Source of the DNA: Chitinophaga vietnamensis
Lineage (GTDB): Bacteria > Bacteroidota > Bacteroidia > Chitinophagales > Chitinophagaceae
Length of the DNA stretch: 64,000 nucleotides
Assembly: GCF_902167635.1 (NCBI RefSeq)
Contig: NZ_CABHMS010000006.1
Span: 248,001 to 312,000 of the forward strand
Reading direction: 5' to 3'
Shown here: piece after piece, positions 1 to 64,000 of the stretch
How the letters are laid out: every line of letters begins with the position of its first letter
Position numbering within the stretch: position 1 is the stretch's first letter
The notes under the pieces: model-generated
The model's database searches: none
What the model saw: the letters and a program-made list of their open reading frames with translations, nothing else
Told to the model about the DNA's origin: nothing
Made by a program: the position numbers and the translations under genes

Positions 1-705
1 TTTGCACAGAACGGCAGCAATAAATATATCCGCAAAGGCAACGAGCTGTATAGCAAACAACAATACACCGATGCGGAAGCCAACTACAAAAAAGCACTGG
101 AAAAGAACGGACAATCGGCCATCGGCAATTATAACCTCGGCAACTCCCTCTACCAGCAAAAACGCTATGACGATGCCCGCGCACAATACGCCAACAGCCT
201 GAAACTGGCAGATAAGAACAATCTCAAGTCGGACGCTGATTATAACATCGGCAACACTTTCATGGAGAATAAAAAATGGGAAGAGAGTATCAAGTCGTAT
301 AAACAGGCGCTCAAAATCAACCCTGCCGATGAAGATGCCCGCTACAACCTCGCTTACGCACAAGCGATGCTGAAGAAACAACAGAACCAAGGTGGCGGCG
401 GCAAGAACGACAAAGACAAAAAAGACAAGAACAAAGACAAAGACAAAAATAAAGATCAGAACAAAGACCAGAATAAAGACCAGAACAAGGATAAAAACAA
501 AGACCAGCAGAATAAGGACCAGAACAAGGATCAGAATAAAGATAAAGACAAGGAAGAACAGCAGAAGCCAGAACCACAGCCCAGCAAAATGAACAAGCAA
601 GAGGCAGAACGCCTGTTACAGGCCTTGTCGCAGGAAGAAAAGAAATTGCAGGACAAAGCCAAGAAAGTAAAGGGGCAGCCTGTTCCTGTTGAAAAAGACT
701 GGTGA
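1..705 (+). CDS. batC: BatC-like TPR protein, 5' end outside window
   Basis: The reading frame is open from the first base, so the N-terminus lies outside the window. The visible 234 residues begin with a short stretch ending FAQNG, which looks like the end of a signal peptide. Three tetratricopeptide-like repeats follow (roughly residues 5-120, with YNLGN, YNIGN and YNLAYA motifs). Next comes a long Lys/Asp/Asn low-complexity linker, then a conserved tail EAERLLQALSQEEKKLQ that ends EKDW. TPR plus charged linker plus this tail is the BatC/BatE arrangement of the Bacteroidota aerotolerance (Bat) operon, in which MoxR ATPase and VWA-domain membrane proteins are partners. Those partners should lie upstream of the window. 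The gene ends exactly where the convergent AraC gene ends, with no spacer. Confidence 0.8.
   Translation, partial: FAQNGSNKYIRKGNELYSKQQYTDAEANYKKALEKNGQSAIGNYNLGNSLYQQKRYDDARAQYANSLKLADKNNLKSDADYNIGNTFMENKKWEESIKSYKQALKINPADEDARYNLAYAQAMLKKQQNQGGGGKNDKDKKDKNKDKDKNKDQNKDQNKDQNKDKNKDQQNKDQNKDQNKDKDKEEQQKPEPQPSKMNKQEAERLLQALSQEEKKLQDKAKKVKGQPVPVEKDW
403..560 (+). repeat. In-gene Lys-Asp-Asn/Gln low-complexity repeat
   Basis: This is a run of short units encoding KDKN, NKDQ and KDQN inside batC. The DNA is nearly all A, G and C on the plus strand with units such as AACAAAGACCAG. The unit length (6 or 12 bp) keeps the frame, so copy number could vary between strains without breaking the protein. 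It probably forms a flexible, highly charged spacer. Confidence 0.75.
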
Positions 706-1479
706 TCAGCGGATCGTAGAAGGGATGCAGCCTGTATATCTTTTACAGGCTTTGATAAAATGATTCTGGTCGTAATAGCCATTGTTTAACGCAATACCAG
801 TGAGGGATTGCTGTTCCAGCGCCATATCCAGGTAGGCGTGTAAAAAACGGATATTATCAATATATAGTTTGGGAGTGATGCCCAGCTGTTGCCTGAAATT
901 TCTTTCCAGCCACTTATAGTTTACACGATTTATGCTGCACAGCGCTGCCACGCTGATATTGCCTTTCGCTGCATACACCTGTTGCACGGCGGCTTGCAGC
1001 AGATAGTTGCCCATGACATCTTTCTGTAATTGTTCTTCCAGAAAATGATCCAGCAAGCGCGCCTGTTCCCGTTTATTTCGCAATTGCCGCAAAGCTGCTA
1101 CTGGCAAGGCTTCCCACACTTCCTTTGCGGCCGTCAGCAATTTTGTTCCATTTCTCGCCTGTAATCTCGATAGCCCATCTGCGGTGAAACGGATGATCAG
1201 CAAGCGTGTGCCCGGCTGGAGATGAATGTAAGTTTGTTGCAAGGCGCCATTACAGAAGAAAGCGTCTCTTACCACGAAATGACATGCGCCGCTGAAAGTA
1301 ACCGTGGTATCACTCAGCAGTATCACCAACGATGGTTGTCCATCCAATGCTGCCCATGTCCGCTCTTGCTGCCGGTGCGTATACCAGCAATAAGCTGTTA
1401 CGGCCTGCAACAACGCAGCAGCCGGCCGCTGCGTATACAGCTGGCGACGGTAAATATGAACAAGGAGATCTATTGGCAT
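706..1479 (-). CDS. AraC-family transcriptional regulator
   Basis: This 257-residue protein has an N-terminal sensor half resembling a cupin-like ligand domain (FVVRDAFF, LQPGTRLLIIRF) and a C-terminal AraC/XylS double helix-turn-helix (about residues 160-257). The second helix-turn-helix has the usual signature, ending in YYDQNHFIKACKRYTGCIPS. The ligand and targets are unknown. It is divergent from the peptide deformylase gene, with 90 bp between the two starts, so it could control itself or that gene. Its stop abuts the stop of batC. Confidence 0.85.
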   Translation of the reverse strand: MPIDLLVHIYRRQLYTQRPAAALLQAVTAYCWYTHRQQERTWAALDGQPSLVILLSDTTVTFSGACHFVVRDAFFCNGALQQTYIHLQPGTRLLIIRFTADGLSRLQARNGTKLLTAAKEVWEALPVAALRQLRNKREQARLLDHFLEEQLQKDVMGNYLLQAAVQQVYAAKGNISVAALCSINRVNYKWLERNFRQQLGITPKLYIDNIRFLHAYLDMALEQQSLTGIALNNGYYDQNHFIKACKRYTGCIPSTIR

Positions 1480-1569
1480 ACCGTAAAGGTAGCACTAATG
1501 GAGATGTCTGCAAGTGTCCAAAATCTACTATCTGCATTGATAACGAGATGCGTTCTTTGCAACAAAAAG

Positions 1570-2091
1570 ATGATACTACCTATTGTAGCTTATGGCAGCA
1601 ACATACTACGACGTATATGCGATCCCGTTACTCATCAAACCCCTGCCCTGCCGCAGCTGACCCTTGACATGTGGGATACCTTGCGCCGCGCTGGCGGCGT
1701 GGGGCTGGCCGCTCCGCAACTAGGAAAAGCCCTGCGGCTATTTGTGATCAACAGCGAAACACATGATTTCAGACAAGCCTTTCTTAACCCGGTGATCATC
1801 GATCAGAGTGAAACGATGACAACAGATACAGAAGGATGCCTGAGCATCCCGGGGATATGGGAAGACATCTCCCGGCCGGAAAGTATTTTAATACGGTATG
1901 AAGATGAAAATTTCATATTCCGAGAAAACGCCTTCCATGGCGATCTTGCGCGCATGATACAGCATGAGTATGATCATATCAACGGGAAGCTGATGATCGA
2001 CTATCTCCCGCCGCTCCGTAAACAATTACTTCAACACAAATTGAAAATGATCAGCACTGGTAAAATCCGTGCGCCCTACCCCATGAAATAA
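1570..2091 (+). CDS. def: Peptide deformylase
   Basis: Removes the formyl group from the N-terminal methionine of new proteins in the cytoplasm, using a metal ion. All three family motifs are present in the 173 residues: GVGLAAPQLG (motif 1), EGCLSIP with the metal-binding Cys (motif 2), and QHEYDHINGK with the HExDH metal and catalytic residues (motif 3). The ATG at 1570 is chosen because the protein then begins MILPIVAYG, the usual start for the family. Longer upstream frames run through the divergent AraC gene and resemble nothing. The spelling is somewhat divergent, so it may be a second, accessory deformylase. Confidence 0.9.
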   Translation: MILPIVAYGSNILRRICDPVTHQTPALPQLTLDMWDTLRRAGGVGLAAPQLGKALRLFVINSETHDFRQAFLNPVIIDQSETMTTDTEGCLSIPGIWEDISRPESILIRYEDENFIFRENAFHGDLARMIQHEYDHINGKLMIDYLPPLRKQLLQHKLKMISTGKIRAPYPMK

Positions 2092-2096
2092 AAAAA

Positions 2097-2122
2097 CCGG
2101 AATAAGATTATTCCGGCCGTTT
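2097..2122 (+). terminator. Hairpin terminator after def
   Basis: A perfect CCGGAATA / TATTCCGG stem with a 4-base loop sits 5 bases after the def stop and is followed by CGTTTTA. The T tract is short, so termination may be partial. The rest of the gap to 2303 holds nothing I recognise. Confidence 0.6.
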
Positions 2123-2302
2123 TACCTAAACCTACAACTGTTACGCAATTGTAACATCATCTTTCATTCATTCGTGAGAAATTTGAGGTCGGCGCCCACA
2201 CTGGTTAAACGGTCACTCTTTACCTTTTATCCTGACTGATTAATCGTTATTCATCACTCTATAAATTAATCGGCAGGCGCCTCCCCAAACTTCAAACACA
2301 CA

Positions 2303-3427
2303 TTATTTTGTTGCCTGTAAAGGCGTTCCTTCTTTGATTTCGTCGCTGGCATTCTGTACGATCTCGTCATTGTCCGACAGGCTGCCGAAGATCTCTACTT
2401 TGCCGTTAGCTTCATTGCCTCTTTCTACCGGTACCCATACGGCTTTGCCGTTGGCGGCCCTGATCACAAACACTTTCTCGGAATTGCTCACCACAGCGGA
2501 TTTAGGCACAACGTACACATCTTTTTTACCAGGCAGCGGCACCTGTACATCAGCGTACATGCCAGGGAGCAGTTTTTTGTCTTTGTTGATGATATCCATT
2601 TCCAGCTGCTCTGAGCGCAGGCGGGTGTCGAGGCTGCCCGCGATACGGTTTACCTGTGCGGTGAAAGTATCGCCTGGCAGGGATTTCACGGTGAAGCGCA
2701 CCAGGGAGGCATTTTTCACATCGTCTGTATATATTTCCGGTACTGCAATCGCGAGACGTAATTTTTGTTGCTCCTCGAGGCGGAACAGCGGCTTATCGGA
2801 GCCTTTACCCGCCGGGCCAACATAGGTGCCCGGGTGCACATTACGCTGACTGATCACACCACTGAATGGCGCCCTAATAGTAAGGTATCCTAACATTTGT
2901 TGTACTTCATGATAGGAAGAGCGGGCGGATAGCAGTTCGGCGCTGTCGGCGCTCATTTTTTCCAGTGCCATTTCCAGGTCGTTGGGAGAGATCGTACCCG
3001 GCACGCGGCTGGTTTTGAGCAGGCGCTCGTAAGTGGCCCTGCTGGCGCGGAACATCGCCTCTTTGGTATGCAGGCGCGATTGCGCTTCCAGCAGTTGCGT
3101 ATTCATTTCAGGGGCATCGAGTGTAGCAAGCACCTGGCCGGCGCTCACCTGGCTGCCCATATCCACGCTTACATTTTTCACATAGCTGTTCACTTTCGCG
3201 TAGAGGTCGGCGAACTGGAAAGGTTTCACTTCTCCGGGTAATTTCAGCTGGGCATCCAGCTGGCTTTTCTGCAGGCGTATGGTCTTTACCTGTACACCCT
3301 TATTGCTGGCAACATCGCTTTCATCTTCCGCATGCGTGCTGTGGCAAGCGGTGAAAAACAAGCCCAGTGGCAGTAATGCCGCCGCCGTCATGATCCGGAA
3401 CTTAGGGTTGTAATGAATCGTATTCAT
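2303..3427 (-). CDS. RND efflux periplasmic adaptor (membrane fusion protein), lipoprotein
   Basis: Adaptor subunit that joins an inner-membrane RND pump to an outer-membrane TolC channel. The chosen start gives 374 residues with a lipoprotein signal (LGLFFTAC, lipid Cys near residue 28), so it should be membrane-anchored. The body shows a biotinyl-lipoyl-like segment (VKNVSVDMGSQVSAGQVLATLDAP), an alpha-helical hairpin, the second half of the lipoyl domain (LTIRAPFSGVIS) and beta-barrel segments. An upstream ATG at 3514 would overlap the pump gene by 44 bp and precede the signal peptide, so I prefer 3427. It is the last gene of the minus-strand efflux operon and lies 43 bp after the pump. 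Confidence 0.9.
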   Translation of the reverse strand: MNTIHYNPKFRIMTAAALLPLGLFFTACHSTHAEDESDVASNKGVQVKTIRLQKSQLDAQLKLPGEVKPFQFADLYAKVNSYVKNVSVDMGSQVSAGQVLATLDAPEMNTQLLEAQSRLHTKEAMFRASRATYERLLKTSRVPGTISPNDLEMALEKMSADSAELLSARSSYHEVQQMLGYLTIRAPFSGVISQRNVHPGTYVGPAGKGSDKPLFRLEEQQKLRLAIAVPEIYTDDVKNASLVRFTVKSLPGDTFTAQVNRIAGSLDTRLRSEQLEMDIINKDKKLLPGMYADVQVPLPGKKDVYVVPKSAVVSNSEKVFVIRAANGKAVWVPVERGNEANGKVEIFGSLSDNDEIVQNASDEIKEGTPLQATK

Positions 3428-3470
3428 GGTATTTAAAGATCGTTTAGTCGTTATAGTTATCATTACTTTA

Positions 3471-6400
3471 TCAGGCATATTTAGGACCTGGCACATACAC
3501 CGGGCTGCTTTCATCTTCAGGATCCAGTGAAATAGATGTTGTTGTTGCTTTCTTTTGTACCCAGGAGAAGATCAGCGGAAGGATGAACACCGATGCCAGG
3601 GTGCTGGCGATGAGCCCTCCTATCACGGCGCGGCCCAGTGGCGCAGTTTGATCGCCGGCTTCGCCGAGGCCGGAAGCCATCGGAATCATACCTACAGCCA
3701 TCGCGATGCTCGTCATCAGGATGGGGCGCAAGCGGATGGAAGTGCCTTCCAGCGCGGATTGTGTGGCATCGCCATTTTCTCTCCTCAATTTCTCTGCATT
3801 GGTCACCAACAGGATAGCATTGGAAACGGACACGCCTACTGACATGATGATGCCCATGTAGCTTTGCAGGTTGAGCGTGGAGCCAGTGGCGAGCAGCATG
3901 AGCAGCGAGCCTGCAAGTACTGCCGGGATGGTACTGATAGATACCAGCGCCACTTTGAATGATTGGAAGTTGGCAGCCAGCAGCAACAATATCACGATGA
4001 TTGCCACGGCAAGACCAGCCTGCAGGCTGTCGAGCGTTTCATCGAGCAGGTTCATGAGGCCGCGTTTTTCCACGGTGATGCCGCGGGGCGGCTCTCCTGC
4101 ATGTTTGATAGCCCGCTCTACAGCTTCGGTAGCGGAGCCGAGATCTTTCTTATGAATGTTGGCGCCGATAGAGATAATACGTACTGCGCCGATACGATCG
4201 TATTCACCGATTACGGTATCGGGTTGCAAGGAGGCTACATCACCGAGTGATGGGCGTGCCTTGTCTTTACTGAGCGGAATCGCGGCGAGGTCGTCTATTG
4301 CGGCCATATTATTTTCCGGAACAGATACCTGCACAAAATACGATGTTGCATTTTTCTCGTCAAGCCATACGTTCTTTTCCGTGAAGCGGCTGGAAGAAGT
4401 AGCGGCAGTGAGAGAGCGGGCGATCTCTCCGATGGAGAGGCCCAGCTGTGCGGCTCTTTCGCGGTCGATGTTGATGCGGATAGCCGGGTAATTCATGGCC
4501 TGGTTGAGCTGCACATCGCGGAGATAGGGGATCTTCTTCATTTCAGCGAGGATCTTCTCTGCGTAAGGCCTGCTCTCTTTCAGGTTTTTACCCATCACGG
4601 CCACCTCAATGGGGGTGCTGGCGCCCTGACTCATCACCTTGTCGGTGAGGTCGATTGGTTCAAAGCTCATCGTTACTTCCGGCATCTTTTCGTGGATGCG
4701 TTTCCGTAGTTTTTCTTTCAGCTTGTCCAGGTTCACCTTGTAATCTTCTTTTAGATTCACTTGCAGCACTGCCTCATTGGGGCCGGCCATGAAGAGGTAA
4801 ATGGGATTGGTGGAATACGACGACGGATGCATCCCGATGAAGGAAGACGTAATGTCGATGTTGTTGGCACCAACGATCTCCTTCAAAATATCCGTCGTAT
4901 TGATAAGCATGGCCTCCGTCCGTTCGATGCGGGTGCCGGTTGGCTCCTTGAGCCTTAATTGAAATTGTCCGTTATTGAGTTTAGGTAATATATCACGGCC
5001 AATAATACTTGCACATAATACCACTACGCCTCCTATCACCAGGAAATAGGCGCCTATCACCAGTTTGCGGCGTTTCATCAGGCTTTCGAGCCATCCCATG
5101 AAACGCAGCTTGAACTTATCGAAGCGTGAAAGGTCCTGCTGGTGCGACTTTTCACTGGCCAGCTCCGTTTCAATATAATCGGCTGTTTTGTGGGTATCGC
5201 TGCTGTGTACATGATGATGCACCGGTGCATGCCTGAATTTATCTGCCTTCAATATCCAGTTCGACAATACCGGTACCATGGTTTGTGAGAGCAGGTAAGA
5301 GGCGATCATCGAGAAGCCGATCGCCAGCGAGAGCGGCAGGAACATGGCACGGGGCACGCCGGTCATGGTGAAGGAAGGCACGAACACGGCAAGGATACAC
5401 AGCAGGATCAACAGTTTCGGGAACGCGATCTCCTGACAGGCATGCCAGATGGCTTGCGCCTTCGGCTTGCCCATCTCCAGGTGCTGGTGGATATTCTCGA
5501 TCGTTACGGTGGACTCATCTACCAATATCCCGATGGCGAGCGCAAGCCCGCTCAGCGTCATGATATTGATGGTTTGCCCTGCGAGCTTGAGGAACATCAC
5601 ACCGATGATCACGGATACCGGGATGGTGATGATCACAATGTAGGCGCTACGGCGGTCGCCGAGAAAGAGCAGCACCATCAGCGCTGTGAGCACAGCGCCG
5701 ATCACTCCTTCACTGATGAGGCTTTTCACGGCATTCACTACATATACGCTCTGATCGAATACGAAAGATATTTTCACATCTTCCGGTAATAATTTCTGAA
5801 TATTCGGTAATGCTTTTTTAAGATTGTTCACGACTGTCCAGGTAGAGGCGTCTGCTGTTTTGATTACGGGAAGATAAACAGAGCGCTTGCCATTGATCAC
5901 GGCATAGCTGGAAGTGATGTCGGCGGCGTCTTCCACTTTGGCTACGTCGCGCACGAATATAGTAGGACCGCTGCCGGATACCAGCGGAATGTTCTCAAAC
6001 TCTTTCACAGTGCGGATCACGGTGTTGGCAGGCGTGAGATAGGTAACATCGCCGATACGCACGTTACCTGCGGGAGATATCTGGTTATTATCCTTGACGG
6101 CGGCCACGATCTGATCGGGTGTGAGGTTATGGCTGCGCATCAGTTGCGGATCTACGTGGATCACGATGGTACGGGAGTTACCGCCGAAAGGAGCAGGAGA
6201 TGTCAGCCCTGCTATGCGGCTGAACGAAGGACGTACGATGGTCATCGCGAGATCTTGCAGTTCGTTGTTGCTGCGGGTGGAGCTGCTCAATGCGAGCTGC
6301 CCGATCGGCAGTGTGGAAGCGTCGAAGCGGATGATAAACGGGGGTTGCGTACCAGGGGGCATCGCAGCAAAGGCACGATTAGCCATGGCCGTTACTTCCG

Positions 6401-6716
6401 CAGCTGCCTGCGCCATGTTGGTACCCTCATAGAAGGATATCTTGATCATGGTGAGGCCCTGGATATTTTTTGCTTCAATATCTTTTACACCTGTTACATA
6501 CAGGAAGAGATTTGAGTAGTTGGTGGCGATGAAACCTTCCATCTGTTGTGGCGACATGCCGCCAAAGGGCTGCGATACATAGATCGCGGGCAGGTTCAGA
6601 TCGGGGAAGATATCTATCTTGATGCTCCGCATGGAGGAAATACCAAAGAACAAAAGGCCCACCACTATTACCATAATAGCTATCGGTTTCTGTAATGCCG
6701 TTCTGATCAGGTTCAT
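3471..6716 (-). CDS. RND-superfamily efflux pump (AcrB/CusA-type permease)
   Basis: This 1081-residue protein has the full RND length and layout: TM1 near residues 12-30, a large periplasmic loop, TM2-TM6, a central cytoplasmic stretch, TM7 near 555, a second periplasmic loop, then TM8-TM12. The proton-relay helix TM4 carries GILVDESTVTIENIH. The C-terminal half ends with GDQTAPLGRAVIGGL, a standard RND signature. The substrate cannot be read from sequence. The central cytoplasmic loop (about residues 494-506) is unusually histidine-rich (HAPVHHHVHSSDTH). The gene lies between the TolC-like and adaptor genes on the same strand, so it makes a complete tripartite exporter. Confidence 0.95.
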   Translation of the reverse strand: MNLIRTALQKPIAIMVIVVGLLFFGISSMRSIKIDIFPDLNLPAIYVSQPFGGMSPQQMEGFIATNYSNLFLYVTGVKDIEAKNIQGLTMIKISFYEGTNMAQAAAEVTAMANRAFAAMPPGTQPPFIIRFDASTLPIGQLALSSSTRSNNELQDLAMTIVRPSFSRIAGLTSPAPFGGNSRTIVIHVDPQLMRSHNLTPDQIVAAVKDNNQISPAGNVRIGDVTYLTPANTVIRTVKEFENIPLVSGSGPTIFVRDVAKVEDAADITSSYAVINGKRSVYLPVIKTADASTWTVVNNLKKALPNIQKLLPEDVKISFVFDQSVYVVNAVKSLISEGVIGAVLTALMVLLFLGDRRSAYIVIITIPVSVIIGVMFLKLAGQTINIMTLSGLALAIGILVDESTVTIENIHQHLEMGKPKAQAIWHACQEIAFPKLLILLCILAVFVPSFTMTGVPRAMFLPLSLAIGFSMIASYLLSQTMVPVLSNWILKADKFRHAPVHHHVHSSDTHKTADYIETELASEKSHQQDLSRFDKFKLRFMGWLESLMKRRKLVIGAYFLVIGGVVVLCASIIGRDILPKLNNGQFQLRLKEPTGTRIERTEAMLINTTDILKEIVGANNIDITSSFIGMHPSSYSTNPIYLFMAGPNEAVLQVNLKEDYKVNLDKLKEKLRKRIHEKMPEVTMSFEPIDLTDKVMSQGASTPIEVAVMGKNLKESRPYAEKILAEMKKIPYLRDVQLNQAMNYPAIRINIDRERAAQLGLSIGEIARSLTAATSSSRFTEKNVWLDEKNATSYFVQVSVPENNMAAIDDLAAIPLSKDKARPSLGDVASLQPDTVIGEYDRIGAVRIISIGANIHKKDLGSATEAVERAIKHAGEPPRGITVEKRGLMNLLDETLDSLQAGLAVAIIVILLLLAANFQSFKVALVSISTIPAVLAGSLLMLLATGSTLNLQSYMGIIMSVGVSVSNAILLVTNAEKLRRENGDATQSALEGTSIRLRPILMTSIAMAVGMIPMASGLGEAGDQTAPLGRAVIGGLIASTLASVFILPLIFSWVQKKATTTSISLDPEDESSPVYVPGPKYA

Positions 6717-6759
6717 ATGATTGAATAGTGAATGCGTGATAGATAGCGGTGATACGGGA

Positions 6760-8175
6760 TCACAGCTGCGTTAAAAACAGTTGCAGGTCGCCAACGGTGG
6801 CCGCTTTGTACAACAGCGCCTGCCATACGCCGTTGTAGGCGATATCACGATCTGTTTCTGCGCGGTTGATGTTGTACAATGCCTGTGAGAGATCGGCGAT
6901 GTTGCTCAATCCATTTTCATACAGGGTGCTTTTCTGCAAAAAGGCGTCGCTGGCGGCTTTCAGGCCGATGGGCGCCTCTCTGTATTTTTTCACGGCGTTG
7001 GCGATCTGTTGGTCAGACAATACCAATTGCTGTTGCAAGCGGTGATAGGTCTGGTTATATTCGTTCTTCAATCCTTCGGTGGTGTATTGCTGGCGCGCTG
7101 CCTGCGAGTGCGTGCGCCAGAGGTCTGTGATGGTCCATGACAGGTTAAGGCCAAGGAGATAGTTGGAGCGCTGTGGATGAATGCCTTCCCACCAGCCGCT
7201 GCTATAGCTGTTGAGGTTCGCGAGGTTATAGTCGGAGTTGAAACCGGAGCCGCGCGTTTGCATCACGCCCATAAGCGAGAGGCGGGGCATCACATTTTTG
7301 CTGATGAAGCGCTGGTTGGCCTCACTCAGCGAGATGCGGCTGCTGAAGAGCCTCAGGATCGGCTGTTGTTTGAGTGTGGCGGAATCCGTTGTGGTAGCGG
7401 ATTCCATCATTTGCGCCGGTATCCTGGTGATGAAAGTGGTATCGAGTATAAAGTTCTGCGGCGTTACGTCCATCATTTCCGCCAGCTTATTACTTTGTGC
7501 CTGTTCATAGTTGAGTGCATCTACCAGCGAGAGTTTCGCTTTGGATACTTCCGCATTGGCGATGGAGCTGTCTACGCCGGCTTGCAGGCCGTTGAGCGCG
7601 CGGGTAACGATCATGCGTTGCAGTTCCTGTGCGCGGTGCAGGTTTGATTCCATGGAGCCGCGCAGGCGCTGCGCCGCCAGCAGGTTGAGGTAGGCGCCCG
7701 CGATGCGCACCTGTTGTTCAAATTTTTCCTGTTCCAGGTCGGCGTTGCTATTGTAGAGTTGTTGCTTTGCCATATCTACTTTGGCAACACGGCGGCCGAA
7801 GGTGACTACATCCCAGGAGATGTTGGCCAGGTAAAGGCCTCCGAAGGCGGCATTCCAGTTCTGGCTGGGCAATGCAGGCCCGGAAGCGCCGGTAGTCCAG
7901 CCCTTGTAACCCCACATCGGACCATTCTGGCCATTGATGGTACCATAACTATTTTGCGCAGACAGGTTCAGGTCGGGCAGGAACTCTCTTTTTGTTACGT
8001 TGATGTTCTCGCTCGCTGCCTTGGCATAGTTCTCTTTGGCTTTTACCGATTGATAGTTGTTAAGCCCTGTTGTTAGTGCTTCCTGCAAGGTAAGAGGATG
8101 GGTTTGTGCCGCTACCATTGCCGGAACGTTTCCCACGGCAAAAGCCAGCAGGAAAAACGGTTTCCAAATGTTCAT
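6760..8175 (-). CDS. TolC-family outer-membrane efflux channel
   Basis: The 471-residue protein starts with a signal peptide (MNIWKPFFLLAFAVG, cleavage likely after MVAAQ). It contains the two repeated outer-membrane efflux domains, each with long helices rich in Ala, Gln and Asn (EQQVRIAGAYLNLLAAQ in the first, NINRAETDRDIAYNGVWQALLY at the end of the second). The start at 8175 is chosen because it places the signal peptide first. The 17 residues available upstream do not look like part of a leader. It is the first structural gene of the efflux operon and lies 117 bp after the AraC regulator, with its own -7 box in the gap. Confidence 0.92.
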   Translation of the reverse strand: MNIWKPFFLLAFAVGNVPAMVAAQTHPLTLQEALTTGLNNYQSVKAKENYAKAASENINVTKREFLPDLNLSAQNSYGTINGQNGPMWGYKGWTTGASGPALPSQNWNAAFGGLYLANISWDVVTFGRRVAKVDMAKQQLYNSNADLEQEKFEQQVRIAGAYLNLLAAQRLRGSMESNLHRAQELQRMIVTRALNGLQAGVDSSIANAEVSKAKLSLVDALNYEQAQSNKLAEMMDVTPQNFILDTTFITRIPAQMMESATTTDSATLKQQPILRLFSSRISLSEANQRFISKNVMPRLSLMGVMQTRGSGFNSDYNLANLNSYSSGWWEGIHPQRSNYLLGLNLSWTITDLWRTHSQAARQQYTTEGLKNEYNQTYHRLQQQLVLSDQQIANAVKKYREAPIGLKAASDAFLQKSTLYENGLSNIADLSQALYNINRAETDRDIAYNGVWQALLYKAATVGDLQLFLTQL

Positions 8176-8236
8176 ACTGTTGTTAATAGCGTCTAAAAAT
8201 GCCGTTCGTTTGCAAAGGCGGAGCAAATAAGTGACG

Positions 8237-8244
8237 CAAAGGTA
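8237..8244 (-). promoter_or_regulatory. -7 box (TACCTTTG) for the efflux operon
   Basis: Read on the minus strand, TACCTTTG matches the Bacteroidota -7 consensus TAnnTTTG and lies 61 bases before the TolC-like start. No clear -33 TTTG is found at the usual 19-21 base spacing, which fits a promoter needing an activator. Confidence 0.5.
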
Positions 8245-8267
8245 GTGAGGGGTTCATGCACTTTGTT

Positions 8268-8282
8268 TGGACAATCCGTCCA
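8268..8282. promoter_or_regulatory. Small dyad near the efflux promoter
   Basis: TGGAC and GTCCA form a perfect 5-bp inverted pair with a 5-base spacer, 24 bases upstream of the -7 box (minus sense). It overlaps where a -33 element would be. It may be a regulator site; a chance dyad of this size is quite possible. Confidence 0.25.
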
Positions 8283-8292
8283 TTGACTTGTA

Positions 8293-9153
8293 CTATTTGA
8301 ACATCATATCCCTGAAATCTTGTGGAGAGATGCCTGTGTTATTTTTGAAGAAGCGGCTGAAATAAGCGGGGTCTTCGAATCCGAGCTGATAGCAGATCTC
8401 TTTCACGCTCTTGTGGCTGAAAGCCAGGTTGCGCTTGGATTCCAGGATGATGCGATCGTGCAGCAGTTCTGTTACCGTACGCCCGGTGGATTCTTTTGTG
8501 ATCTCGTTGAGACGTTTGGGAGTAAGGGCAAAAGCATTGGCATAGAAGGCTACGAGGTGCTCGCAGTGAAAATGTTTTTCAATCAGGCGGCGGAGCTGCA
8601 CCACGCGACTATCGTGGCTAAGGGGCATCATGGTTTCGCTGGCGTTGCGTTTTTTTTCTCTCTCTGCCAATAACAAAAAAGCATTGAGATAATGTTTCAT
8701 GACGCTGCCACTGTCTGGCTCATGATCCATTTCACTGAACATCAGCTCTGTAAGTCCGAGGAAAGACGCGGTGGTAGAAGCGCCGATGCGGATAGGTCCA
8801 TAGCCGTGCCAGCTGTCGAAAAGATTGGAAAAGTCGTACAGCGTTTCTTTATCGTGCTTGTTAGCGAAGTAAAATTTTTCAGTGAAGATGATGGAATAGC
8901 CTTCCCGCGTGCAGTCCAGCTGGTGCACCTGTCCGGGGCGGAGCAGGAACACCATGTTATCTTCTACATCATACCATACAAAATCTACCATATGCCGGCC
9001 TGCTGCCCTGGTGAACCAGATGACCTGGAAATGGTCATGGCGGTGAGGCTGGTGGGTCAGCTCATTTGAAAAGCCACCCAGCGGAAATATGTTGAACTGT
9101 CCGCTATATGGTAAATGCTGGTACGGAATGTCGGCGCCTTTATTCACTAGCAT
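8293..9153 (-). CDS. AraC-family regulator with cupin sensor, upstream of efflux genes
   Basis: This 286-residue protein has an N-terminal cupin-type sensor (HQPHRHDHFQVIWFTRAAG, LLRPGQVHQL; about residues 30-100) and a C-terminal AraC helix-turn-helix pair (about 185-286) ending YFSRFFKNNTGISPQDFR. It lies directly upstream of the TolC-RND-adaptor genes on the same strand, so it probably controls them in response to a small exported molecule. The -7 box is only about 8 bases before the start codon, so the transcript would have almost no leader. Confidence 0.88.
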   Translation of the reverse strand: MLVNKGADIPYQHLPYSGQFNIFPLGGFSNELTHQPHRHDHFQVIWFTRAAGRHMVDFVWYDVEDNMVFLLRPGQVHQLDCTREGYSIIFTEKFYFANKHDKETLYDFSNLFDSWHGYGPIRIGASTTASFLGLTELMFSEMDHEPDSGSVMKHYLNAFLLLAEREKKRNASETMMPLSHDSRVVQLRRLIEKHFHCEHLVAFYANAFALTPKRLNEITKESTGRTVTELLHDRIILESKRNLAFSHKSVKEICYQLGFEDPAYFSRFFKNNTGISPQDFRDMMFK

Positions 9154-9161
9154 AATTGTTT

Positions 9162-9169
9162 CAAATTTA
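9162..9169 (-). promoter_or_regulatory. -7 box (TAAATTTG) for the AraC regulator
   Basis: Minus-strand TAAATTTG fits TAnnTTTG exactly. It ends 8 bases before the ATG at 9153, which implies a leader of only a few bases. Confidence 0.5.
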
Positions 9170-9261
9170 CGCTTTTATGCGCTTTTGTCCTGCGTAGCCC
9201 GGGCCATTCGTGTATTTTAATGTAGCTTTAAGGCAGCGGGAGAATTGCGCTGTCCATTCAT

Positions 9262-9269
9262 TAACTTTG
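9262..9269 (+). promoter_or_regulatory. -7 box (TAACTTTG) for ispG
   Basis: TAACTTTG fits the Bacteroidota -7 consensus and lies 23 bases before the ispG start codon. Confidence 0.55.
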
Positions 9270-9292
9270 TACTGCGGAAAACGAAAAAACGT

Positions 9293-11251
9293 ATGCAGCT
9301 TTATTGCAACTCACTAACAGAATACAAGCGCCTGGCCACATTGGAGGTAAAAGTCGGGGATCTGCTCATTGGAAATTATCACCCTATCCGTATCCAGACG
9401 ATGACCACCACCGACACCATGGATACTGCAGGCACTGTAGCTCAAACCATCCGGTGTATTGAAGCCGGGGCAGAACTCGTGCGCATCACTGCTCCGAGCA
9501 AGAACGAAGCGGAGAATCTCCTCAACATCAAGAACGAATTACGCCGTCAGGGCTATCATACCCCGCTGGTAGCGGATATCCACTTTACGCCCAATGCCGC
9601 GGAGATCGCCGCCCGCATTGTAGAAAAAGTGCGTATCAATCCCGGGAATTATGTAGATAAAAAGAAATTCGAGACGATCGAATATACAGATAGTGAATAC
9701 CAGGAAGAGATAGACCGTATCCGGGAGAGATTTACACCATTGGTGAAGATCTGCCAGGAATACGGTACCGCCATGCGTATCGGCACCAATCATGGCTCGC
9801 TGAGCGACCGTATCATGAGCCGCTACGGCGATACGCCCATGGGCATGGTGGAAAGCGCCATGGAGTTCCTGCGTATCGCGGAAGACCTGCACTACCGCAA
9901 TATTGTGCTGAGCATGAAGGCCAGCAACCCGCAGGTGATGGTGCAGGCTTACCGCCTGCTGGTGCATACCATGCAACAGGAGCTGGGCCACTGCTATCCG
10001 CTCCACCTCGGCGTTACAGAGGCCGGCGATGGTGAAGATGGCCGTATCAAATCCGCCATCGGCATCGGCACCTTGCTGGAAGACGGCGTAGGCGACACTA
10101 TCCGGGTATCCCTCACAGAAGATCCGGAATTTGAATTGCCCGTATGCCGCGACATCGTGAAAAGATACGCCAACCGCCAGCCCGAGTCGCCAGCCGCTAA
10201 CGAGCCACTGGTCAACGTTCCCTATGATCCTTTCAACTACAAACGCCGCGAAAGCATTCACATAGAAAATATCGGCGACAAACAAGTGCCGGTCGTAGTG
10301 GCGGATTACAGCCACCATGGCCCCTTACAGCCTGCCGATCTTAGCGCTGCGGGTTACGCCTATGATGAGCCGAGCGACAAATGGAACATCGCAGATGCCG
10401 CCGCCGATTATCTTTTCACCGCCAACCAGGCGCCCGCCTTCGGTTTGCCCGGCACACTGCGGGTAGTGCTGAACGCCGCCTACTGGCAAACACTTGCCGA
10501 TAAAGCACATTACATTCCTTACTTCACTCTCGGTGAATACCTGTCGGCTACTACCACGGCGCCGCTCAACTTCGTGAATGTGCCTTGCAAGCAGCTGGAT
10601 GCTCCGGAGATCGGCGCCCTGCTGGAAAAGCTCACTGACGCTGCTTTTGCGGCACGCACGGTGCTCGTAGCGGAAGCCAGCGGCAACAGCGCCATGATGC
10701 ATGTACGCCGCTTCTTTGCGGAACTATTGAATAAACACATCCTGTCGCCTGTGATCATCCGCAGCGTGAGCAGCCATTCCAACGCCGACGAACACCTGAT
10801 CCACCATGCCACAGAAGCCGGCGCCCTCCTGCTGGACGGCTTCGGCGACGGATTGTGGCTAACCAATACCGGCACGGATACCGCGCAGCAAGCCATGCTT
10901 AACAACATCGCTTTTGGTATTCTGCAGGCTACCCGTACGCGCATCTCCAAAACAGAATATATCTCCTGCCCTTCCTGTGGCCGCACCCTGTTCGACCTGC
11001 AGGAAACCACCGCCCGCATCCGTGCGGTAACCCACCACCTCAAAGGCGTCAAGATCGCTATCATGGGCTGTATCGTAAATGGTCCCGGAGAGATGGCGGA
11101 TGCCGATTTCGGCTACGTGGGGAGCGGCGTGGGCAAGATCACACTCTATAGAGGGAAAGAGATTGTCAAGCGTGGTTTAAATAGCGACGTTGCCGTGAAT
11201 GAGTTGATCAATCTCATACGCGAAAACGGCATGTGGGTAGAGAAAAATTAA
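9293..11251 (+). CDS. ispG: 4-hydroxy-3-methylbut-2-enyl-diphosphate synthase, long form (IspG/GcpE)
   Basis: Converts MEcPP to HMBPP in the non-mevalonate isoprenoid pathway, using a 4Fe-4S cluster and reducing power. At 652 residues it is the long form seen in Bacteroidota, chlamydiae and plants. It has an N-terminal TIM barrel (VKVGDLLIGNYHPIRIQTM, then LVADIHFTP, KVRINPGNY, RIGTNHGSLSDRI), a large middle insert domain (about 290-540) and a C-terminal cluster domain with CPSCGRTLFDL and GCIVNGPGE. These supply the three Cys ligands and the Glu. I start at ATG 9293 because the protein then begins MQLYCNSLTEYKR; the extra 16 residues upstream look non-coding. Confidence 0.96.
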   Translation: MQLYCNSLTEYKRLATLEVKVGDLLIGNYHPIRIQTMTTTDTMDTAGTVAQTIRCIEAGAELVRITAPSKNEAENLLNIKNELRRQGYHTPLVADIHFTPNAAEIAARIVEKVRINPGNYVDKKKFETIEYTDSEYQEEIDRIRERFTPLVKICQEYGTAMRIGTNHGSLSDRIMSRYGDTPMGMVESAMEFLRIAEDLHYRNIVLSMKASNPQVMVQAYRLLVHTMQQELGHCYPLHLGVTEAGDGEDGRIKSAIGIGTLLEDGVGDTIRVSLTEDPEFELPVCRDIVKRYANRQPESPAANEPLVNVPYDPFNYKRRESIHIENIGDKQVPVVVADYSHHGPLQPADLSAAGYAYDEPSDKWNIADAAADYLFTANQAPAFGLPGTLRVVLNAAYWQTLADKAHYIPYFTLGEYLSATTTAPLNFVNVPCKQLDAPEIGALLEKLTDAAFAARTVLVAEASGNSAMMHVRRFFAELLNKHILSPVIIRSVSSHSNADEHLIHHATEAGALLLDGFGDGLWLTNTGTDTAQQAMLNNIAFGILQATRTRISKTEYISCPSCGRTLFDLQETTARIRAVTHHLKGVKIAIMGCIVNGPGEMADADFGYVGSGVGKITLYRGKEIVKRGLNSDVAVNELINLIRENGMWVEKN

Positions 11252-11326
11252 ATCTTCCTTAAAAAATTGGAATAAATATCGGACAGTTGGAAAATTATCT
11301 TTAATTTTTGCTAAAACATTCTTTTT

Positions 11327-11716
11327 ATGAAAAAGTTCATCTCAGGCATTTTAGCGCTGTTTCTGGGTATTTCTGTAAGCATGGCACAAGCTCCGGCTGC
11401 TGCTACTGCTGCAAAGAAAGAAGCAAAGGCTAAAACCGAACACGCAAAATCTGAAGCGAAAGCGGCTAAAGCCGAAGCCAAATCTGATGTAAAAGCCGCC
11501 AAAACAGAAGCAAAGTCTGATGTAAAAGCTGCTAAAACCACTGCAGCTACTACCGGTGAGCACCTGAAAAAAGACGGTACTCCTGACAAACGCTTCAAAG
11601 AAAACAAAGAAGTAAAAGAAGCAAAAGCTGCTGGTCCGCTGAAAAAAGACGGTACTCCAGACATGCGCTACAAAGCTAACAATCCAAACGCAGGCAAGAA
11701 GAAAGCTAAGTCATAA
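11327..11716 (+). CDS. Small secreted Ala/Lys-rich protein with 11-residue repeats
   Basis: This 129-residue protein has a clear signal peptide (MKKFISGILALFLGISVSMAQ). The middle (about 25-80) is almost only Ala, Lys, Glu, Ser and Asp. It includes two near-identical 11-residue units, AKAEAKSDVKA and AKTEAKSDVKA, a spacing like that of LEA-type amphipathic helices. The C-terminal part has two copies of LKKDGTPDxRxK. I know similar DGTPD-type small proteins in Bacteroidota but no function. It stands alone between ispG and a strong terminator. It is likely periplasmic or surface-exposed; any stress-protective role is inference only. Confidence 0.7.
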   Translation: MKKFISGILALFLGISVSMAQAPAAATAAKKEAKAKTEHAKSEAKAAKAEAKSDVKAAKTEAKSDVKAAKTTAATTGEHLKKDGTPDKRFKENKEVKEAKAAGPLKKDGTPDMRYKANNPNAGKKKAKS

Positions 11717-11739
11717 TTCTGCGCTGTCAAAATCATAAC

Positions 11740-11771
11740 AAAAAGGAGCCTTTTAAAAAGGCTCCTTTTTT
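11740..11771 (+). terminator. Strong intrinsic terminator
   Basis: AAGGAGCCTTTT and its complement AAAAGGCTCCTT form a long stem with almost no loop, followed by a T run. It ends the small Ala/Lys-rich gene. Confidence 0.88.
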
Positions 11772-11845
11772 TATATCTTTAAGTCCTTATAACATTTCTC
11801 TACATCCACCCATAACCAAAAGTTATTGGTGATAAAGATTAGTAA

Positions 11846-11877
11846 TTTGACTGGGGTGCTCGCTGCTACTAGCTTTG
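11846..11877 (+). promoter_or_regulatory. Full -33/-7 promoter of the tsdA-like operon
   Basis: TTTG at 11846-11849 and TAGCTTTG at 11870-11877 are separated by 20 bases, which matches the Bacteroidota consensus closely. The cytochrome start lies 28 bases further on. Confidence 0.7.
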
Positions 11878-11905
11878 CAGCTATATCACCAACCTGTAAT
11901 TTGAA

Positions 11906-12925
11906 ATGGAAACCAACAAGGACAAAAAGATTCTACGTTACAAGCGCACCGTCTTTCAACTGGTTGTCTGCCTGTTCATGCTGGTACTGGTAGTATTGTT
12001 TGAAACATTTTTCCTATGCTACCGGACACTGTGGGCCGACCTCTGTAACAGTGCCACCGCTACCACCAGCAAAACGCCGCCGCCAGTAAAGCTGTGGCAG
12101 GCGCCGGATGAAGCCTCTATTCCGGCGGGGCCGCGCGGCGACAGTATCCGCTACGGCCAGGCGCTCATCCGCGAAACCGCCCGCTACCTCGGGCCTAAAG
12201 GCAGCGTAATGCAGATCAGCAACGGCATGAACTGCCAGAACTGCCACCTCAATGCCGGCACCAAAGCCTATGGCAATAACTACAGCGCCGTAGCCTCCTG
12301 CTATCCCAAGTTCCGTGCACGCTCCAACAGCAATGAAAGCATTATCAAAAGAGTGAGCGACTGCTTCGAGCGCAGCCTCAATGGCAGCGCACCGGATAGC
12401 AACAGCCGCGAGATGCAGTCCATCAAAGCCTATATGGAATGGCTCGGCGCCAATGTTGCCAAAGGAGAACAGCCCGCAGGCTGCGGCCTCAAAAAGCTGC
12501 CCCTCCCTGCGCGCGCCGCCAGCCCCGATAGCGGCCAGATAGTATACCTCACCAAATGCCAGAGCTGCCACGGCGCCAGGGGCGAAGGCAAATGGCAGGA
12601 TAACGGTATCGCCTATACGTATCCGCCACTATGGGGAGAACATAGTTACAACGATGCCGCCGGCCTTTACCGCCTCTCCAATTTCGCTGCATATGTGAAG
12701 TATAATATGCCCCTTGGCGTGGATCACAACAACCCGCAACTAAGCGACGCAGAAGCCTGGGATGTAGCCGCCTTCATCAACTCGCAACCCAGGCCGCATA
12801 AGGACCAATCGGCCGACTGGCACGATATCTCCAAGAAGCCATTCGATTTTCCCTTCGGCCCCTACGCGGATAATTTCTCCGAAAAACAACATAAATACGG
12901 ACCTTTCCAGCCATTACAACATTAA
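11906..12925 (+). CDS. Diheme c-type cytochrome, TsdA-like (thiosulfate dehydrogenase / tetrathionate reductase family)
   Basis: This 339-residue protein has an N-terminal membrane anchor or signal (about 12-33, FQLVVCLFMLVLVVLFETFF) and two heme c sites, CQNCH at 110-114 and CQSCH at 218-222. Between them, FRARSNSNESIIKRVSDC and ERSLNG, plus SREMQSIKAYMEWL, follow the pattern of TsdA, which joins two thiosulfates into tetrathionate or runs the reverse reaction. The active-site Cys ligand of true TsdA cannot be confirmed without an alignment. It is the first gene of a tight operon with a DsrE-like protein (18 bp gap) and a binding protein, which supports a sulfur-compound role outside the cytoplasmic membrane. 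Confidence 0.8.
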   Translation: METNKDKKILRYKRTVFQLVVCLFMLVLVVLFETFFLCYRTLWADLCNSATATTSKTPPPVKLWQAPDEASIPAGPRGDSIRYGQALIRETARYLGPKGSVMQISNGMNCQNCHLNAGTKAYGNNYSAVASCYPKFRARSNSNESIIKRVSDCFERSLNGSAPDSNSREMQSIKAYMEWLGANVAKGEQPAGCGLKKLPLPARAASPDSGQIVYLTKCQSCHGARGEGKWQDNGIAYTYPPLWGEHSYNDAAGLYRLSNFAAYVKYNMPLGVDHNNPQLSDAEAWDVAAFINSQPRPHKDQSADWHDISKKPFDFPFGPYADNFSEKQHKYGPFQPLQH

Positions 12926-12943
12926 TCCATTAAATAGCATACA

Positions 12944-13363
12944 ATGAAAAAGACATTGCTTCTCTGCTGCCTCCTCGCTGCTATCGGTATCCACTCCGCC
13001 AGCAGCCAGCAGCCCACCAAGTACCGCGCCGTGTACCAGCTGAATAGCGACGACGACAAAGTGATCCGTGCCACCCTCCGCAATATCAAAAACGCGCTGG
13101 AAGACCCACGCCTGCAAAAGCAGCTCACCATTGAGCTGGTGGCCCATAGCGGCGGCGTAACGGTATTCAGGAAAGATCATCCCTACGAATCACTGCTGCA
13201 AGACCTGAAAGCCCGCGGCGTGATCCTCGTGGAATGCGAAAATACCCTGCGCGAACGCAATATCCAGAAAGACGAACTGTTCCCGTTCATCAACTACACT
13301 CCCAGCGGCAACGGCGAACTGATTATTAAACAACAGGAAGGCTGGGCCTACGTACATCCATAA
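12944..13363 (+). CDS. Exported DsrE-family sulfur-relay-like protein
   Basis: This 139-residue protein has a signal peptide (about 1-21, ending ASSQ) and a DsrE/DsrF-type fold pattern: RAVYQLNSDDDKVIRATLRNI, TIELVAHSGG and a final strand GVILVECENTL. The single Cys of the mature part (residue 98) is where DsrE-like proteins carry a persulfide, which suggests sulfur-atom transfer. It sits 18 bp after the TsdA-like gene and 9 bp before the binding protein. Exported DsrE proteins are common beside sulfur enzymes, but the partner reaction is not known. Confidence 0.78.
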   Translation: MKKTLLLCCLLAAIGIHSASSQQPTKYRAVYQLNSDDDKVIRATLRNIKNALEDPRLQKQLTIELVAHSGGVTVFRKDHPYESLLQDLKARGVILVECENTLRERNIQKDELFPFINYTPSGNGELIIKQQEGWAYVHP

Positions 13364-13372
13364 CCGTTAGTC

Positions 13373-14284
13373 ATGAAAAAATATCTTATCACCCTGCTGG
13401 CATGGCTGCCAGCCCAGCTGCTCTTTGCCCAGGACCATCGTTTTGATCCGCCCTGGAACACGCCACCACAGGGAGGCGTACACTTCACCGTACCTGGCAT
13501 CGATAACGTACCCGATCTCTACGGCGATATCGTCGATCCCCAGCTCGTCATCTTCTTTGCCGGCAACCAGTTTATGGTGATCGATTCCCTGATCCATGAT
13601 TTCAAAAAGGTATATCCGCAATACCGGCGCGTATTCGCGGAAACGCTGCCGCCGGGCATCCTGGCGCAACAGATCCTCAGCGGCTCATTGGTACTCGGCA
13701 ACCTGCGCATTGATATACGCCCCGATATCTATACCGCCGGCAAAAGCCGTATCGATCAGTTGCGCGACAGCTTCTCCGTCGTAAACCATTATGCAGGTAA
13801 CAAATTGGCCATCATGGTGCAGGCCGGAAACCCCAGGCACATCAAGGGTTTGCGCGATCTCGCCCGTAAAGATATACGCGTAGCCATGCCCAATCCCGCC
13901 TGGGAAGGCATCGGCAAACGTATCGAAGAAGCCTATGTAAAAGCAGGCGGAGAGCCGCTTCGCAACAGTATCATGAACGAGAAGGTAAAAAGCCATACCA
14001 CCTACCTCACCCAGATACATCACCGCGAAACGCCACTGCGCATCCTCTACAACCAGGCAGATGCAGGCCCCGTATGGTTTACAGAAGCCTACTATCAGCA
14101 ACTGCTGAAACACCCGGTGAGCACCGTCGCCATCCCGGAAAAAGAAAACATCACCGCCTCTTATTGGGCAGGCATTCTCAAAAGCGCCCCACACCAACAA
14201 GCCGCAAAAGATTTTATGGATTTCCTCCTGAGCGAACGCGGACAGGCAATTTACAAGTACTTCGGCTTCAGTGGCGCGAACTAG
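13373..14284 (+). CDS. Extracytoplasmic substrate-binding protein, molybdate/oxyanion type
   Basis: This 303-residue protein has a signal peptide (about 1-19, QLLFAQ) and a type-2 periplasmic binding fold resembling ModA-like proteins: QLVIFFAGNQF near the start, NKLAIMVQAGNPRHIKGLRDLARKD and VAMPNPAWEGIG in the middle, and DFMDFLLSERGQAIYKYFGF at the end. No ABC permease or ATPase gene is near, so it is unlikely to be a normal importer subunit. It may present an oxyanion to, or sense it for, the TsdA and DsrE proteins encoded just upstream. Its stop codon lies at the edge of a long palindrome. Confidence 0.72.
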   Translation: MKKYLITLLAWLPAQLLFAQDHRFDPPWNTPPQGGVHFTVPGIDNVPDLYGDIVDPQLVIFFAGNQFMVIDSLIHDFKKVYPQYRRVFAETLPPGILAQQILSGSLVLGNLRIDIRPDIYTAGKSRIDQLRDSFSVVNHYAGNKLAIMVQAGNPRHIKGLRDLARKDIRVAMPNPAWEGIGKRIEEAYVKAGGEPLRNSIMNEKVKSHTTYLTQIHHRETPLRILYNQADAGPVWFTEAYYQQLLKHPVSTVAIPEKENITASYWAGILKSAPHQQAAKDFMDFLLSERGQAIYKYFGFSGAN

Positions 14285-14405
14285 GGATTTTCGAATTTAT
14301 TGATTTTCGGATTTATTGATTTAATTGGAGCGGAGATAACACATTGTTCATCTCCGCTCCAATTAAATCAATAAATCCGAAAATCAATAAATTCGAAAAT
14401 CCTTA
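14282..14405. repeat. Long palindrome 1, octamer family
   Basis: Two arms of about 55 bp with one mismatch (GGG/TCCTT edge) flank a 12-base loop. The outer part of the left arm is a chain of 8-bp words: ATTTTCGA, ATTTATTG, ATTTTCGG, ATTTATTG. The inner part (AATTGGAGCGGAGAT) does not follow the 8-bp rule and is unique to this copy. It begins at the stop codon of the binding protein and ends 10 bases before the LysR start, so an RNA copy would form a huge hairpin between the two genes. Confidence 0.92.
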
Positions 14406-14415
14406 ATTTTAACCC

Positions 14416-15309
14416 ATGTTCGATTTCAGACTCAAAGTATTCCATACTGTTGCCAAACGGCTTAGTTTTACCAAGGCAGCTGAAGAGTTGTATATCTCTC
14501 AGCCGGCGGTGACTAAACATATTCATGAGCTGGAACAGCAGCTGGGCATGGCTTTGTTCGAGCGTATCGGCAACAAGATCAAGTTGACGCGCGCCGGGCA
14601 GATCGTGATGCATCATGCAGAGATCATCTTCACCGATTACCGTCACCTGGAGTATGACATCAATCAGCTGAAACATACACAGGGCGGGATGTTGCCGATA
14701 GGCGCCAGCACTACTATCGCGCAATATCTTATTCCGCCGCTGCTGGCAAAATTTAACCAGCGGTACCCGGATGTGAAAACATCTCTCACCAATGGCAATA
14801 CCGAACAGATAGAACAGGCGCTCTTTGAAAAGAGCATCCAGCTGGGCATTATAGAGGGCAGCTCCAAGAACCCCCTGCTGAAATATGTGGAGTTTGCAAA
14901 AGACGAGATCGTGCTGGTAGCCAACGCGAAGCATACCTATGGCAACGGAGAACCGCTTTCCGCTGCCGACCTGAAAGCCATTCCCCTGCTGATGCGCGAG
15001 CACGGCTCGGGCACGCTGGAAGTGATCACAGAAGAGCTGAAAAGATTAAAACTGAAGATCACCGATCTCAATATCGCAATGTATATGGGCAGTACGGAAA
15101 GTATCAAATCGTACCTGCACTACTCTCCTTGCGCCGCTTTCATTTCCCTGGCAGCAGTGCAGCGCGAACTTGAAGCCGGTGAGTTCACCATCCTGCCGGT
15201 GAAAAATTTTAAACTGGTCAGGAAGTTGCACTTCACATACCTGCAAGGCCTGCAAGACAAGCTGGCACAGCTTTTTATCAAATTCACCCGGCAGCATATG
15301 GCCGAATAA
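14416..15309 (+). CDS. LysR-family transcriptional regulator
   Basis: This 297-residue protein has the winged helix-turn-helix at 1-65 (FHTVAKRLSFTKAAEELYISQPAVTK) and a substrate-binding domain from about 90 on (GASTTIAQYLIPPLLAKF, LREHGSGT-like segment at LLMREHGSGTLEVI). The effector is unknown. It follows the TsdA/DsrE/binding-protein genes in the same direction, separated only by palindrome 1, and is a natural candidate for their regulator. Confidence 0.92.
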   Translation: MFDFRLKVFHTVAKRLSFTKAAEELYISQPAVTKHIHELEQQLGMALFERIGNKIKLTRAGQIVMHHAEIIFTDYRHLEYDINQLKHTQGGMLPIGASTTIAQYLIPPLLAKFNQRYPDVKTSLTNGNTEQIEQALFEKSIQLGIIEGSSKNPLLKYVEFAKDEIVLVANAKHTYGNGEPLSAADLKAIPLLMREHGSGTLEVITEELKRLKLKITDLNIAMYMGSTESIKSYLHYSPCAAFISLAAVQRELEAGEFTILPVKNFKLVRKLHFTYLQGLQDKLAQLFIKFTRQHMAE

Positions 15310-15325
15310 CGGTAACGGATATACG

Positions 15326-15829
15326 TTATTTACGAAGTCGCCAGTAAATCATTTCGCCAGACCTTCCGGTTTGTTTCATGCCCAGTTTTTCCAGTACCCG
15401 CATAGACGCCAGGTTGCTCACATCGCATTCTGCCACGATACGCCGTACCGGCGTAGCAGTAAAAGCCCAGCGGATCAGCTCCGCCGCCGCTTCCGACATG
15501 TAACCCTGATTACGGTATTCCGGTAACAGCGAATAACCGATCTCCACTTCTCCATCCTTGTCGGGCCGCCCTTTAAAGCCCACATCACCGATCACCGTTT
15601 TACTTTTCGATTCAATGATGATCCAGAATAGCCAGGGATATAATCCCGGGTCATGTTGCAGCAGTTCAATGAAATAAGGAAGCTGCTCACGGAGGTCGGG
15701 CAGTGGCCATTCCGGCGGAATGTGCGCATCCAGACTGCTATCGCCGTGCGGATTGTTCAAATATATTTCCGTTACAAGCGGTAGCCTGCAAGGGTGTACG
15801 AGTAGTCTTTTCGTTGTGAGGGGTAACAT
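15326..15829 (-). CDS. GNAT N-acetyltransferase (RimJ/RimL type)
   Basis: This 167-residue protein begins LTTKRLLVHPCRLPLV and shows the acetyl-CoA loop pattern in LLPEYRNQGYMSEAA followed by RIVAECDVSNLASMRVLEKLGM. It probably acetylates an amine on a protein N-terminus or a small molecule; the target is unknown. The start at 15829 is chosen because the longer frame runs 77 bp into the upstream hydrolase gene. With it the gap to that gene is 16 bp, so the pair is likely one operon. Confidence 0.87.
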   Translation of the reverse strand: MLPLTTKRLLVHPCRLPLVTEIYLNNPHGDSSLDAHIPPEWPLPDLREQLPYFIELLQHDPGLYPWLFWIIIESKSKTVIGDVGFKGRPDKDGEVEIGYSLLPEYRNQGYMSEAAAELIRWAFTATPVRRIVAECDVSNLASMRVLEKLGMKQTGRSGEMIYWRLRK

Positions 15830-15845
15830 CCGCGTTTTTTTAAGT

Positions 15846-16595
15846 TCACCATTGCTTGAGCCGCAGTGTAGATGTATCCAATGTTTCGCCGGCTTTGAGT
15901 GCGTGTATTTCCAGGCCGGCAATATCTTCCGTTAATGCTTTTAATCGTTCAGGCGTTCCCGTTAGAAACGACATGGTACCATAATGACAAGGGATCACAT
16001 GTTTCACCTTGAGGAGGCGGGTAGCGAAAGCCGCTTCCAGCGGGCCCATGGTGAAACGGTCGCCGATCGGCAGTATAGCGATATCCGGCTCATAGATCTC
16101 GCCCAGCAAAGCCATATCACCGAATACGGAAGTATCTCCCGAATAATATATCGAGATATCATCGCTCAACCACAGAATAAAGCCGTTGGTGGTATGGCGG
16201 AAGGCCGTAGTACCATCCGGCAGTGTGATGTGAGCGAAATGAAAGGCGTTGGTCATCGTCACCTTCACATCCAGAAGAGACACGGTGCCGCCGGCGTTCA
16301 TCGGCTCGAAGGTATGCTCGGGAACTCCATGCTCCAGCAGATAGGCGCGCACCGCAGGATTGGCGATCACTCTGGGAGATCTGCTGTGGATGATATCGAG
16401 GATGTTTTTGTCGAGATGATCACCATGTCCGTGTGAAAGGAGGAGGAGATCAATTTTTTCGGGGATAGACAGATCTGCCGGCAGATAGGTATTGCCGGTA
16501 TACCAGGGATCGATGAGGATGGTCCGGCCTTCAGGTGTATTGATCCGGAAACTGGCATGCGCCAGGAACTGGATCCGGGTGTGCGGCGTGCTCAT
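15846..16595 (-). CDS. Metal-dependent hydrolase, MBL fold (UPF0173/UlaG-like)
   Basis: This 249-residue protein opens with RIQFLAHASFRINTPEG and has the metal site SHGHGDHLD near residue 55, later GDTSVFGDM and PCHYGTM. The metal-binding pattern matches the UPF0173 metallo-beta-lactamase-fold family. The substrate is unknown. It is the first gene of a two-gene unit with the GNAT gene. Confidence 0.9.
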   Translation of the reverse strand: MSTPHTRIQFLAHASFRINTPEGRTILIDPWYTGNTYLPADLSIPEKIDLLLLSHGHGDHLDKNILDIIHSRSPRVIANPAVRAYLLEHGVPEHTFEPMNAGGTVSLLDVKVTMTNAFHFAHITLPDGTTAFRHTTNGFILWLSDDISIYYSGDTSVFGDMALLGEIYEPDIAILPIGDRFTMGPLEAAFATRLLKVKHVIPCHYGTMSFLTGTPERLKALTEDIAGLEIHALKAGETLDTSTLRLKQW

Positions 16596-16700
16596 AAAAT
16601 ACGGTATTGGTTCGCTGACTAAATATACAGATTCTGTTTTTATTCCGTTTTCGCGTATTTATTTTCCCGATCCCGTAAACAGCAAGGCCCGCCATGCGAG

Positions 16701-16708
16701 TAGTTTTG
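16701..16708 (+). promoter_or_regulatory. -7 box (TAGTTTTG) for the TonB receptor
   Basis: TAGTTTTG fits TAnnTTTG and lies 30 bases before the chosen receptor start. A clear -33 element is not seen. Confidence 0.5.
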
Positions 16709-16738
16709 CGCCTCATTTCGTCCATCTATATATTCTGT

Positions 16739-18820
16739 ATGTCCAACATCAAATGGCCTTTATGCTCGTTGCTGTTATGCGCCGGCACTATGCAGGCACA
16801 GCAAAAAGACACTGTTAGAACAGACAGTGTTTCGTTCCGTAATCGTATACTCAATACCGTTATTATCACTGCCGGCGGTATCCAGCAGCAGATCAAGGGC
16901 ATGGATGCTTCCATCCAGGTGCTGGAGAGAAAGCAGCTGGAAGATGCGGGTATCCGTTCGCTGGATCAGGCCATCACCCGCATTGCCGGCGCTGTATCGC
17001 AGGATGAAGACGGCCGTGGGCTGAAGCCCAACTACAGCCTTCGTGGCCTTGATCCGGAGCGCAGCAGCAGTGTGCTCACCCTCGTTGATGGCAAGATACC
17101 CAGCGGCACCATGTATTATGGCGATCCTGGCGGCTACTATATGATGCCCCTTAACCAGGTAGAACGCGTGGAGGTGATCAAAGGCGGCGCTACCAGCGTG
17201 CTTTTCGGTGGCTACACCATTGGCGGCGTGGTGAACCTCGTTACCCGCAAAGCCCCCTTCCAGCCTGAAACCCGCGTGGAACTGGGCTATGGCAGCTGGA
17301 ACGAGCTCACCGCTCAGGTGAATACCGGCGCCCGTAAAGGTAAATTCGATTACTGGATCAATGGCTATCGCCGCCAGGGCGATGGCCCGCGTGAGTCGCG
17401 CAGCAAGTTCGATGTCAACAACATCACCGCCCGCATTGGCATGCAAGCCGATTCCAGTACCCACCTCTCCATCTACCTCGACGGCTATACGGAGAATTCA
17501 CAAACGCCCGGAGGCCTCACCCAGCAACAGTTTGACGAGAATCCCAGGCAAGTGCAAAACCCTTATGACGATTTCATTTCCAAACGTTTCAGCACGCATA
17601 TCAGTCTGGATAAACAACTGAGCCGTTACGACGCCATCAGCATTGCGGCCTATGGCAACTATTTTCAACGCAACTGGTTCATTTCCCGTAAAGATGCCAA
17701 CAACCAATACACCAACGTTACGGGCTATATCCGCGACCTGCCGGCAGTGGGCACTGTAGCGGATTACAAGCTCACGCGCCCTGTTGGCGGTCATGAAAAC
17801 CAGTTCATCGCCGGTACCCGTTTACATACCGACCGCTATAATAACAATACCATGAAAGGTTTTTATCCTGGCGCACATATAGGTGAAATGACCGGTATCA
17901 AAACTACGTCTACCTTCAGTACCGAAGTATATGCCTACGATAAATTCCATATCACCACACCGCTCTCCGTGTCTGCCGGCCTGCGTTTCAGCAATATCAA
18001 CTACAAAGAGGACAATTACACCATACAGAACCCCGATAAGAGCATCGGCCGCGAAGACCGCACCCATGTGCAGGCCTGGGTGTATTCTCTTGGCACGAAC
18101 TACCTGTTCAACGACAACTATGAAATATTTGCCAGCGTGTCCAGAGGCTTTCAGCCGCCGCTGATCTATGATGTGCTGGATGCAGGCACCATCGATAAAG
18201 GCATCCGGCTGAAGCCACAATACTCTATGAACTATGAAGCCGGTGCGCGGGTGTCGCCGCTTAACTGGTTACAGGTGCAGCTGGCGGTATACTATCTCAG
18301 TTTTAAAGACAAGATCATCTATGATGCCAATGCAGGCGTATCCCGGAACATCGCCGGATCAACGCACAAAGGTGTGGAGCTGGAACTGCAAACCACCGAA
18401 TGGAAAGGTCTCTCCGCATTTGTGACCGGCGCCTGGCAGGAAGCCCGTATCACGGAAGGCGATAACAAAGGCAACTATCTCCGTTATGCACCGGTGCAGC
18501 TGGCATCAGCAGGTGTGCAATACAGTCATAAGATCGGTGAGGGCGTATTCAATGCCAATGTTGCCTTTAACTATGTAGGTAAGCAATACAGTGATGAATC
18601 CAATTCGGAAGTGGCCAGTGCAAATGGTTTCAACGGTCCTATACCGGCTTATCATTATGCAGGCCTGCACCTGAACTATGAACGGAAACATTGGGGCGCA
18701 CGATTTGGCGTCAACAATATTACGGATGAAAAATATTTCAACCGCCGCTGGGATTTCTGGGGAGGTATTATGCCGGCGCCCGGGCGCAACTTCCAGTCGT
18801 CTGTATTTGTAAAATTCTAA
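16739..18820 (+). CDS. TonB-dependent outer-membrane receptor
   Basis: The 693-residue product has a signal peptide (MSNIKWPLCSLLLCAGTMQAQQ), a plug domain (about 35-150, VLERKQLEDAGIRSLDQAI, YSLRGLDPERSSSVLTLVDG) and a 22-strand type barrel ending in the aromatic residue of FQSSVFVKF. There is no N-terminal carboxypeptidase-like repeat, so it is not a SusC protein. It resembles ferric-siderophore or metal-complex receptors. The start at 16739 places the signal peptide first; the extra 15 residues upstream would spoil it. A Fur-type box was not seen by eye. The cargo is unknown. Confidence 0.92.
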   Translation: MSNIKWPLCSLLLCAGTMQAQQKDTVRTDSVSFRNRILNTVIITAGGIQQQIKGMDASIQVLERKQLEDAGIRSLDQAITRIAGAVSQDEDGRGLKPNYSLRGLDPERSSSVLTLVDGKIPSGTMYYGDPGGYYMMPLNQVERVEVIKGGATSVLFGGYTIGGVVNLVTRKAPFQPETRVELGYGSWNELTAQVNTGARKGKFDYWINGYRRQGDGPRESRSKFDVNNITARIGMQADSSTHLSIYLDGYTENSQTPGGLTQQQFDENPRQVQNPYDDFISKRFSTHISLDKQLSRYDAISIAAYGNYFQRNWFISRKDANNQYTNVTGYIRDLPAVGTVADYKLTRPVGGHENQFIAGTRLHTDRYNNNTMKGFYPGAHIGEMTGIKTTSTFSTEVYAYDKFHITTPLSVSAGLRFSNINYKEDNYTIQNPDKSIGREDRTHVQAWVYSLGTNYLFNDNYEIFASVSRGFQPPLIYDVLDAGTIDKGIRLKPQYSMNYEAGARVSPLNWLQVQLAVYYLSFKDKIIYDANAGVSRNIAGSTHKGVELELQTTEWKGLSAFVTGAWQEARITEGDNKGNYLRYAPVQLASAGVQYSHKIGEGVFNANVAFNYVGKQYSDESNSEVASANGFNGPIPAYHYAGLHLNYERKHWGARFGVNNITDEKYFNRRWDFWGGIMPAPGRNFQSSVFVKF

Positions 18821-18884
18821 TCTTAATAAAAAAGATCAGCCAAAGCTGCTGCTAGCAGCTTTGGCTGATCTTTTTTATTAAGAT
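18820..18884. terminator. Bidirectional terminator between convergent genes
   Basis: Two perfect 31-base arms around a 3-base loop, with A-rich and T-rich ends on each side, lie between the receptor and the lipocalin-like gene. It can end transcription on both strands. Confidence 0.9.
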
Positions 18885-18896
18885 GAAATGCAATCG

Positions 18897-19385
18897 CTAT
18901 CTGCGTTGCAGGGTATAAGTAATGGTAGCGTTGTTACCTTCGAAGTTCACATTGGCTCTCCAGGTCATGGTGCTGCCGGCGCCTAGTACATCAACACGGT
19001 ATCCTTCTGTTACGTTCTTGGCTTTTTCGCCGCTGTACAGTTTCTTGAACTGGAATTGTGTGCCGCCATTAGCTTTGTTGAGCGACCATACAATGTTCTG
19101 GGAAGCGGGCGTACAGCCATCAGTGTTAGAAGAGATCGTATAAGAGCCCATACCGTTGTCGGGTAATACCCATTGGCTGCCGATGAAGCATTTGGCGGAG
19201 GCCTGGTCAAATATGGTCACTTTGGCGTTGTCGGGGATTCCTTCATAGTGAACGTCGGTCAGTACCCAGTTACCTTTTACAGCCGCTTTGTTAATGGAGG
19301 TGGTAACGCCTTGCTTTGGAGCGCAGGATGATCCGAAAATAGCGATCACTGCGAGCAGTACAGCAGCAAATGAGAAATTTTTCAT
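18897..19385 (-). CDS. Lipocalin-like lipoprotein
   Basis: This 162-residue protein has a lipoprotein signal (IAIFGSSC, lipid Cys at residue 21). Past a short linker come features of the Bacteroidota lipocalin-like domain: GNWVLTDVHYEG near 38, KCFIGSQWVLPDNGMGSYTI, and a final strand TITYTLQR. It probably folds as a small beta barrel on the inner or outer membrane face. Ligand and role are unknown. Confidence 0.75.
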   Translation of the reverse strand: MKNFSFAAVLLAVIAIFGSSCAPKQGVTTSINKAAVKGNWVLTDVHYEGIPDNAKVTIFDQASAKCFIGSQWVLPDNGMGSYTISSNTDGCTPASQNIVWSLNKANGGTQFQFKKLYSGEKAKNVTEGYRVDVLGAGSTMTWRANVNFEGNNATITYTLQRR

Positions 19386-19511
19386 GGGAAACGAATTTGT
19401 GTTTTAAATGCTCTGGTAATTCAACAACTGTTACAGCATAAGGTTCTATAACAGCAAAATACGCTGGCAAGTTCAGCATTTACAATAAACGTACCAAATG
19501 AAAAGAGGCGC

Positions 19512-20000
19512 TTAGTGGGTAGGAAGTGCGGGGGCCGCTATGGCAGGCGTTTTCAGCCTTATCAAAACATCTTCAAGCTGGTTGACGCGGTTGTGGAGAT
19601 ACCAGGTGCTGGCGGCGAGCGACAGACACAGGATACATACCGCGATGAAGGCGCATCTCCACCAGATGCTTACGGAGATGGTGCGGTTCCATCCTGGTTT
19701 GATGTGGATATAAGTATCGCCGGTATTCGTATGTACATAGTCGTTATCCCTGCGCGTGCGGTGATCGAAGCGGCTGCCGCGGTTTAAGCGGTGCAAGACT
19801 GTTCTTTTCACCTCCACAGGTGGAGGCACCGCTTCCGCAAACAGTTGCATCTCAATCCGTTCTTCTGCTGCCGCTACCTCCGCATTCAACAGCGGGTATA
19901 TTTTACGAAGGTAGATCAGCTCCTCCTCTTGTTCAGGAGTGGCCAATCCCAGCAGGCAACGTTCAATGATGCCACTTTCTATGTAATCTTGCAAGTTCAA
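19512..20000 (-). CDS. Anti-sigma-factor-like membrane protein, second of a tandem pair
   Basis: This 162-residue protein has a cytoplasmic N-terminal domain (YIESGIIERCLLGLATPEQEE, YPLLNAEVAAAEERIE) typical of Bacteroidota anti-sigma factors, then one membrane helix (about 112-133, CAFIAVCILCLSLAASTWYL) and a short outer tail. It has the same length and N-terminal pattern as the next gene upstream. No ATG is available; the frame opens at TTG at 20000 in the place matching the paralogue's TTG. It is the last gene of a sigma/anti-sigma operon and lies 112 bp after its paralogue. Confidence 0.72.
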   Translation of the reverse strand: MNLQDYIESGIIERCLLGLATPEQEEELIYLRKIYPLLNAEVAAAEERIEMQLFAEAVPPPVEVKRTVLHRLNRGSRFDHRTRRDNDYVHTNTGDTYIHIKPGWNRTISVSIWWRCAFIAVCILCLSLAASTWYLHNRVNQLEDVLIRLKTPAIAAPALPTH

Positions 20001-20112
20001 TTTTGTAAGGCCCTGAAATATATTATAATAATATCTATATACGAATATCCTCCGTTTCCCGGATTCTCAAAATTCTACTTTTTTTTACAAAACGATATTA
20101 TCCGGGCAGAAA

Positions 20113-20601
20113 TTATAACAGGTAGCAATTTCTTTCGTTGCTTGAATAAATGGCGCTGGCGGGAGCCGGTCTTTTCAATCTCTCTTTTTCCTGTTCTTTT
20201 ATCTGAGCGTATTTCAGATAGTAGAAGATGGCGAAGAACAGTAATATTTTGGCCAGTAATACGAGGAAGATAAGGAAGAACCTCCAGTATTTGTGTACGG
20301 AGATGTGATCATTATCTTTTGGTTGGATGTTGATGAAAGTGTAATTGGGTGGCGTATCGCCATTGCTGGTATCGCGGTCCCATCTGGATCTTTGCAGTAT
20401 CCGGTTGCGGATTTCCACGGGTGGCATAGCGGCGTCGGCAAAGGCAGCCTTCTCCAGGCGGCGCTCCACGATGTCCACCTCGGTATCCAGTTCAGGGTAC
20501 AGCTTTCTCATATGCTGCAACTCTTCCACCTCGTCTTCAGTGGCGAGCCCCATCACAAAGGATTCGATAATACCGCTTTCTATGTAAAATTTTAGTTCCA
20601 A
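20113..20601 (-). CDS. Anti-sigma-factor-like membrane protein, first of a tandem pair
   Basis: This 162-residue protein shares with its neighbour the pattern YIESGIIExxxxGLATxxxxEEL, then RKxYPxLxxEV and PPVE, with a single membrane helix at about 105-130 (FLIFLVLLAKILLFFAIFYYL). It probably binds the sigma factor encoded just upstream and holds it at the membrane. Its TTG start lies inside the last codons of the sigma gene (10-base overlap), which suggests translational coupling. No ATG start is available. Confidence 0.74.
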   Translation of the reverse strand: MELKFYIESGIIESFVMGLATEDEVEELQHMRKLYPELDTEVDIVERRLEKAAFADAAMPPVEIRNRILQRSRWDRDTSNGDTPPNYTFINIQPKDNDHISVHKYWRFFLIFLVLLAKILLFFAIFYYLKYAQIKEQEKERLKRPAPASAIYSSNERNCYLL

Positions 20602-21104
20602 GCGTCTTTTAAGAATTTTCTGAAAGCCTTCATAGCGGCTCCCAGCATTTCATTTACCTGCCCTTCCGGCAATGCCAGCATACGGGCTATCGTTGTTATA
20701 GACAATCCTTTAAAATAACATAACCTGAACACCTGCTGTTCGTTGATCGGTAAAGCTGAATAGAACTTTTGCAGCATGCCGTGTTCCATTTCCATTATTT
20801 CATTTCCGGTAAGTGCGGTTTCGGGTAGTGCTTCCTGGATAGCGTATTCCCTGGTTTTCCTCAATAACCATAAAAAAAGGGTCCGGTAACCTGAAGTCCT
20901 GAATGTCCCTATCTGATGGAAAGCCCAGGTAAAAACCCGGACGATAACATCATTGGCCCTATCTTTTATAGGCACCAGTTGTAACGCAATACTGTAGAGT
21001 GCTCCTGCATATCGGTCATACAGCAGCTCTTTTGCTGCATGATCCCCCTTTATCAGCCGCTCCACCAGCGCGTTTTCACTTATATGTGCCAGATCTCTGC
21101 GCAA
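20592..21104 (-). CDS. RNA polymerase sigma-70-family factor (ECF type), non-ATG start
   Basis: The product has the sigma region-2 pattern LLYDRYAGALYSIALQLVPI with RTLFLWLLRKTREYAI, and region 4 (LPINEQQVFRLCYFKGLSITTIARML). This is an alternative sigma factor for envelope-related genes. No in-frame ATG exists before region 2. TTG at 21104 gives MRRDLAHISENALVERLIKGD, which matches the usual beginning of the family, while TTG at 21164 would add about 20 poor residues. Region 2 is somewhat divergent. The two genes that follow are likely its anti-sigma factors. Confidence 0.8.
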   Translation of the reverse strand: MRRDLAHISENALVERLIKGDHAAKELLYDRYAGALYSIALQLVPIKDRANDVIVRVFTWAFHQIGTFRTSGYRTLFLWLLRKTREYAIQEALPETALTGNEIMEMEHGMLQKFYSALPINEQQVFRLCYFKGLSITTIARMLALPEGQVNEMLGAAMKAFRKFLKDAWN

Positions 21105-21210
21105 GAAGTTGTGCTGATAATTAGAAATAGCTAAACTAGCAAAAACAATCCATATATGGAGCAACTCTCTTATATGAATTTATTCACAACTCCTGCTAAA
21201 ATGGACAAGC

Positions 21211-21711
21211 TTACAAGGTCATCCGGTAGAGCCAATATTGGAGACCTATGATCGGTTCCAGCTCTTTTACCAGCTCAAAACCGAGCTTGTCGTACATCTT
21301 CCTGGCGGCAGGCATGGCCGTGCTGGTATGCAAGCCTAATATTTTCTCCCCATCTTCACGCGCTTGCCGGATGGCCATCTCCATCAGCTGCTGCCCGATA
21401 CCCAGTCCGCGGAAATCAGGATCCACCCCCAGGCGGCGGATATAAGCCCAATCCTCCGGGTAGATTACGGTAGGGTTGCCGGAGCGCACCAGGAACACAA
21501 CCCCTACCAACTTTGCACCGCTTTCACATACAAAAGTATAGCTCATCTTCATCAGGGCCGCCAGGATATCCATATCTCCCTGGCTGGTACGCATCCGCTC
21601 CCAGTTGCCCGGTGTCATCACTGCCGCAAATTCTTCGTAACTCCTCACGGAAAGGTCAGCGATAGCAGCAGCATCGGCAGCGGTAGCCAGCCGGTAATGG
21701 AGTATATGCAT
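21211..21711 (-). CDS. GNAT N-acetyltransferase
   Basis: This 166-residue protein follows the GNAT plan: RLATAADAAAIADLSVRSYEEF at the start, LGVDPDFRGLGIGQQLMEMAI as the acetyl-CoA loop (about 94-115), then LHTSTAMPAARKMYDKLGFEL. The substrate is unknown. It is separated from the sigma operon by about 45 bp or more of non-coding DNA and is probably its own unit. Confidence 0.88.
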   Translation of the reverse strand: MHILHYRLATAADAAAIADLSVRSYEEFAAVMTPGNWERMRTSQGDMDILAALMKMSYTFVCESGAKLVGVVFLVRSGNPTVIYPEDWAYIRRLGVDPDFRGLGIGQQLMEMAIRQAREDGEKILGLHTSTAMPAARKMYDKLGFELVKELEPIIGLQYWLYRMTL

Positions 21712-21853
21712 ACAGGTTAGTATTGTTTAATGAATAGTCAGGAAACAATTGCCGTTCATTTGTTGTTCCTTTTAACGCCGGGAGAAGCATAAAATTACAA
21801 GACACCGTTACTCATCCATATTTTTTTGCCAGCAAGATAAATTCAGCGCGGAA

Positions 21854-22867
21854 ATGAAACGATCAGCATGGCTGCTCCTACTGTGTATCAGCAGCATAAA
21901 CGCCAGCGGCCAACTTCAACAAAATGCCAGCAAACAGCTACGCCTATACGAAGATGACGACTTCTTCAATGTGTGGGGCCGGGGTACCGACAGAGCGTAT
22001 AGCAACGGTACTGCTATCGGATACCTGTATATGAAAAAGAAGAAAAACCATTTCATCGACCGGTGGCTGCTGGCCAAGGCCGGCAGAAAGGCTGTAAACG
22101 TGTACGAATGGGACCTGATGCAGGTAATGATCACGCCAGACAATATTGCCGATACGTCCTATATCCCCAGCGATTTCTACTATGCCGGCGCGCTCTTCGC
22201 TACACACGGCGTCACTTCCTACAATAGCGCCAAACAGTACAGCCTGCATTCCGAGATCGTATTTGGCGTGATGGGCCCCTGGGCCTTCGTTGAGCAAACG
22301 CAAACCTTTGTTCACCACATCATCGGCGACCAACTCCCCCGCGGATGGAGTCACCAGGTGCCCAACGCGCCGTTACTCAACTACAACCTCACCTATGAGC
22401 GGATGCTGTGGCATCCCAGAAAATATTTCGAGATCATCGGCGGCGCCGGCGGCAGGGCCGGCACCATGGCCACAGGGCTCTTCGCACAAACATACCTGCG
22501 CGTCGGGAAATACAATTCCTATTTCGGAGATGCCGATCTCAAAACCGCTACCAGGCACAAGTTCCAGGTATACCTCTTTGCAAGACCCCGGTTTGACATC
22601 ATGATGTACAACGCCCTGCTGCAAGGCGGCATTTTCCGGTCGCGCGATCAACACTTCGTAGACGAAAGCAGCAACCGCCTCACCCACATGCGGCATTTCA
22701 CCATCGGGATGGATTACGGCATAGCTTTTGGCATCAACCGCTGCTCGGTCGTATATACTCAGCAACCACGCACCGCATGGATGAGCGGAACCGGTAAGCA
22801 CTCGGTTGGAAATATTACCTTGTTAATTTCTCTGTCCAGGGCAACCATTCCGTCGCCGGGACGTTAA
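21854..22867 (+). CDS. LpxR-like (DUF2219) outer-membrane lipid A deacylase family protein
   Basis: This 337-residue protein has a signal peptide (MKRSAWLLLLCISSINASGQ) and the LpxR-family pattern: EDDDFFNVWGRGTDRAYSNG, later HSEIVFGVMGPWAFVEQTQ, VHHIIG and RGWSHQVPNAPLLNYNLTYERM. LpxR removes the 3'-acyl chains of lipid A at the outer membrane. The NDxF start motif reads EDD here, so a catalytic Asn may be Asp; activity should not be assumed. It is followed by a small lipoprotein gene in the same direction with a 23 bp gap. Confidence 0.75.
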   Translation: MKRSAWLLLLCISSINASGQLQQNASKQLRLYEDDDFFNVWGRGTDRAYSNGTAIGYLYMKKKKNHFIDRWLLAKAGRKAVNVYEWDLMQVMITPDNIADTSYIPSDFYYAGALFATHGVTSYNSAKQYSLHSEIVFGVMGPWAFVEQTQTFVHHIIGDQLPRGWSHQVPNAPLLNYNLTYERMLWHPRKYFEIIGGAGGRAGTMATGLFAQTYLRVGKYNSYFGDADLKTATRHKFQVYLFARPRFDIMMYNALLQGGIFRSRDQHFVDESSNRLTHMRHFTIGMDYGIAFGINRCSVVYTQQPRTAWMSGTGKHSVGNITLLISLSRATIPSPGR

Positions 22868-22890
22868 TTAGTCAACAAATCATCTCTTAT

Positions 22891-23439
22891 ATGAACGCTG
22901 TAAGATCTATTTTAATGGCAACAAGTGCTTTGCTGGCCCTATCCTGCAACAGCGGCGGCAACAAAGGCGCTGCCGACAGTGCCGCCAATGGCAACAACGA
23001 CACCTCTCTGGCTGTAAGCGCAAACCCCGTCACTAACCTGGAAGTACAACCTATTAACGGCTACTTTGTGAAGAACACTATCAAAGTAACGGATAGCCTC
23101 ACCTTCCTGGTAATTGATAACCAGCAGTCGTTCGACAGTCTTTTCGGTATGGCCAAAACGATGAACAACACCATCGACAAGCCCGACTTCGGTACGCATC
23201 TCGTGATTGCCGTAACGATGCCGCCCACTTTCTATGGCACGCAGATCCAGTTGCAATCTGCCACCAACAACAGCAACAATAACAATGCAGAGCTGCATTT
23301 CGTGGCAACAGGCCAGCAGGAAAAAGGATCTTCTTCGATCGTGCCGCTGTGGCTGGGCGCCATCCCGAAGAGTGGCAAAAGTTCCATCAGCCTGTACACC
23401 GGCGATCATCTTACTAAAACAATCACTGAAAAAGAATAG
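22891..23439 (+). CDS. Lipoprotein of unknown function
   Basis: This 182-residue protein has a lipoprotein signal (ALLALSC, lipid Cys at 19) and then a Ser/Ala/Asn-rich linker. The rest includes VIDNQQSFDSLFGMAKTMN and a run of Asn near 125-132 (NNSNNNN). I do not recognise the family. It lies 23 bp after the LpxR-like gene and may be co-transcribed with it. Its stop is only 5 bp from the stop of the convergent SRPBCC gene. Confidence 0.6.
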   Translation: MNAVRSILMATSALLALSCNSGGNKGAADSAANGNNDTSLAVSANPVTNLEVQPINGYFVKNTIKVTDSLTFLVIDNQQSFDSLFGMAKTMNNTIDKPDFGTHLVIAVTMPPTFYGTQIQLQSATNNSNNNNAELHFVATGQQEKGSSSIVPLWLGAIPKSGKSSISLYTGDHLTKTITEKE

Positions 23440-23444
23440 TGGCA

Positions 23445-23918
23445 TCATAGCGAAACCGGGCCAAAGCGCCGCGTGATCTGGGCTGTCCTGTAATCAAACA
23501 GCGATTCCAGCTGGCGTTTCACAAACAAGCCATGGGCGAGCGTGCCAAGCCATCCGAGCGGCAGGCGGTAGTGCACGATATCTTTCATGCGTGTGCCATC
23601 GCCCGCCGCTTCAAAATGATGTTCGTGATGCCACATCCGGTACGGGCCGCTGCGCTGTTCATCTACAAAATATGCCAACGGCTTCACCTGCGTGATCTCC
23701 GTTACCCATAACAGCGGGATACCCGCCACAGGACTCACTTTATAGGTAATGATCTGCCCGGGGTAGATCGGTCCTTCGTAATGCCGTGAAGTAACGCGGA
23801 AACGCATATACGAAGGCGTTATCTCCAGCAGATTACCAGGCGATGAAAAATAATCCCACACGGCCGCCAGCGGCGCAGGAATGAGCTGTTCCCGTATCAG
23901 CGAATAAATCATGGGCAT
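23445..23918 (-). CDS. SRPBCC (START-like) domain protein
   Basis: This 157-residue protein shows the SRPBCC beta-alpha-beta pattern: REQLIPAPLAAVWDYFSSPGNLLEITPSYMRF, PGQIITYKVSP, and RMWHHEHHFEAAGDGTRMKDIVHYRLPLG. Members bind hydrophobic ligands or act as cell-division-inhibitor-like fold proteins. The ligand is unknown. Starts at 23918 (MPMIYSL) or 23912 (MIYSL) are possible; the longer frame begins with TTG and adds only a few poor residues. It is convergent with the lipoprotein gene. Confidence 0.8.
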   Translation of the reverse strand: MPMIYSLIREQLIPAPLAAVWDYFSSPGNLLEITPSYMRFRVTSRHYEGPIYPGQIITYKVSPVAGIPLLWVTEITQVKPLAYFVDEQRSGPYRMWHHEHHFEAAGDGTRMKDIVHYRLPLGWLGTLAHGLFVKRQLESLFDYRTAQITRRFGPVSL

Positions 23919-23988
23919 CTTTTTGCACAATTAAGTAACATCCAGTCCGGATATCTGCAATAACGTCTAACTTAATCGTAATTTTGCA

Positions 23989-23996
23989 GATCGTCA
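23989..23996 (+). promoter_or_regulatory. -7 box (TAATTTTG) for the helicase gene
   Basis: TAATTTTG fits TAnnTTTG and lies 13 bases before the helicase ATG, so the leader would be short. Confidence 0.5.
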
Positions 23997-24009
23997 TAAA
24001 AAAGAATGC

Positions 24010-27000
24010 ATGGCCCGCGACCCACATCAATATCATGAACGCTTCGAGGAAGTTTACGAGCAGTTGAATGAGAAGCAGCGAGAAGCAGTGGACAATACGG
24101 AAGGTCCGGTAATGGTTATTGCCGGTCCGGGCACCGGTAAAACACAGATCCTCGCTTCGCGCATCGGCAAAATTTTGCGCGACTCAGACTTCATGCCGCA
24201 GAACATCCTGTGCCTCACCTATACAGATGCCGGCACTGTGGCCATGCGCAAGCGTTTGACCGATTTCATCGGGCCAGATGCCTACCGCGTCAACATCCAC
24301 ACTTTCCATTCTTTTTGTAATGAAGTGATCCAGGACAACCTGGGCCTGTTCGATAAAACCGTACTCGATCCCATCTCCGACCTGGAGAAGATACAATTGC
24401 TGAAAAAGCTGATCGACGGCTTCGACAAGAACAACCCGCTCAAACGCTACCGTGGCGATGTTTACTTCGATATGAAGAACCTCTCCAGCCTCTTCTCCAC
24501 CATGAAACGGGAAGGCTGGACAGTGCCCTTCATCCGCGAACGGGTTGATGAATACATCAACAGCCTGCCACAACGGGAGGAATATATCTGCAAACGCGCC
24601 ACCAAAAATTTCAAAAAAGGCGATATACGCACAGATAAAATAGCGATTGAAGAAGAGAAGATGGCCCGCCTGATGGCCGCCGTAGCGCAGTTCGACGTAT
24701 TTCAGCAACTCATGCTCAACGCCAACCGCTACGATTTCGATGACATGATCATGTGGGTGATCCGCGCATTTGAAGAAAATTACAACCTCCTCGCAGATTA
24801 TAAAGAACGATTCCAATATATACTGGTAGATGAATACCAGGATACCAGCGGTACACAGAACAAACTGATACAACTGCTGATAAAAGGCGAAGAACTGCCC
24901 AATGTATTTGTGGTGGGAGATGACGACCAGTCTATCTACCGCTTCCAGGGCGCCAATGTCGAGAACATGGAACAGTTTGCCGGCGGCTTCTCCGACACCC
25001 TGCGCACCATCGTGCTTACACAGAACTACCGTTCCGTGCAGAACATCCTCGATACCGCCATGACCCTCATCGACAACAACGGCAATTCGAGGCTGGTAAA
25101 CCAATTGCCAGGCCTGAGCAAACAACTGGTGGCCAGCAACAAAAATCTGGTATCGCTCAACATCCCGCCGGTCATACAAATTTATAATACGCCGAAAGAC
25201 GAGATGGTAGGCATTACCCTGGCAGTAACCCAACTCATTGAACGGGGTATTACGCCTGGCAAGATCGCCGTCATCTACCGCGAAAACAAATACGGGGAAG
25301 AGCTGGCGCAATACTTCCGGCTGAAGGGCTTGCCCTTTTATTCCAAACGTAACATCAATCTCTTCCAGGTGCCTTTCGCCCGCAATGTGCTCAACCTGCT
25401 GCGTTATGTAGCCGCAGAGATGGACACTCCCTATAGCGGCGATGGCCTCCTGTTCGAGATCATGCACTACGATTTCTACCACATACAACCGGTGGAAGCC
25501 GCGAAAGTGAGCATCCGGGTAGCAGAAAAAGGCTATGATGAAAAAACATCTATCCGCCAGTTTTTGCAGGAGTGGCAGTCTACCCGCAACCTCACGCTTT
25601 TCTCTGAAGCGCCTGACGATGCGCTCATGCACCTCAGCCGCCTCCTGGAAAAATGGATCGGCGATGCCTACAACGTAACGCTGCAGCAGCTTTTCGCCCG
25701 CATCATCGGCGAAGGCGGCGTACTCACTTACATTATGGCCTCTCCTGAAAAGATGTGGCTCATGAAAGTATTGCAGGCCCTCTTCGATTTCATCAAAGAC
25801 GAAACCCGCCGTAATCCCGACCTCACACTGATCGCGCTGATGGAAACCATTGACCTGATGGAAGCCAATGGCATCCCCATCGAACTGGTACAGGTATCCG
25901 GCAATGATAAAGGTATCAATCTCATTACCTCCCATGGCTCCAAAGGACTGGAGTTTGAATATGTGTTCATGGCGGGCACCAACTCGCATCTCTGGGAGAA
26001 AAAGAGAAAGAACAGCACCGGCTTTTCCTTTCCTGATACGGTGTTCACCACACAAGCTACGTCTACAGACGAGCAGGAACTGCGCCGGCTTTTCTATGTG
26101 GCCATCACCCGCGCCGAAAAACATCTCTACATCAGCTATCCTGAATACAAGCAGGATGGGAAACCGCTCGAGCCCAGCATGTTCATCGCAGAAATACAGG
26201 AAGAACACCCGCTGCCACAGGAACGTGTACAACTGAACGATGAATTGATGTTTGAGTTTGAAGTGCTGCACTACCAACAGCAGCAATCGCCCGAGATCGC
26301 AGCCGTGGACCATGCTTTCATCGACAGCCTGCTCAGCACTTTTGTGATGAACGTAACAGCGCTGAACAACTACCTCGATTGCCCGCTCAGCTTCTTCTAC
26401 AAAAACCTGGTACGCGTTCCTACAGGCCGCTCGGAAAGTACCGAATTTGGATCGGCCGTGCACTATGCCGTGGAAAAGCTGTTCGTGAAAATGCAGGCCA
26501 ACAGCAATATCTTCCCCGGCAAGGAAGAGTTCCTGAAAGATTTCCGCTGGTCCATGATGCGCAACCGCGAATGCTTTACCAAAGAGTCTTTCGAGCGAAG
26601 ACTGGAATATGGCAAGGATATCCTCAGCAGTTATTACGATAACTATATCAACGAATGGAACAAGATCGTGAGCGTAGAACGGAATATCCGCAATGTAACG
26701 GTCAATGGCGTGCCATTGAAAGGGAAAGTGGACAAACTTGAATTTGACGGCAACGAGATCAACGTGGTGGATTATAAAACCGGCGACTACGAAAAAGCGA
26801 TCAGGGAATACCGGAAATTCGAACGGCCCAATGAGCGAAACCCCAATGGTGGCGACTATTGGCGGCAGGCCGTATTTTACAAACTGCTGCTCGATAATTA
26901 CCGCCCCAAAAGCTGGAAGGTGGTGAGCACCGAGTTCGACTTCATCGAGCCTAACAAACAAAAAGTATATCACAAGGAGAAGGTGGTCATCACCCCGGAA

Positions 27001-27165
27001 GACCTTACTACCGTATCACAACAGATCACTGATACCTGGTCTAAAATCCAGCAGAAGGACTTCTACACCGGCTGTGGCAAGCCGGAATGCCCCTGGTGCA
27101 ACTTTGTGAAAGACAATCAGCTGTACGTAGCCCTGCACACCCTCGAAGAAGAGCCGGAAATATAA
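24010..27165 (+). CDS. UvrD/Rep-type DNA helicase fused to a PD-(D/E)XK nuclease with a Cys cluster
   Basis: This 1051-residue protein has the SF1A helicase core in its N-terminal two thirds: Walker A AGPGTGKT at 38-45, LVDEYQD near 274-278, VGDDDQSIYRFQGA near 302, and the C-terminal motifs TSHGSKGLEFEYVFM and RRLFYVAITRAEKHLYIS. The C-terminal third is a nuclease of the RecB/Cas4 type, with H818, GKVDKLEF (D908) and VVDYKTG (D921, K923). Four cysteines, C791, C1022, C1027 and C1030, sit where AddB/AdnB-like nucleases hold a 4Fe-4S staple. This suggests a helicase-nuclease for DNA repair, AddA-like but with the AddB-style cluster. It stands alone in this window; the next gene starts 48 bp later and has its own -7 box. 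Confidence 0.88.
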   Translation: MARDPHQYHERFEEVYEQLNEKQREAVDNTEGPVMVIAGPGTGKTQILASRIGKILRDSDFMPQNILCLTYTDAGTVAMRKRLTDFIGPDAYRVNIHTFHSFCNEVIQDNLGLFDKTVLDPISDLEKIQLLKKLIDGFDKNNPLKRYRGDVYFDMKNLSSLFSTMKREGWTVPFIRERVDEYINSLPQREEYICKRATKNFKKGDIRTDKIAIEEEKMARLMAAVAQFDVFQQLMLNANRYDFDDMIMWVIRAFEENYNLLADYKERFQYILVDEYQDTSGTQNKLIQLLIKGEELPNVFVVGDDDQSIYRFQGANVENMEQFAGGFSDTLRTIVLTQNYRSVQNILDTAMTLIDNNGNSRLVNQLPGLSKQLVASNKNLVSLNIPPVIQIYNTPKDEMVGITLAVTQLIERGITPGKIAVIYRENKYGEELAQYFRLKGLPFYSKRNINLFQVPFARNVLNLLRYVAAEMDTPYSGDGLLFEIMHYDFYHIQPVEAAKVSIRVAEKGYDEKTSIRQFLQEWQSTRNLTLFSEAPDDALMHLSRLLEKWIGDAYNVTLQQLFARIIGEGGVLTYIMASPEKMWLMKVLQALFDFIKDETRRNPDLTLIALMETIDLMEANGIPIELVQVSGNDKGINLITSHGSKGLEFEYVFMAGTNSHLWEKKRKNSTGFSFPDTVFTTQATSTDEQELRRLFYVAITRAEKHLYISYPEYKQDGKPLEPSMFIAEIQEEHPLPQERVQLNDELMFEFEVLHYQQQQSPEIAAVDHAFIDSLLSTFVMNVTALNNYLDCPLSFFYKNLVRVPTGRSESTEFGSAVHYAVEKLFVKMQANSNIFPGKEEFLKDFRWSMMRNRECFTKESFERRLEYGKDILSSYYDNYINEWNKIVSVERNIRNVTVNGVPLKGKVDKLEFDGNEINVVDYKTGDYEKAIREYRKFERPNERNPNGGDYWRQAVFYKLLLDNYRPKSWKVVSTEFDFIEPNKQKVYHKEKVVITPEDLTTVSQQITDTWSKIQQKDFYTGCGKPECPWCNFVKDNQLYVALHTLEEEPEI

Positions 27166-27187
27166 GCACAGCTTTCCCGTCTTTTCG

Positions 27188-27195
27188 TAAGTTTG
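27188..27195 (+). promoter_or_regulatory. -7 box (TAAGTTTG) for the Ig-like lipoprotein
   Basis: TAAGTTTG fits TAnnTTTG and lies 18 bases before the ATG at 27214. Confidence 0.5.
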
Positions 27196-27213
27196 CCAAA
27201 TATTCCAACATTC

Positions 27214-28692
27214 ATGAATCAAAATATCCGGAGCTGGGCTTTCTGGCTGATGTTTATAACCGTAGTAGCTATTTCTTTTACACGTTGCGCCAATATAGTG
27301 CCGCCGGGCGGTGGCCCGCGGGATACGCTTCCGCCGGTGCTGTTGCAGGTAAACCCTCATGACTCCACCCTGCACTTCAAAGGCAACAAGGTTACCTTCA
27401 TTTTTGATGAATTTGTGGAGCTGGATAATGTGAACGATAAACTGATCGTATCACCCACACTCAAACGTGTGCCCTTGGTTACGGCCAAGCTGCATACCGT
27501 TACCCTGCAAATAAAAGATACGCTCAAACCCAATACCACCTACACTTTCAACTTCGCTGACGCTATCCGCGATATCAATGAGCGCAATATTGTGCAGGAT
27601 TTCCAGTATGTGATATCTACCGGCGATTACCTGGATAGTTTGCAAATCACCGGCCGCATCATCAACGCAGAAACAGGAAAGCTCGATAGCAACGTAGCCG
27701 TGATGCTCTACCGCGACCTTACCGACTCCGTAGTATCCAAGGAAAAACCTTTGTACTACGCCAAAAGTCGCGGTGATGGCACCTTCCGCTTTAAGAACAT
27801 CGCACCGGGCGAATACAAGATATTCGCTTTGAAAGAGGAAGACCGCGACCTGCAATATAACCAGCCTTCCGAGATGATCGCATTTGTAGACAAACCGATT
27901 GGATTGACCAACAAGAACGTAGCCGATGTGAACATGCTGCTGTTCATGGAAACAGACAGCACCGTCAAGAAGCCGGAAAAGCTCGACTCGCTTGAGTTAC
28001 AGCTGCAGCAGGAAGAGAAAGAAAGACAACGGGAGAAAGATAAAGACAAAAAGAAACCAAGGCTGACGGCCTCCCCCACCCTTGAAGGCGGCCAGCAGGA
28101 ATTGCCGCAGCCGTTGCGCGTGGCCTTCAACCTGCCGCTTAAAACGCTGGACAGCAGCCGCATCCAGCTGCTGGAAGACACCCTCCACACACCGGTTACC
28201 TTCGCCAGCAGCATGGACTCCACACGCATGAAGCTCACCATGGATTACCAGTGGAAAGAGAACATGCCGTACCGCCTCATCATCCCGAAAGACGCCGTAC
28301 AAGACACTTCCGGACAGACATTACTAAAGGCGGATACCGTCAACTTCAAGACCAAAAAGCTCAACGACTATTCCGCCTTTACCGCCTCATTGGAGCTGAG
28401 CGACAGCACCCGCAAGGCCATCGATGATACTACCATGCATTATGTGTTCCAACTGGTGCAGGACAAAGTGATCAAATATTCCGGCACAGTAGTGAATGGT
28501 AAATGGTCGCAAACGCTGATCACGCCTGGCGAATACGAGATCCGGGTATTGCTGGATAAAAACGGTAACGGCAAATGGGACCGTGGTAATTACTATACCC
28601 AACCCAAAAAGCAGCCGGAACAAGTGATCCTGCTGCCAGAAAAAGAAAACCTGAAGGCCGGTTGGACCGTCAGGAAACCGTTTAGGATTTGA
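27214..28692 (+). CDS. Ig-like-domain lipoprotein
   Basis: This 492-residue protein has a lipoprotein signal (VVAISFTRC, lipid Cys near 24) followed by the Pro/Gly-rich NIVPPGGGPRDTLPP common in this Bacteroidota family. The body has SbsA-type Ig-like domains (VTFIFDEFVELDNVNDKLIVSPTLKRVP, then RVAFNLPLKTLDSSRIQLLED) and a Glu/Lys/Arg/Asp-rich stretch near 265-285 (EEKERQREKDKDKKKP). It is probably anchored at the cell surface. Function is not known. The last codons and stop lie inside the first octamer word of palindrome 2. Confidence 0.8.
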   Translation: MNQNIRSWAFWLMFITVVAISFTRCANIVPPGGGPRDTLPPVLLQVNPHDSTLHFKGNKVTFIFDEFVELDNVNDKLIVSPTLKRVPLVTAKLHTVTLQIKDTLKPNTTYTFNFADAIRDINERNIVQDFQYVISTGDYLDSLQITGRIINAETGKLDSNVAVMLYRDLTDSVVSKEKPLYYAKSRGDGTFRFKNIAPGEYKIFALKEEDRDLQYNQPSEMIAFVDKPIGLTNKNVADVNMLLFMETDSTVKKPEKLDSLELQLQQEEKERQREKDKDKKKPRLTASPTLEGGQQELPQPLRVAFNLPLKTLDSSRIQLLEDTLHTPVTFASSMDSTRMKLTMDYQWKENMPYRLIIPKDAVQDTSGQTLLKADTVNFKTKKLNDYSAFTASLELSDSTRKAIDDTTMHYVFQLVQDKVIKYSGTVVNGKWSQTLITPGEYEIRVLLDKNGNGKWDRGNYYTQPKKQPEQVILLPEKENLKAGWTVRKPFRI

Positions 28693-28752
28693 GGATTTAT
28701 TGATTTTCGAATTTTCGGATTTAAATCAAAAAATCCGAAAATCAATAAATCT
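28687..28752. repeat. Long palindrome 2, octamer family
   Basis: The left arm is the words ATTTGAGG, ATTTATTG, ATTTTCGA and ATTTTCGG. The right arm is the reverse of ATTTATTG and ATTTTCGG, so the left arm has one extra 8-bp word. The TGA of ATTTGAGG is the stop codon of the upstream gene. Confidence 0.88.
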
Positions 28753-28753
28753 C

Positions 28754-28761
28754 TAACTTTG
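28754..28761 (+). promoter_or_regulatory. -7 box (TAACTTTG) immediately before recR
   Basis: TAACTTTG fits TAnnTTTG and ends only 4 bases before the recR ATG. A transcript from here would have almost no leader. It follows directly on the end of palindrome 2. Confidence 0.55.
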
Positions 28762-28765
28762 CATT

Positions 28766-29386
28766 ATGGTCTTCTCATCCGCATTGATAGAAAACGCAGT
28801 AAATGAATTTGCGAAGTTGCCGGGTATCGGTAAGAAAACTGCGCTGCGCCTGGTATTGCACCTGCTCAAACAAGACCTGAGCCAGGTGCAGCAGTTTGGC
28901 GATGCTATTTCCCGTATGCGGGAACAGATCCGGTTTTGCCAGATATGCCATAACGTATCAGATGAAGATACTTGTAGCATCTGCAACAGCCACTCCCGTC
29001 ATAAAAATGTAGTGTGTGTGGTAGAAAGCATCCGTGATGTGATGGCCATCGAAAACACGCAGCAGTATAATGGCTTGTATCATGTGCTGGGAGGCATCAT
29101 CTCCCCTATTGATGGCGTAGGTCCCGATCAGCTGAATATACATTCCCTCGTAGAGCGTGTACAGCAGCGGGGTGTAGAGGAAGTGATCATGGCTTTAAGC
29201 CCCACCATTGAAGGCGATACTACGATCTACTATCTCTCTAAAAAACTGAAAGATCTTCCGGTGAAGATCACCACCATTGCCCGTGGCATTGCTTTTGGCG
29301 GCGAACTCGAATATGCCGACGAGATGACGCTGGCTCGCTCCATCTCCAACCGGCTACCACTGGAAAGCTACGTTCAACAGAAATAA
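28766..29386 (+). CDS. recR: Recombination protein RecR
   Basis: This 206-residue protein loads or stabilises RecA in the RecFOR gap-repair pathway. It shows the helix-hairpin-helix (FAKLPGIGKKTALRLVLHLL), the zinc finger CQICHNVSDEDTCSIC, and the Toprim domain from VVCVVESIRDVMAIE to LARSISNRLPLESYVQ. The start at 28766 gives the usual family N-terminus. The stop codon overlaps the first word of palindrome 3. Confidence 0.95.
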   Translation: MVFSSALIENAVNEFAKLPGIGKKTALRLVLHLLKQDLSQVQQFGDAISRMREQIRFCQICHNVSDEDTCSICNSHSRHKNVVCVVESIRDVMAIENTQQYNGLYHVLGGIISPIDGVGPDQLNIHSLVERVQQRGVEEVIMALSPTIEGDTTIYYLSKKLKDLPVKITTIARGIAFGGELEYADEMTLARSISNRLPLESYVQQK

Positions 29387-29457
29387 TTTAGGGATTTAGG
29401 GATTTTTGAATTTTCGGATTTAAATCAAAAAATCCGAAAATCCCTAAATCCCAAAAT
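29386..29457. repeat. Long palindrome 3, octamer family
   Basis: Left-arm words are ATTTAGGG, ATTTAGGG, ATTTTTGA and ATTTTCGG; the right arm has the complement of ATTTAGGG, then a shortened copy lacking the ATTTTTGA word. It starts on the last base of the recR stop codon. Confidence 0.87.
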
Positions 29458-29461
29458 AAAT

Positions 29462-29489
29462 ACGGGTGCTCAATAGCACCCGTCTTCGT
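29462..29489 (+). terminator. Hairpin terminator after recR
   Basis: ACGGGTGCT and AGCACCCGT form a perfect 9-bp stem with a CAAT loop, then a T-rich run CTTCGTTT. It lies 4 bases after palindrome 3. Confidence 0.78.
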
Positions 29490-29520
29490 TTAACCTGTAA
29501 TTCCACGTTATGAAAAATGC

Positions 29521-29739
29521 TCAACGGATCTGATCTTTTGATCCGTGTAATATGTTATGGTTGGTCTCTGCTTTTTGCTGTTCCTGCAAGGCTTTCCAGC
29601 GCTGCATTTCCAGTTTATTCAGGAAACAAACTTTAAAAACTTCGTTCTGACTATCTCCTGTGTTCAGGTCTGGCACGGGTTGTAAACCCAGGCTGGCCAG
29701 GTGTTCACGCAGGCTTTGGATATGCTTTGAGATCGTCAT
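29521..29739 (-). CDS. Small hypothetical protein
   Basis: A 72-residue frame, MTISKHIQSLREHLASLGLQPVPD then NEVFKVCFLNKLEMQRWKALQEQQ. The mix of Leu, Glu, Gln and Lys resembles a small helical protein, and no other frame covers this stretch well. No family recognised. It could be a short cytoplasmic protein or a chance frame. Confidence 0.4.
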   Translation of the reverse strand: MTISKHIQSLREHLASLGLQPVPDLNTGDSQNEVFKVCFLNKLEMQRWKALQEQQKAETNHNILHGSKDQIR

Positions 29740-29810
29740 GTCGGGTGTTGGTTTTGTTGTAAAGAAAATGGAGAACTAATGACAAAGGAGCTGTTGTTAG
29801 CACATACAGC

Positions 29811-29875
29811 AACAGCAGCGGGTTGTTCTGCTGTTTAAGGGCTGGCGGGAGGCCCTGGCCGTTCTTTTCACTATC
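29811..29875 (+). other. Two adjacent GC-rich hairpins, possible small RNA end
   Basis: AACAGCAG/CTGCTGTT (9-base loop) is followed by AGGGC/GCCCT (9-base loop), then a T-rich run TTCTTTTC. There is no coding frame that looks real here. It could be the end of a small RNA on the plus strand; no promoter is evident. Confidence 0.3.
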
Positions 29876-29921
29876 TTTAAATCATTTTGTTGCATGGCGC
29901 TTTTTCTATTACCCTACAAAT

Positions 29922-29981
29922 ATAGTAGACTTTATAGACTATCTCCAAATAAAATTTCTATGTATAGATAAAATCTATACA
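29922..29981. promoter_or_regulatory. Two 21-bp dyads with centres 39 bp apart
   Basis: The second dyad (29961-29981) has perfect 9-base arms, TGTATAGAT and ATCTATACA, around AAA. The first (29922-29942) has outer arms ATAGT and ACTAT around an imperfect core. Both contain TATAGA. Their centres are about four helical turns apart and about 75 and 115 bases before the metH -7 box, where operator pairs are found. The regulator is not known. Confidence 0.4.
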
Positions 29982-30042
29982 AAAAACAAATCGTATCATT
30001 CTGCGGGAAATTAGTACAGTAGGTAATTAACAGGGAAAACTT

Positions 30043-30050
30043 TAAATTTG
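30043..30050 (+). promoter_or_regulatory. -7 box (TAAATTTG) for metH
   Basis: TAAATTTG fits TAnnTTTG; transcription would begin near 30056, just before the candidate riboswitch. Confidence 0.55.
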
Positions 30051-30060
30051 CAAGGATATA

Positions 30061-30123
30061 CAGGGTGGATTTGTTTATTGTTCGACCCTGGTACTTAAAC
30101 AGTAACTAATAAACGCATCAGAC
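30061..30123 (+). promoter_or_regulatory. Candidate SAM-II riboswitch (H-type pseudoknot) in the metH leader
   Basis: Stem P1 is CAGGGT (30061-30066) with ACCCTG (30085-30090). The loop begins GGATTTG, and its part TTTATTGTT (30074-30082) pairs with AACTAATAAA (30104-30113) in a second stem with one bulged U. The arrangement, the loop motif GAUUU, and the core AUUG/CUAA with the bulged U follow my recollection of SAM-II riboswitches. The last P2 base is 10 bases before the metH ATG, so a bound pseudoknot would block ribosome access. SAM is made from methionine, so feedback on metH is sensible. Confidence 0.6.
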
Positions 30124-31140
30124 ATGAAATCTTTACAAGACTGCGCAAATGAGCGTGTGCTCATTATTGACGGTGCAATGGGCACCATGATCCAGCGATA
30201 CAAACTACAGGAAGCTGACTACCGCGGAACCCGCTTTGCCAACTACCATACTGATCTTAAAGGGAACAATGACCTACTGAATCTCACTCAGCCGCAGATC
30301 ATCGCTGCCATCCATAAAGAATACCTGGAAGCCGGCGCCGACATTATTGAAACCAATACTTTCAGCAGCACTTCCATTGCCATGGCCGATTACGACATGC
30401 AGGCACTGGCCTATGAACTGAATGTAGCCGCTGCCACCATTGCTAAAGCAGCAGCACAGGAATATACCGCTAAAAACCCCGACAAGCCCCGCTTTGTAGC
30501 AGGCGCTATCGGCCCTTTGAACAAAACATTGTCGCTCTCGCCGGATGTGAACAATCCCGGCTACCGCTCCGTTACCTTCGACGAAGTAGCCGCCGCTTAT
30601 GAAGAGCAGATCAAAGGCCTGGTAGCAGGCGGCGTAGATATCCTGCTGATAGAAACCATCTTCGACACGCTCAATTGCAAAGCCGCGATCTTCGCGATCA
30701 AAAAATATTTCCGGGAAAGCGGCCAGCCAGAGCTGCCAGTCATGATCTCCGGTACCATTACTGATGCCTCCGGCAGAACGCTGAGCGGACAAACACTGGA
30801 AGCCTTCTATATTTCCGTGATGCACGCCAACCCCTTCTCCATAGGCCTGAACTGCGCGCTGGGCGGACAACAGATGCGGCCTTACATCGAAGAGCTGGCC
30901 AATATCGCCAGCTGCTATGTGAGCTGCTATCCCAATGCCGGCCTGCCCAACGCCTTCGGCGAATATGATGAACAGCCGGAAGATACTGCCTGCATCATCG
31001 AAGACTTTGCAAAATCCGGATTCGTAAATATCGTGGGCGGCTGCTGCGGCACCACGCCCGATCATATCCGCCACATCGCAGCACATGTGAAAAATGTCAG
31101 TCCACGCCTGAAGCCTGAACTGGCCGCAGCACTGGCTTAA
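30124..31140 (+). CDS. metH: Methionine synthase, homocysteine-binding subunit (split MetH, N-terminal part)
   Basis: This 338-residue protein corresponds to the first module of cobalamin-dependent methionine synthase: a TIM barrel that binds homocysteine and zinc. It opens [19 protein letters not shown], has [19 protein letters not shown], and closes with [16 protein letters not shown], which carries the zinc Cys pair. The next gene supplies the remaining domains after 33 bp. The two genes share one reading frame, separated by one stop codon. Such splits are common in Bacteroidota, so this is probably functional. It is likely controlled by the leader riboswitch. Confidence 0.93.
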
Positions 31141-31173
31141 CGGATCTCCACCTTAATACGACTAACAGCAACA

Positions 31174-33933
31174 ATGAGCGCAACCACCATAAACGACATC
31201 GGCCCCATCGGGGACGCTACCGCCCAACGCAGGACCATCTCTCCTTTCATGCGCCTCAGCGGCCTGGAGCCCCTGATCGTAAGGCCGGAAACCAATTTTA
31301 TCAATATCGGCGAACGTACCAACGTAACCGGTTCTAAGAAGTTCGCCCGCCTCATACGGGAAGGACTATACGAAGAAGCATTGTCCGTTGCCCGCCAACA
31401 AGTGGAAAACGGTGCGCAAATACTGGATGTGAACATGGACGACGCCCTCCTCGACGGCGAAAAGGCCATGACCACCTTCCTCAACCTCCTCGCCGCCGAG
31501 CCGGATATCTCCCGCATCCCTATCATGATCGACTCCAGTAAGTTCTCCGTGATAGAGGCCGGCCTCAAATGCGTGCAAGGTAAATGTATCGTGAACTCTA
31601 TCAGTCTCAAAGAAGGCGAAGCCAAATTCATTGAGCAGGCTTACATCTGTAAAGCCTATGGCGCCGCAGTGGTGGTAATGGCCTTCGACGAACATGGCCA
31701 GGCCGATACAGAAGAAAAAAGGGTCGCCTTCAGCCATCGCGCCTACAAGATCCTCACCGAGCAGGTAGGCTACGATCCGCAGGATATCATCTTCGACCCC
31801 AATATCTTCGCCATCGCCACCGGTATCGAGGAACATAACAACTATGCAGTAGAATTTATCAACGCTACCCGCCGTATCAAGGAACTGATGCCGCTGGCCA
31901 AAGTGAGCGGCGGCGTGAGTAACGTATCCTTCTCTTTCCGCGGTAATGAAACCGTGCGCGAGGCCATGCACTCCGTATTCCTGTTCCATGCCATCAAAGC
32001 GGGTATGGACATGGGTATCGTGAATGCGGGTATGTTACAGATATACGACGATATCGAACCGCAACTCCGCGAACTTTGTGAGGATGCCATACTGAATCGC
32101 CGCGAAGATGCCACCGAAAGGCTCATCGCATTTGCAGAAACAGTAAAGGCCAAAGGCAAGGTAATAGAGAAAGATGAAAGCTGGCGCCTCGGCTCCGTGG
32201 AAGAACGCCTTAGCCATGCATTGGTAAATGGTATCACCGATTATATAGAAGGAGATACAGAAGAAGCCCGCCTGAAATACCCGCGCCCCCTCGATGTGAT
32301 CGAAGGCCCGCTCATGGATGGTATGAACATCGTAGGTGACCTCTTCGGCAGTGGTAAGATGTTCCTGCCACAGGTAGTGAAAAGCGCCCGCGTGATGAAG
32401 AAATCCGTGGCCGTGCTCACCCCTTTCATCGAAGAAGAGAAACTGCGCCTCCAGGCCGAAAAAGGCGGAGAGCTGAAGTCCGCCGGCAAGATCCTCCTCG
32501 CCACGGTAAAAGGTGATGTACATGATATCGGTAAAAATATCGTAGGCGTAGTACTGGCCTGTAACGGCTACGAAATCATCGACCTCGGCGTAATGGTGCC
32601 CGCAGACAAAATATTGCAGGTGGCCAAACAGGAAAAAGTGGATATCATCGGCCTCAGTGGCCTGATCACGCCTAGTCTGGACGAAATGGTACACGTAGCC
32701 CGTGAACTGAAACGCCAGGCATTTGATATCCCGCTGATCATCGGCGGCGCCACCACTTCCCGCACCCATACCGCGGTGAAGATCGCACCGGAATATGAGC
32801 ATGGCGTAGTACATGTGCTCGATGCCTCCCGCAGTGTAACCGTTACCGGCAGCCTGCTCAACAAGGCTTTGAAAAAGAATTTCCTCGGTGATATCCAGAC
32901 CGAATACCATAAACTGAATGAGTCTTTCCGCAACAAGAAGCCGGTAAAGCAATACCTGCCTTTTGCGGAAGCACAACAGAATAGAACAGCGATCGACTGG
33001 TCAAACTTCAAACCGGTGAAACCTGCCTTTACCGGCATCAGGAAATTTGAAGATTATGATCTCGGAGAGATCGCCCGTTATATCGACTGGCAGCCGTTCT
33101 TCATCTCCTGGGAACTGCATGGCAAATTCCCGCAGATATTGACCGACGAGGTAGTAGGCGTGGAAGCTACGCGCCTCTACAACGATGCACAGGCCCTGCT
33201 CAAGAAGATCATCGATGAAAAATGGCTGGGCGCCAACGCCGTTATTGGCCTGTTTCCCGCCAATGCCGTAGCGCCGGACACTATACAGGTAACACCAGAG
33301 CAGCCAGGCATCGCGCCCGTGAAGCTCGAATTCCTGCGCCAGCAGATCAAAAAAGCGCCGGGGCAGCCTAACCTCTCCCTCGCCGATTTCATTGCACCGG
33401 CTGAAAGCGGCTACCAGGACTATATCGGCGGCTTTGCCGCTACTGCAGGCATTGGTATTGAAAAATGGCTCGACCGCTTCAAAGCAGACCACGACGACTA
33501 TAACAGCATCATGCTGAAAGCGCTGGCCGACAGGCTGGCAGAGGCTTTCACAGAGCTGATGCACGAGCGTGTACGTAAAGAGTTCTGGGGCTACGCCAGC
33601 GAAGAGCATCTGAGCAACGAAGATCTGATCAAAGAAGAATACACAGGTATCCGCCCCGCGCCCGGCTATCCTGCCTGTCCGGAACATACCGAAAAGTACA
33701 AGCTGTTCGATCTTTTACATGCCACCGAAAACACCGGTATCACCCTCACCGAATCACTGGCCATGTATCCCGCCGCCAGCGTGAGTGGCTGGTATTTTGC
33801 CAACCCGGAGGCAAAATATTTCGGCCTCGGTAAAATAGAGAAAGACCAGGTGGAAGACTATGCCCGGCGCAAAGGCTGGACGATAGAAGAAGCCGAGAAA
33901 TGGCTACGTCCTAACCTGGAGTATGATATGTAA
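31174..33933 (+). CDS. metH: Methionine synthase, folate/cobalamin/activation subunit (split MetH, C-terminal part)
   Basis: This 919-residue protein carries the other three modules: the pterin-binding barrel ([21 protein letters not shown], near 45), the B12-binding domain with [14 protein letters not shown] (about 445-460; His ligand) and SGLITPSL, and the SAM activation domain (from about 595, with [19 protein letters not shown] near 880). It transfers the methyl of methyl-tetrahydrofolate through cobalamin to homocysteine bound by the upstream protein. The 11 sense codons between the upstream stop and this ATG are in frame with both genes. Two hairpins with a T run follow the gene. Confidence 0.95.
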
Positions 33934-33993
33934 CCCTTTACTAAAGGGTTTTGCAAAAGAAACGGGTGTTTGTATAAACACCCGTTTCTTTTT
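33932..33993 (+). terminator. Two hairpins ending the metH operon
   Basis: AACCCTTTA/TAAAGGGTT with a 1-base loop starts inside the metH stop codon. A second stem, AACGGGTGTTT/AAACACCCGTT with a GTAT loop, is followed by TCTTTTT, a typical terminator. Confidence 0.88.
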
Positions 33994-34026
33994 AATTCGT
34001 AATTTTCAGCCTATAATAATCAAAAG

Positions 34027-34791
34027 ATGCGTATCGTTACTTACAACGTAAATGGCCTGCGATCTGCCATGAACAAGGGTTTCACGCAATGGCTCGCAGA
34101 AGATCCCGCGGATATTATCTGTCTTCAGGAGATCAAAGCACACAAGGAAAACGTGGATTTCGCGCAGTTCGACCAGCTCGGATATGAGCATTACTGGTAC
34201 CCTGCCCAGAAAAAAGGTTATAGCGGGGTGGCAGTGCTCACCCGCATCAAACCGGATCATGTGCAGTACGGTAATGGCTATGTCCAGAGTGATGCAGAAG
34301 GCCGCTTTATAAGGCTGGATTTCGGCGATATCACGCTGGTCAATACCTACTTCCCTTCCGGCACCAGTGGCGACGAACGGCAGGCCTATAAATACCAATG
34401 GCTGGATGAATTCTTCCTGCATATCGCCGAACTGAAGAAAACCCGCCCTAATGTGGTGGTTTGCGGCGATTATAACATCTGTCACAAGCCGATCGATATC
34501 CACGATCCGGTGGGCAATAAGAAGTCTTCCGGCTTCCTGCCCGAAGAGCGTGCCTGGATGGACAAGCTCTTTGACAGCGGCTTTGTAGATACTTTCCGGC
34601 ATTTCAACCCTGCGCCGCACCATTACAGCTGGTGGAGCGTGCGTGCCAATGCCCGGGCCAATAACAAAGGCTGGCGTATCGACTATATCAATGTTAGCGC
34701 CCCGCTGCAGGAGAAGCTGAAACATGCCACCATTTACCCGGATGTGAAACATTCCGACCATTGCCCGGTTTTCCTGGAACTGGCACTGTAA
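34027..34791 (+). CDS. xth: Exodeoxyribonuclease III
   Basis: This 254-residue protein is an AP endonuclease/3' exonuclease of base-excision repair. It has the family opening MRIVTYNVNGLRSAM, DIICLQEIKA with the metal Glu, VVCGDYNICHKPIDI with the catalytic Asp and Asn, and the end YPDVKHSDHCPV with the catalytic His. The length is typical. It lies 93 bp after metH and has a near-consensus promoter only. Confidence 0.95.
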   Translation: MRIVTYNVNGLRSAMNKGFTQWLAEDPADIICLQEIKAHKENVDFAQFDQLGYEHYWYPAQKKGYSGVAVLTRIKPDHVQYGNGYVQSDAEGRFIRLDFGDITLVNTYFPSGTSGDERQAYKYQWLDEFFLHIAELKKTRPNVVVCGDYNICHKPIDIHDPVGNKKSSGFLPEERAWMDKLFDSGFVDTFRHFNPAPHHYSWWSVRANARANNKGWRIDYINVSAPLQEKLKHATIYPDVKHSDHCPVFLELAL

Positions 34792-34839
34792 GCGGTTTCA
34801 CCATATATTGATTTGAATTTTCAACTATCTGCAAGCAAG

Positions 34840-35142
34840 ATGATCATTTATAACGTTACCGTTAAAGTGGCTACAGACCAGCATTTGCGCTGGTTAGACT
34901 GGATACGGGATGAGCAGATACCCGCCATGCTCAACACCGGGCTTTTCCATGATTACCGCATATGCCGCCTGCTGGAGCAGGATGATGCAGACGGGCCTAC
35001 CTATGCTATTCAGTACTTTACTGACAGTATGGAGAACTATAACACTTTCCTGGAAGAACACGCCACCGCCCTCCGGCAAAGGGGTTTCGACCTCTTTGGC
35101 GATCAGTTTATCGCCTTTTCTACCTTGATGCAGACGGTATAA
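34840..35142 (+). CDS. DUF4286-family small protein
   Basis: This 100-residue protein begins MIIYNVTVKVATDQHLRWLDWIRDEQIPAML and contains YAIQYFTDSMENYNTFLEE, a pattern of a small Bacteroidota dimeric-ferredoxin-like fold (DUF4286). Function is unknown. ATG at 34840 is chosen because the extra residues from 34813 do not fit the family. It follows xth with a 48 bp gap. Confidence 0.8.
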   Translation: MIIYNVTVKVATDQHLRWLDWIRDEQIPAMLNTGLFHDYRICRLLEQDDADGPTYAIQYFTDSMENYNTFLEEHATALRQRGFDLFGDQFIAFSTLMQTV

Positions 35143-35162
35143 AACTGCTGTTGTTTTGAAAC

Positions 35163-35171
35163 TTATCCACA
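35163..35171 (+). other. Consensus DnaA box (TTATCCACA)
   Basis: A perfect match to TTATnCACA in the 316 bp gap before the HU gene. One box alone is not an origin. Similar single matches also occur at 21180 and 47782, so chance is a fair explanation. Confidence 0.3.
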
Positions 35172-35281
35172 GGAAATTCACTATTTTCAAGGCATTGGGA
35201 GTCTGGTACAATAGTTGGGAAAAAGGTGCGTTTATAGTAAAAAGACTGGCAAATGAGCTAGGGCACAGGGTTTTATAAGAT

Positions 35282-35308
35282 CCTGCTAATCTTTTACACT
35301 TTAGCAGG
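35282..35308 (+). terminator. Hairpin in the gap before HU
   Basis: CCTGCTAA and TTAGCAGG form a perfect 8-bp stem with an 11-base loop, 140 bases after the DUF4286 stop. There is no strong T run, so it may not terminate well. The gap 35143-35458 otherwise holds the DnaA box and the HU promoter. Confidence 0.4.
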
Positions 35309-35386
35309 AAAACGACCAATCAGCTGTAACCGTTACCAGTAGCGTTTTTCAGCCGATAAAAATTTGTATAAAAAAGTTGCAAAAAA

Positions 35387-35417
35387 TTTGGTAATCTGAT
35401 AAAACGCGCTATATTTG
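35387..35417 (+). promoter_or_regulatory. Full -33/-7 promoter of the HU gene
   Basis: TTTG at 35387-35390 and TATATTTG at 35410-35417 are 19 bases apart, an almost ideal Bacteroidota promoter. The ATG lies 41 bases downstream. Confidence 0.75.
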
Positions 35418-35458
35418 CTCACATCAAACATTTTTTCACTAGTTAAATCTTACTAACT

Positions 35459-35728
35459 ATGAACAAAGCCGAATTAATCGACAAACTTGCCAAAGATGCT
35501 GGCATTACTAAAACCCAGGCTAACGAAGCATTGGATTCTTTCACTAAAGCTGTTGCTGATACCCTGAAAAAAGGTGGTAAAGTAACGCTGGTTGGTTTCG
35601 GTACTTTCTCAGTTTCTAAACGTGCTGCTCGTAACGGTAGAAACCCACAGACTGGCCAGATCATCAAGATCAAAGCTAAGAAAGTTGCTAAATTCAAAGC
35701 TGGTAAAGCTTTATCTGACAAGCTCTAA
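35459..35728 (+). CDS. hup: HU-family DNA-binding protein
   Basis: This 89-residue protein bends and packs DNA as a dimer. It begins MNKAELIDKLAKDAGITKTQANEAL, has GGKVTLVGFGTFSVSKRAARNGRNPQTG (the DNA-binding beta arm) and ends KKVAKFKAGKALSDKL. The size and both signature parts are standard. It has a strong promoter and a hairpin terminator, so it is a highly expressed single-gene unit. Confidence 0.96.
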   Translation: MNKAELIDKLAKDAGITKTQANEALDSFTKAVADTLKKGGKVTLVGFGTFSVSKRAARNGRNPQTGQIIKIKAKKVAKFKAGKALSDKL

Positions 35729-35748
35729 TCAGTTAGCACAACTTATTC

Positions 35749-35782
35749 AAGCAAGGAACAATCATGTTTCTTGCTTTTTTTA
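35749..35782 (+). terminator. Terminator of the HU gene
   Basis: GCAAGGAAC and GTTTCTTGC pair with one G-U, followed by a T run. Confidence 0.82.
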
Positions 35783-35881
35783 TTATATAAAACCGCCAGC
35801 AGTATGCTATTTCAGCGATTTAAAGTAATTTGCAGGCTGTTATCAACATCATATTAAACAACAAACTTCAATTTATTCGTT

Positions 35882-35998
35882 ATGGGTAGAGGAGATGTAA
35901 AAACCAAAAGAGGTAAGATTTCCAACAAGTCTTTTGGTAAATCCAGACCTGCAAAAACCAGGAAAACTACTGCTGCAAAAGCAGATAAGAAAGCCTAA
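35882..35998 (+). CDS. 30S ribosomal protein bTHX
   Basis: A 38-residue frame, MGRGDVKTKRGKISNKSFGKSRP then a Lys/Thr/Ala-rich tail. The opening MGRGDxKTKRGKI and the small basic size match bTHX, the short protein at the top of the 30S head in Bacteroidota and Thermus. It lies between hup and palindrome 4. The usual start and stop are clear (ATG 35882, TAA 35996-35998). Confidence 0.85.
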   Translation: MGRGDVKTKRGKISNKSFGKSRPAKTRKTTAAKADKKA

Positions 35999-36004
35999 GC
36001 GGTA

Positions 36005-36120
36005 TGTGAGAATTTATTGATTTACGGATTTACGGATTTATGAATTTGAGGATTGACAAATAAATTCTCAAATCCGTAAATCCTCAAATTCATAAATCCG
36101 TAAATCAATAAATTCTCACA
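36005..36120. repeat. Long palindrome 4, octamer family
   Basis: Left-arm words are ATTTATTG, ATTTACGG, ATTTACGG, ATTTATGA, ATTTGAGG. The right-arm complement reads ATTTATTG, ATTTACGG, ATTTATGA, ATTTGAGG, ATTTACGG, ATTTGAGA. The left arm therefore has one extra ATTTACGG and the right has two extra words near the loop. It sits between the bTHX stop and the convergent pdxH stop. Confidence 0.92.
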
Positions 36121-36123
36121 TTT

Positions 36124-36771
36124 TCACGGCGCCAGCCGTTCTATTTTCCAACTGCCACCTGGCATCAAGGTGTATAAGATACGGTCGTGCAAACGGCTGC
36201 TACGGCCTTGCCAGAATTCTACTACGCTGGGCTTTACCACATAACCACCCCAGTAATCAGGTCGCTGCGGCGTTGCTTGCGCATATTGTCTCGCCACCTG
36301 ATCTACCTGCTCTTCCAGGAATGTGCGCCCAGGTATCACCTTACTCTGTGGCGATGCAATTGCACCAATCCTGCTGCCAACAGGCCTGCTATTATAATAA
36401 TCATTACTGATACCCGCACTCGCCTTACTAACGGTGCCCTCTATACGAACCTGCCTTTCCAACTCACGCCAGAAAAACAATAAAGACACATGTGGGTTCA
36501 GCGCTAACTCTTGCCCCTTGCGGCTTTCGTAGTTGGTAAAGAATACAAAACCCTCTTCATCGAAACCCTTTAACAACACGATACGCGCCGAAGGATGGCC
36601 ATCCGGCGTACTGGTGGCCAAGGTCATGGCATTGGGCTCTTCTACTTCCCCCGTAGTGGCATCCTGCCACCATTTTTCAAATTGCTGCAAAGGATAGGGC
36701 GCCACATCCCGCTCATCCAGAGAAGCCAGCTTATAATCTTTCCGGAGATCTGCTATTTTCTGGTTCAACAT
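36124..36771 (-). CDS. pdxH: Pyridoxamine 5'-phosphate oxidase
   Basis: This 215-residue protein makes pyridoxal phosphate by FMN-dependent oxidation in the vitamin B6 pathway. It shows [35 protein letters not shown] (FMN-binding strands), [16 protein letters not shown] and the end [11 protein letters not shown]. Length is typical. It is convergent with bTHX across palindrome 4. Confidence 0.95.
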
Positions 36772-36833
36772 GGTTTACTGATTAGTTGTTATCTGATAGC
36801 ACTAGTTAACACAAAGGTATGGAAGGATAATAG

Positions 36834-36841
36834 TAAATTTG
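36834..36841 (+). promoter_or_regulatory. -7 box (TAAATTTG) for the DUF3298 lipoprotein
   Basis: TAAATTTG fits TAnnTTTG and lies 22 bases before the ATG at 36864, divergent from pdxH. Confidence 0.5.
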
Positions 36842-36863
36842 ATGATCTGATATAAATCATACT

Positions 36864-37976
36864 ATGAAAAGAATATCCTTATTGTTGCTGCTGGCAGCGG
36901 GTTTGCTAGGTTCCTGCTATCAGAACAACGGCGCTAAGCACGACAGCGACAGCACCTCGGCCGCCGTAACGCCACTGGTATCTACCCCGTTCTTTTACAC
37001 ACAACTCAAGGGCAGCATGGACAATAAGCCCATCACCATGCAACTCCTGAGAACTACACCCAATGCTTATACCGGATATTACTGTTATGATAGCATCGGC
37101 ATGCCGCTGAGCCTCACCGGCACCGGCGATTCAGGCCTGGTGAAGATCTACGAGGAAGGCACTACCGGCGACAATGAAAGGTTCTTCAGTGGCCAGCTGA
37201 CCAATGAAGGCACCTTCAAAGGCGTATGGCATGGCGACGGTACCTCTCATCATTTCGATCTGCATACCTCCATGGATAAAGCCATTCCCTTCATCGTGCT
37301 CTATGCGATGGATTCCGCCAAATTACTGCCGGGAAGGGCTTCTTCTCCTGTAGGCACTATCGCTTCCAGTATGTTGTGGCCTGATTCAACAACCGCCCCT
37401 AAAGTGGCTGATTTCATCAAAGCCGCCATCACCGGCAATGCACATACTAACCCGGTCGCCTTCCTGCGCAAGGGTATAGACTCCTTCCTTACCAGTTACA
37501 AAGGAGCTGCGCTAACGGCCGACAGCAGCGAGTTTGCAGATGAAACCACTTTCACCTCCTGGAACTGGTCGAGCGACAACGATATCAAAGTAGTATGGAA
37601 CAAATGGCCATTGCTGGTACTGGAGCGCTACGTGTATGATTTCAGCGGAGGCGCACATGGCAACTGGGGCGTTACTTACGTTACGCTCGATCTCTCCAAA
37701 CAGAAAATACTCCGGCCGGAAGACATTTTCAAGCCTGCTTACAAAACACAGCTGAGTCCTTTGCTGGACAAGGCTTTCAAGAAGAAGTACAACCTGAGCG
37801 ACGACCAGCCCCTGGGACAAAACCTGCTGGTGCAAACGATTCCGCCGAATGATAATTTTATTGTGACAGATAAGGGAGTGGCCTTTAGCTATGTACCTTA
37901 CGAAATAGGACCTTATGTATTGGGGCAGGTAACCTTGTTCCTTCCTTTCAAAGACCTCAAGCCGCTTTTAAAATAA
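36864..37976 (+). CDS. DUF3298 (RsiV-like) lipoprotein
   Basis: This 370-residue protein has a lipoprotein signal (LLLLAAGLLGSC, lipid Cys near 18), an N-terminal part with YCYDSIGMPLSL and GVWHGDGTSHHFDL, and a C-terminal DUF3298 module (FSGGAHGNWGVTYVTLDL, then GQNLLVQTIPPNDNFIVTDKGVAFSYVPYEIGPY). The module occurs in RsiV-type proteins, but there is no sigma gene next door. Role unknown; likely periplasmic-facing. Confidence 0.8.
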   Translation: MKRISLLLLLAAGLLGSCYQNNGAKHDSDSTSAAVTPLVSTPFFYTQLKGSMDNKPITMQLLRTTPNAYTGYYCYDSIGMPLSLTGTGDSGLVKIYEEGTTGDNERFFSGQLTNEGTFKGVWHGDGTSHHFDLHTSMDKAIPFIVLYAMDSAKLLPGRASSPVGTIASSMLWPDSTTAPKVADFIKAAITGNAHTNPVAFLRKGIDSFLTSYKGAALTADSSEFADETTFTSWNWSSDNDIKVVWNKWPLLVLERYVYDFSGGAHGNWGVTYVTLDLSKQKILRPEDIFKPAYKTQLSPLLDKAFKKKYNLSDDQPLGQNLLVQTIPPNDNFIVTDKGVAFSYVPYEIGPYVLGQVTLFLPFKDLKPLLK

Positions 37977-38013
37977 GAAAAGCTCCACCGCCGTTGGCAG
38001 TGGAGCTTTTCTT
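37975..38013. terminator. Bidirectional terminator
   Basis: AAGAAAAGCTCCAC and GTGGAGCTTTTCTT form a perfect 14-bp stem with an 11-base loop, between the DUF3298 gene and convergent pyrH. Confidence 0.87.
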
Positions 38014-38027
38014 CAGCTGTATGATTG

Positions 38028-38741
38028 CTACCCTTGCACCAGTGTGCCTACATTTTTGCCCATGATCACGTTCAGGAGATTACCTGGTTTGTTCATGTCA
38101 AAAACGATGATAGGGAGTTTATTTTCCTGGCAAAGCGTGAAGGCGGTCATGTCCATCACGTTGAGAGATTTCTGATATACTTCGGCAAAGGTGATCGTTT
38201 CGAAACGTACGGCAGATTTATCTTTTTCCGGATCAGCGGTATAGATACCATCCACACGGGTACCTTTGAGGATCACATCGGCCTGTATTTCGATGGCACG
38301 CAGGGAAGCGGCAGTATCGGTAGTGAAATAAGGGTTACCGGTACCGGCGCCAAAGATCACTACGCGGCCTTTTTCTACGTGGCGGATCGCACGGCGACGG
38401 ATATACGGTTCTGCGATCTGCTCCATTTTGATAGCGGATTGCAGACGGGTGTAGAGGCCGATCTTCTCCAGACCGCTTTGCATCGCCATTCCGTTGATCA
38501 CGGTGGCAAGCATGCCCATATAATCACCTTGTGCCCGCTCGATGCCTGTTTCAGCTTCGTTCATACCCCGGTAGATGTTTCCACCGCCTATCACAATGGC
38601 CACCTGAACACCCAGGTCTGTTACTGCTTTGATGTCATAGGCATATTGTGTTATCACCTTTGGATCTATTCCATAATTTCCTTCCCCCATGAGGGCCTCA
38701 CCGCTCAATTTGAGCAAGATTCGCTTATACTTTGGCAACAT
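38028..38741 (-). CDS. pyrH: UMP kinase
   Basis: This 237-residue protein phosphorylates UMP to UDP. It shows [41 protein letters not shown] and [19 protein letters not shown]. Length and motifs are standard. A terminator separates it from the upstream tsf. The frr gene, often next to pyrH, is absent here. Confidence 0.97.
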
Positions 38742-38861
38742 GACGCTATAAAGAATTGTAAGATTGTGACTTGCTTGTGTAATTACGGTCTTCTAAGATA
38801 CAACTTAAAAGCAGAAAAAGGCGAATGCCTTTCAATTTGCGGGCGCCAGAATTTTAAGCGC

Positions 38862-38900
38862 AAAAAAAAGGAGAGAAATTTTCATCCTCTCCTTTTTTTT
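38862..38900 (-). terminator. Terminator after tsf
   Basis: AAAAAAAAGGAGAG and CTCTCCTTTTTTTT pair around a 10-base loop. On the minus strand it ends tsf before pyrH; it is symmetric enough to act on both strands. Confidence 0.85.
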
Positions 38901-38912
38901 AATATGATTGGC

Positions 38913-39737
38913 TTAACCTAAAGCGATTCGTTTAAAACCGGTCACTTTCAGGTCAGCGTCTACTGACTTCAGATAGTCGCCAACGGATTTGTTAGCATCT
39001 TTAACGAAAGCCTGTTGGATCAGGGTGCTCTCTTTAAAGAATTTGTTCACTTTACCGGCAGCGATTTTTTCGGCCATTTCAGCAGGTTTGCCTTCCGCTT
39101 TCACCTGTTCAATAGCGATATCTTTTTCACGGGCAATCGTTTCAGCAGGAACGCTTTCCGGATCTACTGCGATAGGGTTCATCGCAGCGATCTGCATAGC
39201 GATGTCTTTACCTACTTCTTCAGAAACAGGTTTGGTGAAACCTACCAGTACGCCCATACGGTAGTTACCGTGGATGTAGGCAGTAACGCCACCAGCAGTT
39301 ACGTACTCAAATTTATTGAGGGTGATTTTTTCACCGATCTTGGCTACCTGGTCGTTTACTTTGTCGGCAACAGTTGCGCCATCCAGTTCAGCTGCATTCA
39401 ATGCATCTACGCTGGAGATACCTTTTGCCAGTGCCAGGTCTACGATAGACTGGGCAAATTTGATGAAGTCTTCGTTCTTGGCAACGAAGTCGGTTTCACA
39501 ACCCAGACCTACGATAACGCCGGATTTACCATCAGCCGCAGTTTTAGCGATGATAACGCCTTCTTTGGTTTCGCGGTCGGAGCGCAGCGCAGCTACTTTC
39601 TGACCTTTCTTACGGAGGTAGTCTACTGCTTTTTCAAAATCGCCATCACTCTCTACCAGTGCCTTTCTGCAATCCATCATACCAGCACCAGTTTGCTGAC
39701 GCAGTTTGTTTACATCAGCTGCTGTAATTGTTGCCAT
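38913..39737 (-). CDS. tsf: Elongation factor Ts
   Basis: This 274-residue protein recycles EF-Tu from GDP. It opens ITAADVNKLRQQTGAGMMDCRKAL, then LRKKGQKVAALRSDRET and VGLGCETDFVAKNEDFIKFAQ, with the second core domain near 150-190 (VGFTKPVSEEVGKDIAMQIAAMNP). Standard. It follows rpsB on the minus strand, with the heptamer palindrome in the gap. Confidence 0.97.
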   Translation of the reverse strand: MATITAADVNKLRQQTGAGMMDCRKALVESDGDFEKAVDYLRKKGQKVAALRSDRETKEGVIIAKTAADGKSGVIVGLGCETDFVAKNEDFIKFAQSIVDLALAKGISSVDALNAAELDGATVADKVNDQVAKIGEKITLNKFEYVTAGGVTAYIHGNYRMGVLVGFTKPVSEEVGKDIAMQIAAMNPIAVDPESVPAETIAREKDIAIEQVKAEGKPAEMAEKIAAGKVNKFFKESTLIQQAFVKDANKSVGDYLKSVDADLKVTGFKRIALG

Positions 39738-39786
39738 GAGCTATAATAAGTTTAAAAGATTGAAATGATTTATTGGAGTTGTTGCA

Positions 39787-39848
39787 AATTACAAATTACG
39801 AATTAAGAATTACGATCGATCGTAATTCTTAACCCGTAATTCATAATT
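39787..39848. repeat. Palindrome of 7-bp words between rpsB and tsf
   Basis: Left arm words are AATTACA, AATTACG, AATTAAG, AATTACG; the right-arm complement is AATTATG, AATTACG, GGTTAAG, AATTACG, with an ATCGAT loop. Equal length, four substitutions, no gap. The word period is 7, not 8, so it is a separate family. Confidence 0.85.
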
Positions 39849-39855
39849 CGGAATA

Positions 39856-40833
39856 TTATTTAGCGCCGCCGCCTGGTTTTCTGGGACCACCGCCGCCAGC
39901 GTTAGAAGGACGACGTTGACCACCGCCAGCGTTGCCGCCACGGTTCTGGCCACCACCGCGGTTAGCGCCTGCGCCACCGCCACGGTTTTGACCGCCACGG
40001 CCAGCGTTAGCACCACCCTGGCCACGACCAGGACCACCTGGTTTACGGCCTCTTTCGCGGTCTTCACCACCTTCTACTTCAAATTTGCGTGCTTTATCTT
40101 CTGATTCTTCCTCCTCTTCTACTTCTTCAGTTTTTTCGCTGGCTCTTTCAGACAGGCCTTCTGCGATTGCTGCGCAGATGTAGCTGGTGATGATAGCGAT
40201 AGATTTAGTAGCGTCGTCGTTCGCAGGGATAGCGAAATCAACTTTGGTAGGATCAGAGTTGGTATCTACCATACCGAAGGTAGAGATACCCAGACGTTTT
40301 GCTTCTGCCAGAGCGATATGTTCGTGGCTGATGTCAACCAGGAACAATGCAGCCGGAACACGTGCCAGTTGTGCGATACCGCCCAGCACTTTCTCCATTT
40401 TCTCTTTATCGCGGCTTAAAGTAAGACGTTCTTTTTTAGTGATGTTGTCGAAAGTACCATCTGCCAGCATTTTTTCGATGCTCTGCATTTTCTTCACGCT
40501 CTTACGGATAGTAGCGAAGTTGGTGAGCATACCACCTAACCACCTTTCAGTAACGAAAGGCATGTTGATGTTACGTGCAGCATCTGCTACTATTTCTTTC
40601 GCTTGCTTTTTAGTTGCAACGAACATGATCTTTTTACCGCTTTTAGCGATGGATTTCAGGGCAGCTGCCGCTTCCTGCAAGCCTTCTACGGTTTTGTTCA
40701 GATCGATGATATGAATACCTTTCTTTTCTGCGAAAATATAAGGCAGCATTTTCGGATTCCATTTTTTCTTCAGGTGACCGAAGTGAACACCTGCTTCCAG
40801 TAACTGCTGCTGCAATGAGGTATTATTTTCCAT
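39856..40833 (-). CDS. rpsB: 30S ribosomal protein S2 with long Gly/Arg/Asn-rich tail
   Basis: This 325-residue protein has the normal S2 core to about residue 231 (LLEAGVHFGHLKKKWNPKM, ERWLGGMLTNF, VDTNSDP). An acidic linker follows (EEVEEEEESED, about 232-245). The last 70 or so residues (about 255-325) are Gly, Arg, Asn and Pro with RGG-like units (GRGGQNRGGG, NRGGGQNRGG). Usual S2 is about 240-260 residues. The start is the ATG at 40833 (MENNTS), as the frame above begins with TTG. The tail suggests RNA or protein contact, but this is inference. Confidence 0.96.
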   Translation of the reverse strand: MENNTSLQQQLLEAGVHFGHLKKKWNPKMLPYIFAEKKGIHIIDLNKTVEGLQEAAAALKSIAKSGKKIMFVATKKQAKEIVADAARNINMPFVTERWLGGMLTNFATIRKSVKKMQSIEKMLADGTFDNITKKERLTLSRDKEKMEKVLGGIAQLARVPAALFLVDISHEHIALAEAKRLGISTFGMVDTNSDPTKVDFAIPANDDATKSIAIITSYICAAIAEGLSERASEKTEEVEEEEESEDKARKFEVEGGEDRERGRKPGGPGRGQGGANAGRGGQNRGGGAGANRGGGQNRGGNAGGGQRRPSNAGGGGPRKPGGGAK

Positions 40834-40889
40834 GTTTATATTGCTCAATTAAAAGGATCAAATAATGTTTAGCTATCAGTGCCCAAAGA

Positions 40890-41279
40890 TTAACGTTTAG
40901 AGAACTGGAAGCTTCTTCTTGCTTTAGCTTTACCTGGTTTCTTACGTTCTACTGCTCTAGGATCACGTTTCAGCAGACCAGCTGCTTTCAGTGCAGGACG
41001 GAACTCGGGGTTCACTTCGCACAGTGCGCGGGCGATACCCAGTTTAATCGCTTCTGCCTGACCTTTGATACCACCGCCTTGTGCATTCACCTTCAGGTCA
41101 AATTTATCAACAGCGTCGATGGTCTTTAAAGGCAGCTCCACCTGGTTTTGCAGGTAGATCAGAGAAAAGTAGTTTTTATAGTCTTTGTCGTTTACAGTAA
41201 TGTTACCGGTGCCTTTATTGATATAAACACGGGCAACCGCTTCCTTACGACGACCGATTGTATTTTTTTGCTTTTCCAT
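40890..41279 (-). CDS. rpsI: 30S ribosomal protein S9
   Basis: This 129-residue protein opens NTIGRRKEAVARVYINKGTG and ends RRSFQFSKR, the conserved basic tail that reaches the P-site tRNA. It is 14 bp after rplM. Confidence 0.97.
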   Translation of the reverse strand: MEKQKNTIGRRKEAVARVYINKGTGNITVNDKDYKNYFSLIYLQNQVELPLKTIDAVDKFDLKVNAQGGGIKGQAEAIKLGIARALCEVNPEFRPALKAAGLLKRDPRAVERKKPGKAKARRSFQFSKR

Positions 41280-41293
41280 GTATCAGAGAAAAA

Positions 41294-41737
41294 TTAGAAA
41301 GTTAAAGGTTGTGGTTTCTGAGCAGCATGAGGATGTTCAGCGCCTGCGTAAACGAACAGTTTTTTGAACATTTTACGGCCCAGACGGTTCTTAGGCAACA
41401 TACCTTTGATAGCTTTTTCGATCATCACCTCAGGACGACGGCGGATCAGGTCTTTAGCCAGCTCGCTTCTCTGACCACCAGGATAGCCTGTGTAGTGGAT
41501 GTATTCTTTTTCCTCCATTTTGTTGCCGGTCAGAACGATCTTGTCGGCATTGATCACGATGATATAGTCACCACAATCAGTATGAGGAGTATAGTAAGCC
41601 TTGTTCTTACCTCTTAAAATGGCCGCCATCTTAGCACATGCTCTGCCAAGAGTCAGGTTGGTAGCATCTACAATGTACCAGTCACGCTTTACGTAAGCGT
41701 CGTTAGCCGATTTAGTTTTGAAACTTAATGTATTCAT
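41294..41737 (-). CDS. rplM: 50S ribosomal protein L13
   Basis: This 147-residue protein has [38 protein letters not shown] and [22 protein letters not shown]. It is the first gene of the rplM-rpsI-rpsB-tsf cluster. Confidence 0.97.
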
Positions 41738-41791
41738 TGTAATACGATAAAAATTACTTCTTGGTAAACAATTCCCCTATTATGAGGAACG

Positions 41792-41799
41792 CAAAGGTA
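41792..41799 (-). promoter_or_regulatory. -7 box (TACCTTTG) for rplM-rpsI
   Basis: Minus-strand TACCTTTG fits TAnnTTTG and lies 54 bases before rplM. The rest of the gap 41738-42012 holds an A/T-rich stretch and the susD terminator. Confidence 0.5.
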
Positions 41800-41949
41800 C
41801 ATTGCCCTTTCTGAATAACCATACATTTTACTCACTTTTTTACAAGGCACCTTTGTAACTAATTGATAAACAATAAAAAATTTGTTTCAAAGTTATTAAC
41901 AACAACATAAAAGAGCGTTAATAAGTGATTTATTCATCATATATCCGGC

Positions 41950-41994
41950 ATAAAAGAAACGCCAGCCGTTAAAAACAGCTGGCGTTTCTTTTAT
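41950..41994 (-). terminator. Terminator of the susCD unit
   Basis: ATAAAAGAAACGCCAGC and GCTGGCGTTTCTTTTAT make a perfect 17-bp stem with an 11-base loop, beginning 19 bases after the susD stop (minus sense). Confidence 0.9.
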
Positions 41995-42012
41995 AAAGAA
42001 CCATGTTAGTTA

Positions 42013-43386
42013 TCAGTAACCAGGATTCTGTGTAAGCTTGCTGTTGGCGTCGATCTCACGCTGTGGTACCGGGAATACCAGTTTATTATCCAGGTAATCA
42101 AGTTGGCCGAAATTCTTTTTCAGGCGCTTCAGCGTCCAGAACTTGTCGCCCTCAAAGGCCAGTTCACGCAGCCTTTCTGCTACTACGTCATCAGCGGTAA
42201 CAGCTGTCCATGCAGAAGCACCGGAGCGCTGACGGATCAGATTAACATCGCTCAAAGGTGTAGCCCCAACAGCTGTTCCCGCACGCAGGTTAGCTTCCGC
42301 GCGGGTCAGGTACATTTCTGCCAGCCTTACTACAGGAATCACCTTGTATTGTTGTTTCCATTTATTAGTATAGAAACCATCGCCCACGTTGATACCATAG
42401 TCTTCATAAGTAAAACCCTTGCGGACATCGGTATCCTCGAAACCGTCGATCTTATCCATATTTACAGGAATATCGCCGCGGCCACCGAAACTACGGCCGG
42501 CGTAGAACGTTTGCAGGCCATTATTGGAAGTACCTGCATTACTCTGATTGGTTTGCTGAATCGCAAATATATCCTCTGAAGAATTGGTGGCATTGTTAAA
42601 TGCCTTGTCAAATGAGGAAGTCAACTGGAAATGTCCGTTTGTGATTACAGAATCTGCAACAGCAGCCGCTTCATTGTACTTACCTTGCGCAAGATAGATC
42701 CTTGACAGAAACGCATATGCGGCAAACTTGTCTGCACGGCCATTGCTTTGCTCTGCCGGTAAACCAGCTACTGCATCTGTCAGGTCTTTTATTGCCTGGG
42801 CTTGTACAGCATCTACAGTAGCACGGGCCACATAGCCTTTCGCCAGATCTGCTTGTCCGATAATAGGATCAAGCACGAGGGGCACGGCCAGGTCAGTAGT
42901 AGCAGAACCTGCGGAATAAGGCTTACCATATAAACCACTCAACATGAAGTATACAGTACCTCTTATGAACTTGGCTTCTGCACCAATCGCTGCCCTGTTG
43001 GCACTGGATACCTTATCCAGTTTGCCTAACACAATATTCGCATTGTTAATTGTAGCAAAACTGCGGGCCCATATAGCCTCAGCAATGTCGCTGGTTTTAA
43101 GCTGTGTGTGTAACTGGTATTGCCTGTAATTGAGGAATGTCCCCTGAAATGCCTCTTCTCCATTGGTGGCTACCAGGTCAGGAATGAGCAAAAACCGCTC
43201 ACCAAAAGAATTAGGATCCTGCAGATTCTGGTAACAGCCCAGCAACACCGCCTGCACATCACCTTCCGTTTGAATCTGGTCTGGAGATATCTGCGTTCCT
43301 GGCGCTACATCCAGCTTCTTGCCACAAGCAGCTAAAACTGCTAAAGACACCACCAGTGCTATTTTATGAATATGTCTGATTTTCAT
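42013..43386 (-). CDS. SusD/RagB-family nutrient-binding lipoprotein
   Basis: This 457-residue protein is a surface lipoprotein that captures oligomers and hands them to SusC. It has a lipoprotein signal (VVSLAVLAAC, lipid Cys near 21), TPR-like helices (GAEAKFIRGTVYFMLSGLYGKPY, RADKFAAYAFLSRIYLAQGKY) and the C-terminal pattern VVRLAEMYLTRAEANLRAG with RLRELAFEGDKFWTLKRL. The start at 43386 gives the clean signal. Its SusC partner is 47 bp upstream. No hydrolase gene follows, so the substrate is not clear. Confidence 0.95.
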   Translation of the reverse strand: MKIRHIHKIALVVSLAVLAACGKKLDVAPGTQISPDQIQTEGDVQAVLLGCYQNLQDPNSFGERFLLIPDLVATNGEEAFQGTFLNYRQYQLHTQLKTSDIAEAIWARSFATINNANIVLGKLDKVSSANRAAIGAEAKFIRGTVYFMLSGLYGKPYSAGSATTDLAVPLVLDPIIGQADLAKGYVARATVDAVQAQAIKDLTDAVAGLPAEQSNGRADKFAAYAFLSRIYLAQGKYNEAAAVADSVITNGHFQLTSSFDKAFNNATNSSEDIFAIQQTNQSNAGTSNNGLQTFYAGRSFGGRGDIPVNMDKIDGFEDTDVRKGFTYEDYGINVGDGFYTNKWKQQYKVIPVVRLAEMYLTRAEANLRAGTAVGATPLSDVNLIRQRSGASAWTAVTADDVVAERLRELAFEGDKFWTLKRLKKNFGQLDYLDNKLVFPVPQREIDANSKLTQNPGY

Positions 43387-43433
43387 CTTGAATTTTTTTT
43401 GATGATTAATACTTCTCAACAAGGCCAATGATC

Positions 43434-46400
43434 TTAGAACTTGACATTTAAACCAACTGTAAATTGCTTGGCTTGCGGAACGGTGTAATAATCTATACCG
43501 CCTTCTACGTTACCGAGTACACCGGAGTTGATCTCGGGATCTCCTTTGTACTTGGTGATGAGCCAGAGATTATAACCACCTACGTATACTCTTGCACTGG
43601 AAACTTTCAATGCACTGATAACATTTTTCGGCAGTGAATAGCCCAGTGTGAGCGATTTCAGACGAATGTATGAACCATTGGAGATCCAGCGGCTGTTGGT
43701 AGAGTAAGCACCGCCATCTGCATAGTTACGTGTCAAACGTGGTACATTGGTAACATCACCAGGTTTTTGCCATCTGTTGAGGATATCTCTGAGTTGGTTA
43801 TCGTAGTTACCTGCTCCCCAACCATTGTCCTGGTATTGACCGGCACGATTGTAAATCTGGTTACCCTGAACAAAGCTGAAAAATACATTGAGGTCAAATC
43901 CATAACCGGAGAAAGTATTGGTGAAACCACCGGTCCAGTCAGGAACAGATTTACCAACCACCACGCGCGGTGCACTGGAGAAATTAGTAGTAGGCTTACC
44001 ATCAGCGCCCTGATACTGCGCATTACCAGTTTGAGGATCTACTCCCAGGTATTTAGGCATAAAGAACACACCGATAGGCTGTCCTTCTACCGCCCTCTGC
44101 TCATCACCACTTTGAATGATCTGTCCACCGATATTCTGTACGCGGTTTTTATTGTAGGCTGCATTGATAGTAGTGGTCCAGTTGAAATTTTTGCTTTCGA
44201 TGTTCCTGCTGGTGAGCAATATTTCCACCCCTTTGTTCTCCATATGACCAATGTTCATGTACTGGAAAGCGAAGCCGGTAGTATAAGGCAGGTTGGCGCG
44301 CAGCAAGAGGTCGGATGTTTGTTTGTTATAGTAATCCACTTCACCGGAGAGACGGTTATTAAAGAAACCAAACTCCAGGCCCACATCAAACTGACGGGTT
44401 TTCTCCCATTTCAGATTGGGGTTACCCATTTGTGATGGGCGGAAACCTGGTAATTGCGGATAAGAAGTAACATCTAACAATGTCATGTACCTGTTCTCGC
44501 CAATTTCGGCGTTACCTGTAATACCGTAGCTGGTACGCACTTTCAGGAAGTTAAGTACTTTGTTGTTCTTCAGGAAATCTTCTTCAGATACTACCCAACC
44601 CACAGAACCCGCCGGGAACACACCATAGCGGTTGTTTGGACCAAAGCGGGAAGATCCATCGGAACGAACGCTGAAGGACGCCAGATACTTGCTCTTGTAT
44701 GCGTAGTTTGCACGGAAGAAGTAGGACAGGAAGGTATAACGTTGTGAAGAAGAATAACCATAGATGATAGATGCTGCTGCTGCAACATTCTTGATTGCAT
44801 CAGAAGGAACGAGTTCTCCTTGCGTTCTGGTATTAGACAAATCATTTTGTATATAGCTCATACCAGCCGTTGCACTTAATGTATGTTTCTCTCCGAGCGC
44901 AGGCGTGAAGGTAAAGTAGTTGTTGGTATTCAGCGCTACGTTCTGCGTAAAGAAAGATGATGCCTGTCCTTTGCCAAATGCATCAGATGCAAGTTTGCCG
45001 ATGTATTGGTTTTCGGTCAGGTTGGTAATATCAGTTCCCAGTTCGGAGCGGAATGCCAGTGTGGGGATGATCTTGTAATTCACAAATACGTTACCCAATG
45101 TGCGGAAAGTGACCTGCCTGTTGGCATTGAACTGTGCATCATACAAACCGTTAGGATAAAGCAGATTGGGAATTAAAGCGCCGGTGGAGTCCCTTACCGG
45201 TGAAATAGGCGGTTGCGCCACCAGCTCACTGGGTGTAGAGAAAGTGTTATCGTTGGATACACGATCCAGCTGGGAGCGGCTTACAGTCATATTCATACCA
45301 AGTGATATCTTATCGCTTGCAGTATGTTCGAGATTGAGGCGGCCGCCATAACGCTGGAAAGTATTGTTGATCACAATCGCTTGCTGGTTGTTGTAAAAGC
45401 CGGAAACAAAGAATTTCGTTTTATCTGTTCCACCGGAAGCTGAAACATCGATCTGTTGCGTATGTGCGGTATTACGGAAAGAAAGGTCTTCCCAGTTGGT
45501 GCTATAGCCCAGGTTGTGGTAATCCTTGCCCTGCGCGAGTGCTTTCAGTTCTGAAGCGATGCCATAGTTGGGATCATTTGTGAAGAAATCGATCGCGGCG
45601 GCTTCAGTTGGGAAGGGGGATCCAGTCCAGGAATCGTCTTTTGTAGCAAAGGCAGTTTTACCATCGTTCTTTGCTGACTCTTCCAGCAGTGAAACGTATT
45701 CTTTTGCATTGAGGAAACCTCTTTTCACAGCAGGTTTACCCCAGCTGTTGCTGGCGTTTATTTCAAATTTTGTTTTCTCGCCTGTTCTGCCTTTTTTGGT
45801 GGTGATCAGTATCACGCCATTGGAGGCGCGCGCACCGTAGATAGCAGCGGCAGAAGCGTCTTTCAACACTTCAATAGATTCAATGTCGTTAGGGTTAATG
45901 TCGGCCATGGGGTTGGTAGGTTCATTACCTTCATCAGTGAGACTGGTAGATAATACCGGCATCCCGTCTACCACATACAGTGGCTGGCTGCTCGCAGAAA
46001 TGGATGAAGTACCGCGTACGCGCACTTTGATACCTTGTGCCAGTTTACCACTACCGGATTCGATCACCACGCCGGGCGATTTACCCTGGATAGCAGATTC
46101 GAGACTCACTACGGGTTGGTTTTCGATGTCTTTCGCACCGAGTTTGGAAATGGAGCCGGTCAAGTCACGCTTCACCTGTGTACCGTAACCTACCACAATC
46201 ACTTCGGATAAGTCTTTTTTACCGGTAGTGAGTGCGGCGTTGATGGTTTGTTGGCTGCCGATAGCGATTTCCTGGTCGCCATAGCCTACAAATGAAAATA
46301 CCAGTGTGTTGGCCTTGTCTGGAACGTTGAGTTCATAGGTTCCGTTGGCTTTTGTGACAGTTCCGGTAGCGGTGCCTTTTACCTTAATCGTGACGCCGGG

Positions 46401-46514
46401 TAAAGGGCTCCCCTCTTTTGCGTCTGTTACCGTACCGGTGATGTGCCTGCCTTGAGCAAAAGACAGGGCACTTATGAGCATGAGCATGCTCACAATGGAA
46501 AAGAAACGTAACAT
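43434..46514 (-). CDS. SusC/RagA-family TonB-linked outer-membrane transporter
   Basis: This 1026-residue protein has a signal peptide (about 1-20), a carboxypeptidase-D-like domain (ITGTVTDAKEGSPLPGVTIKVKGT), a plug with SLESAIQGKSPGVVIESGSG and SASSQPLYVVDGMPV, and a barrel ending in QFTVGLNVKF. It forms the pore under the SusD lid. The nearest upstream gene, the zinc peptidase on the same strand, is followed by its own terminator 177 bp before this start, so regulation is probably through its own promoter. No FecI/FecR pair is adjacent. Confidence 0.96.
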   Translation of the reverse strand: MLRFFSIVSMLMLISALSFAQGRHITGTVTDAKEGSPLPGVTIKVKGTATGTVTKANGTYELNVPDKANTLVFSFVGYGDQEIAIGSQQTINAALTTGKKDLSEVIVVGYGTQVKRDLTGSISKLGAKDIENQPVVSLESAIQGKSPGVVIESGSGKLAQGIKVRVRGTSSISASSQPLYVVDGMPVLSTSLTDEGNEPTNPMADINPNDIESIEVLKDASAAAIYGARASNGVILITTKKGRTGEKTKFEINASNSWGKPAVKRGFLNAKEYVSLLEESAKNDGKTAFATKDDSWTGSPFPTEAAAIDFFTNDPNYGIASELKALAQGKDYHNLGYSTNWEDLSFRNTAHTQQIDVSASGGTDKTKFFVSGFYNNQQAIVINNTFQRYGGRLNLEHTASDKISLGMNMTVSRSQLDRVSNDNTFSTPSELVAQPPISPVRDSTGALIPNLLYPNGLYDAQFNANRQVTFRTLGNVFVNYKIIPTLAFRSELGTDITNLTENQYIGKLASDAFGKGQASSFFTQNVALNTNNYFTFTPALGEKHTLSATAGMSYIQNDLSNTRTQGELVPSDAIKNVAAAASIIYGYSSSQRYTFLSYFFRANYAYKSKYLASFSVRSDGSSRFGPNNRYGVFPAGSVGWVVSEEDFLKNNKVLNFLKVRTSYGITGNAEIGENRYMTLLDVTSYPQLPGFRPSQMGNPNLKWEKTRQFDVGLEFGFFNNRLSGEVDYYNKQTSDLLLRANLPYTTGFAFQYMNIGHMENKGVEILLTSRNIESKNFNWTTTINAAYNKNRVQNIGGQIIQSGDEQRAVEGQPIGVFFMPKYLGVDPQTGNAQYQGADGKPTTNFSSAPRVVVGKSVPDWTGGFTNTFSGYGFDLNVFFSFVQGNQIYNRAGQYQDNGWGAGNYDNQLRDILNRWQKPGDVTNVPRLTRNYADGGAYSTNSRWISNGSYIRLKSLTLGYSLPKNVISALKVSSARVYVGGYNLWLITKYKGDPEINSGVLGNVEGGIDYYTVPQAKQFTVGLNVKF

Positions 46515-46690
46515 GGTTTGATAATTTGGTTAATAAAATCCGGGTTTTTTGATTGGGTGTTCGGGCTTAAAGTTGATTTTCTTCCCCCCTTTCAATAAGC
46601 AATTTTAGATTTTGATCGGATAAAAATATTACTTTTTTAATACATTATTTAAAAAGATGTTAAATTTTATTTTTGAATAGAGGGATAATG

Positions 46691-46734
46691 AAGATAAAAA
46701 AGGCGCAGCCATTGGATGGCTGCGCCTTTTTCTT
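46691..46734 (-). terminator. Terminator of the zinc peptidase gene
   Basis: AAGGCGCAGCC and GGCTGCGCCTT pair around a 7-base loop, with A-rich and T-rich flanks. Confidence 0.87.
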
Positions 46735-46751
46735 AAAATGGATAATCTTTT

Positions 46752-47444
46752 CTAGTTGTTCCGGTTGCGTGCTCCCATAAAGATGAGTATATACTGAAAC
46801 AAGGTTGCCAGGGAGGCCAATGCAGCCACCACATAGGTCATAGCAGCCCACCAGAGGGCATTTTTAGCCTTGTCGTGCTCGTCGCGTTGCATTACACGGC
46901 TGCTGTCCAGCCAGGCCAGCGCCCTGCGGGAGGCGTCAAATTCCACGGGTAGCGTGATCAGGGAGAACAGGGTGGTAACGGCGAAAAGCACGATACCTGC
47001 CAGCAGCAATTGCGGAAAGCGGTTGATCAGCAGGATACCTGCCAGCAGCACCCATTGCACCAGCGAGGAGCTGAACTGCACGGCGGGCACCAGTCTGGAC
47101 CTCAACCCCAACCAGGGATAAGCCGCAGCGTGCTGCACGGCGTGCCCGCATTCGTGGGCGGCCACTGCGGCAGCGGCTACATTCGCGCCCTCGTATACTT
47201 CCGGGCTCAGGTTCACGGTTTTATTGGCAGGATTGTAATGATCCGAAAGAAATCCTTCTGAGGAAAGCACTTGCACGTCGTAGATCTGGTTGTCGCGCAG
47301 CATCTTTTCCGCAATCTGGCGGCCGGTAAGCCCGGACGAAGTGGGTATTTCACTATATTCCCTGAACCTGCTTTTCAGGACATAGCCAACAAGCATGCTG
47401 AGCCCCACAAAAATCAGCGATACAAATAAAATTCCTGGTGTCAT
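46752..47444 (-). CDS. YugP-like membrane zinc metallopeptidase
   Basis: This 230-residue protein has an N-terminal membrane helix, the zinc motif HECGH (AAVAAHECGHAVQHA, near 110), and two or three further helices (SLVQWVLLAGILLINRFPQLLLAGIVLFA, TYVVAALASLATLFQYILIFMG). This matches the YugP family of neutral zinc metallopeptidases. Substrate unknown. The start at 47444 (MTPGILF) is preferred over 47462, which adds a weak extension. Confidence 0.88.
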   Translation of the reverse strand: MTPGILFVSLIFVGLSMLVGYVLKSRFREYSEIPTSSGLTGRQIAEKMLRDNQIYDVQVLSSEGFLSDHYNPANKTVNLSPEVYEGANVAAAAVAAHECGHAVQHAAAYPWLGLRSRLVPAVQFSSSLVQWVLLAGILLINRFPQLLLAGIVLFAVTTLFSLITLPVEFDASRRALAWLDSSRVMQRDEHDKAKNALWWAAMTYVVAALASLATLFQYILIFMGARNRNN

Positions 47445-47810
47445 AGATATAAAAATTAGCATCTGATCTGCGCAAATATCTCTCCAAGGAACCCATTTTA
47501 AGGTTTATTTAGCGTTTGTCTGCCAGGCCCTCTTTTTATTCGCGCTCAAGAAATTTAACACTGCCATAGTGGCAAAACCGGGCCAAAATACAGAAAAAAT
47601 CCGGTCCATTTGTCAGTCAAGTCCGTCAGTCTTATTACTCATTTTTCATATGCAATTTTCCATAACATCAACCCTATTTATCAACATTTTACGGCTTGTC
47701 AATGAAAGTAATATTGGACGAAAATAATGGCGAAACAAGCGATGGCAGCCACTTTCTGACATTAAAAAAATACCTCAAAAGTTATTCACATCGATTAAAT
47801 AAACTTTTTT

Positions 47811-47905
47811 ATTCTGAACCCATTTAGTAATTTAGACCTGAATTTAATGGGTTAGTAAGTAGAAAGAGTCAACGGAATCTTCCGTTTGGCTCTTTTCTCT
47901 TTTTA
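47811..47905 (+). ncRNA. Candidate orphan small RNA in the gap before radA
   Basis: AACCCATT/AATGGGTT (21-base loop) is followed 7 bases later by a longer hairpin (AACGGAA/TTCCGTT, with outer AGAAAGAG/CTCTTTTCT) and then CTCTTTTTAG. That is the form of a small RNA ending at an intrinsic terminator. No promoter is clearly visible just upstream. The gap 47445-48001 is 557 bp and A/T-rich, holds this element and one near-DnaA box (TTATTCACA at 47782), and no credible coding frame. Confidence 0.38.
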
Positions 47906-48001
47906 GGGTATTCACTCCATCCTTCTAAGGACCTCTTTTTAACATTTCCACCTGTTAATGATAAAACCGTTTACTTTGTAAGCATCCTCTTTTTAAAAAT
48001 T

Positions 48002-49378
48002 ATGAGTAAGATAAGAACCGCTTTTTTTTGTCAGAACTGTGGATATGAATCAGCAAAGTGGAATGGCAAGTGCCCAAGCTGCGGACAGTGGAATACCTTC
48101 GTAGAAGAAAGAGTACAAAAAGATATTCCGCTGAAACAACAAGACTGGAAACAACAGGAATCCGGCAACAACCGCACCAATAAAATCATCAACCTCGCAG
48201 AGGTGATCACCAGCGAAGAAAAACGTTTACTCACTCCCGACAATGAACTTAACCGTGTGCTGGGAGGCGGTATAGTAGCGGGTTCCCTCGTATTGGTAGG
48301 TGGTGAGCCCGGTATCGGAAAGTCTACACTCTTTCTGCAAAATGCACTTCAACTGAAGCACATTAAAACACTTTACATCAGTGGCGAAGAAAGTGAGCAA
48401 CAGATAAAAATGCGGGCCGACCGTATCAAAAATACCAACGACCAGTTTTATCTACTTACGGAAACATCCACACAAACGATTTTCCAGGAAATAAAAAAAT
48501 TGCAACCACAACTGGTAATTGTTGACTCTATACAAACCTTACAATCCCCTTTCATCGAATCAGCACCCGGCAGCGTATCCCAGATCAGGGAAACTACTGC
48601 GGAACTGCAACGATTTGCCAAAGAAAGCAACACACCTGTATTCCTCATCGGCCACATCACGAAAGACGGCTCCATAGCAGGCCCCAAAGTACTGGAACAC
48701 ATGGTGGATACCGTATTGCAGTTTGAAGGCGACCAACACTATGCCTACAGAATACTACGCACCATCAAAAACCGTTTTGGCTCCACTGCTGAACTGGGCA
48801 TCTATGAAATGACCGGCAACGGCCTGCGACAAGTCACCAACCCTTCAGAGATACTGATATCACAACGGGAAGACCTCCTCAGCGGCGTTGCTATTTCCGC
48901 CACCATGGAGGGCTTACGGCCCCTGCTGGTTGAAGTACAGGCACTCGTTACACAATCGGTATATGGTACGCCGCAACGCACCGCTACCGGTTTCGACCTG
49001 CGCAGACTGCAATTGCTGCTGGCGGTACTGGAAAAGAGAGGCGGCTTTCACTTTGGCGTAAAAGATGTTTTCCTCAACATCGCCGGTGGCATACGTGTGG
49101 AAGATCCTGCAATAGACCTCGCCGTGTTGTGCGCACTGCTATCATCTTATGAAGACAATGCGCTGCCCAACAAAGTTTGCTTTGCCGGCGAAGTAGGCCT
49201 CAGTGGCGAGATACGGGCGGTAAACAGAATTGAACAACGCATCGCAGAAGCAGAGAAACTTGGCTTTGAAAAAATATTTATCTCCCGTTACAACAAAAAA
49301 GGAATTGATTTCGCTAAATTTAATATCGAAGTAATAGCAGTAGGAAGAGTGGAAGAAGTGTACCAGCAGCTATTCTGA
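48002..49378 (+). CDS. radA: DNA repair protein RadA
   Basis: This 458-residue protein is a RecA-like helicase of branch migration. It has the zinc finger CQNCGYESAKWNGKCPSCG (residues 10-28), Walker A GGEPGIGKST near 100, the RadA-specific KNRFGS near 257, and a Lon-type C-terminal domain (KDVFLNIAGGIRVEDPAIDLAVL, CFAGEVGLSGEIRAV). It is followed by comF after 29 bp in the same direction. Confidence 0.97.
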   Translation: MSKIRTAFFCQNCGYESAKWNGKCPSCGQWNTFVEERVQKDIPLKQQDWKQQESGNNRTNKIINLAEVITSEEKRLLTPDNELNRVLGGGIVAGSLVLVGGEPGIGKSTLFLQNALQLKHIKTLYISGEESEQQIKMRADRIKNTNDQFYLLTETSTQTIFQEIKKLQPQLVIVDSIQTLQSPFIESAPGSVSQIRETTAELQRFAKESNTPVFLIGHITKDGSIAGPKVLEHMVDTVLQFEGDQHYAYRILRTIKNRFGSTAELGIYEMTGNGLRQVTNPSEILISQREDLLSGVAISATMEGLRPLLVEVQALVTQSVYGTPQRTATGFDLRRLQLLLAVLEKRGGFHFGVKDVFLNIAGGIRVEDPAIDLAVLCALLSSYEDNALPNKVCFAGEVGLSGEIRAVNRIEQRIAEAEKLGFEKIFISRYNKKGIDFAKFNIEVIAVGRVEEVYQQLF

Positions 49379-49407
49379 CGTTTTCTAACCACCATATCTT
49401 TCATCTG

Positions 49408-50094
49408 ATGACCACCAGTTTGTTAACCTCCGTGGTGCGGTTGTTCTATCCGCATTGCTGTGAATCCTGCGGCGCCGACCTGCCACAAAAAGAAGAGCTG
49501 CTTTGTCTTCGCTGCGCCGAAACCTTGCCAGTCACGCATTTCCAGCGATACCAGCATAACCCCGTAGAAAAGATCTTTTGGGGGCGTGTTCCTGTTGATC
49601 AAGCCATGGCAGCCTATTATTACAGCCAATCGTCTTGTTTGCAAGCTATGATACATCGTTTCAAGTACCGGCAGCGAAAGGATATTGCGTTGTATCTTGG
49701 CCGGAGAACGGGGCATTTGCTACTACAAAGTACATGGCTACACGAAATCACAGGTATTGTGCCGGTGCCGCTATTTCCTGATAAGCTGCGGCAGCGGGGT
49801 TATAACCAGTCGCAGCTATTGGCGGAAGGCATTGCCGCCGTTACAGGCAAGGCGGTATTGCCAGCGCTCCTGCAAAGGCAGCGGTATACGGGTACACAAA
49901 CCCGGAAAGACCGCAGCCACCGGTGGCAGAACGTTTCCGGCGGATTTGCTGCCGCCTCCAACCTGGCGGGGCATCACCTGTTACTGGTGGATGATGTGAT
50001 CACCACCGGGGCTACAACCGAGGCCTGTTGCCAGGCGCTGGTAAACCAGCAGGCTAAGGTGAGCGTCTGTGCCCTGGCCTTTACCTACAGCTGA
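49408..50094 (+). CDS. comF: ComF-family phosphoribosyltransferase-like protein
   Basis: This 228-residue protein has the N-terminal zinc-type cluster (CCESCGADLPQKEELLCLRC), then IVPVPLFPDKLRQRGYNQSQLLAEGIA and the PRPP-binding loop LLLVDDVITTGATTE. It is linked to DNA uptake or to nucleotide salvage in other bacteria; the real role here is not certain. It lies 29 bp after radA. Confidence 0.93.
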   Translation: MTTSLLTSVVRLFYPHCCESCGADLPQKEELLCLRCAETLPVTHFQRYQHNPVEKIFWGRVPVDQAMAAYYYSQSSCLQAMIHRFKYRQRKDIALYLGRRTGHLLLQSTWLHEITGIVPVPLFPDKLRQRGYNQSQLLAEGIAAVTGKAVLPALLQRQRYTGTQTRKDRSHRWQNVSGGFAAASNLAGHHLLLVDDVITTGATTEACCQALVNQQAKVSVCALAFTYS

Positions 50095-50154
50095 TCAAAA
50101 AGTTATAATTTTCTCATAACGGATAATTAACTTTACAGGGCAATCATTTACCAT

Positions 50155-50162
50155 TATCTTTG
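50155..50162 (+). promoter_or_regulatory. -7 box (TATCTTTG) for the glutathione peroxidase gene
   Basis: TATCTTTG fits TAnnTTTG and lies 25 bases before the ATG at 50188. Confidence 0.52.
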
Positions 50163-50187
50163 AACGTTCCGAATTAAAACATTTCTT

Positions 50188-50718
50188 ATGTTTAAATTAG
50201 CTATGCTCTCCGTTGCTATGTTCATTGCAGTTACAGCTTCACATATTTATGATTTTAAGGTAGATGCCATAGATGGAGGAAAAATTGATTTCGCCAAATA
50301 CAAAGGCAAGAAAATACTGATTGTCAACACAGCATCTCTCTGCGGAAATACGCCCCAATACGAAGGACTGGAAAAATTATACAAGAAGTATCAGGATAAG
50401 CTGGTGATCATTGGTTTCCCCGCCAACAACTTCGGGTCTCAGGAACCGGGCTCCAACACAGAGATCAAGGCTTTCTGTACGAAACAATACGCGGTAACAT
50501 TTCCAATGGCCGCAAAAATTTCTGTAAAGGGAGCCGACATACATCCATTATATAAATGGCTGATGGATGAGAGCAAAGCCAAACACCTGGAGCCTGCCGA
50601 GGTAACCTGGAATTTCCAGAAATACCTGCTGGACGAAAAAGGCAACCTGGTGGCGGTTTTCTCTCCTAAAACACAGCCGGAATCCGCAGAAGTCATTGCG
50701 GCTATCGAGAAAAAATAA
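50188..50718 (+). CDS. Glutathione peroxidase-family protein, exported
   Basis: This 176-residue protein reduces hydroperoxides. It has a signal-like start (MFKLAMLSVAMFIAVTASH), NTASLCGNTPQYEGLEKLY with the peroxidatic Cys, FPANNFGSQEPGSN, and WNFQKYLLDEKGN with the conserved Trp and Asn. Cys replaces selenocysteine, so it probably uses thioredoxin. It is likely periplasmic or membrane-linked. Confidence 0.92.
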   Translation: MFKLAMLSVAMFIAVTASHIYDFKVDAIDGGKIDFAKYKGKKILIVNTASLCGNTPQYEGLEKLYKKYQDKLVIIGFPANNFGSQEPGSNTEIKAFCTKQYAVTFPMAAKISVKGADIHPLYKWLMDESKAKHLEPAEVTWNFQKYLLDEKGNLVAVFSPKTQPESAEVIAAIEKK

Positions 50719-50843
50719 GAACGCAGTCGTTAAAATTAATCTGCCAACTTAGTTAGTGAAATTGCATTCCAGTGAATGCTTCCCTGTTCGTATGGTCGTA
50801 CAGGTTAGTATCTGCTTTTTAATACATAAGTGGCATCAAGCTC

Positions 50844-51383
50844 ATGAAAAAACTCAACCTACTCTTTGGAAAACTGGCATTGCTATGTGCTGTCAGCTCC
50901 GGTATGCTTGTTTCTTGTCAGACCAGTGTGGATACCCCCATTATTAACTGTCCTGGTATGTCGATCATGGGCCGCATCGGTGATACCAGCTCCAGACTGA
51001 ACCTGTCTGGCGCAACTTTATTCAGACAGGAGAATGACAGCGCATTCTCCAAGTATCTGAGCATAGAAGCGCTGTCCGACTCCATGAAGGTGATCATTAA
51101 TATCATTGATGGCCCTTATACAGATGGAAAGATCGCCGATGACAGCATCCATACGCAAACATATTATTTCTCAAGGTCACGCAAAATACAAGGTGGGCTT
51201 GTGGTTGCAGGCGTGCGCAGTTTGGGCGATTACAATTATCTCACCACCGACAGCTCACAGGTGACCATTACCAGGATAAACACCAAACATCAAACAGTGT
51301 CCGGCAATTATACTTTCTACGCCAACGGAAATATTACCGGCTCAGGGGTATTCGACAATGTTTGCTATGTATCCTTGCATTAG
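50844..51383 (+). CDS. Hypothetical lipoprotein
   Basis: This 179-residue protein has a lipoprotein signal (SSGMLVSC, lipid Cys near 27). The rest has FRQENDSAFSKYLSIEAL and a likely beta-rich C-terminal part ending GNITGSGVFDNVCYVSLH. I do not recognise the family; it resembles small Bacteroidota proteins with an unknown beta domain. It is in the same direction as its neighbours, 36 bp before holB. Confidence 0.6.
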   Translation: MKKLNLLFGKLALLCAVSSGMLVSCQTSVDTPIINCPGMSIMGRIGDTSSRLNLSGATLFRQENDSAFSKYLSIEALSDSMKVIINIIDGPYTDGKIADDSIHTQTYYFSRSRKIQGGLVVAGVRSLGDYNYLTTDSSQVTITRINTKHQTVSGNYTFYANGNITGSGVFDNVCYVSLH

Positions 51384-51419
51384 ACCATTCATTAAGCCCC
51401 TTTTCATTATCTTGCGACC

Positions 51420-52559
51420 ATGCTTTTTTCAGACATCATAGGACAGCAGGTTGCATCACAGCAGCTGGTACAATCTGTACAACAGAACAGGCTCAGTCAT
51501 GCCATGATCCTGCTGGCGCCGGAAGGCGCAGGCGGACTGCCGCTGGGGCTGGCCTTTTCACAGTACCTTGTTTGCGAAAACAAACAGGCCCATGATGCCT
51601 GCGGGCGCTGCGCCGCCTGTATCAAGGCTTCCCAATTCATTCACCCGGATATTCACTTCTCTTATCCGGTGATCCCGCGGAAATCAGGCGACAAGCCCAT
51701 TAGCACCGATTACATCACTGAATGGCGCGAGTTTGTGAGCACCCATCCTTATGGTAATGCCTACGATTGGCTACAGTTCATCGGTGCAGAGAACAAGCAA
51801 GGAAATATCACTGCCACTGAGTGCCAGGATATCATCCGTAAACTCAACCTGAAAAGTTTTGAGAGCGGCTATAAAATACTGGTGATGTGGATGCCCGAAT
51901 ACCTCGGCAACGAAGGCAACCGCCTGCTCAAACTCATAGAGGAGCCCCCGGTGAATACGCTGTTCATCCTGATAGCGGAGAACCAGGAACAGATACTGGC
52001 CACTATTCTCTCCCGTACTCATCTCATTAAAATAAACGCTATCGCGAAAGACGCGCTGGTAGCGGCTTTGATGGAGAAAGGCCAGGTGCCTGCATCGCGG
52101 GCGCAGCAGATCGCCACCATCACCGCCGGCAACTATCGCGAAGCGATGTATCTGTTACAGCACTCCGAAGACGATTATCACGAATTGCTGCGCAACTGGC
52201 TCAACTACCTGTTCACCGGCAATCGTGTGGCATTACAGGAATGGATAGAAGGCATCAGCAGCGCGAAAACGGGCCGCGAAAACCAGAAACAGTTCCTGCG
52301 CTATTTTATCAACCTGCTGGAACATACGATACGCCTGCAATTCCTGGATCGCGCACAGCTGGCATTTTCGGAAGAAGAGATGGACTTCTCCGCCAAACTG
52401 TCGAAACTGGCCAACCTGGAGCAAATGCAACAGATCAGTGAAGCGCTTGATAACGCTTGTTATTATATTGAACGCAACGCCAACGCCAAGTTGTTATTTC
52501 ATGCCCTGTCCATCAAGCTGCAATATATATTCAAAAAGAAACCTTTACCAGTGATGTAA
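51420..52559 (+). CDS. holB: DNA polymerase III delta-prime subunit
   Basis: This 379-residue protein is part of the clamp loader. It starts MLFSDIIGQQVASQQLVQSV, has LSHAMILLAPEGAGGLPLG in the Walker A place, the zinc Cys set CENKQAHDACGRCAAC, and MPEYLGNEGNRLLKLIEEPP with the SRC-like region. The Walker A Lys is replaced by Gly, as fits a subunit that does not bind ATP. It is followed by ricT after 144 bp, the same order as in Bacillus. Confidence 0.93.
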   Translation: MLFSDIIGQQVASQQLVQSVQQNRLSHAMILLAPEGAGGLPLGLAFSQYLVCENKQAHDACGRCAACIKASQFIHPDIHFSYPVIPRKSGDKPISTDYITEWREFVSTHPYGNAYDWLQFIGAENKQGNITATECQDIIRKLNLKSFESGYKILVMWMPEYLGNEGNRLLKLIEEPPVNTLFILIAENQEQILATILSRTHLIKINAIAKDALVAALMEKGQVPASRAQQIATITAGNYREAMYLLQHSEDDYHELLRNWLNYLFTGNRVALQEWIEGISSAKTGRENQKQFLRYFINLLEHTIRLQFLDRAQLAFSEEEMDFSAKLSKLANLEQMQQISEALDNACYYIERNANAKLLFHALSIKLQYIFKKKPLPVM

Positions 52560-52599
52560 CAGACAAACGGCTTTCCGGGCCTAATGTGCTGCTTTTCCT

Positions 52600-52607
52600 T
52601 ATCTTTG
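52600..52607 (+). promoter_or_regulatory. -7 box (TATCTTTG) before ricT
   Basis: TATCTTTG fits TAnnTTTG and lies about 96 bases before the chosen ricT start, so the transcript would have a long leader. Confidence 0.5.
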
Positions 52608-52703
52608 TTGCTTCCACCTTTGTTTTTCTAATTGGAAAAATGTATTTTAAAGGATTGGAATGACCTGAAATGCTTATTTATAAAATTTAAACTATTTAAT
52701 AAT

Positions 52704-54155
52704 ATGGCTTGTGCCGGATGTGGTACGGGTGTAGATGGGAAGCCGTCAGGATGCAGGAGTAATGGAGGATGCAGCACAGGAGGTTGTAACAGACTGAATG
52801 TATTTGACTGGCTGTCCAATATTCCGCTTGGAGATAGCTTAACACCATTTGACATTATTGAAGTAAGTTTTAACAATGGCAGCCGCAAAGACTTCTACCG
52901 CAATGTAACCAAACAGCACTTTGACAAAGGCGAGATGGTAACGGTAGAAGGTGTGAGTGGCTTTGACGTTGGCTCAGTAAGCCTCACCGGCGAGCTGGTA
53001 AAACTTCAGATGAAAAAGCGACGTGCAGAGGATACACCCGAAGTAAAAAAAATCCTTCGCCGTTCTACCAACGACGACCTGCAACGAATGAGTGATAACA
53101 AGGCCCGTGAAAAAGAGGCCTTGATAAAATCCAGGGCCCTGGCGCGCAACCTCGGCCTGGAAATGAAGCTCACAGAAGTGGAAATACAGGCCGATGGCCG
53201 GAAAGCCACCTTCTTCTATACGGCAGATGATCGCGTTGATTTTCGTGAATTAATTAAAGTATATGCCTCCGAATTCAGGGCCAAGGTAGAGATGCGCCAG
53301 ATAGGCGCACGCCAGGAAGCCGGAAAAGTAGGTGGCATCGGCAGTTGCGGCAGAGAACTGTGTTGCTCTACCTGGTTGTCTGATTTCAAAAGCGTGAACA
53401 CCACGGCAGCCCGTTATCAGAACCTCTCTATCAACCAGGCCAAATTATCCGGCCAATGCGGCCGCCTCAAATGCTGCCTCAACTATGAACTGGATACCTA
53501 CCTCGATGCGCTGAAAGATTTCCCGGAAGATGCAGACACGATAGAAACCGCCAACGGCGTGGCTTCCCTGCAAAAAAGAGATATCTTCAAAAGCCTCATG
53601 TGGTACTCCTATGAGGGCAGCAACAAACAATACCCGCTTACTATTTCCAGGGCCAAAGAAATCCGTCAGCTCAACAAACAGGGCATTAAGCCGGATGATC
53701 TCAAAGCAGTGGAAGTGGTGACGGCGAAACCCAAAGAAGCGGATCTTGGCTTCGCGGATGTAGTAGGACAGATCAGTCTGAAATCACTGGAAAAAACAGT
53801 ACAGAAGCGTAAGCAGAAAGATAAAGACCGTCAGAAACAACAGAAAGGGGAACAGAAACCTGGCGGCCGTAACGAGCAAGCAAAGCAGGAACAACAGCCT
53901 CGCCAGAAACAGGAAGCACAGCGCCCGCAACAGCAGGAACGCCGTCAGCGCCCTGAAAACCGCCCCCAGCAACAGAAACAGGGTGGCGGCCAAAACCAGC
54001 CCAAGGCAAAGCAAGAGCAACAACATCGCCAGCAGCAGGGACCTAAACCCGAAAACCCGCAGCAGCAGGGGCCGAAGCAAGACCGCAGGCCACCCAGGCA
54101 CAAACCAAGGCCTAATAACAGCGGCGGCGGTAACAAACCAGAAAATTCAAAATAA
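52704..54155 (+). CDS. ricT: PSP1-domain protein (RicT/YaaT-like) with Cys-rich start and long Gln/Pro/Arg tail
   Basis: This 483-residue protein has a Cys-rich start (C3, C6, C17, C23, C28, then NRLNVFDWLSNIP), the PSP1 core (ALARNLGLEMKLTEVEIQADG, VEMRQIGARQEAG), and the Cys motifs IGSCGRELCCSTWL and SGQCGRLKCCLNYE near 215 and 255. RicT in Bacillus is part of an Fe-S Ric complex that controls RNA turnover and sporulation. The last 100 residues are Gln, Pro, Lys and Arg-rich and look disordered. The start at 52704 is preferred; the frame before it adds a poor 24-residue extension. Confidence 0.9.
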   Translation: MACAGCGTGVDGKPSGCRSNGGCSTGGCNRLNVFDWLSNIPLGDSLTPFDIIEVSFNNGSRKDFYRNVTKQHFDKGEMVTVEGVSGFDVGSVSLTGELVKLQMKKRRAEDTPEVKKILRRSTNDDLQRMSDNKAREKEALIKSRALARNLGLEMKLTEVEIQADGRKATFFYTADDRVDFRELIKVYASEFRAKVEMRQIGARQEAGKVGGIGSCGRELCCSTWLSDFKSVNTTAARYQNLSINQAKLSGQCGRLKCCLNYELDTYLDALKDFPEDADTIETANGVASLQKRDIFKSLMWYSYEGSNKQYPLTISRAKEIRQLNKQGIKPDDLKAVEVVTAKPKEADLGFADVVGQISLKSLEKTVQKRKQKDKDRQKQQKGEQKPGGRNEQAKQEQQPRQKQEAQRPQQQERRQRPENRPQQQKQGGGQNQPKAKQEQQHRQQQGPKPENPQQQGPKQDRRPPRHKPRPNNSGGGNKPENSK

Positions 54156-54163
54156 TGATCAAT

Positions 54164-54193
54164 AAAAAAGACAACCTCCGGGTTGTCTTTTTT
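54164..54193. terminator. Bidirectional terminator
   Basis: AAAAAAGACAACC and GGTTGTCTTTTTT are perfect arms around TCCG, between ricT and the convergent methyltransferase. Confidence 0.9.
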
Positions 54194-54196
54194 CAT

Positions 54197-55069
54197 TTAA
54201 TCTCTTCTTGCTATCGCTACCCGGTAAAATTCATACCCTTCCTCTGTTCTTGCCGGAAGATATTGTTGGCGGTACTCATCAGCGCCTTTGTCTTCCAGGA
54301 GCCTAAGCCCGAACTGCTGCAGGTAGTCTGCCACTGCTTCCGGATAAAGCCCGAAGGTCCAGCGTTCCTGCAATTGTTCCAGGTTGCTCAACAACGTTTC
54401 TCCTCCCAGAAAAGCGGAAGGCTCGTCCAACACACGTTGATGGATATACGTAAATATCACGAATGAACCTTTGGGCAACTTGCCAATGAAAGTGAAAGTA
54501 GCCGCCACCGCTTCGGCGTGGAGGTAGTTGGTGACTCCTTCCCAGATCACTGTAGTGGGCAGGCGGAGGTCAACGGCTTTCAGTGTATCGGGATCGTTGA
54601 TCCCTTGCTGGTTGAAATCGACCTGGCAAAAAGTAATATTGGCGGGCAATTGCGCCTGTTGCCGGCGAAAGACCGCCATTTTATGCGCGAAGGTATTGGG
54701 GTGATCTACTTCTATCACAGGCAGGTTCCTGAGGAAATCGAGGCGCAGCGCGCGCGTATCGAAGCCGGCGCCCAGGATCAGGAGCTGGCGGATGCCTTGC
54801 TGTACGGTCTGTTGCAGCAGATCATCGATATAACGGGTGCGTGCGATCCCCGAAGAAAGCGCGCCTGGAATGCGTTGATGGATGGTGCGCTCAATGTACC
54901 TGCGGGCAGCGGGCCATGCAGATACTTTCACGGCGAAGCGCAGCTGCGGCTCAATGAAATTAACAGCATAAGGATCGGTGAATAAACGATCGTCCGGCTT
55001 ACGGGTATTTTCAAGCGCCCGGAACAAGGCCATATACTGGGCGGTGCGGCTTGTTTTATCTGCTTTCAT
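54197..55069 (-). CDS. SAM-dependent methyltransferase (TIGR00027 / LCM-like)
   Basis: This 290-residue protein has a SAM-binding pattern (QLLILGAGFDTRALRLDFL) near 95 and VIEVDHPNTFAHK, typical of the TIGR00027 family related to leucine carboxyl methyltransferase. The acceptor is unknown, possibly a polyketide or a free acid. Confidence 0.85.
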   Translation of the reverse strand: MKADKTSRTAQYMALFRALENTRKPDDRLFTDPYAVNFIEPQLRFAVKVSAWPAARRYIERTIHQRIPGALSSGIARTRYIDDLLQQTVQQGIRQLLILGAGFDTRALRLDFLRNLPVIEVDHPNTFAHKMAVFRRQQAQLPANITFCQVDFNQQGINDPDTLKAVDLRLPTTVIWEGVTNYLHAEAVAATFTFIGKLPKGSFVIFTYIHQRVLDEPSAFLGGETLLSNLEQLQERWTFGLYPEAVADYLQQFGLRLLEDKGADEYRQQYLPARTEEGYEFYRVAIARRD

Positions 55070-55243
55070 GATAGCGGGTCAGGTGAAGGGTTCCTGTAAA
55101 TTTAACGCTATTTGCGGCAAATCGAAAAGGCCGCCCAGAAGGAGCAGCCTTTGTTAATAATTGGTTTTTGCTTATGAGAAAATCTTGAAAAATCAATGTG
55201 ATCATCTCCCTTTCAACGCTCTCTCCTCCATATCAACAAAGGG

Positions 55244-56296
55244 TTACGACTCGTTCTCAAAGAAGAGCCGGTAATAGTTCATGTTAGTGGCTTCATCAAA
55301 ACCCCGTTCAATCATCTCACGGTTGCCATGAATATAAATATGGAAATTGCGGTCCAGCTTCAATATGCTTTTGAAAATTTTCTGCTGCTTCTTTACGGCT
55401 GGCGCGGATATTTCAAATTCGTCAGGAATAGACTGCTGATATTCCTGTTCGTAATGTTCTCTATATTCTTTGAAAGACGCGATGGCTTCGGGGTGGCCCA
55501 GTACTTCCTTCGCGAAATCGTCCATCTGGAACTGTTCTCTCTCCTTAAAATACGCGGCTGATTTATTCAGGAGATCTACCTGGTCGATTCTATCTATTTC
55601 ATATTCGGCTGGCAGTTTATCATGGATAAACTGTTTGCACATGTTCACTGCTGTTTCTGTTTGGTGGTAGCTATCTTCCCGGCGCTGCACCTGCAGGAAG
55701 GCATCTTTCCAGTACACTGCTTCGGTTTGTTTACCGATACTGTCAACGATACTTACCTTGTATCCGTGCTCTTCTTCTGTATTAAATATCAGACAACCTT
55801 TGTCCAGTTTGTTGATGTTGATACCATCTTCATAGTTGACCTGGTAATTATCATCCGAGAGGAACACTTTCAGATAGGTATCGCGGTTTTCCGATTTAAA
55901 GATACCGATGGCTTCTATCTCTTCTCCATCCACAAGACATTTGCTAAAGTAGGCAATATAGAGCTCCCCTCCTTTTATTTTTGGATGGGTGGAATGTTTA
56001 TATAGATGTTTGGCAATGTTGACGGATTGCTCCTGAAACTCATCCTGGTTGGTAAATATACGTCTACAATATTGAAAGATCTCATTCAGCTGCAGGTCGG
56101 CGTCATGAAAAAATCTGAAATATTCGGCGGCATTGGCAAAGGGCTGGATAAAGTAAGTGATCAGCAGTTGGCTGATCGTTTCATCTTCCAGCTGCAGTGG
56201 CGCTTTTGAACAAACCAGCGGCTCCTCGTTGGATGAATTGCCCACCTTGTGAATCGTCAGGTGCGCCAGGTCTTTAAACTCCGAAACATGAATCAT
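55244..56296 (-). CDS. Nucleoid-associated protein (NdpA/YejK-like)
   Basis: This 350-residue protein shows the C-terminal pattern KSILKLDRNFHIYIHGNREMIERGFDEATNMNYYRLFFE common to this family in Bacteroidota, and an N-terminal half with HLTIHKVGN and IKGGELYIAYFSKCLVDGEEIEAIGIFKSENRDTYLK. Members bind the nucleoid; the exact job is not clear. The gap 55070-55243 between this gene and the methyltransferase holds a weak hairpin and a run of A/T. Confidence 0.87.
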   Translation of the reverse strand: MIHVSEFKDLAHLTIHKVGNSSNEEPLVCSKAPLQLEDETISQLLITYFIQPFANAAEYFRFFHDADLQLNEIFQYCRRIFTNQDEFQEQSVNIAKHLYKHSTHPKIKGGELYIAYFSKCLVDGEEIEAIGIFKSENRDTYLKVFLSDDNYQVNYEDGININKLDKGCLIFNTEEEHGYKVSIVDSIGKQTEAVYWKDAFLQVQRREDSYHQTETAVNMCKQFIHDKLPAEYEIDRIDQVDLLNKSAAYFKEREQFQMDDFAKEVLGHPEAIASFKEYREHYEQEYQQSIPDEFEISAPAVKKQQKIFKSILKLDRNFHIYIHGNREMIERGFDEATNMNYYRLFFENES

Positions 56297-56387
56297 GCGG
56301 GCAAAAATAATAAATTAGGAACATCAGCCCGCCTGCTGCCGGAAAGATAAAAAAATGCTTATTTTAAGCTCCAAAAAAATCCTCATC

Positions 56388-57275
56388 ATGATAAAGCAGA
56401 TCAGCCTGCTGGCGCTAATGGCCGGATGTACCCTTTCCGCCCTGGCCCAGCAAAGACCACTTTATGAAGCCCAGGACCTCACCGCCGAAAATATGTTCTC
56501 TGTAAATATTGAAGGCCCGAACTTCGACAAAGCCGGCAATTTCTATGTGGTGAACTTCCAGCACGACGGTACCGTTGGAAAGATCAATACCAAAACCGGC
56601 GCCGGCGAAATCTTCGTATCACTGCCCGATAGCAGCATCGGTAACAGCGTCAACTTCGACAGCAAAGGCGTGATGTACCTGCCCGATTTCAAAGGGCACA
56701 ATGTACTTACGGTAGATATGAAAACCCGCAAAGTGAGCGTGTACGTGCATTCCAGCAAATTTAACCAGCCGAATGACCTTTGCCTCAACAAAAAAGATCA
56801 GATCTTCGCCTCCGACCCCGACTGGAAAAACAGCAAGGGCCAGCTGTGGCGCATCGACCGTAACCGCAAGCCCGTACTGCTCGAAACCAATATGGGCACT
56901 ACCAACGGCATTGAACTCAGTCCTGATGAAAAAACATTGTACGTCAATGAAAGCATCCAGCGCAACATCTGGAAATACGACGTGGATAAAAACGGCAACA
57001 TCTCCCACAAAACCCTCTTCGCCAGCTTCCCCGATTTCGGCTTCGATGGCATGAAGTGCGACAAAGCCGGCAACCTCTATGTAGCCCGCTGGGGTAAAGG
57101 CGTGATCGCCGTGCTCTCACCCAAAGGAGAACTGATCCGCGAAGTGCCGCTCAAAGGGAAACAATGCAGCAACCTGATCTTCGGCGATAAAGACGGCAAA
57201 ACCGTTTATGTAACGCTGCAAGACAGAAAATGCGTAGAGACATTCAGAGTAGAGATACCAGGAAAGAAGTTTTGA
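56388..57275 (+). CDS. SMP-30/gluconolactonase-family beta-propeller, exported
   Basis: This 295-residue protein has a signal peptide (MIKQISLLALMAGCTLSALAQ) and six-bladed propeller pattern: FDKAGNFYVVNFQHDGTVGKIN, LCLNKKDQIFASDPDW, NGIELSPDEKTLYVNES and DKAGNLYVARWGKGVIAVLSPKG. The usual metal Glu/Asn/Asp set is plausible (NQPNDL, TNGIEL). It may hydrolyse a lactone released by the neighbouring sugar locus; this is inference. The start at 56388 is chosen for the signal peptide. Its stop codon overlaps palindrome 5. Confidence 0.88.
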   Translation: MIKQISLLALMAGCTLSALAQQRPLYEAQDLTAENMFSVNIEGPNFDKAGNFYVVNFQHDGTVGKINTKTGAGEIFVSLPDSSIGNSVNFDSKGVMYLPDFKGHNVLTVDMKTRKVSVYVHSSKFNQPNDLCLNKKDQIFASDPDWKNSKGQLWRIDRNRKPVLLETNMGTTNGIELSPDEKTLYVNESIQRNIWKYDVDKNGNISHKTLFASFPDFGFDGMKCDKAGNLYVARWGKGVIAVLSPKGELIREVPLKGKQCSNLIFGDKDGKTVYVTLQDRKCVETFRVEIPGKKF

Positions 57276-57366
57276 TTTAGGGATTTTTTGATTTACGGAT
57301 TTAGGGATTTGGGAGAAGTCTCAAATTCATAAATCCGTAAATCAAAAAATCCGTAAATCCATAAAT
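57275..57366. repeat. Long palindrome 5, octamer family
   Basis: Left words are ATTTAGGG, ATTTTTTG, ATTTACGG, ATTTAGGG, ATTTGGGA. The right-arm complement reads ATTTATGG, ATTTACGG, ATTTTTTG, ATTTACGG, ATTTATGA, ATTTGAGA. Words differ in the NNNN part but the 8-bp phase is kept. It lies between the convergent SMP-30 and glycosidase stops, and its first base is the last of the SMP-30 stop codon. Confidence 0.87.
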
Positions 57367-60359
57367 TATTTAATGATAAGTAGCCATCCTTTATTCTTCG
57401 CTACTGGTATGGCGGCGTCTTTGGCGAATACCTGCCCCTGTTGGAAATTACGTATATCCGGCGCCGTTATTACCGCTTTTGCCGGGTCAAGGCCGAGAGC
57501 TTTCCAGTCGATCGTGAGTTTGATAGTAGTATCTTCCTTTGCCCAGCTGGCAAGGGATACCAGCACCGCGCCATCTTTCTTGTAAATGGTAGCCGGTACC
57601 AGCGGGTTATCAGTTTTAACCGGATTGTTATCTACCCAATAACCGATCATCTGTGTACCTTTCATCCCGAAATCATCCCATACCTTCCAGATCGGCCGTG
57701 GATCGGAGTTTTCGGTCCAGGGCATACGGTTGGTCATGCCATATACCATACCTCTCCATTGATTGCCGCCGTCCTGCAACATCTCTCCCATTAAACCGAA
57801 CGGAATACCGCTTACTTCTGTCAGGAAGAAATCAGGATCGTTGTGTTCATAATCGAAGTATTCGCCGAACCAAAGCCGGTTGAGGTACGGGAAGTGCTCC
57901 ATATACAACATGGCGCTGTTGATGAAACCATCTGACTTATTATACTGGTTAGCCGAGTGCAGGTCAATGATGCCAGGGTGGCCGTTCTGCGTGAGCACAC
58001 GCTTGATGCGCTTCATGGTTACACGATCGAAAGCCACATCATCCAGGTAGATACCATCGATGCCTACATGCTGAACGAGCCAGTTCATGCCTTCCACATA
58101 ATAGTTATGCCAGCGGTTCATGCCACTGTTGATGATGGCAGCGTCTTTGTCTTCCGGCACAAACCAGGCAGCGATATAGTCTTTACCCACGTGCTCCTGC
58201 AACCAGGAGAAGCCGCCGCCTTTGCCGGGGCTGTACACTTCGTGGCCCAGACTGCGCAGCGGGAAGGTTTCCCAGGCGTGGTTGGAAAGCTCGCGTACTG
58301 TGTTGTATATCTTCACCTTCAGGCCTTTGCTATGGGCTTCATCAATGTAATCCTTCATCTTTTTCCATTCAATAAACGGATAATTGATCCAGGGATTGAT
58401 CTCGTTACCATGGTGGATATTCACAACAGTAGCGCCGGTAGCCTTGATAGAATCGAGGTTGTTATAGCGGTGATAGAAACGCGTAGCCCACTGGAAATCT
58501 GTATTGATCGGATGGAACGGTGTTACGAAGAGATGGAAATTATAATACAACACCTCTCCTTTGTGCATGGTACGTTCGCCGCTGTAGCTGTTGACCAGTA
58601 TGGACTTGCCTTTCAGGCCGATGCTGATGCCGCCTTTATCGCCATTACCCCAGGAAGTGGGCAACAGCAAAGGCTTTTGCAGGTAGAAGTTAGTGTTGAG
58701 CGGGCGCACATAATTTTCATCCCGGAGGGTGAATTGCAGGCCGGCGTTTACATCGCCTACCCAGGCGCCATCCTGGTTTTTATTTTTTACATCCCATTTC
58801 CAGTTGATCTGTTCGGGGCGGATGCCGCCCTTCTGGTTAAGGCCCATCATGTATTTGGCGGCGCCTTTATCCAGCGGGATGTGCATGGTCACATCTTTGA
58901 GGGCTACCTCTTCGAGGGCGGTCACTTTTACCGCGTACTCGATAGCGCCATCAAACTCTATGGCAGCGTTGATCTCCATTTGCAGACCAGGCGCGGTGTT
59001 CACCGCTTTCCAGGTGATCTTGCCGGCATCGCGGGAAGTCACCTGCCAGCCATTGCTTTGCCATTTGAGGTCTTTGCCGTCAGCGGCGGCGATGAAATGG
59101 AAATGTAGTGGTTCGGTGAGAATATTTTTAGGCTGGGTAGATAAAGACGTCATCTCTGGTGTGAAGAAGGTCTGTATCTGTGCCGGGAAGCCATCTTTGT
59201 TGATGCCTACTTTGCGGCCAAGGAGGCTGATCACAGTGTCTTTCAGCTCCAGTGGCGTGTATGGCGCGATCACGGCATTATCCTGTGCCAGTGTGGAGTT
59301 GAGCCATTTGAGGCGGGTCTGTTTCCAGGGCTCGTTGAAGCCGCTGTTCACTGCCAGTTTAGGCGTTACCGTTAGTGTCACCTTTACAGGGATGGTGGAC
59401 ATGCCATCTGCCCTTACGGTGGCGATACCGCTGTAAGTGCCTGCGGCAGCGTCTTTCGGCACATCGACACCACACCACATCGCCTGTACTTTTCCTGCTG
59501 GTACATTTACTACGCTGGTGAAAGGTCTGGCATCGTAAGTGGTGCCATTGGTATTGATGCAGCTTTGTTGTGTGGCCGCGATCACTTTGCCATCGGCGGT
59601 TTTCAGGTCAGAGAAGGAGATGCTGACATTGCTCAGAGGCTTGAGGGCATAGATACCCAGCTGGTAGGCATAGTATTCTCCTTTATCAGCCTGGCCTTTG
59701 AAAGATTGTGAAGGCCCTTGCTGCATCCAGCGTTGCGGCAGGTCTTCTGTCATTTTAATGGGGAACTCGCGGTTCTCGGGGAACACAAGATAGCCTGCCC
59801 CCGGGTGTTTCAGCAGCAGTTGTTTCATTTCGGCGGCGGTGGCAATTACTTCCATCGGATAGAAACTGTTGAAGTCATCTACCGCTTGCAATTCTTTTAC
59901 TGCTGCATTGGGCCGGATACCGGCCGGGATGGCCTGTAACCAGCTGTTGTCGGCCGTTTGCTCAGGCGTGAGGTATACGCCCCGGGGATAGTTGGAGCGG
60001 CCCTCATTCTTATAAGGGAGGTAGTAGATATAGTAATCGCCCCTGCCGGAAGCCGGTTCGAAGCAGATATCTCCTTTCTCACGGTCAAGCACCAACGTTT
60101 TTACGTTCGTGATCTTTTGTTTTGTTTTAGCATCCTGGATGATGATGCGTTTCTGCTCCGGATGTTCATCACGGCGGCGCCAGGGGATGATCACCCGGGC
60201 TACCTTACCGGCGCCGTTGAAAGCAACTACCGCGCGATGATTGCCGAGCGAATCGGCATCCCAGCTGCTATTGCCATTGGTATATTTCACCTGTTGGGCC
60301 GTGGTGGCGCTATACAGGCCCAACAACAATCCGGTTGCTATGAGTCCTCCTTTTATCAT
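57366..60359 (-). CDS. Putative glycoside hydrolase (DUF6067-type TIM-barrel protein)
   Basis: This 997-residue protein has a signal peptide (about 1-21, SATTAQQ), beta-sandwich-like domains in the N-terminal half (VMWCGVDVPKDAAAGTYSGIATV-type strands, near 290-340) and a TIM-barrel-like catalytic part from about 600 (WLVQHVGIDGIYLDDVAFDRVTMKRIKRVL, GIIDLHSANQY, FFLTEVSGIPFGLMGEMLQDGG). The IYLDD and LTEVSG motifs are likely near the active site. A small C-terminal beta domain follows. The family is an uncharacterised glycoside-hydrolase-like one. It follows the second SusD gene, so it probably degrades the glycan taken up by that pair. Confidence 0.85.
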   Translation of the reverse strand: MIKGGLIATGLLLGLYSATTAQQVKYTNGNSSWDADSLGNHRAVVAFNGAGKVARVIIPWRRRDEHPEQKRIIIQDAKTKQKITNVKTLVLDREKGDICFEPASGRGDYYIYYLPYKNEGRSNYPRGVYLTPEQTADNSWLQAIPAGIRPNAAVKELQAVDDFNSFYPMEVIATAAEMKQLLLKHPGAGYLVFPENREFPIKMTEDLPQRWMQQGPSQSFKGQADKGEYYAYQLGIYALKPLSNVSISFSDLKTADGKVIAATQQSCINTNGTTYDARPFTSVVNVPAGKVQAMWCGVDVPKDAAAGTYSGIATVRADGMSTIPVKVTLTVTPKLAVNSGFNEPWKQTRLKWLNSTLAQDNAVIAPYTPLELKDTVISLLGRKVGINKDGFPAQIQTFFTPEMTSLSTQPKNILTEPLHFHFIAAADGKDLKWQSNGWQVTSRDAGKITWKAVNTAPGLQMEINAAIEFDGAIEYAVKVTALEEVALKDVTMHIPLDKGAAKYMMGLNQKGGIRPEQINWKWDVKNKNQDGAWVGDVNAGLQFTLRDENYVRPLNTNFYLQKPLLLPTSWGNGDKGGISIGLKGKSILVNSYSGERTMHKGEVLYYNFHLFVTPFHPINTDFQWATRFYHRYNNLDSIKATGATVVNIHHGNEINPWINYPFIEWKKMKDYIDEAHSKGLKVKIYNTVRELSNHAWETFPLRSLGHEVYSPGKGGGFSWLQEHVGKDYIAAWFVPEDKDAAIINSGMNRWHNYYVEGMNWLVQHVGIDGIYLDDVAFDRVTMKRIKRVLTQNGHPGIIDLHSANQYNKSDGFINSAMLYMEHFPYLNRLWFGEYFDYEHNDPDFFLTEVSGIPFGLMGEMLQDGGNQWRGMVYGMTNRMPWTENSDPRPIWKVWDDFGMKGTQMIGYWVDNNPVKTDNPLVPATIYKKDGAVLVSLASWAKEDTTIKLTIDWKALGLDPAKAVITAPDIRNFQQGQVFAKDAAIPVAKNKGWLLIIK

Positions 60360-60374
60360 TTGGTATAAGTTTGT

Positions 60375-60486
60375 GGAATATTTGAGGATTTATTGATTTA
60401 CGGATTTATGAATTTATGAATTTATAGCTGCTTTCAGATTCTCCACAAATTTATAAATCCGTAAATCAATAAATCCTCAAATATCC
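60375..60486. repeat. Long palindrome 6, octamer family
   Basis: Left words are ATTTGAGG, ATTTATTG, ATTTACGG, ATTTATGA, ATTTATGA, ATTTATAG. The right-arm complement reads ATTTGAGG, ATTTATTG, ATTTACGG, ATTTATAA, ATTTGTGG. The left arm has a duplicated ATTTATGA next to the loop. It lies between the glycosidase start and the SusD stop and touches the SusD stop codon. Confidence 0.9.
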
Positions 60487-61979
60487 TATGGATTCTGTTG
60501 CAGATTTGAATTCAACACAATATCCTGTTCTGGTATAAAGTGCACCACGCGCGGGTCCGTATATTTCACTGTTTGCGGGTTCACCGGATGATAGCCCGGA
60601 TAATTCCTGACGAGATCCCGGTTATTACGGAAGATATCGAAGCAGCGATGGGTTTCGAAAGCCAGCTCCAGGCGGGCTTCGTCGAGCACTACATCCAGCA
60701 CGGTAGCATACCCTTTGAGATCGGAGGTGCTGAACAGTGCTGCGCCAGACAAGCCGGCACGTTTGCGGATGGTGTTCACGTCATCGATGGCGGATTGGTT
60801 GTCGCCCAGTTTGGCGGCGGCTTCTGCGCGGATCAGGTACATCTCTGCAAGGCGCAGCACCACAGGGGAGCTGAGCGTAGGAATGTTATCCTGATTAGAG
60901 AATTTTTTGATAAACCATTTCTCTACCTGCACACCACCGGCTTTACCGCGGGTGGCAATTACTTTGCTGCCATCGGGTCTGGTAGAATCCTGACCATTGG
61001 CTTTTTTCAGCACCAGTGGCTCAACGAAGGCGTGACGCACATCCTGCGGATATTTATCCAGCAATGCGCGGTAAGCGGCAGATGCGTAGATCTCGCCCCA
61101 ACCCATACCGCCGGGAGATGTATAGTACATGGAGCCGATAGCGTTCCACTGCCGGTCGTCCTGCAAGGTGTGATGGATAGCCCAGATGGTTTCCGGATTA
61201 CCTTCGTTGCCTTTGGTGTAATACGCGGACAGATCGGCGGTAGTTACGAGCGAGTAGCGGCCGGAGTTGATAACAGAATCAGCATAGATGCGGGCGGAGT
61301 CGTTCTGTCCTTTGTAAAGGTAAACCCTTGCCAGCAGCGCCATGGCTACCTCTTTGGAGGCATAGCTGTTGCTGTTGCTGCTGTTCATCAGCCTTCTGGC
61401 ATGTACAAGATCACCGATCACCTGGTCGTACACTTCTTTCACCGTATTTCGTTTAGGCTTTGCCGTCATATCGAATTTGGTGACGATGGGCACACCCAGG
61501 TTGGTGGTGGGGTCTTGCGCATACGGACGGCCGAAAGTACGTACCAGGCTGTGATGCGCAAATGCGCGCAGGAAGAGGTTTTCTCCGATCAGTTCATCTA
61601 CATCTGCGGAAGTACCTTCTTTCATTACCGCCAGCAGCATGTTACAGCCGTTGATAGCACGATAGGCGGCACGCCAGTAGGCATTGGTATTACCCTGGTT
61701 GGTAAGGTGGCCGTAGGTGTAAGAATAGAACAGCGGGTCGGTGGTGGTACCGCTCAGCGCGATGTCGTCACTCGGGAACTCCCCTATCTGCCAGTAGTTA
61801 CGGGTAAAGGCTTCTTCTTTCAGCAGGGCGTAGTTACCACCGGTAACGATCGGCCATTTGCTGGGGTCATTCAATGCCGCATCATTAGACAGGGCATTGT
61901 GCGGTTCTTTTTTCATGGAGCAGGAAGATGCCAGCAGCAGCAATGACAGTCCTGCAAAGTATTTTGATATATGCTTCAT
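60486..61979 (-). CDS. SusD/RagB-family lipoprotein of the sugar locus
   Basis: This 497-residue protein has a lipoprotein signal (LSLLLLASSC, lipid Cys near 20), GENLFLRAFAHHSLVRTFGRPY, KEVAMALLARVYLYKGQ and the C-terminal VLRLAEMYLIRAEAAAKLGDNQSAIDDVN with DEARLELAFETHRCFDIFRN. The start at 61979 gives the clean lipoprotein signal. The SusC gene ends 24 bp upstream. Confidence 0.95.
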   Translation of the reverse strand: MKHISKYFAGLSLLLLASSCSMKKEPHNALSNDAALNDPSKWPIVTGGNYALLKEEAFTRNYWQIGEFPSDDIALSGTTTDPLFYSYTYGHLTNQGNTNAYWRAAYRAINGCNMLLAVMKEGTSADVDELIGENLFLRAFAHHSLVRTFGRPYAQDPTTNLGVPIVTKFDMTAKPKRNTVKEVYDQVIGDLVHARRLMNSSNSNSYASKEVAMALLARVYLYKGQNDSARIYADSVINSGRYSLVTTADLSAYYTKGNEGNPETIWAIHHTLQDDRQWNAIGSMYYTSPGGMGWGEIYASAAYRALLDKYPQDVRHAFVEPLVLKKANGQDSTRPDGSKVIATRGKAGGVQVEKWFIKKFSNQDNIPTLSSPVVLRLAEMYLIRAEAAAKLGDNQSAIDDVNTIRKRAGLSGAALFSTSDLKGYATVLDVVLDEARLELAFETHRCFDIFRNNRDLVRNYPGYHPVNPQTVKYTDPRVVHFIPEQDIVLNSNLQQNP

Positions 61980-62003
61980 GATGATCTTCTTTTTTAGCAC
62001 CTG

Positions 62004-64000
62004 TTAAAAATTAATTTCCAGTCCGGCGAACCATTTGGTGGCATATGGATATTTCACACCGTTGATACCGCGATCGTCCACTTCAGGATCGATACCGGAG
62101 AATTTGGTGAGCGTCCACAGGTTGTCGCCGCCAACCGAGATACGGGCGCCGCGGATGCGGGCGCGGTCGAGCCATGTTTTAGGCAGGCCGTAGCTCAGGT
62201 TCACATTTCTCAGGCGCAGGTAGCTGCCGTCTTCCAGGAAACGGGAAGATGGTTTGTGTGAGTTGTGGTTACCATCCAGCACATATTTAGGATGGGTGGC
62301 ATTGTCGCCGGGCTTCTGCCAGCGGCTCCAGCCTTTATCGAGCTGCATGAGGTTATACTGCGAGTAGGCGCCATCGTTATCCATCAGCTCACGGTTGCTG
62401 TTATACACTTTATTACCGGAAACGAATGCGAAGAAGGCAGACAGCTGCCAGTTCTTGTAAGAGAAGGCATTGCGGATACCGCCAAAAAATTTAGGCGTAG
62501 CAGTACCTACGATCTGCAAGGTAGCTTTGTTATAGTTGTTGGTGGCAGTACGTACTTCTTTGCCATTGGCATCGGTGGTAACCTGCTCCCACAGCGGATC
62601 GCCGTTAGCCGGGTCTACGCCTAACCATTTACGCATGTAGAAGCTGCGCATATCTTGTCCCACCTGTAATTTGTAATAACCACTGGCAGGATCGGTGATA
62701 GAATTTTGATCACCGTAGAGAGAGGTGATACGGTTTTTGTTGAAACCGATGTTGAAATCGGTGCTCCATTTAAATGCTCCTACGAGATTATCAGTGCTCA
62801 GGTTGATCTCAATACCCTTGTTACGCACGGTGCCTACGTTCATCGGAATGAAGGCGTAGCCTACGGTGGCGGGCAAGGGTACGTTGAACAGCAGGCCTTT
62901 GTTATCTTTCTGGTATAACTCTACTGTCAGGTTAATCCTGTTGAATAAACCGAGATCGATACCGAAGTTGGTGTTATAGGCTTTTTCCCATGACAGGTCA
63001 GGAACGCCCACGCGCAGCGGATAGGCGCTGGGAACGCCATTGTATTGCACATTGGCATAGTATTGCGCAATCGCCAGGTAGTCGATGATATCGGCATTAC
63101 CGGTGGTACCGTAACTCAGTCTCAGTTTCAGGTTGGAGATCGCTTTGATCTGTTTGATGAAAGCCTCTTCTGATGCGGCCCAGGAAGCGCCGAATGCAAA
63201 GAAATCGCCAAACTGTTTGTTCATACCAAACCTGGAAGAACCATCTCTTCTAAAAGAAGACGTGAAATAATATTTGTAATTGTAGTTATAGTTGGCTTGT
63301 ACAAAATAGGAATTGAACACCCGTTCTATCTTGTTACCACCAATGCCTACCGGTGCAGCGGTTACATCGAGTACATCTTTACCGGGCAGGATACCTTTAC
63401 CTTTTGCATAGATGTTATTCAGATTGGATGTCTGGAATTCCGCGCCCAGCAAGCCATCCAGGTGATGTACCTTATTGAAGGTATATCTTGCGCGCAGCAG
63501 GTTGGAACTGATGTAGGAGGCAGAATCTGCGTAGCCGTTGTAGAGGTTACCGAGATCATCGCCGCCGGAAGATGTTCTCACATCGCCGTTATATTCTTCA
63601 CGGTCGTGATAGTACTGCGCGCGGTTGGTGGTGCTGAACGTTAACCATTTGGTGATGTCGTATTCCAGTTTCAGCAAGCCTTCGAGCGATTGACGCTGGT
63701 GTTTGTCGTAGTTATATTGTTGATCGTAGAGGAAGTTGCTCGGGTCTCTGTTATACCACACAGCAGCTTTCTGCGGGTTTACCGGGCGGCCTTGCGCATC
63801 GTAGGGATTATCCCATGGCATGTTGGTATACACTTGGTACAGCGATCCGTTGGAATTATCGTGGTCGTTCTGTTGTACGCCGGCGAAGTTGGCGCTCAGG
63901 CGGAAACGCTCGTTGATATTATGGTCGATGTTCAGGCGTACGCTGTAACGCTCAACGCCGGTACCTCTTACGATGCCATCTTCTTTATAATAGTTACCGC
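62004..64000 (-). CDS. SusC/RagA-family TonB-linked transporter, 5' part outside window
   Basis: The frame is open to the window edge; about 665 residues of the barrel are visible. It includes GSSRFGMNKQFGDFFAFGASWAASEEAFIK, ISNLKLRLSYGTTGNADI, FNIGFNKNRITSLYGDQNS, GVDPANGDPLWEQV and the final AGLEINF with the terminal Phe. The SusC-specific plug and N-terminal domain lie upstream of the window. It forms the SusC part of a locus with the SusD gene and the glycosidase. Confidence 0.95.
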   Translation of the reverse strand, partial: GNYYKEDGIVRGTGVERYSVRLNIDHNINERFRLSANFAGVQQNDHDNSNGSLYQVYTNMPWDNPYDAQGRPVNPQKAAVWYNRDPSNFLYDQQYNYDKHQRQSLEGLLKLEYDITKWLTFSTTNRAQYYHDREEYNGDVRTSSGGDDLGNLYNGYADSASYISSNLLRARYTFNKVHHLDGLLGAEFQTSNLNNIYAKGKGILPGKDVLDVTAAPVGIGGNKIERVFNSYFVQANYNYNYKYYFTSSFRRDGSSRFGMNKQFGDFFAFGASWAASEEAFIKQIKAISNLKLRLSYGTTGNADIIDYLAIAQYYANVQYNGVPSAYPLRVGVPDLSWEKAYNTNFGIDLGLFNRINLTVELYQKDNKGLLFNVPLPATVGYAFIPMNVGTVRNKGIEINLSTDNLVGAFKWSTDFNIGFNKNRITSLYGDQNSITDPASGYYKLQVGQDMRSFYMRKWLGVDPANGDPLWEQVTTDANGKEVRTATNNYNKATLQIVGTATPKFFGGIRNAFSYKNWQLSAFFAFVSGNKVYNSNRELMDNDGAYSQYNLMQLDKGWSRWQKPGDNATHPKYVLDGNHNSHKPSSRFLEDGSYLRLRNVNLSYGLPKTWLDRARIRGARISVGGDNLWTLTKFSGIDPEVDDRGINGVKYPYATKWFAGLEINF

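Follow-up and report, generated by a model that had tools for sequence, protein, structure and literature searches.

Palindromes of phased 8-bp words in the window

The window, a stretch of 64,000 nucleotides (C6:248001-312000 of the 6.31-Mb genome, 15 contigs, designated G000), contains six palindromes among genes that include recR, pdxH and SusD-type and GH123-type genes. An earlier note on this DNA had described the six as chains of 8-bp words beginning with ATTT, and all are present: each left arm is an exact match to chained ATTTNNNN in phase 8, with five to six words per run, and each right arm reads NNNNAAAT. The features are as follows.

14285..14402, no strand: 118-bp palindrome with arms of 53 bp, words TCGA-ATTG-TCGG-ATTG plus a GC-rich core
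14323..14364, no strand: inner core hairpin AATTGGAGCGGAGAT..ATCTCCGCTCCAATT, inside the 14285-14402 copy
28687..28754, no strand: ATTTNNNN palindrome immediately 5' of recR, at the stop of an ORF that ends at 28692
29386..29461, no strand: ATTTNNNN palindrome at the stop codon of recR
29462..29483, plus strand: conserved GC-rich hairpin ACGGGTGCTCAATAGCACCCGT adjoining the recR palindrome, a comparison feature outside the element
36004..36121, no strand: the palindrome originally flagged, in the convergent gap between pdxH and a small basic-protein gene that we presume to be bTHX-like
57274..57370, no strand: ATTTNNNN palindrome in the gap where an SMP-30/gluconolactonase-type gene and a GH123-type gene converge
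60375..60486, no strand: ATTTNNNN palindrome between SusD-type and GH123-type genes

The exact phase claimed for the left arms holds, but at 36004..36121 the two arms are unequal by whole words, the left reading ATTG-ACGG-ACGG-ATGA-GAGG and the right ATTG-ACGG-ATGA-GAGG-ACGG-GAGA. This palindrome had been taken for the longest; the one at 14285..14402 is also 118 bp, and copies exceeding 200 bp exist in the genome. Cores akin to 14323..14364 (GCGGAGATC / GCGAAGATC type, judged by eye) are also found alongside different word families and outside this species. The hairpin called at 60378-60484 lies 1 bp from the stop of the SusD-type gene. The ACGGGTGCTCAATAGCACCCGT hairpin was nearly unchanged in the 28 relatives shown, with or without a word palindrome alongside. 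RNA-fold z-scores of the six palindromes ranged from -5 to -21, and the window gave no match at or above the gathering cut-off to any of 4227 Rfam models. The sequence TAACTTTGCATT, at 28754-28765 immediately before the recR start, has a similar form in many of the species read. As we take it to resemble the Bacteroidota -7 promoter box, the 28687..28754 palindrome adjoins a probable promoter.

Abundance of the words in the genome and beyond

Five in-phase ATTT words gave 286+330 matches in the genome, against 42+59 for the reversed pattern, and the stricter RATTTNNK x4 gave 300+326 against 1+1, overlapping matches being counted. On C1 (1.10 Mb), 104 of 126 runs of at least three words had an opposite-strand run within 120 bp, so the words are not equally common outside palindromes; only one of the 126 lay inside an ORF of at least 100 aa. 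We then collected hairpins with a simple finder (arms of at least 20 bp) from C1, part of C6 and 20 fetched loci (~1.4 Mb), a non-random sample as the fetched loci were picked for holding copies. Among 168 hairpins, 79 carried ATTTNNNN runs (46 on C1, 9 on C6 and 24 in the fetched loci). Extrapolating the C1 density gives about 260 such hairpins per genome. The polarity is constant: 75 of the 79 hairpins have the ATTT run in the 5' arm, and none has an AAAT run there.

These figures bear on the idea that the words are plain degenerate tandem repeats generated by A/T bias and paired by chance. Expansion of words in a single arm does occur, for example at C1:109702, and would suit such an origin. 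Against it stand the 626 matches versus 2 for the reversed pattern, the pairing of most runs, the fixed polarity and a window G+C of 49%, and we give this explanation almost no credence. The reversed-pattern controls likewise rule out plain A/T bias or a microsatellite, the latter as the earlier note had maintained.

At C1:109702-109820 itself, the left arm consists of ATTTNNNN words and the right arm of repeated TCACATTC-type words; one arm has apparently expanded alone. An autonomous element with two far-apart arms was also considered and rejected, because only 3 of the 22 unpaired C1 runs (245366, 303472 and 303920) had an opposite run 120-5000 bp away. Two of these, 303472 and 303920, are the arms of one split palindrome with REP copies in between; in this palindrome (G000:C1:303472-303959) the ATTTNNNN arms stand about 425 bp apart and GCCCC..GGGGC REP copies adjoin both. 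Uptake signals serving as the words, in the manner of the Neisseria terminators of PMC1852404, were set aside because the runs are nearly confined to palindromes and their vocabulary is degenerate.

In a family-level sample, RATTTNNK x4 was present in 16 of 244 genomes, by far the most matches being in G000. Within the genus, searched as 79 Chitinophaga genomes including G000, GATTTNNG chains occurred in nine. An exact word chain was also matched in Chitinophaga qingshengii JCM 30026, where a ATTTNNNN palindrome begins 7 bases past the stop codon of an ORF. A phylum search with a D arm (the D type is described below) hit 3 of 296 genomes with one match in G000, a result uninformative on spread as the query was badly specified.

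A dispersed 118-bp family and nested palindromes

The copy at 14285..14402 was found in at least 39 distinct places in the genome, itself included, with at least 87 of its 118 bases aligned; this is a lower bound, as 40 of 163 first-look candidates were scored. The other copies were 79-99% identical to it on the best strand. Among 30 copies shown with their flanks, eight are enclosed by a second palindrome, half of it on either side (..GGATTACCA or GGATTAGCA, unit, mirror), and one further copy has such a half on its left only. Six composites with the GGATTACCA tag were recovered by the finder, with arms of 58-106 bp and 0-2 mismatches. The longest spans 222 bp in total (arms 106 bp, 0 mismatches, loop 10), and other long arms measured 100 bp (0 mismatches, loop 9) and 97 bp (0 mismatches, loop 78). 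On sequence evidence, whole units recur at many sites in the genome, some of them concentrically inside another palindrome.

Palindromes of the D type (..CTCAGGATT..GGATTACCAGGATT..) were observed at C1:477104-477375, 1069734-1069903 and 1088848-1089071, L167:3948-4169 and L169:3954-4162; their arms measure 81-106 bp and contain at most one mismatch. The copies at C7:12456-12555 and C7:112262-112361, about 100 kb from each other, belong to an inverted segmental duplication, their flanks being identical and lying on opposite strands. Contigs end inside copies of the 118-bp element at G000:C2:1-88 and C4:719061-719153; assemblies thus break there, and copy counts are lower bounds.

Location at gene 3' ends and turnover between species

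With genes called by a longest-ORF rule rather than from annotation, 73 of the 79 hairpins overlapped a stop codon or lay within 24 bp of one (42/46 on C1, 9/9 on C6, 22/24 in the fetched loci). Of the other six, three were 53, 217 and 383 bp from a stop and three had no stop on either side. In co-directional gaps on C1 and C6, 27 of 28 hairpins had the stop nearer than the following start (p 2e-7). Divergent gaps held only 2 of the 46 C1 hairpins, although they make up 26.7 of the 98.4 kb of gap sequence.

The same gene ends were then compared among species. The nearest of the 79 genus genomes has 74% identity to G000 over the recR region. Downstream of recR, a word palindrome was read in 13 of 29 genomes (G000 included), belonging to four families: ATTTNNNN, [TC]ATTTNNN, AATTACG (7 bp) and TTAGCTT (7 bp). 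The remaining 16 had none, a remnant or another hairpin. In the pdxH gap, the 15 genomes shown of 21 queried carried chains of ATTTNNNN, ATTTAGNN, AAAGCNN or TTAGCNN, with plain hairpins in G003 and G020 and some weak cases. The 7-bp families AATTACG, TTAGCNN and AAAGCNN were seen in G000 or its relatives.

Four species closer to one another, G031, G013 and G078 among them, whose recR DNA is 90-95% identical (closest pair 92.4% over 194 kb), were compared over 200-kb syntenic stretches at 22 loci, one of them unreadable. The word family, called by hand, varied at 11 of the 21 readable loci. At several loci other species carry plain GC-rich hairpins, and some word palindromes are built around such a hairpin, as at locus 17582. 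The arms at locus 41415 are near-identical in all four species and the spacers differ. A second pair, G061 and G018 (94%), displayed similar changes. These comparisons show that a given gene end frequently holds, in related species, a different word family, a plain hairpin or no element at all.

Mirrored changes and transfer between arms

We aligned copies of the 118-bp family on 53 paired positions. In 28 of the 30 copies (27 distinct), omitting only a copy at a stretch boundary and one at a contig end, 96.9% of 1393 cells were paired. Cells changed on both sides numbered 75, against 23.5±3.4 in shuffles (0/500) and 1-9 in slid structures; as the copies are kin to each other, these cells are not independent. 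A first alignment of 23 copies had given 97.3% of 1215 cells paired and 63 both-side changes against 18.1±3.0 in shuffles; it left out seven copies, namely the boundary-cut one, the contig-end one, one in which a single arm had gained a word and a further four, mostly short matches. A separate script on 25 copies counted 69 both-side changes and 64 mismatched cells among 1319. Pairs within ATTT were broken in 1 of 524 cells while the word tails varied, a constancy that may reflect selection or word-wide sharing. Many double changes in the tails are A-T/T-A swaps, which need no G-U intermediate step.

Orthologous sites gave direct comparisons. Locus 51543 shows a spacer inversion: what lies left of the core in G031 matches the reverse complement of what lies right of it in G013, and vice versa, with 1-2 mismatches in 30 bases, and the outer GCAAAG arms are unchanged. 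G031 and G078 have opposite spacer orientations at locus 199275 (identity 0.89 inverted, 0.76 direct). An inversion scan had flagged 199275 together with weak cases at 14312, 33498 and 39377 that we judged to be noise; 51543 was seen by eye and then checked, the scan having passed it over. Palindromes with a further word family around GCAAAG were observed at locus 51543 in G031 and G013 and in G000 at C1:76797 and 219547.

At the pdxH locus, both arms of G031 carry the 7-bp ATTTACG, where both arms carry ATTTACGG in G013, G019 and G078 and ATTTACGA in G041. A 7-bp word in both arms, set against an 8-bp word elsewhere, implies a mirrored 1-bp deletion. The word ATTTTCTG is present in both arms of G031 and G041, whereas G013, G019 and G078 have it on the right side alone; we rejected this as a case of arm-to-arm transfer because the presence of the word in both arms of G041 makes transfer indistinguishable from loss.

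In yeast, inverted repeats undergo template switching that makes their arms uniform and flips their spacers (PMC8604942). Spacer inversion and arm homogenisation were both found here at orthologous sites, as a few events among the 22 loci in four species. To judge from the inverted spacers and the 1-bp deletion in both arms, sequence appears to pass between the arms, and the mirror symmetry is best explained by arm-to-arm copying. Some orthologous arms drift one-sidedly by whole words, and in some copies one arm is longer by a word, indicating that correction between arms is not constant.

A possible role of the hairpins in RNA

The earlier note had suggested a structured RNA end. Hairpins abutting stop codons agree with this; a U-tract is missing and the RNA-strand signature of the ATTTNNNN class taken alone is weak. 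In the 10 nt after 40 co-directional ATTTNNNN hairpins the T fraction was 0.32, against 0.31 in gaps, and TTTT stood just 3' of the hairpin in 6 of the 40. Canonical intrinsic terminators were therefore rejected, although plain hairpins stand at orthologous spots. We also considered that selection on RNA should leave more G-U than A-C mismatches on the transcribed strand. Counted over every class of co-directional hairpin in G000 and six relatives, G-T mismatches numbered 93 and A-C mismatches 52 (p 0.0008), whereas in convergent hairpins, the control, they numbered 42 and 34 (p 0.42). The ATTTNNNN class alone gave 41 and 25 (p 0.064); a first count of that class in G000 only had given 30 and 19. 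The surplus of G-T over A-C is suggestive of a degree of RNA selection, and such selection can likewise produce covariation. A strand-biased or transcription-linked C-to-T change could be an alternative source of the bias.

These results raise the possibility that the units are functional 3'-end RNA hairpins, terminator-like or acting as exonuclease barriers, in which folding produces the covariation between arms and the words are a by-product of slippage. The location at stop codons, the very stable folds, the plain GC-rich hairpins that replace word palindromes at orthologous spots, the arms of locus 41415 conserved around diverged spacers (by eye) and the co-directional mismatch bias with its convergent control all speak for it. 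It is weakened by a T content after the hairpin near background, by the marginal value for the ATTTNNNN class and by the C-to-T change that could mimic the bias. RNA selection itself does not explain the spacer inversions or the 97-99% identical copies at other genes. While an RNA role for the hairpins is possible, we consider this explanation of the family unlikely, if with a real chance of being right.

Long arms and SbcCD

In bacterial chromosomes, long perfect palindromes tend to be unstable, as in E. coli, where the hairpin nuclease SbcCD cuts them. The SbcD profiles TIGR00619 and PF12320 scored over the cut-off in 24 and 23 of the 79 Chitinophaga genomes, respectively, and in neither case in G000. 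The profiles detected SbcD in none of the nine genomes with GATTTNNG chains (0/9 versus 24/70, p 0.051). At the pdxH 3' end, arms of at least 30 bp were present in 0 of 20 SbcD-positive and 15 of 35 SbcD-negative genomes, 21 of these 35 being G000 or genomes selected because of close kinship to it or because of the words they carry. Among the SbcD-negative genomes not so chosen, long arms occurred in 1 of 14, and absence of SbcD is thus insufficient for them. SbcD-positive genomes do have short word palindromes at pdxH (e.g. GGAATTAGGAATTA), with a best arm of 25 bp. The link between SbcD absence and long arms is suggestive only, clade being a confounder.

Transposases and mobility

A RAYT-like transposase had been proposed as a possible agent of spread. 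A single Y1 transposase gene of RAYT type was found, at C4:222211 (L183, ~222211-222555), with tandem CGCCCC..GGGGCG REP arrays containing ATATTGGTAGC on both sides. This has the appearance of an ordinary RAYT-REP locus with no relation to the ATTTNNNN family, and the 3345-base locus holds no run of three in-phase ATTT words. RAYT-driven spread was accordingly rejected, as the sole RAYT found belongs to another REP family. The Y1 transposase search and the sites compared revealed neither another mobilising gene nor a clean empty site for the palindromes. An insertion-like case at locus 29662 had no clear target duplication, and by eye none was noticed in that locus or the 30 flanked copies.

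Non-autonomous elements of MITE or REPIN type, moved by an unrecognised transposase, would account for near-identical dispersed copies with common ends, and the concentric nesting resembles insertion into a hairpin loop. The ends vary, however, no target duplication was noticed, and the only transposase found in a search limited to Y1 has its own REP family on its flanks. We regard movement of this kind as rather unlikely.

A proposed origin of the palindromes

Our preferred reading, to which we assign a probability of roughly one half, is that these sequences are a dispersed modular palindromic repeat at gene 3' ends, REPIN/ERIC-like and possibly transposase-free, kept symmetric by template switching. 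Each unit is a hairpin with arms of chained 8-bp words, in many cases around a short GC-rich core. Words probably multiply by tandem slippage within an arm. Template switching during replication would then copy one arm onto the other, by which word changes become mirror images. The lack of a detectable SbcCD, judged from the SbcD profiles, may let arms grow to 100 bp. Next to stop codons the units would be tolerated, and they may be mildly useful as 3' RNA hairpins. The suggestion of a growing repeat of an unknown element, made from the window alone, fits a dispersed multicopy family with word-level differences among copies and species.

A broader and quite doubtful extension is that the SbcCD-less lineage hosts transposase-free palindromic replicators, in which growth by slippage, arm copying, concentric recombination and spread from one gene end to another by template switching between loci would produce species-specific vocabularies at shared sites. 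Many long palindromes together with no detectable SbcD offer a natural experiment on palindrome stability. As the words record slippage and arm copying letter by letter, rates of template switching should be readable from sister strains. The rapid replacement of hairpins at a fixed gene end also informs the evolution of 3' ends.

Comparison with known systems

A PubMed Central search, mostly at the level of titles and abstracts, returned no prior description of palindromes built from words. ERIC, BOX and NEMIS are modular hairpins of about 120 bp in gene gaps, with insertions inside the unit. The palindromes described here are similar in being ~120-bp modular hairpins in gene gaps, and differ in their word periodicity, concentric nesting and evidence for arm copying. 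Cyanobacterial STRR sequences are short intergenic tandem words, mainly direct repeats. The heptamer tandem repeats, e.g. TAACTGA in Beggiatoaceae (PMC4679880), share the short intergenic words; they are mainly direct repeats, whereas the arms here are mirrored.

Like the REP and REPIN sequences of PMC3116915 and PMC3733652, the palindromes are dispersed, extragenic, present in many copies and symmetric with a spacer. Compared with those REPIN-RAYT systems, they have no RAYT link that we found, arms of 8-bp words reaching 106 bp and a vocabulary that shifts between species. The GTAG/CGTC tag of REP and REPIN was not noticed by eye at the ends of the flanked copies. Intrinsic terminators, including those made of inverted uptake signals (PMC1852404), also place a hairpin right after the stop, use inverted word-like units and have plain hairpins as orthologous counterparts; the present palindromes differ from them in having no U-tract and in words that are degenerate, 7-8 bp long and nearly confined to palindromes. 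Quasipalindrome template switching, described for short inverted repeats (PMC8604942, PMC7202029), shows the same homogenised arms and inverted spacers; here, the arms extend to 100 bp and belong to a dispersed family.
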